Positions 1 through 40,122 of a stretch of DNA of 40,122 nt are shown piece after piece. Numbering within the stretch: the first letter of the stretch is position 1; each line of letters opens with the position of its first letter. The notes under the pieces are model-generated. The model was not told where the DNA came from. It worked only from the letters and a program-made list of their open reading frames with translations, and ran no database searches. The position numbers and the translations under genes are program-made. The DNA comes from Alteromonadaceae bacterium (GTDB taxonomy: Bacteria > Pseudomonadota > Gammaproteobacteria > Pseudomonadales > Cellvibrionaceae). The stretch is from the NCBI GenBank assembly GCA_002746115.1, contig NVXL01000032.1, positions 625 to 40,746 of the forward strand, written 5' to 3'.

Positions 1-1
1 T

Positions 2-436
2 AGCGGCTTTGTTCAACAAACGCCTTCTGCAGACGGCCAATTATCAGACAGTAGTGTTCTGCCTCCACTTAAGAAATACAGCCCATGTCGTTGTGTCCCT
101 GTTATTGAGGATGACGTATGTAATGAACGGCAGAGTGAAATAAGCAGTTGGTTGGTAGAGTCCGGCTGTCTTTATATGATGGCTTGGGGAAAAGAGTGTG
201 GATCTTGGGATACGTCAGTAGACATTGCAAATCTAGAAAAATTTGATTTCAATGAAGTCCCTGAAGATCATTTTGTCACAACCACTTGGCACGATGATGA
301 ACCATTGTCAGTGATTTTTTGGTTTTCTAAACATAATGCATGTCATAGTACGCAAGAAATTGAGTATACTATAGTTTTTCATTTATCTAAAACATGCAAG
401 AAAGACGAGATTACAAGTGAATATAGTAATGCTTAA
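2..436 (+). CDS. DUF7684-like small protein, 5' end outside window
   Basis: The frame is open from the first bases of the window to the TAA at 434-436, and no ATG or GTG lies in frame upstream of a TTG at 152. That TTG falls inside what looks like the conserved core, so the true start is probably before the window. The core reads WLVESGCLYMMAWG, then SWDTSVDIAN, then TTWHDDEPL and FWFSKHNA. I recognise this as the pattern of the small DUF7684 family, from memory and not from a search. There is no signal peptide or membrane segment in the visible part. The function of the family is not known to me. Such small proteins often lie near toxin or Rhs loci, which would fit the SymE remnant 2.3 kb downstream, but that is inference. 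Confidence 0.65.
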   Translation, partial: SGFVQQTPSADGQLSDSSVLPPLKKYSPCRCVPVIEDDVCNERQSEISSWLVESGCLYMMAWGKECGSWDTSVDIANLEKFDFNEVPEDHFVTTTWHDDEPLSVIFWFSKHNACHSTQEIEYTIVFHLSKTCKKDEITSEYSNA

Positions 437-477
437 CCAAGCAATTAATCCGACCTCCGTAAACTTCAGAGATACAT

Positions 478-816
478 ATGAAATACTTAGGCAGCCCAAG
501 AACAATTAAAGAGTGGCTCGAATATAAAGATAATTTTCTTGGCGAAGGCCAATTGTACGTAGAGGAAAACGAAGCCAAGATCTCAATGAATTCACTTTGC
601 TGACCTCAAAGCTTCGATCCCGACCAATTCTCAAATGAGGACTTCGATGCCTTTGAGGCATGGCTAAATGTAAGTGATTACACGTCGTTCTTGAGTCAGG
701 AGAAAATCGAGAATGTAATTGAGAAGTTAAAACAACAAAAAACACGATATAATGAAAGTGAGTTGTTGCAATCATTAGTTTGTTATTGGGGAACGGATGC
801 ATTCATCGAACTATAA
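478..816 (+). pseudogene. Small gene interrupted by an in-frame TGA
   Basis: Reading from the ATG at 478 gives 41 residues (starting MKYLGSPRTIKEWLEYKD), then TGA at 601-603, then 70 more open codons in the same frame to TAA at 814-816. The second part starts PQSFDPDQFSNEDFDAF and ends CYWGTDAFIEL. The two halves together look like one acidic cytosolic protein of about 112 residues. A weak purine-rich stretch (cagaga) precedes the ATG at reasonable spacing. The family is uncertain; the ending resembles small DUF7716-type proteins, but I am not sure of this. The simplest reading is a point nonsense mutation, for example TGG to TGA. The TGA is followed by C, a context known to be leaky, so readthrough is a less likely alternative. 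No selenocysteine element is apparent. Confidence 0.55.
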
Positions 817-874
817 ACGGATTAAAAAATCGCTGCTAGGGACTTGTCTACGCTCACAGTTCGCTTTAATCCGT
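817..874. repeat. 10-bp inverted repeat after the interrupted gene
   Basis: ACGGATTAAA at 817-826 is matched by its exact reverse complement TTTAATCCGT at 865-874, with 38 bases between. The flanks add CTATAAA (811-817) and TTTATAG (886-892). No T tract follows, so it is not a classical terminator. It could be a fold or a relic boundary of a small mobile unit. Confidence 0.4.
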
Positions 875-938
875 AGCTCAAACGATTTATAGTATCACCT
901 TCCTTGGCAGAGCATGAACTTATCAGGAAAATCGAGAC

Positions 939-975
939 CGGCTTCCCCTTGTAAAGAGCTTCCAAGGAGAAGCCG
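939..975. other. Stem-loop upstream of the RCC1-like lipoprotein gene
   Basis: CGGCTTCCCCTTG at 939-951 pairs with CAAGGAGAAGCCG at 963-975 (12 of 13 positions, 11-base loop). It lies 68 bases before the start of the next gene and has no following T run on the plus strand. It may be a weak terminator reading leftward or a leader structure. The rest of the 817-1043 gap is AT-rich, with nothing else that I recognise. Confidence 0.45.
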
Positions 976-1043
976 ATTTCGCCAAAAAAACGAATTTAAA
1001 AATATTGTAAGTACTATTTCAAAAATTAAAAAAAGGAAATTCT

Positions 1044-2618
1044 GTGTTTAAAAAAAACATTCTTATTTTTACATTGAGTATTAGCGCAATTGCCGGGTGT
1101 GGTGGCGGTAGTAATACCGGCCAAAGTCCAGCTACCATAGATGAACGTGAAACACCACCAACGATAACTGAGCTTGAAGTGACTGAAGGTGGGATCGATG
1201 GTCAAACATTAAGTGTGAATATAGTTTGTGACGAATGTTTGCCTTCGTTACATGTATATCGCTGGTCTATTGATGGCACAATTATTTCCACGACAGATAG
1301 ATATGAATTATCATTTCAGGATTACAACAAAGAAATTCGCATTGATGTATCAGCAAATAACAATGCCAGCTTATCTGATAGCTCTTATAAAGTGATTGTT
1401 CCCTCTCGTGTACAAGTAACGGAAATTTATTCAACATCTGAAGCTTTTGCTGCATTAAAAACAGACGGTACTATAGTGACCTGGGGAGATGGACGATATG
1501 GTGGACGTAGCGAAAGTGTGGATCTAACAGGTGTGACCAAAGTATATTCTTCCACATATAGCTTTATAGCACTAAAGGCTGACGACGTCGTTGTGACTTG
1601 GGGCCATGATAATAGTACTTTCGAGATATCTGAGGTGACTGAAATCTATAGTAACCTGGAGGCTTTTGCTGCGTTAAAAGCCGATGGTACGGTTGTTACC
1701 TGGGGACGCGATGTGTACGGAGGAGATAGTAGCTATGTTGAATTAAGTGATGTCGTTGAAATCTATTCCACCGCATTTGCTTTTGCGGCATTAAAAAATG
1801 ACGACACTGTCGTGACTTGGGGGCTAGATAGTAGTGGCGGTGATAGTAATAGTGTCGACTTAACCAATGTCGCTGAAATTTATTCCGCTAGAGAAGTGTT
1901 TGCAGCTCTGAAAAAGGATGGAACTGCTGAAACGTGGGGGAATGTTAACGCTGGCGCAGATAGTAGCTCTGTCGAGCTTGATAATATTACTAATATATAT
2001 GCTGCACAAAATGCTTTCGTCGCGACAAAATCTGACGATAGCATTTCTACATGGGGAAATGATTGGGCTAATAACTTCGATGACTTCACGTTAACTAATA
2101 TTGTTGACATATATCCTACAAGTTTTGCTTTCGCGGCTCTAACCATTGATGGATCTGTACGAACCTGGGGGCACAACTTGTGGATAACAGGTCATAATAA
2201 CCCTGAAATAAATAATATTTCCGAAATTTATACTTCACGTGGTGCCTTTGCGGGATTGAAAAGCGATGGCAGTGTTGTGACGTGGGGGAATAGAATTTTT
2301 GGCAGTGTTAGTAGCGGCGTGGAACTGAGTAATGTGAGAAAGATATTTTCAACACGTGAAGCGTTTGCCGCATTAAAAATGGATGGAACAGTTGCTACTT
2401 GGGGGAGCAATACTAGTGGTGGTGATAGCAGTTCAGTAGAACTAAGCAATGTTATAGATATCTATTCTACGGATTCCGCGTTTGCAGCTTTGAAGTCAGA
2501 TGGTAGCGTGATAACGTGGGGCTATTCTTTAAGCAGTTATGAAATTAGTGATATCGCAGACAGGCTACTTCCGAGTGAAGTGGATATTCTAACTATTGAA
2601 ACTGATCTAAATCCGTAA
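1044..2618 (+). CDS. Lipoprotein with ten RCC1-like repeats
   Basis: The 524-residue product starts at GTG, with aaaaggaaat as Shine-Dalgarno. Its N terminus is a lipoprotein signal: a short basic start, a hydrophobic stretch, then a lipobox ending AIAGC with Cys at about residue 19, followed by a glycine-rich tether. Residues 20-120 form an Ig-like or linker region containing a close Cys pair (CDECLPS). From about residue 125 to 500 there are ten tandem repeats of 34-40 residues. The consensus is V-EIYST--AFAALK-DG-VVTWG followed by a serine- and glycine-rich stretch such as GGDSSSVEL. This is the RCC1-like beta-propeller type common in secreted proteins of marine bacteria. It is probably anchored in the outer membrane or exposed at the surface, where it may bind a partner. 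The ligand cannot be told from sequence. The gene stands alone, is AT-rich, and is followed by a strong terminator. Confidence 0.8.
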   Translation: MFKKNILIFTLSISAIAGCGGGSNTGQSPATIDERETPPTITELEVTEGGIDGQTLSVNIVCDECLPSLHVYRWSIDGTIISTTDRYELSFQDYNKEIRIDVSANNNASLSDSSYKVIVPSRVQVTEIYSTSEAFAALKTDGTIVTWGDGRYGGRSESVDLTGVTKVYSSTYSFIALKADDVVVTWGHDNSTFEISEVTEIYSNLEAFAALKADGTVVTWGRDVYGGDSSYVELSDVVEIYSTAFAFAALKNDDTVVTWGLDSSGGDSNSVDLTNVAEIYSAREVFAALKKDGTAETWGNVNAGADSSSVELDNITNIYAAQNAFVATKSDDSISTWGNDWANNFDDFTLTNIVDIYPTSFAFAALTIDGSVRTWGHNLWITGHNNPEINNISEIYTSRGAFAGLKSDGSVVTWGNRIFGSVSSGVELSNVRKIFSTREAFAALKMDGTVATWGSNTSGGDSSSVELSNVIDIYSTDSAFAALKSDGSVITWGYSLSSYEISDIADRLLPSEVDILTIETDLNP

Positions 2619-2742
2619 CCAATAGCTGGAAGCATAGAAATATATAAATAAAAACGTTCAACCTAATCATCGGTGCTCCGTAGTTAAAGATACGGTAGAA
2701 ATCTAAAGGGTCAGATTCGATCGATTTAAGTTAAAACCTTAT

Positions 2743-2769
2743 AAGCCCTGCATTGCAGGGCTTTTCTTT
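2743..2769 (+). terminator. Rho-independent terminator
   Basis: AAGCCCTGC (2743-2751), a three-base loop and GCAGGGCTT (2755-2763) form a perfect 9-bp stem, followed by TTCTTT. It sits 125 bases after the lipoprotein gene and can end its transcript. It also lies just beyond the 3' end of the SymE remnant on the other strand. Confidence 0.75.
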
Positions 2770-2772
2770 AAT

Positions 2773-2871
2773 CTACCACACTAAAAACCAACCTCCTATC
2801 ATACCTTCAATAGTGTACCGCGTCCCAATCTCAAACCCCGCTTGCTCCAGCCAAAACTGTAGCCGCCCACT
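2773..2871 (-). pseudogene. SymE-type toxin C-terminal remnant
   Basis: On the minus strand the frame running down to the stop at 2775-2773 reads SGRL, then QFWLEQAGFEIGTRYTIEG, then MIGGWFLVW. This matches the C-terminal signature of SymE-like proteins (AbrB-fold type I toxins), in which a WLE-AGF--G-- core is followed by a short hydrophobic strand. Directly upstream in the same frame is a TAA at 2874-2872, preceded by Arg-Pro; an RP pair is also usual before this region in SymE. Further upstream the frame has another stop and no SymE-like N terminus. The gene is therefore broken, with only about 32 codons left intact. SymE genes often accompany Rhs or other toxin loci and are controlled by an antisense RNA. 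No active copy is seen here. Confidence 0.55.
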
Positions 2872-2875
2872 TTAT

Positions 2876-3028
2876 GGTCGTACTTTTTCCCAAATTAACC
2901 ATCATGGAATCCTAACGTTTTATGATGGTTTTACCACTCTGTCATCATAACAACTTTACTGTTTCCCAAATTAATATCTAACGTTTTACCAAACCTCGTC
3001 ATAAAAATTACCATCATAAGGTCGAAAC
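2876..3028. other. Non-coding stretch with short repeated motifs
   Basis: AACCATCAT at 2897-2905 and ATGATGGTT at 2922-2930 form a 9-bp inverted repeat. The sequence TTTCCCAAATTAA occurs twice, each time followed within about 30 bases by TAACGTTTTA, so part of this stretch is an imperfect direct repeat. A related TAACGTTAAACGTTTA lies at about 3082-3097. No convincing gene is seen. It may be what remains of the upstream and antisense control region of the SymE gene. Confidence 0.35.
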
Positions 3029-3063
3029 AAAAAAACCGAAATCATCAGTTGCGATGATTTCGG
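3029..3063 (-). terminator. Rho-independent terminator of the LysR gene
   Basis: CCGAAATCATC (3036-3046) and GATGATTTCGG (3053-3063) form a perfect 11-bp stem with a six-base loop. Read on the minus strand, the stem is followed directly by seven T residues (complement of 3029-3035). It lies about 110 bases past the end of the leftward LysR gene. Confidence 0.85.
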
Positions 3064-3174
3064 CTGCTTACTTCTTGCCGGGTAACGTTAAACGTTTATG
3101 ATATTTGTTGCTTGATCAACTATTCATGACTGCGCCAATGTCTCGCTTCAGTGGGTGTTTTTTGGGACTGTAAA

Positions 3175-4068
3175 TTAAGCACTACAATGAGTCGCTAAAA
3201 AATCAATCATCGCACGTAAGGCAGGCTTAATATATTTACTGTCTTGATACACACAATACACTTCACTTGCGGGGCCAGTATTAAGTGCGCATTGCCATTC
3301 ACTCAAACAAGGCTCTAGAATACCGTCGCGAATATAGGCTTGCACAAACCAGTGAGATATTTGCGTAATTCCCACATCGTGTAATACGGCCTCAACAATG
3401 GGCGTGCCGCCACGAGAGCTAAAATTCCCATTGACCAGCACCTTTTCACTCTGGTGATCACGCTTAAAATACCAATAATTCTTCTGCCGTTTTTGCCCAA
3501 TCAACAAACAATTATGCTCACTTAGCTCTTTGGGGGTCTGGGGATATGAGAAACGCTGAAAGTACGCCGGTGTCGCGCAAATTACCGTTTTACTCGTCAA
3601 CAGCTTACGCCCACGTAAACTCGAATCTGCGGGCTGACCAATACGGATCGCCAAATCAACCGAATCCGCGTTTAAATCAACAATCCGATTATCCAATTGC
3701 AACTCGACCTGCACTTTGGGGTAACGCGCCAAGAACTCCGGTAGTATCGGGCAAATATGTAGTCGCCCAAAGCTTTCAAAAGCTGACATCCGCAAAGTAC
3801 CTTCTGGCTCCGCATTGACCTGCTTGAGCGAGGCTTTAATATCATCAGCGCAAGCGACCAGTTTAGCGCCGCCATCCAAAAAAACACGGCCTTCTTCGGT
3901 TAAATTTAACTGCCTAGTACTGCGTTTTAATAAACACACCCCCAGCTCCCTCTCTAGTGCGTCCACTTGGCGGGTGACCGATGAGGGCACCATATTCAGG
4001 GATTTTGCCGCTTTTGAGAAACTCTGGTGCTCCACTACTTTCAAAAATATTCGCGTAGCGTTCAACAT
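3175..4068 (-). CDS. LysR-family transcriptional regulator
   Basis: This 297-residue protein has the normal LysR length and layout. An N-terminal winged helix-turn-helix occupies residues 1-60 (MLNATRIFLKVVEHQSFSKA, then SSVTRQVDALERELG, then TEEGRVFL). The effector-binding domain runs from about residue 90 to the end. I chose the ATG at 4068 because the LysR N terminus begins there; the longer frame to 4167 adds 33 residues that do not fit the family. The gene is divergent from an AhpD-like gene starting at 4242. LysR regulators commonly control the divergent neighbour, so it probably responds to a redox or small-molecule signal and acts on that gene. The effector is unknown. It closely resembles the CrgA/PecT-like LysR group that regulates single divergent operons. 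Confidence 0.9.
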   Translation of the reverse strand: MLNATRIFLKVVEHQSFSKAAKSLNMVPSSVTRQVDALERELGVCLLKRSTRQLNLTEEGRVFLDGGAKLVACADDIKASLKQVNAEPEGTLRMSAFESFGRLHICPILPEFLARYPKVQVELQLDNRIVDLNADSVDLAIRIGQPADSSLRGRKLLTSKTVICATPAYFQRFSYPQTPKELSEHNCLLIGQKRQKNYWYFKRDHQSEKVLVNGNFSSRGGTPIVEAVLHDVGITQISHWFVQAYIRDGILEPCLSEWQCALNTGPASEVYCVYQDSKYIKPALRAMIDFLATHCSA

Positions 4069-4107
4069 AATAATACCCGCCCAACATACATAATACTTAC
4101 CACTTAA

Positions 4108-4171
4108 ATTATTGCGATTAATGCAAAACTGATTTGCACTTAAGCTCAATTCATTTGTCATTCGCAATAAT
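4108..4171. promoter_or_regulatory. Candidate LysR operator between divergent genes
   Basis: ATTATTGCGA (4108-4117) and its exact reverse complement TCGCAATAAT (4162-4171) lie 54 bp apart start to start, close to five helical turns. A second small inverted repeat, TGCAAA (4122-4127) and TTTGCA (4133-4138), lies between them. This paired-site geometry in a 173-bp divergent intergenic region is what a LysR tetramer would use. The assignment is inferred from position and symmetry. Confidence 0.45.
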
Positions 4172-4241
4172 CTACACTGTTTTCATTACTTGGTCAGCAC
4201 TTAAATCACAATTCAAATACCTCACTAAACCGGAGCGAATA

Positions 4242-4724
4242 ATGACACTAAGAATACCCCTTAAAAATATGCCGAAAGGCTTAATGGCAAGCATGACAAA
4301 TACTGAGGACTACCTACACAGCTTGGGTTTTGATCAGCCCTTACTCAGTTTGATACGTTGCCATGCATCTCAATTAAACGGCTGTGAATATTGCTTAAAT
4401 ATGCATCATCGCGAGGCGCTTAGCGCAGGCCTAAGCAGCGATAAATTAGGGGCGATGACGCAATGGGTTAACGCTGCAGAGTTCAGCGCAAAGGAACGAG
4501 CAGTATTGCTGTGGACGGAACAACTCACGCGGATTAAACACGAGGCGCTGAATGAACAGGGAGAGCTAGAAGATCGAACAGAGCAAAACCTAAGCACTAG
4601 CTATGAACATCTACAGGCATTTTTCAGCCAAGAAGAAATCGCCAATTTGAGCTTAGCTATTACTCAGATCAACTCTTGGAACCGGCTCGTAAAAGCCTTC
4701 GGCTTTGAGGTGGTAAGGAATTAA
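4242..4724 (+). CDS. AhpD-like carboxymuconolactone decarboxylase-family protein
   Basis: The 160-residue protein belongs to the AhpD/CMD fold of peroxidase-like enzymes. The signature is visible at about residues 45-60 as GCEYCLNMHHREA: two cysteines separated by two residues, then the histidine that acts in proton relay. In known members the two cysteines reduce peroxides and cycle through a disulfide. The sequence AKERAVLLWTEQL follows, as expected for the family. I chose the ATG at 4242 because cggag lies at good spacing and the family N terminus (RIPL..MPKGLMASM) starts there; the frame extends upstream to 4134 without a plausible start. It is divergent from the LysR gene and probably its target. 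Its TAA shares the TTAA at 4721-4724 with the stop of the converging gene. Confidence 0.85.
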   Translation: MTLRIPLKNMPKGLMASMTNTEDYLHSLGFDQPLLSLIRCHASQLNGCEYCLNMHHREALSAGLSSDKLGAMTQWVNAAEFSAKERAVLLWTEQLTRIKHEALNEQGELEDRTEQNLSTSYEHLQAFFSQEEIANLSLAITQINSWNRLVKAFGFEVVRN

Positions 4725-5812
4725 ACCGCTAAATCAATCTGCTGCACGGTATTTGCGCGACCGTCCTCGGTCACATAAAAGCTGGTGGAACGAACTTGGC
4801 CGAGGGTTTGATTTTGCTCGTCGGTAAGTCGAAATGGGGAATCTACGGAGTCGAGTGACAGTGCCACGATTCCCATATCACTAAATGAGGTTTGAAACGA
4901 ATCTCCAGGGCGATACACAGAGAGCTGGCTGTAAATTTTATCGCCTTGGTCAATAAAACCATTGCCGTCATCATCAAACTCCGCCAGTTCCGCAAAGCCG
5001 TTACCACTAACGGTGCCAAACAATTCCGAACCATTATTAATTTGACCATCACCATTGCGGTCGAGGGCAATATAAGCGCTGTTTTTGCCGAGGGTTGCAA
5101 TGCTTTCGGTTTTGCCGTCGCTATCAAGATCGAACTCGGTTCGTTCGGAATTCAAGCTAGCGCTAGCGCCATTAAAATTAATCACTAAGGGGTCGGTTAA
5201 TACCGCCTCACGAGCGAGTACGTCTAATGCGGTCTCCTTATAATGACGTTCCGTTTTTTGATCGATGCTGATTTCAAATTGTCGGCCATCGTCCATCGAC
5301 AGGTTTGCACGGATATTGACGCTGGAGAACTCATGCTCTTCATAGGTTCGAACACGCACATCGAGCATTTGTTGACCATTTTGATCTTCACCATCAGGAG
5401 CCCCAGCCGAAGCGCCAAATCTAAAGTCTGCCATGGTGACAACGCTGGCACTAAAGTTTGCGCTAAAGCTAAGGCTGCCGGTGATGTCACCCGTGGTATT
5501 TTTGGGGAGATACTTAGGAGCGTCGATGCCGTCGTCACCACTTATACTAGCGATGATGGCAAGTTTAAGGGATTCTTTACTGCTCATCTGTACTTCACCA
5601 ACACCTGCGCTTTGTTCGGCTGCGGTCGCCGTCGATGAGGCGAAGGAATAGGTTAACTCGGAGTCGCTGACACGTGCTGAAACTATGCTCTCGGACTGGG
5701 CGGCCTGGGCGGAGTCAAGGCGACGGCTTTCAATTTTTACTTCGGCTTCAGTATGTTTGGCCTGAAGACGATGACTACTCGTCATATGAAGTTGAGATTG
5801 CTGTACCTGCAT
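4721..5812 (-). CDS. EF-hand-type calcium-binding protein of unknown function
   Basis: This 363-residue acidic protein has no signal peptide and no membrane segment. The N-terminal 80 residues are polar and rich in Ser, Gln and Ala (MQVQQSQLHMTSSHRLQAKH), and the middle is beta-rich. From about residue 225 there are three calcium-loop-like motifs: FDLDSDGKTE, ALDRNGDGQINNGSELFG and EFDDDGNGFIDQGD. The second and third resemble the dockerin or EF-hand-like tail found in many RTX-type and VCBS proteins. Similar stand-alone proteins occur in marine gammaproteobacteria. I do not know their function and will not guess one. No secretion system gene is nearby. It converges on and overlaps the AhpD-like gene by four bases. 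Confidence 0.7.
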   Translation of the reverse strand: MQVQQSQLHMTSSHRLQAKHTEAEVKIESRRLDSAQAAQSESIVSARVSDSELTYSFASSTATAAEQSAGVGEVQMSSKESLKLAIIASISGDDGIDAPKYLPKNTTGDITGSLSFSANFSASVVTMADFRFGASAGAPDGEDQNGQQMLDVRVRTYEEHEFSSVNIRANLSMDDGRQFEISIDQKTERHYKETALDVLAREAVLTDPLVINFNGASASLNSERTEFDLDSDGKTESIATLGKNSAYIALDRNGDGQINNGSELFGTVSGNGFAELAEFDDDGNGFIDQGDKIYSQLSVYRPGDSFQTSFSDMGIVALSLDSVDSPFRLTDEQNQTLGQVRSTSFYVTEDGRANTVQQIDLAV

Positions 5813-5921
5813 GGCTTGTTCACCGATTTTTTGAGTAACCTTTATATCAATTATCGGTTAATTTACTGAAAGCATTAAGACCGTTTAGGCTTAACTTGAG
5901 CGGTTTTGATACAATCTTTCC

Positions 5922-5974
5922 CTATTTATCCACTAATTCTATTTAACCACTAAGCCCTACTTAGCCACTAAACG
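5922..5974. repeat. Three tandem 17-18 bp repeats spanning a stop codon
   Basis: Units lie at 5922-5938, 5939-5956 and 5957-5974 and share the 15-base core CTAYTTANCCACTAA (plus strand). The third unit contains the stop codon of the metallophosphoesterase (5970-5968 on the minus strand), so the stop region is repeated twice more downstream, with in-frame or near-frame stops in each copy. The remaining bases to 5812 hold the upstream region of the EF-hand gene. Confidence 0.8.
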
Positions 5975-7092
5975 CAATACGCCCCCACCACCACAGCTCG
6001 CGTGCCGCCATCGTAGCGCCCCTCGCTATCGAAAGGTAAGTTCATCGTAAAATCAGGTACAAATTTAAGATTCGCACGCTGCCTTAAATTAACTTCCCTC
6101 GGCCATAAGCGCGCATAGAGCTTACCCTCTTTAAAGGTTAACTTACCGACGCTATAACCATGCCTACGATCCACCACATGGGTGATATCCCCTCTATCAT
6201 AAACACTGTATCCATCCAAACCCATGAGTGACGAAGATTGATAAATTCGGCTCTTTTTCTCGGATCTATTATTTTTAAAATTCATTGTGCGGCTATCGTG
6301 CATATGGCCGCAAAGGTGAAACGCAAAGTGCTCAGGGTCTAGCATCTCTTGGTAGGCTTTAAGCCCTTTATCGGAAAGCCAATTAGCCGAATGGTGGGTT
6401 AAAAGAAAATTCGTTACTTGCTGAGCAGGCCAGTCATTTACCGATTCACAAACAGCGTCCATCTGACGCTGGTCTAATTCTAAACGCCCTTCATAGTGGC
6501 GGTTATCGAGTTGTAAAAAACTGCTATTTAAGCCTACAACACCAATTTTGTAGTTGCCCAAATTAAAATTGGCGGAGAAATCTCCCGGCAATAAACCTGA
6601 TTTTATCTTCGGTTTTTTAAACACGTCAAAGTTATCCCACCACTGCTGATAATTTTGAAAGGCTTTTTTAACGAGCTGAAAATAAGGCGAGGTGGAGTCT
6701 GCGCTCCAGATTGCCTCTTGTATAGCTGGGTCGTCTTGCCAATGGTCGATAAGCTTACATGCACCTGAGCTTACGAGCTCCGCCGCTGGTCGCTCAAGGT
6801 CATGATTGCCTGGTACCGCAAAAAAATATGGATCAAAAGGCTCAGAACTTAGCGCCTCGACGGCTTGCTTTAATTCTCGTAAGCGGTCATTAAGCGTATT
6901 AAATTGAGATGCGTCCCCATTTTGTACGATATCACCGGTAAAAAATATCGCCTCATAGGAGGTACAAATTGTTTTTTGTACCGTCACAATATCTTCCGCT
7001 AAGGTTTGGCATAATTTTGGCCATAATTCATCACACCCTTGTAAACCCCAATGTAAATCAGTGAGATGTAACCAGCTGAATGTTTGAGTCAT
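5968..7092 (-). CDS. Calcineurin-like metallophosphoesterase
   Basis: The 374-residue protein carries the full metal-binding set of the calcineurin superfamily: D-x-H at residues 12-14 (LTDLHWG), GDIVQNGD at 53-60, GNHDLE at 95-100, then LLTHHSANW and LCGHMHDSR toward the C terminus. These residues bind two metal ions and hydrolyse phosphomono- or phosphodiesters. No signal peptide is seen, so it acts in the cytosol. Its ATG overlaps the stop of the upstream PAS-GGDEF-EAL-REC gene by four bases (ATGA), which implies translational coupling. The substrate is unknown. A cyclic nucleotide or nucleotide product linked to the c-di-GMP enzyme upstream is an attractive guess from context only. The stop codon lies within a tandem repeat. 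Confidence 0.85.
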   Translation of the reverse strand: MTQTFSWLHLTDLHWGLQGCDELWPKLCQTLAEDIVTVQKTICTSYEAIFFTGDIVQNGDASQFNTLNDRLRELKQAVEALSSEPFDPYFFAVPGNHDLERPAAELVSSGACKLIDHWQDDPAIQEAIWSADSTSPYFQLVKKAFQNYQQWWDNFDVFKKPKIKSGLLPGDFSANFNLGNYKIGVVGLNSSFLQLDNRHYEGRLELDQRQMDAVCESVNDWPAQQVTNFLLTHHSANWLSDKGLKAYQEMLDPEHFAFHLCGHMHDSRTMNFKNNRSEKKSRIYQSSSLMGLDGYSVYDRGDITHVVDRRHGYSVGKLTFKEGKLYARLWPREVNLRQRANLKFVPDFTMNLPFDSEGRYDGGTRAVVVGAYCV

Positions 7093-9821
7093 GAGGTGCT
7101 TGCCTTTTTTGCGACTTCTGTCGTGGTTTCGCTTGTGCTTATAACATTGCCACCTTCGACGATCAGTTGGTGGAATTTTTCAGCAAGTTCTTGGCCATCC
7201 ACAGGCTTGGATAGCCAACCGCCTATTGCCGTTGATTGATAACTCGACTGGTAATCGTGATCATCCAGGTTTGATGCAATCACCACGACATGTAAGCTGT
7301 GATTTGGGTGTAATTGCTGAACTTGTTCTAAAAAGCCCAAACCTTCGAGGCCGCCAAAACCCAAATCAAGCGTAAGCGCGCGGTACGCCTTCTTACTTAA
7401 CATCGCCACGCCTTCTTTAGCATTGAGCGCGATATCCACTAAAAAGCCATGAGTTTCCAATTGCCGCTGAATGACATAGCCGGTAATAAGATCATCTTCA
7501 CACACGAGGATATGAATACTATTTTCCGCATTGGTATTCCCGTGTATACGATGCAAGCGCGGGGCTTTTTGTGTGACAAGGTCGGATTTTTGATAGCAGC
7601 TGAAGTGCTCCATAAAAGCATTGCGCCCCTGAGGAATCAATTCAGCAAATAGCTTAGGCGGTACCGGTTTACCAAAATAGTAGCCTTGCATAATCTCGCA
7701 ATGACCTTGGGACAAAAAGTTTAACTGCTCTAAGGTTTCCACCCCTTCAGCAACGACTTCGAGACCCAGTGTTTTTGCGACGGCTAAAATAACATTGATA
7801 ATTTCTTCGTCTTGCTCGTCTTTACCAATGTCCCGAATAAAACTCCGGTCAATTTTTAACACATCCAAGGGCAACCTACGCAGTAATTCAAGTGAGGAGC
7901 TGCCAGTGCCAAAATCATCAATCGCAATTTTGACATTCAGCGCATGTATTTGCTCAAGCTCATCAATCACCTTATCGATGTTCTCCATCACACTGGTTTC
8001 GGTGATTTCAATTTCAATCGCTTCGCCAGGTATTTGGTATTTATCTAGGGCGCCTGCGACTTGCGCGACAAATTGGCCTTTTCCAAGTTGCCGCGCTGAT
8101 ACATTAATCGATACCACCAGTCCCTTATAATCAGGTAACAACATCCACTCGCTCACCTGTCGGCAGGCGCTATCGAGTACCCAAGCACCAATTTCGCCCA
8201 TCAACCCGGACTCTTCCGCATTCGGAATAAACAATGTAGGGCTGACTTCTTTGGCGTTTTTGGGATGCCAGCGTAACAGCGCCTCACAGCCAATCATTTT
8301 TTTGGTGGTGAGCGACACTTTGGGTTGGTAGACTAAGCTAAATTCGTTCTCAGCAATCGCACGCTTTAACATAATATGTATACGGTGCTTCTGTTCAGTC
8401 TCGGCCTGCATGGTCGGCAAATAAACTTTGTAGTTATTCCGCCCTTCTGACTTTGCAACATACATGGCGGTATCAGCCGCTTTGATAAGATCCGATTCAG
8501 TACGTAAGTCATCACTTAAAAGCGCTATACCTATACTAAAACTAATATTCACATGCCATGTTTTAATCGATATTGGGCGCTTCAATGTGTGAATGATTTT
8601 CTCTGCTACTATGGCTGCATCGTGCTCATCAGCCAAATCATAAAGCACTAGCGCAAATTCGTCGCCACCTAAGCGTGCAATCAAATCGCCTTTTCTGACA
8701 CTTTTCCGCAGGGTTTCGGCCGCCGTCACCAACACGCTATCACCGGCATCATGACCAAAGGTATCGTTGATATATTTAAAATGATCCATATCGAGATACA
8801 GTACCGCAAGGGTTTTATCGGAGCGCTTTTGTCGCTCGATAGCGGGCACTAATGTCGCATGAAAATGGGCGCGATTAGACAGGCCGGTTAGCGAATCATT
8901 ATTCGCTAGATGCAATAGCTGCTCTTCTAGCTGCTTTCGCTCAGAGATATTTTGAAACATAATCACCGCGCCCACGCACTCATCTTTAGCGTTGATGGTG
9001 GGTTTGCAGCTAAATTCTATATATATTCTTTCGCCGATGTCGGTAATCCAATAACCGTGGTGCTCCTCTTGGTCATCGTCCGGATCTAATAGCCGAGTGA
9101 TATGGTCTAACTCCCAAGTATCAATTAAATCCTCCGCTGGTAGCTCTGAGGACTCTGCAAGCGCATTTAGCCGGTCAATGTCCTCATCTTTGAGTACAAA
9201 TAGGCTTTGAATTTTACGATTAAGTAAAACTTCATCACTTGAGCCTAATATTTTGCAGGCCTTTGGATTAGCAAAATGGATATATCCATCTAGGGTCACC
9301 CCCAACACACCTTCACCAGCGGAGTTAAGTAAGACTTCCAACTGTAACTTGGAGGCCTCCATCGCTTGCTGCTGCTCTTTAAGCGCGTTGTTAGCCTCAC
9401 ATAGCTGCAGGGTTTTTGTGGTCAGGTTTTTAGCATAGGCTGCAAGTTCGTTATGGTCGTTTTTACGCTCGGATATATCACGCAGAGTGACTAAATAGCC
9501 AGCCCGACCAGACCACTGAATTGGCCGCCGCCTCGCCTCAACAGGCACGTTATCGGACAGCTTATTGCTTATAACAATTTCAGTATCAACGTCCTTCACC
9601 ATAGCTAAGGGTATGCGATGACTAAAGATGTTGCCGCACTCGTCTCCGGTAAGCTCAACGGCTGATTGGTTCACGTAGATCACATGGTTCTCTTGATCAA
9701 GAACGATCATGGCATCGCGGTTCATCTCCACAATGTCACGAAAGCGTTTTTCGCTCTCATCCAATTGTTGTTGCGACGCCATCAGCGCTTGCTGCAGTTG
9801 GCGAACATCGGGCTCGTTCAC
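7089..9821 (-). CDS. PAS-PAS-GGDEF-EAL-REC c-di-GMP signalling protein
   Basis: This cytosolic protein of about 910 residues has two PAS domains (about residues 20-120 and 160-290), then a GGDEF domain with intact GGDEF at 385-389. Its inhibitory site RKGD at 376-379 is five residues upstream, as in active cyclases. The EAL domain starts with EALLRW at 513 and keeps EITE, DDFGTGSSSL, KIDRSF and EGVET, so it looks catalytically complete. A C-terminal receiver follows (HILVCEDD, phosphoacceptor Asp at about 819, LSKPVDG). A receiver at the C terminus is unusual for this class and offers a port for the nearby kinases. I chose the GTG at 9821 because AGGAG lies eight bases upstream; the GTG at 9830 overlaps that site. 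Divergent from the REC-kinase-REC gene. Confidence 0.9.
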   Translation of the reverse strand: MNEPDVRQLQQALMASQQQLDESEKRFRDIVEMNRDAMIVLDQENHVIYVNQSAVELTGDECGNIFSHRIPLAMVKDVDTEIVISNKLSDNVPVEARRRPIQWSGRAGYLVTLRDISERKNDHNELAAYAKNLTTKTLQLCEANNALKEQQQAMEASKLQLEVLLNSAGEGVLGVTLDGYIHFANPKACKILGSSDEVLLNRKIQSLFVLKDEDIDRLNALAESSELPAEDLIDTWELDHITRLLDPDDDQEEHHGYWITDIGERIYIEFSCKPTINAKDECVGAVIMFQNISERKQLEEQLLHLANNDSLTGLSNRAHFHATLVPAIERQKRSDKTLAVLYLDMDHFKYINDTFGHDAGDSVLVTAAETLRKSVRKGDLIARLGGDEFALVLYDLADEHDAAIVAEKIIHTLKRPISIKTWHVNISFSIGIALLSDDLRTESDLIKAADTAMYVAKSEGRNNYKVYLPTMQAETEQKHRIHIMLKRAIAENEFSLVYQPKVSLTTKKMIGCEALLRWHPKNAKEVSPTLFIPNAEESGLMGEIGAWVLDSACRQVSEWMLLPDYKGLVVSINVSARQLGKGQFVAQVAGALDKYQIPGEAIEIEITETSVMENIDKVIDELEQIHALNVKIAIDDFGTGSSSLELLRRLPLDVLKIDRSFIRDIGKDEQDEEIINVILAVAKTLGLEVVAEGVETLEQLNFLSQGHCEIMQGYYFGKPVPPKLFAELIPQGRNAFMEHFSCYQKSDLVTQKAPRLHRIHGNTNAENSIHILVCEDDLITGYVIQRQLETHGFLVDIALNAKEGVAMLSKKAYRALTLDLGFGGLEGLGFLEQVQQLHPNHSLHVVVIASNLDDHDYQSSYQSTAIGGWLSKPVDGQELAEKFHQLIVEGGNVISTSETTTEVAKKASTS

Positions 9822-10154
9822 AGGTGCCACTCCTACAGCAATTAAGTAATTCGATCATTGCGATCACTCTCTTATTTTTAGCATATAATTACTGATACTG
9901 CTGGCTGGCGAGCTCGGAAATTCACTATCATTCCGCACGTCAAGGCTGTAATGTTTCTTTCTTGAGCACTGCGTATTATTCTTGGCAAACTATGGGTATA
10001 CTTACGCAAACTTGAACAACATCATAATGTTAATTATTTTTTTATTATAAAAAACAATTTAATATACCAAACTTACATCATGGTACACGTGCTTATGCCC
10101 TATACTTAATTTATTAAAGAATAAGAGGCTATCGCTTGTTACTATAGGGCATTC
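9822..10154. promoter_or_regulatory. Divergent intergenic control region of the signalling cluster
   Basis: No gene is seen in this AT-rich stretch. It must hold the start signals of both divergent operons. Visible elements are a palindrome AACAT-cata-ATGTT at 10018-10031, and a symmetric A/T tract TTTTTTAT-t-ATAAAAAA at 10038-10054. A candidate minus-10 TATACT lies at 10101-10106 without a good minus-35 at standard spacing. A long inverted repeat, listed separately, reaches the start of the rightward gene. The palindromes and A/T tract are plausible sites for a dimeric regulator or a nucleoid protein. Confidence 0.5.
10095..10152 (+). promoter_or_regulatory. 10-bp inverted repeat covering the ribosome site
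   Basis: ATGCCCTATA (10095-10104) is the exact reverse complement of TATAGGGCAT (10143-10152), with a 38-base spacer. The right arm contains AGGG, the only visible Shine-Dalgarno of the gene starting at 10155. The left arm overlaps a candidate minus-10 (TATACT). If transcription starts upstream of 10095, the RNA could fold and hide the ribosome site. If it starts at about 10112, the repeat could instead act as a two-site DNA operator. Confidence 0.45.
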
Positions 10155-11849
10155 ATGTTTAATAAGAAAAATCTGAAAAAAGCCTTACAAGCGCCGAAGA
10201 AAAAACCTCTTGTGATGCTCGTAGATGATGAAGCTCATAACCTCAGTATGCTTAAACGCACTCTGGGCTCGAAATATGAAACCATTACCTGCTTAAGCGG
10301 ACAAGAAGCCTTGGATACCATTACCAATATGGATGATCCAAGCAAACTGCAAGTTATCATTAGCGATCAGCGTATGCCGAGCATGAGTGGCGTACAACTG
10401 TTTGAAGCGCTCATTGAGATCATCCCCGACACCATTCGTATCATCGTGACCGGTTACTCAGACATGGGTGCCATTATCGACTCGGTCAACAAAGCCAGTA
10501 TTTATAAGTTTATCTCCAAGCCTATCGTCCCCGAAGAAATGCTGATGACGGTAATGCGAGCCGTGGAGCTACAGGAAGTTCGCATCAAAGCCAAGGAGAG
10601 CGAGCGGGTTAAAGAAGAGTTTATCGCCACAATCAATCACGAGTTACGCACACCGATAAATGGTATCCAGGGTGGTATTCAGCTCATTCGTATGGATGCA
10701 GCTAATGAAAACTTGGAAGAAAACCTAGGTTTGATCGAAGAATCCACGAAGCACATGATGGGTCTGATCAACAGCATACTAAATTTCACGATTTTTCAGG
10801 CAGGCGTCACCGAGTTAAAATCCGAACGCGCCAACTTTAACCGCGAACTCGAAAGCCTGCTCCTGCACTATCACCAGAAGTGCCTCAACAAAAATCTCGA
10901 ATTCAACTATCGCTTACTCCCGAAGAACATGGAGTTAAATACCGATATAGAAAAAATTCAAACCATCCTAAAATACCTGTTATCCAATGCGGTGAAGTTT
11001 ACCCACACAGGTTCTATTGCGCTCAACGTTAGCATCAACCAAGAAAAAAACGAGGAGAAGAACGATACGCCAGATGTGCTATGCCTGCGTGTTCAGGACA
11101 CCGGTATTGGTATAGATGAGAATTTACATAACGACATTTATGGCCTATTTAAGCAAGCGGATAGCTCATTCAGCCGTCAATATGGAGGCTTGGGTATTGG
11201 CTTAAGCTTAGTGAAACGCCTGATCGAAATGATGGGCGGTACCATTTCGCTCACATCAAGCATTAACCAAGGCAGCACCTTTACGGTCAACTTGCCTGTC
11301 CGTGTGGAATCAAGAAGACCCGATGCAGACTCTTCTCATACATCAAAAGCCCAAGCGAACACCGCTTATACGGGCAACTCAACAACGGATAACCTTGATA
11401 AGCAAATCGAGTTAAGCCTCGCGGCAACACCCGTTGGCTCAGATTACGAAAGGTTAGACTTCTCCCACTGCCATATTTTAATCGCTGAAGATAACCACGT
11501 TAATCAGATGATACTCAAAGGTATATTGGAGAAGCTCTCGTGCCGAGTGAGCACTTGCGACAATGGTCAGCAAGCCATCGATTGGTGTGTGAAGAACTCC
11601 GCCGATCTTATATTTATGGATTGCCAGATGCCAGTCATTGACGGCTTGGAGGCTACTCGCCAGATCCGTAATAACTGCCCCCTCAATAGTGGAACGCCAG
11701 TTGTAGCTGTTACCGCCAACGTCTCCGAAGGCGACCGAGCCAAGTGTTTCAAGGTCGGAATGAATCAATTTCTGAGCAAACCCATCGCCATCCAAAACAT
11801 CACCAGCGTCCTTAATCAGTTCCTCACGTCGGCCGATAGAACCAAGTAG
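10155..11849 (+). CDS. Cytosolic REC-HisKA-HATPase-REC hybrid histidine kinase
   Basis: The 564-residue protein has no membrane segment. It begins with a receiver (VMLVDDEAHN, phosphoacceptor Asp71 in ISDQRMP, KFISKP), then HisKA with the phosphorylated His162 in INHELRTP. The ATPase domain has the N box (LLSNAVKF), G1 (DTGIGI) and G2 (GGLGIGLSLVK). A serine- and threonine-rich linker leads to a second receiver (HILIAEDNHVNQ, Asp489 in FMDCQMP, FLSKPI). The N-terminal receiver probably lets another kinase gate this one, while the C-terminal receiver takes its phosphate. The stop at 11847-11849 is one base before the ATG of the first giant sensor, so the two are co-translated. It is the natural cytosolic partner for the membrane sensors downstream. 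Confidence 0.93.
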   Translation: MFNKKNLKKALQAPKKKPLVMLVDDEAHNLSMLKRTLGSKYETITCLSGQEALDTITNMDDPSKLQVIISDQRMPSMSGVQLFEALIEIIPDTIRIIVTGYSDMGAIIDSVNKASIYKFISKPIVPEEMLMTVMRAVELQEVRIKAKESERVKEEFIATINHELRTPINGIQGGIQLIRMDAANENLEENLGLIEESTKHMMGLINSILNFTIFQAGVTELKSERANFNRELESLLLHYHQKCLNKNLEFNYRLLPKNMELNTDIEKIQTILKYLLSNAVKFTHTGSIALNVSINQEKNEEKNDTPDVLCLRVQDTGIGIDENLHNDIYGLFKQADSSFSRQYGGLGIGLSLVKRLIEMMGGTISLTSSINQGSTFTVNLPVRVESRRPDADSSHTSKAQANTAYTGNSTTDNLDKQIELSLAATPVGSDYERLDFSHCHILIAEDNHVNQMILKGILEKLSCRVSTCDNGQQAIDWCVKNSADLIFMDCQMPVIDGLEATRQIRNNCPLNSGTPVVAVTANVSEGDRAKCFKVGMNQFLSKPIAIQNITSVLNQFLTSADRTK

Positions 11850-11850
11850 C

Positions 11851-14800
11851 ATGTGCACCCAGCCAACGCCGTCTTACCTATGGATGTGCCTGATCATGCC
11901 CATACTGGTAAGCATGATGGCGCCATCGCATGCCCAATCTCCTAATAATACACAGCCCAACAATACACAGCACTACAGTTTCCGGAGTATCGAATCTGAA
12001 GCCATTGATGCGATTGGTGAGGTTTGGGATGTAATTGAAGACCCCGTTGGTTTCATCTGGATTTCGGGCAGTAACGGCTTAGCCCGCTATGACGGTTATG
12101 AGGTAAAGCTGTACGTCCACGATAGTAACAACCCCAAAAGTTTGTCCGATAATACCGTCATTGATATGCTTATCGATCAACAAGGGCAGTTGTGGCTCGC
12201 GACTCAAAAAGGTCTTAACCGCTACCATCGCGAACTCGACAACTTTATCCGCCTCAATGAAGATAAAACTTGGTGCATCACCCAAACCCGCGACGGGGCT
12301 TTTTGGGTCGGCAATTTAAGAACGGGTCTGAAACGCTACTCCTCCGATCTTGGAAAGATAGATCACATCAAGCATGCAAGCCCTAGCGAAACCTTCACAT
12401 ACTCCAACACCAAGGACAGTCTCAGCGACAACACCGTTTTTGCACTGCACGAGGATACACGAGGCAATCTTTGGGTCGGTACAGCCAATGGGCTTAACCG
12501 GTATATGGCGAAAGAAAAAAGTTTCCAACGTTATCGATTTGACGGAAAGGAAGGCAGTATCAGTAATTCTGGTATCAACACGATGTACAACGATAAGCAC
12601 GGAAACCTCTGGATCGGAACCCGCTATGGATTAAACCGTTACGATCATGAACACGATCGATTTACCCGCTATCTGCACGACCCAAACACCGTCAATAGCC
12701 TATCCAATAACTCCGTTAGCAGTATTTTTGAAAACGATCAGGGTCAACTTTGGGTCAGCACTGAAGGTGGTGGTATTAATATTTATCGCCCAGAACAAGA
12801 CGGTTTTGATCACGTCAAAAACGACAACAAACAACTCGACAGCCTTCCTAACGACAAAATCAGACATAGCTTTAAAGACAGTACCGGAAACCTATGGTTT
12901 GGGCATTACCCGAAAGGGCTGACGCTACTCGACCGTTCCGCCTCCTCTTTTATGACCTATTCCAACAATAAAAAAGGTCGAACGATTCTCGCGGATAATA
13001 CCGTGAATGCCGTCAGTGCCAGCCAACAAGGCGGGCTGTGGATAGGCACGGAGAACGGCTTGAATTATTTGGATTTAGATAACGGCAATATTGAGCACTT
13101 TGCACACGATACGAATGACCCTAACAGCCTTTCCACTAACCCCGTGCTTTCGGTGCTCGAAGATAGCCATGAGAATCTCTGGGTGGGCACATGGATGGGC
13201 GGACTGAACCGCTTCGATAAAAAAACACGTACCTTTGCTCGCATGAAAGAAAGCAATGGAAGCTCTGAAGACTCCAAAGGCATCGCAGGCAGTCAAATAT
13301 GGAGTTTATTAGAGGGTAGCGCGGGCGACCTATGGATAGGCACGAGCTTCAGTCTCAACCGCTATAACTCAGCTCGAGACGAGTACACCAGCTACAGGTA
13401 CAGCCCGCAAGTGGATATAGAACGCCCCAGCGGCTTAGTCCGTACTCTATTCGAGGACAGTAAAAACCGCTTGTGGATTGGTACTCAAGACGGCCTTTGG
13501 CAGATGAACCAAGAACAAGAGACCTTTACTCGCTATCACCATCGAGGCGACGATAAACGCTTGATTGAAGCGATGGAAGTTCAAGATATCGCTGAAGATA
13601 AATCTGGACGTATTTGGCTAGCTACGCGTCGTCATGGCTTAGTGGTATTGAATCCAGCACTCACTGACATTCAGCAATACGACACCCGGAACGGATTACC
13701 CTCACTTAACGTGGTCACCATCAAAGAAGATAAGCAAGGTTTTATATGGGCCGCCACTAACCGGGGTATTAGCCGCTTTGACCCCGAAACGGCTAGCGCC
13801 GATAACTATACACAGCGCCATGGTATTGCTGGCGACCTTCATGCACGTAACGCTAGCGCGGTCACTCAATCGGGGCTACTTGTATTCGGCAGTACCGACG
13901 GCTTAACCGTTCTTGATCCAACAAAGCAATATCAAAACGACACTCCCCTGCGCTTACAAATCACCGATTTTCAGATATTAAATAAAAGCGTTCGCATCGG
14001 TGTTCCCAGCTCACCACTGCACCAATCGATAAGCACCACCAAGCAATTACAGCTCACCCCAAATGACTCGGTGTTTTCATTCGCGTTTGCGGCTTTAGAT
14101 TACCAATTACCGCAACAGGTAGACTACGCCTATCGCTTAGAAGGCTTTGATAAAGACTGGCAATTCGTCGGTAATCGCCGTTTAGCGAGCTACACCAACC
14201 TAGACCCGGGGAAGTACGTTTTTCACCTGAAAGCCAGTAACAACAATGATGTGTGGCATCAGCATAAGGCGCCAATCTATATTAAAATTTTACCACCTTG
14301 GTGGTTAAGCTGGTGGGCCTACAGTGTGTACGCACTTATTATCGGCGCATTAATGTGGCTCCTTTTGTATACCCTCGCCAACCGTAGACGCGCCAAAAAT
14401 GAGCACCAGATGAATGTTCAGTTACGCCAAGTCGATAAAATTAAGGATGCCTTTTTAGCCAATACCTCTCACGAATTACGCACACCTCTCAATGGCATTA
14501 TCGGTTTATCTGAATCATTACTTGAAGGCGCCGCTGGAGCTTTACCGGGCAAAGCTAATCATGACCTCGAAATGATTGCGGTTAGTGCCCGACGCTTGGC
14601 TAATTTGGTCAACGATATTTTGGATTTTTCGAAACTCCAAGAACATACGATTCACCTTAAAAAAGAAACTGTCAATATTCATGCATTAACCGAGCTGACC
14701 TTGGGTTTATCACGGCCATTAATCGGTAATAGAAAAATACGCTTAACTAATAAGATCGACCCGAAGCTCACGACGATTAGCGCTGATACGGATCGCGTAC

Positions 14801-16596
14801 AACAAGTACTGTTCAATTTATTAGGTAACGCGATTAAATTTACCGAAGAAGGCAGCATCGAGATACAGGCCTATACCAAAGGCACCATGTTATGGGTCAG
14901 TGTCAAAGATACCGGTATCGGCATCTCTCCCGATAACATCGACCGTGTATTTAATTCCTTTGAGCAAAGCGAAAGCTCCGCTGAACTTGGATACAGCGGA
15001 AGTGGCTTGGGGCTTGCAGTATCTAAGGCCATTGTTGAGTTGCACGGCGGGAGTATTGCACTTAGCTCAACACTCGGTGAGGGGTCTGAGTTTCGCTTTT
15101 CTCTACCCCTGCGGGCTAATAGCGGGGAAACACAGGTAACACAACGCGAAGAAATACTCTTAGAAACACCGGATGATAATACCAGTGCACTGAAACAGAT
15201 CGCCAAACTAAGTGAGCTTCAAACTCAAGGACTAAGTGAACTTCAAACTCAGGGGAATAGTGTTTTAAGTACAGATGAGGCGGACTTTGAACATCAACAA
15301 TACCATATCTTAATTGTCGACGACGATCCGATTAACCGCCAAGTATTACTCAATTTTTTAGGCTTCCATCACTACCGTACCAGTGAATGCGAAAGCGGCG
15401 CTGAAGTATTCGCACTGTTTGAGCAGCAGGATGCCCATGATATTGATTTAATATTGCTCGACGTAATGATGCCAAAAATTTCTGGTTACGAAGTATGTCA
15501 AACGCTACGCCAAAAATACCCGACACATCATTTACCGATTCTATTTTTAACAGCAAAAAATCAACACCGCGACCTAGAAGCCGCGTTTAGTTCTGGCGGC
15601 AATGATTATTTGACCAAGCCAATTCTCAAAAGCGAGCTCTTAGCGCGACTTCAAACACAGCTTGAATTGTCTCAGGTCAGTCGAAAGTTAGAAAATGTTG
15701 TGCTAGAAAAAACACACGACTTACAAAAAAGCCACAACAAACTCCAAACACAACACCTAGAATTGAAGCAAATGCAAAGCCAGTTGGTACAATCTGAAAA
15801 GATGTCTTCTCTGGGTGTATTAATTGCCGGTGTCGGCCACGAACTAAGTAACCCAGCCCACTTCACCAGAGGCTCTGCGGTTAATTTAAGCAAGGCGGTG
15901 GCTGACTTCCATCAATTTCTGATCACCTTGGCGGGGGATAACGCAGATCAAAGCGTGCTTGAGGCTCTATCCGAACGTATTGAAATACTAACCAAGGATC
16001 TAGATATTATCAATGACGGCACCGAGCGTATCCAAGGTATTGTTAACAATTTACGTACTTTTGCACGGCGTGATAGCCCAAAACTGCAAAGAACACAGCT
16101 TAAAAAAGGCCTACTCAGTACCCTGTATCTAGTTGAAAGCAGCTATAAAAGTCTGATAGAGATTGACTGTAAAATCGAAGATAACCCCGCTATCCTGTGC
16201 TCACCAGGCGAAATAAACCAAGTTTTTATGAACCTGATGGTGAATGCCTGCCAAGCAATTGTAGGCGCAGAATCTTTCATAGCTAATAGTGCCGATACTG
16301 CAGCTCACTCATCACACAAAACTTATCGCTTAAGTATTTATATGCGTATTGTCGACCGGAATTTACGCATTAACATCTGCGATAATGGGCCGGGTATTCC
16401 ACCAGAGGTTTTACCTAAAATTTTCGATCCTTTTTTTACCACTAAAAAGGAAGGCGAAGGTACGGGTCTCGGCTTGTCGATCTCGTATCAGATAATACAG
16501 CGTAATCATGGCAGTATTCAGGTCAACTCTGAACTGGGGAAAGGCAGCGATTTCCAAATTGAATTCCCACTTCTAACTGACACAATTAACTTCTAA
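11851..16596 (+). CDS. Giant propeller sensor with two histidine kinase modules
   Basis: The 1581-residue protein has a cleavable signal (cut near SHAQS). About 14 regulator-propeller repeats follow (patterns such as [15 protein letters not shown]), enough for two seven-bladed propellers, then a Y_Y_Y domain ([20 protein letters not shown]). One membrane helix lies at about 821-843. The cytosolic part has HisKA with His874 (SHELRTP), an ATPase ([25 protein letters not shown]) and a receiver with Asp1204 ([11 protein letters not shown]). A coiled coil follows at about 1240-1310, then a second kinase with His1330 (GVGHELSNP), [14 protein letters not shown] and [11 protein letters not shown]. 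The front half resembles the HTCS sensors of Bacteroidetes that detect carbohydrate, but there is no DNA-binding domain. The second kinase is the odd part. Tandem duplications occur at 11941-11970 and 15208-15255. Confidence 0.92.
11941..11970 (+). repeat. 15-bp tandem duplication after the signal peptide
   Basis: cctaataatacacag (11941-11955) is repeated as cccaacaatacacag (11956-11970), encoding the pentapeptide PNNTQ twice just after the predicted signal cleavage site. Confidence 0.7.
15208..15255 (+). repeat. 24-bp tandem duplication in the linker before the receiver
   Basis: Two adjacent 24-base units (15208-15231 and 15232-15255) differ at three positions and encode LSELQTQG followed by LSELQTQGN, in the linker between the first ATPase and the receiver. 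The near identity suggests a recent event. Confidence 0.8.
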
Positions 16597-16625
16597 TTAA
16601 CGCCTAATTAACGTCTAATTAGCCC
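16582..16625 (+). repeat. 11-bp tandem repeats spanning a stop codon
   Basis: Units CTAATTAACGC (16593-16603), CTAATTAACGT (16604-16614) and CTAATTAGCCC (16615-16625) follow a more divergent unit, ACAATTAACTT (16582-16592). The TAA of the first giant kinase lies in the unit at 16593, so stop-containing sequence is repeated at a period of 11 bp. The 50-base gap between the two giant genes is mostly this repeat. Confidence 0.8.
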
Positions 16626-16646
16626 ACAGACATAATCGACACCCCT

Positions 16647-19600
16647 ATGATTATTGCCATACACAAGATACATCGAGTCATGCTGCGAATATCCTTGGCA
16701 CTCTTATCTGTGACATTTTTTTTAGGGGCGGCATCAATAGCCAACGCACAAATACCCGACACACAAACAAGTGCCGCTATCAATTCACAAGCCGACAACA
16801 AAAGCAGTAATAGCGTCACAAGAGATTTACGTGTCCAAGAAATACTAAACAACACCATCAACTTACTTGGCGGCGGCACCTCAGCTGTGCGCGATACTCA
16901 CGGTTTCATGTGGTTTAGCGGTGAAAATGGATTAGCACGTTACGACGGTTATACTGTAAAGCTGTATAAAAATGACAAAGATATCGCCAGCAGTTTAAGC
17001 TCAAATTTTATTTACACCTTGTTTGTCGACCAACACGAACAACTTTGGGTCGGGACGCGCAATGGCCTCAATCGCTATAACCCACTGCTAGATAACTTTA
17101 CCCACTTTCACCCACCAAGCTCACAACAAACCGATAATAGCGTCATGGTAGTTGCGGGTATCGCCCAAGGCGTCGATAACAGTTTATGGCTAAGCACCTT
17201 TGATGGTTTATACCAGTTCTCAATCTCAACTGGCAATTTTGCGGCTTACAAGCCGCCTTCTGAAATTCACCTTCCCATCTCAACAACGCCAAATCGCTCT
17301 TGGGCTCGCCTCGCACATCGAGACTCGCGAGGCTTAATCTGGTTTACCAATCAGCACGCTGGCATATTCAGCTTTAACCCTGTAAATCAAATTTTTAAGT
17401 ACTACCCGCTAACAGCTGGCACGAATACGCCGCTTGAAAAAGCAGGAACGGTCAGCGTGACTGGAGTGGACAGCGATAGCCAGGATACCATTTGGTTAAT
17501 CACCCAGAACGGTCGTATATTCCGAAAAACGACATCAATGGACGGCTTCACGCTATATGAAAAAATAACCCAGCAGCGACAAATAGCGACCAGTAAAAGT
17601 GGCTCTTTCAGCATTAACAACTTAATCGTCGACAACAATGATAATCTTTGGTATGCCGCGGATGGCGACGGCGGCGGTGTTGCTGTCGTTGACCCTAAGC
17701 GGCATCAATTTAAACTATTCCGCCATGACCCCGACGATAACCGTTCAATCCCCAGTAACCGCACCCGCTATGTGCACCAAGACACGCAGGGGAATATGTG
17801 GTTTGGATTTTTCCCTAGCGGTGTCGCGATGCAAAATAATTACGCATATGCGTTTAATAATTATCGTCACCTACAAACAGATGACAACAGCTTAACAAGT
17901 AATTTAATTCTCTCAGTGGTAGAAGGGCAAGACGAATCATTATGGGTGGGCACCGAATATGGACTCAACCATATCGATCGAAAATCCGGAGAGGTCAAGC
18001 ATTACTTACAGTCTCTTGGTGAACCCAAAAAACTGCAATCCAACTCCATTCTTAGCCTACTGATCGACTCTGAAAACGTTCTATGGGTAGGCACCTGGCG
18101 TGGGGGCCTTAGCGTTTTAAACCCCGGAAGTGAAGATTTTGAGCACCTCCCGAAGATGCACCGCAAGCACCCCCTTGTCGATGCGCAAATATGGGGAATA
18201 CTAGAAGATTCCTTACGCAACGTTTGGCTGGCAACCAACTTGGGTTTATATCGATACCGCCGTATCAACCAACAGTTTGAGCCAATCGCTTTCGATACGA
18301 ATAGCAAAAACCACGACCAAACTCAAATTGCTTTATTTGAGGACCGTCGCCACCGCATATGGGTGGGCGGCGTGCAGAGCTTGCAGGTCTTGGATATTCA
18401 TAGTGGCGAGCGCCTCACAACCAGTCAGCACGAAAATATTCAGCTGCTCAGTGGCGAGCGAATTAACCTCATTACACAATCACAAGACGGCTATATCTGG
18501 GTAGGTACCAATCAAGGTTTATATGCCTTCAATGGCAATATGCAGCAAGAGCACTTTTATCAAAAAAGCCATGGCTTACCTGACGATACTATTGTGGGTA
18601 TTATTGAAGACCCCACCACCAATACCCTCTGGCTTAGCACTGGCAATGGCCTAGCACGCCTAAACCGCGACGACGATACTTTCACAATTTATGATCAGCG
18701 CCATGGATTGCCCGGCAACCAGTTTAATCGCCCGGCATTTACTAAGACAAAACGCGGTGAATTTGTATTTGGCAGCACCAAAGGTCTGACCTTATTTAAG
18801 CCACAGAATATTTATACTAATACCGCGTTGCCGTCAGTATTTATTACGGATTTTCAAATATTCAATAAATCCGTTCAGCCAGATACCATTACCGGGCCGC
18901 TGCACCAAGTGGTTGGGTTATCGGAAGATATTACTTTAAGTTATGATTTATCCGTATTTTCTTTTGAGTTTTCAGCCCTTAATTATCATATCTCTGAGCT
19001 AAACTCTTACGCCTACCGTTTGGACGGTTTCGATAAAGAATGGAATTATATCGACAAACGTCACAATGTCACTTATACCAATTTAGACCCAGGTAAATAC
19101 CGCTTTCGGGTAAAAGCCGCTAATAGCGATGGCTTTTGGAGTAAACAAGACACCCAATTAAACGTCATCATTTTACCGCCCTGGTGGCAAACTTGGTGGG
19201 CGTACACTTTATATACTTCGATAGTGCTTATTTTACTGGCTTGGTTTATTTATACCTTAAAGCAACGGCTGGCTTATAGCCGCGCCTTACTCCAGCAAGA
19301 GCGTGTTGTCGTTAAAAAATTACAACAGGTTGACAAGCTAAAAGATGAATTTCTCACCAACACCTCACACGAGTTACGCACGCCTTTACACGGAATTATA
19401 GGTTTGTCGGAATCTCTAATAGAGGGCGCAGGCGGTGCGCTGAGCGAGACGGCCAAGAAAAATCTTACCATGATAGTCAATAGCGGTAGGCGACTCAGTC
19501 ATTTGGTTGACGATATTTTGGATTTTTCTAAAATGCGCAATCAAGTACTTAAACTCAACCGACAAGCGATTGACCTTCATGCCGTAGCCGATATTGTACT

Positions 19601-21422
19601 TAAACTGTCCGAACCATTAATTGGCAATAAGAAATTGGTGCTTGAAAACACGCTTGCTGAAAATCTTCCCTATGCTTTTGCCGACGAAAATCGCTTGCAA
19701 CAGGTTCTGCACAATTTAATTGGCAATGCGATTAAGTTTACCGACCAAGGCTCGGTGACGCTTAAAGCGGAAGTCAAAGGTGAACACCTGCATGTTAGTG
19801 TGCAGGACACGGGCATCGGCATCGCCGAAGATAAAACCTCTCGTGTGTTCGAGCTATTCGAGCAAGTTGAAGGCTCCACAGAACGCTTATACAGCGGCAC
19901 AGGCTTAGGGCTTGCCGTCTCACGTCAGCTCGTACAATTACACGGTGGCGATATTACCGTCTCGTCTAAGCTGGGCGTGGGTTCAACCTTTACCTTCACG
20001 CTCCCCTTAGCTGGGGCGAGCCAGGAGGGAGAAATCCCGACACTCAACGGAGGTGATTATAATCACCACCTCAAGCCTAGTACCGCCATGCTGGAGGCAT
20101 TAACCAGTACGACTGAAGTCGTCAGTGGGGAGGTTCGTCAACGCAGCAGTGCGCGTATGCATATTTTGGTGGTCGATGATGACCCGGTCAACCGACAGGT
20201 TTTAATTAACCACTTAAGTTTGCACGACTACCTCGTCACTCAAGTCGCCAGCGGAATTGAGGCGGTTGATTTAATAGAGAGTGATCAAGTCTTCGACTTA
20301 GTATTGCTCGATATTATGATGCCGCGCATGTCTGGGTTTAAGGTGTGCGAGCATATCCGTCAAATTTACGCGCCTCAAGAGCTGCCGGTTATCTTCCTTA
20401 CGGCCAATAAATTAGAATCCGATTTAACGCTTGGATTCCAAGTCGGCGGTAACGATTTTATTCATAAGCCGGTCAGTAAAACCGAGCTATTATCCCGCGT
20501 TCAATTGCACAGTGAGCTACTGGAGGTAAACCGTAACCTCGAAAGCGCGGTACGCCAACGCACACACAGCTTGGAAACCGAGCACAAACGCTTAAAGCAA
20601 ACCCAGTCTCAACTGGTGGAATCGGAAAAAATGGCGGGTTTAGCTCACCTCGTCGCCGGTTTAGCTCACGAGTTTAATAATCCCTTGAACTATACCAATC
20701 TTGGTAATTTTAACCTTGAGCGAGACGTGCGTGAATTTCAGGAGTTTGTTACAGGCTTACTCGAAGATACACCAGAAGAAGACATTGTCGAAGCATTTGA
20801 ACAGCGCTTTAAGAATTTGCAGGATAGTGTCAATATCATGGCTGAAGGCACCACCCGTATTGAGCGTATTGTCGGGGATTTACAAGCTTTTGCTGATGCA
20901 AAAAGTGAAGAATTTAGCAACATTACCGTCGAAGAATGTATTCGACCTTGCATTAATCTCACTAAAGCCAACTACGGTACTTATGTTGACGTGAGCTTTG
21001 AACTTGAGCCCGGTATTGCCCTCAACTGCCATTACGCTCAAATGACTCAAGCATTTATGAATATCATGATAAATGCCTGCCAAGCCATTATACTCAACCA
21101 AGAATCAAAGCAACTGACAGGTAAAGGACTTATTGAGATCGTCGCAAAACGCCAAGCGGATCAAGTACTTATCGAGTTTTGTGACAACGGTGTCGGTATG
21201 ACAGAAGATACCCGCAGGCGTATGTTTGACCCCTTCTTTACGACCCGCCCCATCGGTGAAGGCACCGGTTTAGGCCTGTCGATTGTTTACGGTTTGTTAC
21301 AACAAAATGGCGGCCACATTGAAGCCGAATCAACAGAAGGGGAAGGCACCTGTATTCATATTACTTTGCCACTGAAAGAGTATGACAACGACGCGGTGCC
21401 GGTGTTGTCTAGAAAGCAATAA
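16647..21422 (+). CDS. Second giant propeller sensor with two kinase modules
   Basis: This 1591-residue paralogue of the preceding protein has the same order of parts: signal peptide (cut near ANAQI), about 14 propeller repeats, Y_Y_Y ([12 protein letters not shown]), a membrane helix at about 852-873, HisKA with His908 ([10 protein letters not shown]), ATPase ([24 protein letters not shown]), and receiver with Asp1222 ([11 protein letters not shown]). The coiled coil and second kinase follow, with His1341 (GLAHEFNNP), INACQAI, DNGVGM and [13 protein letters not shown]. The propeller part has diverged more than the kinase part, as expected if the pair arose by duplication and then took up different ligands. 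No clear Shine-Dalgarno precedes the ATG at 16647. The in-frame ATG at 16680 would still leave a signal peptide. The upstream gene ends 50 bases before, so the two are probably one transcript. Confidence 0.92.
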
Positions 21423-21470
21423 CCTGGAAAACAACAGTCATGAAAACAGTGGGGACTTAATATACGAGTC

Positions 21471-21490
21471 CTAATACTCGCTAATAACCG
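21471..21490. repeat. 10-bp tandem repeat beginning at the recQ stop codon
   Basis: CTAATACTCG (21471-21480) and CTAATAACCG (21481-21490) match at eight of ten positions, and a third, weaker CTAAAAATTC follows. The first three bases are the recQ stop codon read on the minus strand. This is the weakest of the four stop-codon repeats in the window. Confidence 0.5.
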
Positions 21491-23261
21491 CTAAAAATTC
21501 AGCACCGAACTGTTCCAATTTTTTATCCCCGACGCCATTAACCACTAAAAATTCGGTTTTCGTTCTAGGACGAAGCTGAATCATATCTTTTAAGGTAGCG
21601 TCGTTAAATACAATATATGGCGGCACCCCGTGTTCATCGGCTAACTCTTTACGCAAGGCACGTAAGGCATTCCATAGCGGCATATCATCAGGCGAAGCAA
21701 CGGTTTTAACTTTCCGTTTAATCGCCTTAGTACTTTTGTCTTCTTCACGTAGGTAGATTTTTTCCTTACCCCGTAAAATACCGCGACATTTTTCCGTTAA
21801 CATCAAATTACCGTAACCGCTTGACGATAATTGTAGATGCCCCATCACCACCAGTTGACGAAAAACCGTTCGCCAGGCATCAACAGACATATCACTGCCG
21901 ATATCATAAGTAGAGAGCCTATCGTGACCAAACTGCTTCACCTTAGCGTTATCAGAACCACGCAAGACATCAATCACATGCGCAGCGCCAAAACGCTGCT
22001 CAGTGCGATAAACACAGGAAAGGGCTTTTTGCACCGCCTCAGTCGCGTCCCAGGTTTTAGGCTTAATCAAGCAGTTATCGCAATTCCCACAGGGCTCTTC
22101 AAGCTGTTCACCAAAATAGCGTAGCAATGCTTGCCGCCTGCAGGTAATCATCTCGCATAAGCCTAGCATGGCGTTTAATCGCTGCTGCTCATGCCGTTTA
22201 AACGTCTCGTCACCCTCGGAGTTCTCAGCCATTTGGCTAAGCTTCACCACGTCTTCCATGCCGTAGAATAACACCCCGGTGGAAGGGTCTCCATCACGGC
22301 CCGCACGGCCGGTCTCCTGATAGTAGGCTTCTAGGCTTTTCGGCATATCCATGTGCACAACATAACGTACATTAGGCTTGTCGATGCCCATACCAAAGGC
22401 AATGGTGGCAACAATGACCACGCCCTCTTCACGCAAAAAGATATTCTGGTGCTGTTGGCGTAATTGGTGGCTCATACCGGCGTGATAAGGCAAGGCGCGC
22501 ACGCCGTGCTGCTGCATCCACTGGGCAATATCTTCTACTCGTTTACGTGATAAGCAATACACAATGCCAGCGCAAGATTCAAAGCCATTGCGAATAAAGT
22601 CGATGAGTTGTTTTTTGGCCTGCTTTTTTTGACGGATATGATATTGAATATTTGGCCGATCAAAGCCACAGATAAACCAAGCATCTTGATCGAGCGTTAA
22701 ACGGCTCGCAATTTCCTCTTGAGTGCGGCTATCGGCGGTCGCAGTCAAAGCAACCCGAGGCACCGAGGGAAAGTACTGAGCTAAGATATCGAGTCGCAGA
22801 TAATCCACTCGAAAGTCGTGCCCCCACTGAGCCACGCAATGTGCCTCATCGATAGCAAATAATGCAATATCTACGCGTGCTAACAGATCAATGGTACGCT
22901 GTTTATTAAGGCGTTCTGGGGCGATGTAAACGAGGTCAACCCCCCCCGATACCATGTCGCGCTCGATTTGCTGAACTTCAGGAAAACTTAAAGTCGAATT
23001 TAAAAAACAGGCACGAATCCCCAGCTCTTTAAGTGCATTCACCTGATCTTGCATTAAAGCAATTAACGGCGAAATTACAATGCCTATACCGGGACGAACC
23101 AAGGCTGGAATTTGATAACACAGGGACTTACCACCACCGGTGGGCATCACCACTAAGGCGTTTTTTCCCTGACAAACGGCATTAACAATATCGGCCTGTC
23201 GGTCACGAAAACTGCCATAACCGAAGGTGTGTTGGAGGATGTCCAGTGGTGTATGATTCAT
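21471..23261 (-). CDS. recQ: ATP-dependent DNA helicase RecQ
   Basis: The 596-residue protein is close to the usual length (E. coli RecQ is about 609). Helicase motif I is MPTGGGKS at residues 39-46 and motif II is the DEAH box at 138-141 (FAIDEAHCVAQW). The C-terminal helicase lobe contains MGIDKPNVRYVVH and QETGRAGRDG. The zinc site follows (CEMITC, then CGNCDNC), then the RQC winged helix, and an HRDC domain lies in the last 80 residues. RecQ unwinds DNA 3' to 5' in recombination and fork repair. It converges on the second giant kinase with 48 bases between the stops and is divergent from the molybdenum oxidoreductase gene, 53 bp away. The start at 23261 lacks a strong ribosome site but matches the family N terminus. 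Confidence 0.97.
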   Translation of the reverse strand: MNHTPLDILQHTFGYGSFRDRQADIVNAVCQGKNALVVMPTGGGKSLCYQIPALVRPGIGIVISPLIALMQDQVNALKELGIRACFLNSTLSFPEVQQIERDMVSGGVDLVYIAPERLNKQRTIDLLARVDIALFAIDEAHCVAQWGHDFRVDYLRLDILAQYFPSVPRVALTATADSRTQEEIASRLTLDQDAWFICGFDRPNIQYHIRQKKQAKKQLIDFIRNGFESCAGIVYCLSRKRVEDIAQWMQQHGVRALPYHAGMSHQLRQQHQNIFLREEGVVIVATIAFGMGIDKPNVRYVVHMDMPKSLEAYYQETGRAGRDGDPSTGVLFYGMEDVVKLSQMAENSEGDETFKRHEQQRLNAMLGLCEMITCRRQALLRYFGEQLEEPCGNCDNCLIKPKTWDATEAVQKALSCVYRTEQRFGAAHVIDVLRGSDNAKVKQFGHDRLSTYDIGSDMSVDAWRTVFRQLVVMGHLQLSSSGYGNLMLTEKCRGILRGKEKIYLREEDKSTKAIKRKVKTVASPDDMPLWNALRALRKELADEHGVPPYIVFNDATLKDMIQLRPRTKTEFLVVNGVGDKKLEQFGAEFLAVISEY

Positions 23262-23314
23262 AGGCGCAGAGTATACGCATAAACACTAAAATTGGTAAAG
23301 GTATAGGGTGCATC

Positions 23315-25474
23315 ATGATCGGTGGCGGGTTTAAAGCAATACGTAGTGTATTCAACTATGCCAGAGCCATAGGCCCGCTAAAACTGTATCAAAGTTTACG
23401 CTCCAAAAATGCCTGTAAAGCCTGCGCTTTTGGCACTGGTGGTCAAAATGGCGGCTGGTATAACGAAACTAAAAAGGGCTTGGAGTTTTGCAATAAAAAT
23501 ATCCAGGCACATGTGAGTGATATTCGCCCAGCCATTGCCAATACCCTGTTTTTTGAACGCCCTATTAGTGAACTGGCTCAGCTTTCAGGTAAAGCATTGG
23601 AAGACCTCGGCCGCCTCGCGACGCCACTTTATAAACAAGCCGGTGACTCCCATTATAGCCCCGTAAGCTACGAGAAGGCGATTGAACTCGTCAGTGACAA
23701 ACTGTTAAACACTCCCCCTGCCCGCAGCTTTTTCTATGCCTCTGGTCGATCATCTAACGAGGCGGTTTTCTGCCTACAATTGCTCGCACGTCTTTACGGC
23801 ACCAACAATATTAACAACTGCTCTTACTACTGCCACCAAGCCTCAGGGGTCGGCTTGACCGAAACCATCGGCACCGGCACCGCAACGGTTGAATATGACG
23901 ATATCGGCAAAGCAGACTGTATCTTTGTCTTTGGTGCGAACCCCGCATCGAACCACCCCCGCTTTGTTAAAACGCTATTGAAGTGCCGACGGCGCGGCGG
24001 ACAGGTAATTGTGATCAACCCAATTAAAGAGCCTGGAATGGTAAAATTTGCCTCTCCCAGTGATTGGCAATCAATGCTTAAAGGCGGCGAAGCAGTCGCT
24101 TCTGAATACCTGCAAATTCGCATCGGTGGTGATATTGCGTTAATGCAAGGCGTGCTTAAATCACTCATCGAAAAAGACGCCGTAGATCAGGAATTTATTC
24201 GCCAATTTACCGAAGGTTTTGACGATTACCAGCAAGTCATTAGTCAGCTCGACTGGCAAGATATTGTCAACAGTGCTGGTGTTAACCAAGCGCAAATCGA
24301 AAAGCTCGCGACTATTTACAGCCAAGCTAAAAACGCGATATTCAGTTGGAGTATGGGGCTCACCCACCACACTCACGGCGTGGGCAATATACACAGCTTG
24401 GTAGCGCTCGCGCTAAGTCGTGGGATGATTGGGCGCCCGGGTGCTGGTTTGTTACCCCTGCGTGGCCACAGTAATATTCAGGGCACCGGCTCCATGGGTT
24501 TTACTCCGGCACTCAAAGCCCAAGCGGAGAAGCAACTCAAAGCCGCCGTACAATGTGAACTCCCCCAAACGCCAGGGCTCGACACGATGGCCTGCATCCA
24601 AGCGTCCAAACAAGGCAATATGGATTTTGCGTTTTTATTGGGCGGAAACCTACTAGCCTCTAACCCCGATACCAGCTTTGCTACCGAAGCCTTGAATAAT
24701 ATCCCGTTTAAATGTTTTATTAATTCCACCTTGAACACGGGGCATGTTCAAAGCGTGAACCAAGAGTGTTTAATATTACCTATCCGAGTACGTGATGAAG
24801 AGCAGCAAACCACGACTCAAGAATCGATGTTTAACTTCGTTCGCCGCAGCGATGGCGGGATTAACCGGTTTCCACAGCTGCGGGCGGAGAGCGACCTAAT
24901 TTGCTCCATCGCAGAGCGGGTAATCCCCACAGAACACTTTGATTTCAAACCGCTGCGCCAACATCAAACGGTGCGCGAACTCATCGCCAAAGTGGTTCCC
25001 GGCTTCCGTAAACTCGGCAAAGGCGAAAGCAACAAAGAAGAGTTTCATATTGATGGTCGCATATTACATCAACCCCGCTTTGCAACACCGAATCAGCTCG
25101 CCAAGTTCATTCATCACCCCCTACCTAGCTGGCAACACGACACCTTTTATTTGACCAGCGTGCGCAGTGAGGGGCAATTTAATTCGATTATTTACCATGA
25201 AGAGGACAGCTATCGCGGCCAGACCTCGCGCAAGGTCGTTTTAATGCATCCCGACGACATCCGCCAACAGGGCTTGCAAAGCGGACAGCGGGTTAGCGTG
25301 CAGTCCGAGGTGGGTATTATCATGGACTTAAAACTGCGCCCTTTCGATATTCACCGTGGCAATGTAATGATGTATTACCCTGAAGCTAACCGACTCATTC
25401 CCACCCATATTGACCAAAGCAGTAAGACTCCAAGCTTTAAATCTGTGCGCGTGCAGGTATTGCGCTATGCTTAA
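23315..25474 (+). CDS. YdeP/FdhF-like molybdopterin oxidoreductase
   Basis: The 719-residue protein belongs to the DMSO reductase superfamily, in the formate dehydrogenase alpha-like branch typified by E. coli YdeP. The N terminus has cysteines at 34, 37 and 59 (ACKACAFGTGGQ, EFCNKN), a reduced iron-sulfur motif compared with true formate dehydrogenase. The residue aligned with the metal-ligand selenocysteine of FdhF is Cys173, in NCSYYCHQASGVGL. Molybdopterin-binding stretches follow (FVFGANPASNHPRF, PLRGHSNIQGTGSMG), with the usual C-terminal MGD-binding barrel. There is no Tat signal, so it is cytosolic. The reaction of this branch is not well established; YdeP has been linked to acid resistance. 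The ATG at 23315 has AGGGTG in front. No FdhD or electron-transfer subunit is nearby. Confidence 0.88.
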   Translation: MIGGGFKAIRSVFNYARAIGPLKLYQSLRSKNACKACAFGTGGQNGGWYNETKKGLEFCNKNIQAHVSDIRPAIANTLFFERPISELAQLSGKALEDLGRLATPLYKQAGDSHYSPVSYEKAIELVSDKLLNTPPARSFFYASGRSSNEAVFCLQLLARLYGTNNINNCSYYCHQASGVGLTETIGTGTATVEYDDIGKADCIFVFGANPASNHPRFVKTLLKCRRRGGQVIVINPIKEPGMVKFASPSDWQSMLKGGEAVASEYLQIRIGGDIALMQGVLKSLIEKDAVDQEFIRQFTEGFDDYQQVISQLDWQDIVNSAGVNQAQIEKLATIYSQAKNAIFSWSMGLTHHTHGVGNIHSLVALALSRGMIGRPGAGLLPLRGHSNIQGTGSMGFTPALKAQAEKQLKAAVQCELPQTPGLDTMACIQASKQGNMDFAFLLGGNLLASNPDTSFATEALNNIPFKCFINSTLNTGHVQSVNQECLILPIRVRDEEQQTTTQESMFNFVRRSDGGINRFPQLRAESDLICSIAERVIPTEHFDFKPLRQHQTVRELIAKVVPGFRKLGKGESNKEEFHIDGRILHQPRFATPNQLAKFIHHPLPSWQHDTFYLTSVRSEGQFNSIIYHEEDSYRGQTSRKVVLMHPDDIRQQGLQSGQRVSVQSEVGIIMDLKLRPFDIHRGNVMMYYPEANRLIPTHIDQSSKTPSFKSVRVQVLRYA

Positions 25475-25540
25475 AAATATAAGCACCTAAAGATACCGTG
25501 GACTAGACGTCCCAAACCTGATCGTTATGAGGCCACCGTT

Positions 25541-26887
25541 TTGAACACATACGCCTTGCACTTAGCCCTAATAAATCAAACCCAGCGGGTAAGTGCCTCA
25601 TGCCATATTTTCAATTCGAAAGGCAGGATAATCCTAAAAAGTGGCGCGGAGTTTGACCACGAAGCAGCCAAAGTGTTATCGGAAAATGCGCTCCCTAAAT
25701 CGCTAGAGTATTTTGTCAAAATTGAAAATGAATTCGATGCAGATCAACTGACCTCTGTTTTCAAAGGCTACCTTCGGCTCGACCCTAGTTATTGTGAACT
25801 CTACGAGCAGCAAGAAATTGACGAGGATATTGAACGCTGCTGCGCAAATATATGTCGCTTAGATATTATCCCTCAACGCTTAACCGCTTTATCAATTCTG
25901 TTCCCTCAGGTATTCGATCAAGCCTTATTTAGCGCTTGGATGATACTGACCTTGTTGCAACGTAGTGGGGCTGAAGATAAGGCTAAGCAAGCCGCCTTCT
26001 CCGCCGCCCTCTGCCAAAACATCGGCTACATGGATATAGCACCAGACATCGTGCGTAAAGAGGATGAGTTTAGCGACGAAGATGAACGCCTTATTCAATC
26101 CCACCCCAATTTAGGCTACCAAATTCTCAGCACAATCACGGGTATCTCAAAAGAGACCGCACGAGCGGTACAAGAGCATCATGAATGCATGGATGGCAGT
26201 GGTTTTCCGGCTCGAAAAGTCGGTAAGCAACTGTCTTGGGCAGGGCAAACAATCAACCTACTCGATAGTATTCACGCAATCTACCAAAGACATTTTAAAC
26301 CGAGAAAACTCACGCTGCGTGATACCGTTCCGATTATCCAAATGAACATGCTGGCAAGGCACGGCTCTTCGGTATCGGATTTAATTGCATTTTTAGAGCC
26401 TGGTAGTCGCACCGAGCAATGCACGGTATCGGAAGAAGACGTACCTAACTTTGTGAAGCAACTTAAGCATCAGCATAAAAACGTTTTACATTTTATCGAG
26501 ATCACCCAAACATTTTTAGCCGACGTGGGGGTTCGCCACGATAACGCGCGTCTGTATGCGATTCAAAATATTGCGTTACATATTTACGCCTCTATGAGCC
26601 AGGCGGAAATGATTAACGAAGGATACATGCGCTGGCTCGACCAAGTAATTACCAACAAGCTCACTCATGCGTATCGTGAACTTGAAGATGTATTTTTAAT
26701 GATGCAAGAACTACTATTTCACATTGAACGCTTTCGCTCTCAAATTTACCCCATGGAAAAAAGAAACACCAACCCTAAACTGCGAGAACCTTTAGCAAAG
26801 CTAGTGTCCCAACTAGAAGAGTTACCCAAGCCCGAAAGTCAAAATTACACACCGCTTGTGATTACTAACAAACCCGAAAAAACCTAG
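25541..26887 (+). CDS. HD-GYP-related protein lacking the HD catalytic pair
   Basis: The 448-residue protein has a middle region laid out like an HD-GYP c-di-GMP phosphodiesterase, but the metal-binding His-Asp pair is replaced by Gln159-Asn160 (ALCQNIGYMDIAPDIV). The HHE motif is kept at 213-215, the DG that follows is present, and GYP reads GFP at 221-223 (MDGSGFP). Loss of HD should abolish the usual chemistry, so it may bind the nucleotide or act as an adaptor. The N-terminal 110 residues and the C-terminal 130 residues (helical) are not recognised. The TTG at 25541 is supported by GAGG eight bases upstream. It sits between the molybdenum enzyme and malic enzyme, with no clear operon partner. 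Confidence 0.78.
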   Translation: MNTYALHLALINQTQRVSASCHIFNSKGRIILKSGAEFDHEAAKVLSENALPKSLEYFVKIENEFDADQLTSVFKGYLRLDPSYCELYEQQEIDEDIERCCANICRLDIIPQRLTALSILFPQVFDQALFSAWMILTLLQRSGAEDKAKQAAFSAALCQNIGYMDIAPDIVRKEDEFSDEDERLIQSHPNLGYQILSTITGISKETARAVQEHHECMDGSGFPARKVGKQLSWAGQTINLLDSIHAIYQRHFKPRKLTLRDTVPIIQMNMLARHGSSVSDLIAFLEPGSRTEQCTVSEEDVPNFVKQLKHQHKNVLHFIEITQTFLADVGVRHDNARLYAIQNIALHIYASMSQAEMINEGYMRWLDQVITNKLTHAYRELEDVFLMMQELLFHIERFRSQIYPMEKRNTNPKLREPLAKLVSQLEELPKPESQNYTPLVITNKPEKT

Positions 26888-26970
26888 CGGGCAAGTCCTC
26901 TAGGCGAACATTGGTTCGCTTACAACTCAACCCATTTTCTCGATCACTCAAAAGACAGGAAACCGTTAAA

Positions 26971-28578
26971 ATGAAAGACAACGGTATGCGCTACCTTAAA
27001 AACCCCCGTTTAAATAAAGGGATTGGTTTTACACTTGAAGAGCGTAAAGAGCTCGGCTTAGGCGGAATATTACCCCCCATCGTATGTACGATGGATCAAC
27101 AGGCCGATCGCGCATTGCTCAATATACGACGACAAGAGAATGATATCGATCGCTACGTATTTTTATCGGCCTTACAAAAACGTAACGAGCGTTTATTTTA
27201 CCGCGTATTAATCGACCATATTCACGAACTAATGCCCTATGTTTATACGCCAACCGTGGGACAAGCCTGTCAGGAGTTCGCGAGTATCTTCCGCGAGACC
27301 AGTGGTTTTTACATCTCTTTGCATGACAGAGGGAATATTAGCGAGCTGCTCGATCACTGGCCTGAAAAAGATATTCGGCTAATCGTCGCCACCGATGGCG
27401 AACGCATTTTAGGCCTTGGTGATCTTGGTGCGAATGGCATGGGTATTCCAATTGGGAAGCTCGCGCTTTATTGCGCCTGCGCCGGAGTTCACCCAGAACA
27501 GTGCCTACCAATCGTGCTCGATGTTGGCACTGAAAATGACACCTACCGTGACGACCCGATGTACCTCGGTAGCCGCGAACGCCGCACCCGCGGTGCAGCC
27601 TATAACAGTTTTATCGACGAGTTCGTCAACGCTGTCAAAATCAAATACCCCAAAGCCTTGTTACAATTTGAAGATTTTGCCACACCAAACGCGGTCGCAT
27701 TGCTTGAGCGATACCGCGACAAATTACTTTGTTTTAACGATGATATCCAAGGCACTGCGGCTGTTGCGCTTGCAGGGCTCTACGCCTCGACCCGCATTAA
27801 CGGTAAGAGACTAAAAGAAATGCGCTTTATGTTTTGTGGCGCGGGATCTGCCGCAACCGGTATTGGGCATTTATTAATAAAAGCCTTACAAAATGAAGGC
27901 CTCAGTGAGGAGCAAGCCTACCGACAGGTGACTTTTGTCGATAAAAGTGGCTTGGTGATCAAAAACCGAAATGCCATCCCGTCTCATGTCGTACCTTTCG
28001 CCAAACAAGATGAGAGCATGGGTTTTCTTGAGGCTATAAATACCTACAAACCTAATGCACTCATTGGCGCCACTGGTGCTGCGGGAATATTCTCACGTGA
28101 AATTATCGGAGCGATGAGCGCACTAAATGACGACCCAGTTATCTTTGCCTTATCCAACCCGACATCAAACGCTGAATGTACAGCTGAGGATGTTTACGCC
28201 TGGAGCGATGGCCGTGCCATTTTTGCTAGCGGAAGTCCATTTGGGGTCGTATACGTAGACGGCAAAATGAAAGTCCCAGGGCAAGGCAATAATGCTTATA
28301 TTTTCCCAGGTCTGGGGCTTGGCGCGATTGCTTGCGGTGCAACAGAGATTAATGACGATATGTTAATTGCTTCGGCGAACATCTTGGCAGGTATGGTTTC
28401 ACAAAACCAAATCGACCAAGGCTGTCTATATCCACCATTAAGTGAGATTCGTGAAGTATCGGTGAAAATTGCGGTGAAAATTGCCGAGCTAGCTCAGGAA
28501 GGTGGCCATACAAAAACGCCATTAAGCACTAATTTTGAGCAAGAGCTTAGAGACTCGTTATACGATCCACGTTATTAA
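26971..28578 (+). CDS. maeA: NAD-dependent malic enzyme (oxaloacetate-decarboxylating)
   Basis: The 535-residue protein matches the large malic enzyme type found in E. coli MaeA and eukaryotes. It contains LPYVYTPTVG-like MPYVYTPTVG, the conserved TDGERILGLGDLG, then GMGIPIGKLALY, LLQFEDFATPNA, CFNDDIQGTAAV (metal and substrate binding), the Rossmann motif GAGSAATGIG and the late LSNPTSNAECT. It converts malate to pyruvate and CO2 with reduction of NAD or NADP. I chose the ATG at 26971 because it has AGGA upstream and begins the family N terminus; a TTG at 26911 adds 20 residues without likeness. It follows the HD-GYP-like gene and ends before a strong convergent hairpin. Confidence 0.95.
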   Translation: MKDNGMRYLKNPRLNKGIGFTLEERKELGLGGILPPIVCTMDQQADRALLNIRRQENDIDRYVFLSALQKRNERLFYRVLIDHIHELMPYVYTPTVGQACQEFASIFRETSGFYISLHDRGNISELLDHWPEKDIRLIVATDGERILGLGDLGANGMGIPIGKLALYCACAGVHPEQCLPIVLDVGTENDTYRDDPMYLGSRERRTRGAAYNSFIDEFVNAVKIKYPKALLQFEDFATPNAVALLERYRDKLLCFNDDIQGTAAVALAGLYASTRINGKRLKEMRFMFCGAGSAATGIGHLLIKALQNEGLSEEQAYRQVTFVDKSGLVIKNRNAIPSHVVPFAKQDESMGFLEAINTYKPNALIGATGAAGIFSREIIGAMSALNDDPVIFALSNPTSNAECTAEDVYAWSDGRAIFASGSPFGVVYVDGKMKVPGQGNNAYIFPGLGLGAIACGATEINDDMLIASANILAGMVSQNQIDQGCLYPPLSEIREVSVKIAVKIAELAQEGGHTKTPLSTNFEQELRDSLYDPRY

Positions 28579-28595
28579 TCCTGATACGCCGTATC

Positions 28596-28629
28596 GGTAT
28601 AGGTTAAACAATATTGATTAACCTATACC
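28596..28629. terminator. Convergent hairpin between maeA and the GGDEF-EAL gene
   Basis: GGTATAGGTTAA (28596-28607) and TTAACCTATACC (28618-28629) form a perfect 12-bp stem with a ten-base loop. No T run follows on either strand, so termination is inferred from the convergent setting. GTTTAACC at 28641-28648 could pair with GGTTAAAC (28602-28609) instead, giving a competing fold. Confidence 0.5.
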
Positions 28630-28675
28630 AATTAAATACCGTTTAACCTTATTTGCGTGTTAGCCAGTGATTTTA

Positions 28676-28723
28676 TTTAGATCTACTTATGTTTAGCTCT
28701 GCTTATATTTAGATGTGCTTTTT
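28676..28723. repeat. 16-bp tandem repeats spanning a stop codon
   Basis: Three units on the plus strand are TTTAGATCTACTTATG (28676-28691), TTTAGCTCTGCTTATA (28692-28707) and TTTAGATGTGCTTTTT (28708-28723). The third contains the TAA of the leftward GGDEF-EAL gene (28711-28709), so the stop and the last codons are echoed twice downstream. Confidence 0.75.
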
Positions 28724-31213
28724 AAGTTTTACTAAGCGCTCAGGTAAAACATAGCTTTTTGCAAAATTCTCACTCGTATCTGGAAATCCGAAAAGATACC
28801 CCTGAACATAATCGCAACCCAGTGACTTTACAATTCTCGCCTGCGCTTCGGTTTCAATGCCTTCTACAATGGTTTTGAAACCCAGCTTTTTATTCATCGC
28901 CAATATTGCACTAACGATGTCCTGATCACTCTGATCATGCTCGATGTCGATAATAAAACTACGATCGATTTTAATCACATCGACATTAAAGCGCTTAAGA
29001 TATGCAAGCGACGAGTAGCCGGTGCCAAAATCATCAATGGCTAAGCGGAATCCATTTTTTGCAAGGCGTTTAAGCGCCGAGTCAGCATCTAAAAATTCGG
29101 ATAAAAAAGTCCCCTCAGTGATTTCAAGCTGTATTGACTCCGGCGCCACACCAAATTCATTCACAAGATCAATAAATTCCTGAACACAGGTATCTTTCTT
29201 AAGCTGATGAGGCGAGACGTTAATCGACATATATTGCAAAGGTGAGTCGGGTGCGCTCTGTGCCCAAAGGTGCCACTGTTTAATCGCCGTGCGATTTATC
29301 CAACATCCCAGTTCATATATCAGACCAATCTCTTCAACAATGGGAATAAACTCCATCGGTGAGATCATTTTACCATCCGCACCGCGCCAACGGATTAATG
29401 CCTCGCAACCCAAAACTTGTTGATCAGACAAATCAACAATGGGCTGATAATATAACTCAAACTCCTGATTTTTAATGGCATTGCGAATTAATGAAATAAA
29501 ATTAAACTTTTTATGTAAGCGTGCCGTCATCTCGGAGCTGTAAGCAAGCACACTGTCCGCGTCAAATGATTTAGCATGATGCATTGCAAGGCCGGCGTGT
29601 TGTAAAAGCGCCGTTGCAGTCTCGCCGCCTTTCGGGTAGACGTTAACACCAATAGATGCGCTGATATTAATGACGAACCCGCTCCCCAACAGTAAGGGCT
29701 CAACTATGCCATGCAATATCAGGCTAGCACGAAATTTAACGGCTTCCTCAGACTTAGCAACGTCCGTACTTTGGAGCTGAGGTAGGATAATTGAGAATTC
29801 ATCTCCCCCTGTTCTCGCAGCAAAACCGCAATCCGATATTCTCTGTAATAAGCGGCTGGAGATCTCCTTTAAAACTTTGTCACCAATTTCATAACCATAG
29901 TTTTCGTTAATATCTTTAAAGCGATCTAAACCAACCATTAGTACGCCGACGGTATAGCCATAAGTATCGGCTCTGGCAATCTCTTCGCTAAGGCGCGAAT
30001 AAAAACCGGCTCGGCTAGCCAAGCCGGTTAACGGGTCGGTGTAGGCTAACTCACGCAGCTTTTTCTCCGCCAAAGCCTCTTTGGTAACATCCCGAGAAAC
30101 CCCCACAATCCGAGAAATTTTGCCACTGAGATTGCGAATCGGCCGTGCTTGGCTGCTAACAAAGCGCACGGTATTATCAGGCCAGATAAGTCGATACTCG
30201 ATGCTACCGCTGTTTTTACCTTTGAGTAGCTCTTTTAACCGGGAGAAAACCAAGCGTCTATCTTCAGGATGAAGTGAGCGCCGCCACGCCCCCATTGGCG
30301 TTTGCGTTTTGTCTTCCCCGTAACCGTGAATATCGAACATTTTCGAATCCCAGATCATCAAGGCATCTGTTGGCGACCAATCCCAAACACCAAGCTCGGC
30401 GCTATCGATGGCGACTTGAAAACGATCTGATAAGGACTGTATGGCATCCTTGGTACGCCGCTCCTCAGTCACGTCAAAAAAGGATGTTAATACGCCTTGC
30501 CGTTCGCCCGTTTTTGCACAGTAAACAAACTCGGTATTCACCTTTAACCAAGTGTAGCGATCAATGACATTGGCAATGCCGAGTACGACATTGTGCTGCG
30601 TTTTCCCGGTTCTGAGTGCTGTGACGCCGGGATGGTCGCGATAGGAGAGCGGTACACCTTTGGCGTCAACAACACGCCAAGGTAAGTTATCACGGTTCAC
30701 CTTGCGGATCGCAGATTGGTTCATCCCTAAAATACGCTGGGCGGTATTATTCGCCAGCACGATGACTTCATTATTGGATTGAAACAACACACCAACGCCG
30801 ATCTGCTTAAACAACATCTCGTTGATATTAGTGTCCTTAAGCAACTCCTCTTCCGTGGAGAGTGATTCTGCTACTTTGCGATAACACAATTCGACATGAT
30901 CATCATCTAAGTCTGGGTGCTCAGCTTTTAACTCATAAGTAAGGCTTTTACGCTCGCCGAAAATCACAAAGCGACGGCTAAAGCAGTCGCGCTTCCCGGC
31001 CAAAACGCTACGAATACCGTCATAAATAGGCGCTATTTCGGTATCGTGAAAGGTATGGATATCCATATAGCTATGCCCGATCAGGCACTCTTCACCTTGC
31101 CAACCCAGAGTGTCCTCTGAGCGAGATAAATTCAAATGTACATCGCAAATAATACCGGCTTTATCAAGAATAACCGTATTACGAGGTGTATTTTTTACAA
31201 CAGATAACCCCAA
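28709..31213 (-). CDS. PAS-GGDEF-EAL c-di-GMP signalling protein
   Basis: This 834-residue protein has N-terminal PAS-type sensor domains (about residues 20-250), then a further PAS/PAC pair (about 260-380, WRRSLHPEDRR and IVGVSRDVT). The GGDEF domain has TGGDEF at 468-473 but no RxxD inhibitory site at the normal spacing. The EAL domain starts EALIRW at 604 and keeps INVSPHQL, EITEG, DDFGTGYSSL, KIDRSF, EGIET and GYLFGFP, so both enzyme halves look intact. No membrane segment is seen. GAGG lies seven bases before the TTG at 31213, so I prefer that start; the GTG at 31219 is only one base from this site. It lies downstream of pspF on the same strand, 178 bases away, probably with its own promoter. 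Confidence 0.9.
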   Translation of the reverse strand: MGLSVVKNTPRNTVILDKAGIICDVHLNLSRSEDTLGWQGEECLIGHSYMDIHTFHDTEIAPIYDGIRSVLAGKRDCFSRRFVIFGERKSLTYELKAEHPDLDDDHVELCYRKVAESLSTEEELLKDTNINEMLFKQIGVGVLFQSNNEVIVLANNTAQRILGMNQSAIRKVNRDNLPWRVVDAKGVPLSYRDHPGVTALRTGKTQHNVVLGIANVIDRYTWLKVNTEFVYCAKTGERQGVLTSFFDVTEERRTKDAIQSLSDRFQVAIDSAELGVWDWSPTDALMIWDSKMFDIHGYGEDKTQTPMGAWRRSLHPEDRRLVFSRLKELLKGKNSGSIEYRLIWPDNTVRFVSSQARPIRNLSGKISRIVGVSRDVTKEALAEKKLRELAYTDPLTGLASRAGFYSRLSEEIARADTYGYTVGVLMVGLDRFKDINENYGYEIGDKVLKEISSRLLQRISDCGFAARTGGDEFSIILPQLQSTDVAKSEEAVKFRASLILHGIVEPLLLGSGFVINISASIGVNVYPKGGETATALLQHAGLAMHHAKSFDADSVLAYSSEMTARLHKKFNFISLIRNAIKNQEFELYYQPIVDLSDQQVLGCEALIRWRGADGKMISPMEFIPIVEEIGLIYELGCWINRTAIKQWHLWAQSAPDSPLQYMSINVSPHQLKKDTCVQEFIDLVNEFGVAPESIQLEITEGTFLSEFLDADSALKRLAKNGFRLAIDDFGTGYSSLAYLKRFNVDVIKIDRSFIIDIEHDQSDQDIVSAILAMNKKLGFKTIVEGIETEAQARIVKSLGCDYVQGYLFGFPDTSENFAKSYVLPERLVKLKKHI

Positions 31214-31391
31214 AATCACGCCTCTTCAGACAATTCAATTATTACCTATAAGTTTAGAGGTCTGTCCGAGGAGTGCCAGTCAGCATTCATACGAATGTTG
31301 ACTAAAAATTTTAAAACCTATATTAAGTTCTGTTGTATGGGCGTATTTATAGGATAAGTTGTTGCTTTGTATGCCAAAAACTGTTTAGCGA

Positions 31392-32444
31392 TTATTTAAG
31401 CTCAGTCTTATACTTCTTGATCATCGCCCGTAATTGATGATAAGTGAGTGATAGGTATTCTGCGGCGTCTTTTTGGCGATACTGGCACGCCGATAAGGCC
31501 GCTTTAATCAGTCGAATCTCATAATCACGTACTGAGGCTTCAAAGTCCATTTTTTGTGATTTATCAATCCCGGGCGTGTCGACGCCATTCCGCTCTTCGC
31601 CATCAGGCGTATGAGCTGACTCGATTGAGGTCGATTGCGGTGTATCAGAGGTTTGCGTGTTCCCTATAGTGCTCCGAGCTAAGCTTTGATTGAAGGGGTC
31701 AATAATCACCTTATTGACGGGATCATCCGATTGCCCCCAACGGTACAAGCTACGCTCAACCACATTTTTAAGCTCACGGACATTCCCAGGCCAAGCATGC
31801 TGCACTAACTGCTCCATTGCCTCTGCTGAAAAACCCGAGTAATACTCCCAGCCCATTTCGTAACACATACGTGTCGCAAAGTGCTCTGCGAGTATCGAAA
31901 TATCGTCAATACGGTGGCGTAACGGCGGCACGTGGATAACATCGAAGGCCAAGCGGTCAAGTAAGTCGCCGCGAAACTGATTTTGATCGACCATCTCAAG
32001 TAAGTTAGCATTGGTGGCGGCCACAATCCTCACGTCAACTTTAATCGTTTTTTGCCCACCTAAACGTTCAAACTCACCGTACTCAATGACACGAAGCAAT
32101 TTTTCTTGAATCCGTAGTGGCATGGTTCCCAATTCGTCTAGAAATAAAGTGCCTTCATGGGCACGCTCAAAGCGGCCTTTCACCAGCTTTATCGCGCCGG
32201 TAAAGGCACCGGCTTCATGGCCAAAAAGCTCACTATCAAGTAAAGAGTCACTGATCGCGGCACAATTTACTTTGTGCAGCTCCTTCCCCCAACGGGGCGA
32301 AAGGAAATGCACGCGGTCGGCCACCAACTCTTTACCGCTGCCTCGCTCGCCAATCACCAATATCGGGCGATCAAGCCCCGCCACTAGTGAAGCGTGGTCA
32401 AGCATATCCGCCAAGGCGGTAGATTCACCAATTACACGCTGCAC
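31392..32444 (-). CDS. pspF: PspF-like sigma-54-dependent activator
   Basis: The 350-residue protein has a sigma-54 AAA+ core with Walker A GERGSGKE at 32-39, the sigma-54 contact loop GAFTGA, Walker B LFLDEL, and RFRADLLDRLAF-like RGDLLDRLAFDV. A PspF-type middle follows (ELKNVVERSLYRWG, IIDPFNQ), and a Fis-type helix-turn-helix ends it (KDAAEYLSLTYHQLRAMIKK). It has no sensory domain, as expected for PspF, which controls the phage-shock membrane stress response. I chose the GTG at 32444, with GGAG five bases upstream. The GTG at 32486 has no ribosome site and adds residues that PspF lacks. It overlaps the end of the MATE gene by 13 bases. The usual divergent pspA is not seen, and no psp operon lies in the window. 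Confidence 0.9.
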   Translation of the reverse strand: MQRVIGESTALADMLDHASLVAGLDRPILVIGERGSGKELVADRVHFLSPRWGKELHKVNCAAISDSLLDSELFGHEAGAFTGAIKLVKGRFERAHEGTLFLDELGTMPLRIQEKLLRVIEYGEFERLGGQKTIKVDVRIVAATNANLLEMVDQNQFRGDLLDRLAFDVIHVPPLRHRIDDISILAEHFATRMCYEMGWEYYSGFSAEAMEQLVQHAWPGNVRELKNVVERSLYRWGQSDDPVNKVIIDPFNQSLARSTIGNTQTSDTPQSTSIESAHTPDGEERNGVDTPGIDKSQKMDFEASVRDYEIRLIKAALSACQYRQKDAAEYLSLTYHQLRAMIKKYKTELK

Positions 32445-33811
32445 GTATGCTCCAGCTCTAATTGACGGATTGTCCGCCGAACCCACAAGTACGCGTAAAG
32501 TCCAGAAATTAAGTTCGCGACCGATATCGCTACGAAAATACCAGTGAAATCAAACCACACTTGCCCCAACCAAATGAGCGGGAACAGTAAAACCACTACC
32601 CTAGCTGTGGAGATGGCCATACCCGGCATAGGCTTACGTAGTCCATTAAACGAGGCATTTACAAACATCACTACTCCGTGCCCCATATGGCTGATCGGCA
32701 CGACTAACAGATACAACTGCGCCGCTTTAATCACATCCGCTTGATCACTAAAGAAAGACGCGAGCCATGCCCCAGACGCAGCAAGTATAAGTGCTCCAAA
32801 CAATCCAAAACCCATACAATAGACTAGACAAGTTTTCTGTACCGCGTAAAGGCGCTTGAAATTGCCGGCGCCAAGGTTTTGCCCACAAAACGGCCCAATT
32901 ACAGCCGATAATGCGTAGAAAGTGACTAACATCACCGCCTCGATTCGCCCGGCAACACCAATACCCGCAACGGCTTGCTCGCCATGCGCGGCCACGATAG
33001 CAACGATCAGTGTACCGGAGACGGGAATAATCATATTGGTCGCCATGGCAGGCACACCGACATGTAGAATTTTTTTCCAAGATTGGAAAGTACGTGTTTT
33101 GTGAAAGGGGTTAATCAGCAAGTTCATTCTGACGCGCATATAGTAGAGCACGATAGCTGCGCTTAGCACTTGCATCGCAAGTGTCGCTATTGCAGCGCCC
33201 TTGATGCCTAGGGCGGGCACCACACCCCAGCCATAGATAAGTATGGGATCTAACACGACATTCAGTAGTGCTGTACCAATCATCACCTTGCCTTGCAAGG
33301 CCGTATTACCGAGGGCGCGCATGGAAGAGAAGCCAACCATCTGTACAGCAAAGAACAAGACTCCCGCATACCAAATCAACATATAGTCTTGAATATACGG
33401 AAGCACTTGCGCACTTGCACCTAACAGCGTAAATAACTCGGTTATGGTCAGCATTGCGATGACAGAAAGTACAATTGTAATAATCGCCGTGAGCAAGAGG
33501 CCGTCGCTCACTAGCGCTCGTACTTCGTTCTCATCACCTTTTCCTGCGGCAATAGCCACTGCTGAAGAAGCGCCAGCACCGAGACCAATAAACAGTGAGA
33601 TAGCCAACATTACAATCGGAAAGCCAAAGCTCAAGGCGATCAGGGCATGCTCGCCAAGACCCGAGACAAAAAATGCGTCCGCAACGTTAAATGACATCGT
33701 GGCCAATAAACCAACGACCATCGGCCACGACATTCGATACAGCGCAGCCGGAATCGATCCCTGAGTGAGCGCCGTATTTACGGCCCTCGTATTAGTTGTT
33801 CCTAAAGGCAT
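32432..33811 (-). CDS. MATE-family multidrug exporter
   Basis: The 459-residue protein has about twelve hydrophobic segments in two homologous halves, typical of MATE transporters, which expel cationic drugs or metabolites using Na+ or H+. The start ALYRMSWPMVVGLLATMSFN and the motif DAFFVSGLGEHALIALSF are characteristic of the NorM/DinF-like branch, as are GLGAGASSAVA and PILIYGWG. Its start has GGAAA seven bases upstream and overlaps the end of rimI by ten bases. Its end overlaps the start of pspF, so the three read as one leftward transcript. The substrate is unknown. Confidence 0.93.
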   Translation of the reverse strand: MPLGTTNTRAVNTALTQGSIPAALYRMSWPMVVGLLATMSFNVADAFFVSGLGEHALIALSFGFPIVMLAISLFIGLGAGASSAVAIAAGKGDENEVRALVSDGLLLTAIITIVLSVIAMLTITELFTLLGASAQVLPYIQDYMLIWYAGVLFFAVQMVGFSSMRALGNTALQGKVMIGTALLNVVLDPILIYGWGVVPALGIKGAAIATLAMQVLSAAIVLYYMRVRMNLLINPFHKTRTFQSWKKILHVGVPAMATNMIIPVSGTLIVAIVAAHGEQAVAGIGVAGRIEAVMLVTFYALSAVIGPFCGQNLGAGNFKRLYAVQKTCLVYCMGFGLFGALILAASGAWLASFFSDQADVIKAAQLYLLVVPISHMGHGVVMFVNASFNGLRKPMPGMAISTARVVVLLFPLIWLGQVWFDFTGIFVAISVANLISGLYAYLWVRRTIRQLELEHTCSV

Positions 33812-34371
33812 AAATTTTCCGAAATTCGCTTACCATAGATTAATGCATCTTCCCTTTTTGACGACAATTTAGCCGCCTTCGCTTGAGCCTTACTCGCACT
33901 CTCATGGAGTGGTACTTGCGGCGTCGCAGGGTAATAATTTTTACGCTCACCGATGCAGTTAAACTCTAAAGCTTCATAAAGTGCAATTGCGCGCGAGTTC
34001 GAGCTGCGAACCTCAAGAAACATCTCGTCTGCCGATACCCGCAACTCAGTCTCCATTGAGCTGAGAAACATCGATGCGATGCCTTGGCGTTGAAAGGCTG
34101 GGTCAACACCGAGTATGAGCAATTCAGCTTCGTCTGCCGCCAAAGAGAAAACAGCATATGCGACCCACTGATCGTTTAACGTGACCCCTCGACAAATATG
34201 GGTGGATGCGATGGACTCTGAGAAGTTACGCTGCGACCAGGGGTGCGAATCGACCTTATTTTCGATGCGAAGAATATCCGGCAAACTATGCTCGTCAAAG
34301 GGCTTAATATAACAAAGCTGCCCGTCAGGCAGGCAAAAACTTTGGTCTGAACAATAGTTATCTTGGATCAT
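33802..34371 (-). CDS. rimI: Ribosomal protein S18-alanine N-acetyltransferase
   Basis: The 189-residue GNAT protein carries the acetyl-CoA loop VDPAFQRQGIASMFL and the RimI-type C-terminal set LEVRSSNSRAIALYEALEF, then IGERKNYYP and EDALIYGK. RimI acetylates the N-terminal alanine of S18. It is somewhat longer than E. coli RimI (148 residues), with extra residues at the N terminus (about 30) and a lysine- and serine-rich stretch (about residues 155-175) before the final EDALIYGK. It lies just after the holD-like gene, as in E. coli where holD and rimI are adjacent. The stop region overlaps the MATE start. Confidence 0.88.
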   Translation of the reverse strand: MIQDNYCSDQSFCLPDGQLCYIKPFDEHSLPDILRIENKVDSHPWSQRNFSESIASTHICRGVTLNDQWVAYAVFSLAADEAELLILGVDPAFQRQGIASMFLSSMETELRVSADEMFLEVRSSNSRAIALYEALEFNCIGERKNYYPATPQVPLHESASKAQAKAAKLSSKREDALIYGKRISENLCL

Positions 34372-34421
34372 GAGTCATCTTAGATCGTAGGTTATTTTTG
34401 ATCGCGTCTTGTGTTAGCGCC

Positions 34422-35282
34422 TTATTTCAGCTCGTCCGCTTTTCCATAAAAAAGCACTCGTAAGGCTAACCAGGTAGGGGGTTTTAAGCTTGGGTCATAC
34501 AGCACTTCGGTCAAACTGGGCAAGACCATGGCTTGAGCTTCCAAGCTTTCAAGCCAATATGGCTTATATAAATACCGCGAAGTATCGGGCTTCTCATTAC
34601 TTACCGCCCGAAAAGCATCTTCACCGAAGAGTAATATGCGCTTTGATGTACCTGCGTTTAATAATCGGCTATCGAGAAAACCGCTTACCATCTCCCAGGC
34701 GGCAAGCCAACTTTGGTCACGATTATAGCTCACCTCTGGCGGCCACTTGAGCCACTCAGCAGCAGGCATCGGCTGTTGAATATTAAAACAGCGCAAGATG
34801 TTCTGCAGCAGTGCATGGGTTGGCAAAGCAGCGCCTGCACGGTGAGAATCAATCACCAAGAGATCCTCAGACATGCGCCACATACACAGACTAAACTCGG
34901 CGTTTTCAGGTGGAGGTGGTGCGTCTGCTGCTGCAATTTCAGGTGAGCCTGTATCGCTCTGAGGCGTCTTTGAGATCGCTTTACTGGTGGTATCTAAAAT
35001 ATCACTAACGGACCGAAGTGAGCCTTTGGCTTGAACGCTAGTATCAGCTGCAGGGTTTTGACTGGAAGCCTTGCTTGGCGAGCCTTCAACCTCCGCACTA
35101 GGTGAAAGTATATCACCTAAGCGCGAACCATTCGAACCACCTTGAGTAAGCGCCCCGGGAACCTCTAAGGGTTCAGGTAACTGACATTGTGTGGGTTTTT
35201 GACAATTTGTCAGCACAAAACGCGGCACGAACGTATCGATGCCCATGGCATCTAGATATTGCATCCGATGACGTTCATGCAT
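34422..35282 (-). CDS. HolD-like protein (DNA polymerase III psi) with a long linker
   Basis: The 286-residue product begins RMQYLDAMGIDTFVPRFVL, which resembles the N terminus of psi (the chi-binding end, of the form LQLGI--W). It ends in a helical region (DPSLKPPTWLALRVLFYG) like the end of HolD. Between, residues about 37-130 form a low-complexity Ser-, Pro- and Ala-rich linker, then a folded domain of about 140 residues (SLCMWRMSEDLLVIDSHRAG, RILLFGEDAFRAV). E. coli HolD is only 137 residues, so this is the long form seen in Pseudomonas-like genomes. The link to HolD rests on position next to rimI and these short likenesses. Psi links the clamp loader to chi and SSB. The linker holds two similar motifs, SRLGDIL and RSVSDIL. 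Confidence 0.6.
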   Translation of the reverse strand: MHERHRMQYLDAMGIDTFVPRFVLTNCQKPTQCQLPEPLEVPGALTQGGSNGSRLGDILSPSAEVEGSPSKASSQNPAADTSVQAKGSLRSVSDILDTTSKAISKTPQSDTGSPEIAAADAPPPPENAEFSLCMWRMSEDLLVIDSHRAGAALPTHALLQNILRCFNIQQPMPAAEWLKWPPEVSYNRDQSWLAAWEMVSGFLDSRLLNAGTSKRILLFGEDAFRAVSNEKPDTSRYLYKPYWLESLEAQAMVLPSLTEVLYDPSLKPPTWLALRVLFYGKADELK

Positions 35283-35420
35283 AAGAAAGCTCGCTCGCTG
35301 GAATGGCTAAATAAGAATTTGACGCTGCTAAAAGTTTACCCGTATATTCGTCAGCCCACTAACACCGACAACTTTAGCAGATTCATACCGCAGAGATAAG
35401 GTTTATACATCCGAAAGGGG

Positions 35421-36473
35421 TCACGCTGAAAAGTTGAGCATACGATTGAGTGGTATTAACGCGCGCTCGATAAGATCGGAACTGACAAAAATTTGGTTGT
35501 TACCATGCTCAAAAACCGTTTGTAGGTTTTCTAGTTCATTCATTGCCATCCAAGGGCAATTTGCACAACTTCGGCAGTTGGCGCCACTGCCGGCGGTCGG
35601 TGCAATGAGCAGCGTTTTGCCGGGGGAAGCTTGCTGCATTTTATAAAAAATCCCTTGATCCGTGGCAACGATAAACTCTTGATTATCCAGAGTCGCAGTG
35701 GCTTTGATTAACTGGGAGGTCGAACCTACAGCATCAGCAAGCTCTACCACAGCTTCAGGTGATTCAGGATGCACTAAAACAGCGGCATCGGGGTAAATAC
35801 TCTTGAGGTCAAGAATCCCCTTAGCTTTAAACTCTTCATGCACAATACAGGAACCTTCCCACATCAGCATGTCGGCGCCAGTTTGCTTCGCCACATAGTT
35901 ACCTAGATGCTGATCCGGCGCCCAAAGAATTTTCTCGCCCTTGGCATGTAGATGTTCAACAACATCTACAGCAATACTAGATGTCACCACCCAATCAGCT
36001 AAGGCTTTGACTTCTGCCGAGGTATTCGCATAAACGACCACGGTGCGATCACTGTGCTCGCGACAAAACGCTGCAAAGTCATCTTTAGGGCAGCCCAAAT
36101 CCAATGAGCATGTTGCTTCCAGTGTCGGCATTAATACGGTTTTTTCAGGGGAGAGTATTTTTGCGGTCTCGCCCATAAATTTTACGCCAGCAACAATCAA
36201 AGTGGTGGCACTACTGTTTTTACCGAAGCGCGCCATTTCTAAGGAGTCAGCCACGCAGCCACCGGACTCTTCAGCCAGCGATTGTATTTCAGGTGAGGTG
36301 TAATAATGTGCAACTAACGCGGCGTTATTCTGCTTAAGCAGGCTTTTGATCGAGGCTCTTAGGGATTCGGTATTTTCCGGAGATTTATGCGGTGCAAACA
36401 AAGTGTCATTAAGGTGGGCTCTTACGAGTGCCTGTGGCGAATCACTTTCCTTTGTCATATTACTATCACCCAC
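35421..36473 (-). CDS. nadA: Quinolinate synthase NadA
   Basis: The 350-residue protein is the right length for NadA, which makes quinolinate from iminoaspartate and dihydroxyacetone phosphate for NAD. The three [4Fe-4S] ligands are visible: ATCSLDLGC, then the GSCIVHEEF cysteine, then [25 protein letters not shown] near residue 50 and [11 protein letters not shown] are family hallmarks. The start could be the GTG at 36473 or the ATG at 36458; both have only weak ribosome sites, so this is open. The gene follows the tRNA-Lys pair on the same strand after a terminator. Confidence 0.97.
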
Positions 36474-36570
36474 TAGGTTTAACCTTTTTGCTAGGCATGC
36501 GATGACAATCTAGGTGGCGGTGAATGTTCGCGATGCATGCTGATATACTGGAGGAAATTTACATAAATCA

Positions 36571-36603
36571 AAAATAAAAAAAGGGGACTTAAAGTCCCCT
36601 TTT
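36571..36603 (-). terminator. Rho-independent terminator after the tRNA-Lys genes
   Basis: AAAAGGGGACT (36579-36589) and AGTCCCCTTTT (36593-36603) pair in an 11-bp stem with a three-base loop. On the minus strand the stem is followed by a T-rich run (complement of the A-rich 36571-36582). It ends the tRNA transcript just before nadA. Confidence 0.88.
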
Positions 36604-36608
36604 AAATA

Positions 36609-36684
36609 TGGTGGGTCGTACTGGATTCGAACCAGTGACCAATTGGTTAAAAGCCAACTGCTCTACCAGCTGAGCTAACGACCC
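36609..36684 (-). tRNA. tRNA-Lys (UUU)
   Basis: The 76-base minus-strand gene starts GGGTCGTTAGCTCAGCTGG and ends in TTCGAATCC, an acceptor stem pairing with GGGTCGT, and an encoded CCA. The anticodon loop CTTTTAA gives anticodon UUU, for lysine. All four stems can be formed. It is identical to the copy at 36861-36936. Confidence 0.97.
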
Positions 36685-36860
36685 ATAAACTTGTTGTTCT
36701 ACATCCTTATGATTGACGCTTGTTTATACAATACGGCACTTATCGAAGTGCTCTGCGTCGTCCGCCCCGAAGATACCAAAGTTGCTGTTATCTTCTCAAT
36801 TACTTAACTTACTGCTGCATTCCGAGCCACGTCAATTACGTGGATTCAAGATGCCTTAAT
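36685..36860. other. Spacer between the two tRNA-Lys genes
   Basis: This 176-base spacer has no gene. It holds three short hairpins: GCACTT-atcg-AAGTGC at 36736-36751, GAAGATA and TATCTTC at 36769-36775 and 36789-36795, and CCACGT-caatt-ACGTGG at 36827-36843. They may guide processing of a joint precursor. Confidence 0.45.
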
Positions 36861-36936
36861 TGGTGGGTCGTACTGGATTCGAACCAGTGACCAATTGGTT
36901 AAAAGCCAACTGCTCTACCAGCTGAGCTAACGACCC
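36861..36936 (-). tRNA. tRNA-Lys (UUU), second identical copy
   Basis: This is the same 76-base sequence as the downstream copy, with anticodon UUU and encoded CCA. It is the promoter-proximal copy. Two or more tRNA-Lys genes next to queC and the tol-pal genes are common in Pseudomonas-like genomes. Confidence 0.97.
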
Positions 36937-36996
36937 TTGTTGTATTACCAACTCCCTCATCACGAACTAATATTCTAGCTGATCCGAGAGGCGCAT

Positions 36997-37024
36997 ATAC
37001 TAATGTTTTACATGGAAAAAGCAA
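36997..37024 (-). promoter_or_regulatory. Candidate promoter of the tRNA-Lys genes
   Basis: Reading leftward, a minus-35-like TTGCTT (37024-37019) is separated by 16 bases from a minus-10-like TAGTAT (37002-36997). GCGCC follows directly, a GC-rich discriminator as in stable-RNA promoters under stringent control. The matches to consensus are modest. Confidence 0.35.
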
Positions 37025-37047
37025 GTTTTTTTATCTAAATTTCGCCA

Positions 37048-37734
37048 TTAATTAATATATTGGGTCGGGTCTGCGACCTCAGCTGCCTCGAAACCTGCTT
37101 TTCGAAGACGGCAACTATCGCATTTACCACAAGCACGCCCTTGATCATCCGCCTGATAACACGAGACTGTTATCGAATAATCCACGTTAAGTGATCGCCC
37201 TAGTTGAATAATTTCGCCTTTGCTTAGCTTTAACAACGGTGAGTAGATCGTCAACTCTCGCCCTTCAACACTCGCTTTGGTCGCAAGGTTTGCCATGCTC
37301 TGAAACGCCTCTAAATATTCAGGGCGGCAATCGGGGTAACCTGAGTAATCGACAGCGTTCACGCCAATAAAAATAGCGCTAGCTTCTAACACTTCCGCCC
37401 AACCTAGGGCAATTGAAAGAAATATGGTATTTCTTGCCGGGACGTAGGTGACAGGGATTTTCGCATCGCCCATCTCCCCCAACTCAGGCACGTCAATGCT
37501 ATTGTCGGTCAAAGCTGAACCACCGATCATCCGCAGATCAAGCGAGACAACTTTATGCTCCTCCACACCTAAGGTCTCTGCAACGCGCTTAGCCGCGTCT
37601 AGTTCGACCCTATGGCGCTGGCCGTAGTCGAAGCTAAGCGAATAGCATTGGTAGCCTTGCCTTTGCGCGATTGCAATTACAGTAGTCGAGTCTAAGCCTC
37701 CAGAGCTTAGGATAACGGCTTTTTTTGTAGTCAT
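37048..37734 (-). CDS. queC: 7-cyano-7-deazaguanine synthase QueC
   Basis: The 228-residue protein has the PP-loop motif [10 protein letters not shown] at about residues 10-19, [11 protein letters not shown], the [14 protein letters not shown] region and a C-terminal zinc site, [17 protein letters not shown]. QueC makes preQ0 from carboxydeazaguanine using ATP and ammonia, in the route to queuosine. Length and motifs are standard. In Pseudomonas queE usually sits between cpoB and queC, but here cpoB and queC are only 69 bases apart and queE is missing. No preQ1 riboswitch is seen in the short gap upstream. Confidence 0.97.
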
Positions 37735-37803
37735 AATGTATTTACGATGAACAATGTTATCTAATAAAAAGGGGTTCTAAGAAATCGCTTGGCATGCAAT
37801 GGA

Positions 37804-38625
37804 TTACTGTGTGAAATGCTTCGCTAAGTATGCTTTTGCAAGCTTAGCCGCATTGCTCGAGGTCGATGCGACCTCTTCAAGTAAAGTCTTAGCCTGAACC
37901 TTATCGCCTAGGAGGTCGTAGGTTGTTCCTAGCTTGTATTTGGCATCAGGGACTTTGCTATGACCAGGATACTGGCTTAATAGCACTGCGAAGCTTTCTC
38001 GTGCTAATTCTATATTGCCTTGCAGTAAATGAATCTCACCCAGCCAATACTGTGAATTCCCGGCATACCTCCCTGAAGGGAAATCAGTTATGTGCTGCTT
38101 AAGCGCCGGGATGGCCTCGTCATATTTCTTTTCTTTTAAAACCAACTGCATAGCCGCACGATAGTTCGTTAGCTCATTCCCGCTTGAACTCGTTGATCGG
38201 GGCTTGCCAGAAACCGAAGCCCCATTGCCTAAGTTACGATCATTTGCCTGATTAGATGGCTTGCCGGTGTTAGCTGTTTCATTGCCTGTAGCACCGGGCT
38301 GTGCTAAATTTGCGATGCGCCGGTCAAGGTCAATGTAGTCATCTAGGCGCTGCCGCTTCAAGCCCTTGAGCTCATGCGCCTGCTCTTCGGTTATGCCGCG
38401 TAACTGCTGAACTTCGTTCTGCAGAACCTGTACCTGATAGTACAACTCAGCAAGATTACTGCTGGTGGGTACTGACGCATCACCAGTATCAGATACGACA
38501 TCGCTATGATTAGCATCAGCAGGTAACTCACGGTCAACCACGTCTACTTGGGCGTGGCCACTCTGCCAAAAAAAACAAGCAGCTAAAACACCGCAAGATT
38601 TGGTGAAGGTTGTGATTTTGAGCAC
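37804..38625 (-). CDS. cpoB: Cell division coordinator CpoB (YbgF)
   Basis: The 273-residue protein has a signal peptide (cut near GHAQV), then an N-terminal coiled coil (about residues 55-100, LAELYYQVQVLQNEVQQLRG). A serine- and asparagine-rich linker follows, and TPR repeats fill the C-terminal 120 residues (AMQLVLKEKKYDEAIPAL, GNSQYWLGEIHLLQGNIELA, YKLGTTYDLLGDKVQAKT). CpoB acts in the periplasm with TolA and PBP1b to link outer-membrane constriction to septal wall synthesis. It is transcribed after tolB and pal, as in other gammaproteobacteria. Confidence 0.93.
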   Translation of the reverse strand: MLKITTFTKSCGVLAACFFWQSGHAQVDVVDRELPADANHSDVVSDTGDASVPTSSNLAELYYQVQVLQNEVQQLRGITEEQAHELKGLKRQRLDDYIDLDRRIANLAQPGATGNETANTGKPSNQANDRNLGNGASVSGKPRSTSSSGNELTNYRAAMQLVLKEKKYDEAIPALKQHITDFPSGRYAGNSQYWLGEIHLLQGNIELARESFAVLLSQYPGHSKVPDAKYKLGTTYDLLGDKVQAKTLLEEVASTSSNAAKLAKAYLAKHFTQ

Positions 38626-38675
38626 AGTAGGTACCTTACGGTTTAAAAAACAGTATTGGGCTTATAAAACGACAA

Positions 38676-38705
38676 AAGCCAGTACGTCGCGATGACGCCT
38701 GGCTT
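38676..38705 (-). terminator. Bulged hairpin between pal and cpoB
   Basis: AAGCCAG (38676-38682) and CTGGCTT (38699-38705) pair, with an inner CGTC (38685-38688) and GACG (38694-38697). Read leftward, the stem is followed by TTGTCGTTTT, a weak T run. It may partly terminate transcription after pal and lower cpoB output. Confidence 0.5.
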
Positions 38706-38729
38706 CGATCTGATATAACTTAAATGAAC

Positions 38730-39251
38730 TTATTTGATCTCGGCGCGACGATTACGTGACCAAGAAGACTCGTAGCTTCCACTTTCAACAGGCTTTTCTT
38801 CGCCCAAGCTAACCGCTTCGATCAAGCTAGCACTAACACCTTGTAGCACAAGGAAGTCTCTAACGGCATTAGCTCGACGCTCACCAAGAGCCATGTTGTA
38901 TTCACGGCTACCGCGCTCGTCGGCATGGCCTTCGATACGAACGGCGTTCGACGTATTTTTAATCACTTCAGCGTGAACAGTCAAAGCTGCACGCGCCGCT
39001 GAATTTAGGATAGATTGGTCAAATTCAAAATAGAATACTGAGTCAACATTCTCTAGAGGATCCACATCTACATCAGTCGTGTCAATGTTCTGGTCATCCG
39101 ATCCGCCAGTGTCAGTAGTAGTTGTGTTGTCGGTGGTTGTAGTTGTGCTTGAGTCTTCACCACCTTGTTCACTGTCACCATTACTAGCGCAACCTGCTAA
39201 AAAACCGACAAGCGCAAAGGCTGTTAAGAAGAGCTTTAAAGATTTGATCAT
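38730..39251 (-). CDS. pal: Peptidoglycan-associated lipoprotein Pal
   Basis: The 173-residue lipoprotein has a lipobox ending FLAGC at about residue 21, a Ser-, Thr- and Asp-rich tether, and an OmpA-like peptidoglycan-binding domain. That domain contains FYFEFDQSIL, the binding motif RIEGHADERGSREYNMALG, and RRANAVRDFLV. Pal ties the outer membrane to peptidoglycan as part of Tol-Pal. I chose the ATG at 39251 because the lipoprotein signal begins there; the frame to 39284 adds 11 residues that spoil it. It lies 42 bases after tolB. Confidence 0.96.
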   Translation of the reverse strand: MIKSLKLFLTAFALVGFLAGCASNGDSEQGGEDSSTTTTTDNTTTTDTGGSDDQNIDTTDVDVDPLENVDSVFYFEFDQSILNSAARAALTVHAEVIKNTSNAVRIEGHADERGSREYNMALGERRANAVRDFLVLQGVSASLIEAVSLGEEKPVESGSYESSWSRNRRAEIK

Positions 39252-39293
39252 AATAGTATTTACCCCAAAATGTGACTTGTACAAAGAATCTAA

Positions 39294-40122
39294 TTATTGG
39301 TTAATGAACGGAGACCATGCAGGTTCACGTACATCTCCGCGCTTAGAAGGTAGCCTGAACTTAACACCAGCATCCATTGACACTGCAGCAAGTACGCCCT
39401 TCCCTCTATATTTGGTTGCATATAATAGCATGGCACCGTTAGGCGCTATACTAGGGGATTCATCCAAATTCGTTTCTGTCAGAATCCGTAAATCACCACT
39501 CTCTAGCTCTTGCCACGCGATATGGAATACACTCTTTTCTCGGTGAACCATCACCATAGCGCGTCCGTCCGGAGACACTCGAGGGCGAGCATTATAATTG
39601 CCCTCGAAGGTTAAGCGTTCTATACGCTTGTTGGCAAGCTCTATATGATATATTTGAGGGCTTCCGCCTCTGTCTGAGGTAAAAATAATACCGCTACCGT
39701 CTGCAGTCCAGTTCGGCTCGGTATCAATTGCGAAATGTCGAGTGATGCGATCTAATTTTTTAGTTTGTAAATCAAGTACGTAAATTTCAGGATTACCATC
39801 TTTAGAAAGCACCATAGCCATTTTGCTATCATCAGGTGACCAAGCCGGTGCACCATTTAAGCCTTTAAAATTTGTAAGCTGCTCTCGCTCTTCTGTTTTT
39901 AAATTTTGGCGAAAAATTGCGGGCCGTGTTGTTTCAAAAGATACATAAGCCACATGTTTTAAATCATGGGACCAAGATGGCGACAGCAAGGGCTCGCTCG
40001 AACGAAATATAACCTTATCACGTGCAACATCGGCATCGGCTTTAATTAAGCGATAACGTTGTACTTCGCTAGCACCCAGGTCTTCAATATATAAAATTTT
40101 GGTTGAAAACACACCTCTAATT
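39294..40122 (-). CDS. tolB: Tol-Pal system protein TolB, 5' end outside window
   Basis: The visible 275 residues are the C-terminal beta-propeller of TolB. They run from [13 protein letters not shown] through repeated blades with the WD-like pattern ([60 protein letters not shown]) to EPAWSPFI. TolB is periplasmic and binds Pal and TolA. The frame is still open at the window edge, so the signal peptide and N-terminal domain lie beyond 40122. A GTG at 40112 is inside the conserved region and is not the true start. Confidence 0.96.

Follow-up and report, generated by a model that had tools for sequence, protein, structure and literature searches.

Dead HD-GYP proteins are already known as a kind, and the portions of the literature drawn on here describe DvhD, PA2572, HnoD, NosR and Bd1817 as such. 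In PmGH, D222 bridges two irons, and the substitutions H221A, D222A and K225A each essentially abolish activity; Y285A causes no substantial loss (PMC4159591). Among Pseudomonas aeruginosa proteins, PA2572, which has a YN-GYP signature, was found to be inactive, and the same source reports PA4781 as active (PMC3774798). DvhD of Desulfovibrio vulgaris has SQ in place of HD, and Met and Asn in place of HH, and is described as binding c-di-GMP without metal and without hydrolysing it (PMC13090378; PDB 9rbz, 9rc0). HnoD of Shewanella oneidensis is reported to be a dead HD-GYP protein that suppresses the EAL enzyme HnoB (PMC6335343). In Leptospira, four of five HD-GYP proteins were considered inactive, with c-di-GMP binding also unlikely (PMC12943098), so that, on this account, a dead HD-GYP protein need not be a receptor.

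In this study, we analyzed a gene for an HD-GYP-like protein in a stretch of 40,122 nucleotides, the whole of which we call the window. Searches of open-licence PubMed Central for the names QN-GYP, QN-GFP, RD-GYP, HE-GYP and HN-GYP found no on-topic paper, and papers matching HD-GYP together with Cellvibrio mention HD-GYP once or twice each in the text retrieved. Our results support a model, which we hold at about even confidence, in which the window protein is a catalytically dead HD-GYP pseudo-enzyme (a pseudo-phosphodiesterase) that would act through a C-terminal helical bundle as a c-di-GMP-responsive or protein-binding regulator.

Results

The gene lies at positions 25541–26887 of the forward strand, as do all of its features given below, and encodes 448 residues in an intact, open reading frame. 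It begins with TTG, with GAGG ahead of the start, and this start is credible by homology, since ATG-started relatives align from the same residue onward. In the predicted model, residues 1–66 (25541–25738) form an N-terminal region of short strands and helices, and residues 298–426 (26432–26818) form a C-terminal helical bundle that has no Pfam match in the window protein. Between them, Pfam HD_5 matches residues 134–269 (25940–26347) with an E-value of 4.3e-19, above the cut-off, and Pfam HD also matches but falls below its cut-off. No PAS domain and no receiver domain (Response_reg) was found by Pfam in the window protein or in any of the 24 members of alignment A1. Among the described dead proteins, PA2572 carries a receiver domain. 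Across the same 24 members, HD_5 matched in 24, HD in 23 and HDOD weakly in 14, and five further families matched in one member each, so that the only Pfam matches found in more than one member were to HD-type models. PADLOC returned no match to an anti-phage system with an E-value up to 0.01 for either the window protein or its orthologue in genome G040. The best NCBIfam match was to the NosR family (NF053512), with 57.3 bits over residues 138–285, far under the cut-off of 400 bits. One NosR is described as a degenerate HD-GYP protein (HG-GTP), although, unlike the window protein, it carries a receiver domain (PMC12570481).

The active site has lost its central residues. A phmmer comparison with solved structures aligned Q159, N160 and Y163 with H221, D222 and K225 of PmGH (4mcw), HH with HH, and GFP with GYP. 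The His-Asp dyad is thus replaced by Q159-N160 (26015–26020, codons CAA AAC), as the initial annotation had read it, and the lysine of HDxGK is replaced by Y163 (26027–26029, TAC), a further catalytic replacement that the annotation had not listed. A sequencing error behind QN is unlikely, because neither CAA nor AAC resembles a codon for His or Asp closely enough to coincide with one, and the frame is clean. In a MAFFT alignment with canonical HD-GYP proteins, Q127 stands at the position of the first metal-ligand histidine of PmGH, H189, at a spacing of 32 residues from the dyad, the same as in PmGH. In RpfG, two of the eight ligands, including H189, are missing, yet it is thought in the same source more likely to be a two-metal protein (PMC4159591); on this precedent, the loss of the H189 equivalent across a family need not kill activity.

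Other parts of the pocket are present. H188 (26102–26104), the histidine of HPxxG, corresponds to the PmGH metal ligand H250, H213-H214-E215 (26177–26185) to H276-H277 and the glutamate that follows, and D242 (26264–26266) to D305. The HHExxDGxGYP loop reads HHECMDGSGFP, with G221-F222-P223 (26201–26209) standing for GYP. The annotation was right that HHE and the fold are kept and that GYP has become GFP, as the alignment and the predicted model bear out, but GFP is no mark of degeneration: PA4781, reported to be active, has GFP at the same place, and Y285A had no substantial effect in PmGH. Residues 250–255 (RHFKPR), which we matched by hand count to the PmGH c-di-GMP contacts R314 and K317, vary across the family. 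Compared with a catalytic HD-GYP phosphodiesterase, then, the dyad and the lysine are absent, whereas H188, H213, H214, D242, the loop and the fold are present.

These retained residues bear on whether the protein could still be an enzyme, working at the three-histidine site as a one-metal phosphodiesterase or phosphatase, with c-di-GMP, pGpG or some other phosphate ester as substrate. The survival of H188, H213, H214 and D242 would fit such an activity. However, all three of the PmGH positions at which a single alanine is reported to abolish activity (PMC4159591), and the first histidine as well, are replaced in the window protein, and PA2572, with YN, is described as inactive (PMC3774798). 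We therefore regard continued catalysis as very improbable. With the dyad and the lysine lost, hydrolysis should be abolished, and the window protein likely does not hydrolyse c-di-GMP, judging from its residues.

The fold is confidently predicted to be that of an HD-GYP domain. An AlphaFold2 model built from 22 sequences, an alignment that also took in four loci (L065, L066, L067 and L080) outside the 118-member set described below, had a mean pLDDT of 90.1 and a pTM of 0.89, with residues 434–448 below 50. Within residues 66–289, its best solved match was PmGH (4mcw; Z 18.6 over 181 residues, 2.6 Å), with DvhD (Z 17.0, 180 residues, 3.3 Å) and PA4781 (Z 16.8, 185 residues, 3.2 Å) tied behind it; Bd1817 heads the Foldseek list, close to PmGH. 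No viral relative by fold was found with an E-value up to 0.001. The C-terminal residues 286–433, modelled alone, reached a pLDDT of 92.0 and had no fold match in the PDB with an E-value up to 0.001. For this bundle the best VIA rows had Z of at most 9.2, for example the iron-binding protein 6n63 (Z 9.1, 123 residues, 3.2 Å), and we rejected them as an identity for the bundle, their scores lying within the chance range for helical bundles.

The window protein belongs to an HD-GYP-like family whose full-length members occur in Cellvibrionaceae and in other gammaproteobacteria, with the N-terminal, HD and C-terminal parts all matching its profile. In the taxonomic family of the window, 96 of 144 genomes matched at E-values up to 0.001, many of them in the common HD domain only, and in an order-wide sample 177 of 390 genomes matched alignment A1 at E-values up to 1e-20, ordinary HD-GYP proteins included. 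From 215 loci we kept 118 distinct full-length members (more than 190 bits, with the profile match starting at 35 or before and ending at 400 or after), leaving out fragments and HD-only proteins. A motif scan of genome contigs showed full-length members at no fewer than 17 of the 80 loci listed (L048–L064), three being copies of proteins already in the set. Two family members, L148 (genome G019) and L163 (G015), are each interrupted by a single in-frame TAG and seem to be broken copies.

Among the 118 members, residues 159–160 are HD in 105, RD in six and ME in two, with QN, QG, QD, HE and HN found once each. QN is thus confined to the window protein and occurs in none of the other 117. The lysine of HDxGK is present in one member of 118, and the first metal-ligand histidine in five, being absent from 113; with both mostly missing across the family, the HD-bearing members differ from PmGH too. 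In an IQ-TREE quick tree of the 118 rows, the window protein fell in a group of 14 rows (SH-aLRT 91) with the G040 protein, a paralogue from its own genome and the proteins of genus g28, the order of branches within this group being without resolution. On the same tree, a parsimony minimum of 11 changes separates HD from not-HD, a count that gives no direction of change; from the HD superfamily, we infer that HD is ancestral in the family. Both full-length members found in genome G122 (L025 and L129; wider stretches L219 and L220) lack the dyad, one having RD and the other, more decayed, having QG with HRE and no D242.

The G040 protein had the best E-value among the other 143 genomes, with 38% identity over residues 1–437, and is a syntenic orthologue, a malic enzyme gene (65% identical) lying downstream in both loci. 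It retains HD (HDLGF), as does the own-genome paralogue (L043, contig C251; HDLGL), whose gene is itself convergent with an adjoining canonical HD-GYP gene (HDIGK). The initial annotation had held that orthologues with an intact HD would mean a simple loss here; since 105 of the 118 members, the syntenic orthologue included, have HD, QN is not conserved, and by that standard the change counts as a lineage-specific loss. In the aligned sequences, QN is a lineage-specific change in a family that was already non-canonical.

In G040, a convergent gene for a receiver-EAL protein lies between the HD-GYP-like gene and the malic enzyme gene. Also around this orthologue (L040, 6132–12173) are genes for a PAS-GGDEF protein, a phosphotransferase-like kinase and a DUF520 protein, which we take to be of the YajQ family. 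With the G040 receiver-EAL protein as query, 19 of 144 genomes matched at E-values up to 1e-60, with 12 candidates scored per listed genome. The gene stands tail-to-tail with a family member in all eight genomes that have a close copy, namely G040, the source of the query, and seven of g28 (57–66% identity), so that seven of the eight come from one genus and the pairing spans two genera; in four genomes with a 45–50% identical gene, it does not adjoin a family member. Read by eye in the alignment, the receiver aspartate and the catalytic residues of the EAL domain are apparently kept. In seven of the eight copies (L040, L042, L045 and L222–L226), the EAL motif itself reads ECL, with EAL in L222. 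At the window locus no receiver-EAL gene was found, the nearest homologue in the same genome being 36% identical and on another contig. We also looked for a receiver-EAL remnant in the gap before the malic enzyme gene, which is shorter than 100 bp, and rejected this idea: with E below 1e-15, tblastn matched nothing in the window other than the two GGDEF-EAL proteins. The joint absence of the dyad and of the receiver-EAL partner is a single case, seen in the window only.

This neighbour raises the possibility that the protein is an allosteric regulator in the manner of HnoD, which would restrain or activate, by protein contact alone and with no nucleotide bound, an EAL phosphodiesterase or a GGDEF cyclase. 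The tail-to-tail pairing in G040 and the seven g28 genomes, with catalytic residues apparently kept in the neighbour, and the precedent of HnoD and HnoB as described in PMC6335343 both favour it. On the other hand, the gene pair is convergent and forms no operon, HnoD is described as a response regulator whereas the window protein lacks such a domain architecture, having no receiver, the window locus is missing the partner, and the pocket histidines and loop are conserved although pure docking would not need them. We consider docking without a nucleotide possible, if on the unlikely side.

The annotation had further set the protein in a window containing two GGDEF-EAL proteins and a phosphoesterase. 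These genes are present, the former at 28709–31219 and 7089–9830 and the latter at 5968–7092, but we found no evidence linking the dead site to them, given distance, intervening genes and strand: the genes at 7089–9830 and 5968–7092 are separated from it by roughly 16–19 kb that hold unrelated genes, and that at 28709–31219 lies beyond the malic enzyme gene on the other strand. The reverse-strand gene at 7089–9830 encodes a PAS-GGDEF-EAL protein with a C-terminal receiver domain and overlaps by 4 bases the calcineurin-like phosphoesterase gene at 5968–7092, also on the reverse strand. Two tandem genes on the forward strand, at 11851–16596 and 16647–21422, encode hybrid two-component kinases of very large size, with a smaller kinase with two receivers ahead of them; the first has a Reg_prop/Y_Y_Y sensor, and the second was judged from common kinase matches only.

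Finally, we asked how far the window protein departs from its family outside the dyad; these counts rest on related rows and are not independent. At 16 columns conserved in at least 90% of the other 117 members, it differs only at 159, 160 and 222, and at 33 columns conserved in at least 80%, it differs at eight. Its departures at the 90% level are thus confined to active-site columns, which argues against general decay. At the 21 columns conserved in at least 85%, with the dyad excluded, it differs at one, which is the family median, and the QG member at six. Of the 105 HD members, 104 retain the full set of H188, H213 and H214 and 103 retain D242; of the 13 dyad-less members, 12 retain the three histidines and 10 retain D242. 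F222 occurs in four of 13 dyad-less and five of 105 HD members, partly by descent. Because they survive in 12 of the 13 dyad-less proteins, the alignment suggests that the three histidines have a role independent of the dyad, for example in holding one remaining metal or in the structure.

A recent loss of function would make the window protein a redundant relic on its way out, with the HD-bearing paralogue (contig C251) as backup. HD in both the syntenic orthologue and that paralogue, the restriction of QN to a single member, the missing receiver-EAL neighbour and an end branch of 0.75, compared with a median of 0.24, all point in this direction, and the long branch could reflect relaxed constraint. 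The nearest end branches in its group are of like length, however (0.50 for G040, 0.57 for the own-genome paralogue and 0.80 for the sister of the latter), so that the window branch is no outlier there. An intact frame and a departure no greater than the family median outside the dyad also argue against a relic, and we consider this explanation quite unlikely.

Discussion

Taken with the alternatives weighed above, the reading to which we give about even confidence is that of a dead HD-GYP regulator. The pocket would be retained as the HHExxDGxG(Y/F)P loop and a set of three histidines that could still bind a single metal, N160 serving as a neutral ligand. In this pocket, c-di-GMP or pGpG might be bound without being cut, and the bound or unbound state would be passed to the C-terminal helical bundle. 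The bundle, in turn, may dock a partner. This could be an EAL phosphodiesterase, by analogy with HnoD and HnoB. We infer both the binding of a ligand and the existence of a partner for the window protein. The initial proposal of an HD-GYP protein turned into a non-catalytic receptor or scaffold therefore survives in part: the dyad is gone, several residues of the pocket remain within an HD-GYP fold, and dead HD-GYP proteins have precedents, but QN is not a conserved feature.

Each of the described systems resembles the window protein in some respects and differs in others, as far as the cited sources describe them. Like DvhD, the window protein has an HD-GYP fold with the dyad replaced, by QN where DvhD has SQ. 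DvhD, however, is a membrane PAS/HD-GYP receptor that has lost the HH pair, whereas the window protein keeps HH, has no PAS domain in Pfam and has an additional C-terminal helical bundle. Because DvhD binds c-di-GMP without the HH pair, retention of HH in the window protein is not needed for binding. PA2572, reported as inactive, also has a replaced dyad with Asn at the second position, although GYP is kept. Bd1817 of Bdellovibrio (PDB 3tm8, 3tmc; PMC4159591) shares the fold and is described as having no phosphodiesterase activity, but its HD dyad holds a two-iron centre, and it lacks the tyrosine and is lid-closed. HnoD and HnoB offer the likeness of a dead HD-GYP protein tied to an EAL-domain response regulator, as the G040 and g28 loci suggest for this family; HnoD differs in being itself a response regulator, whereas the window protein has neither a receiver domain nor a receiver-EAL neighbour.

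A broader and more speculative model, which we think doubtful, is that the family as a whole consists of sensors derived from HD-GYP proteins. In this model, the hydrolytic part of the metal centre would have been dismantled at least 11 times while a three-histidine, single-metal site was kept to hold nucleotide, and a new helical output domain would be coupled to a receiver-EAL phosphodiesterase. The window protein would then be an end state, without the dyad and without the partner.

In summary, our work adds a dyad-less HD-GYP protein to a family in which Pfam sees the HD part only and in which the dyad has changed repeatedly. The natural series HD, RD, QD, HN, HE, ME, QG and QN may help to separate the residues needed for cutting c-di-GMP from those needed for binding it. 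The series may also help to show whether dead HD-GYP proteins control receiver-EAL enzymes more generally.
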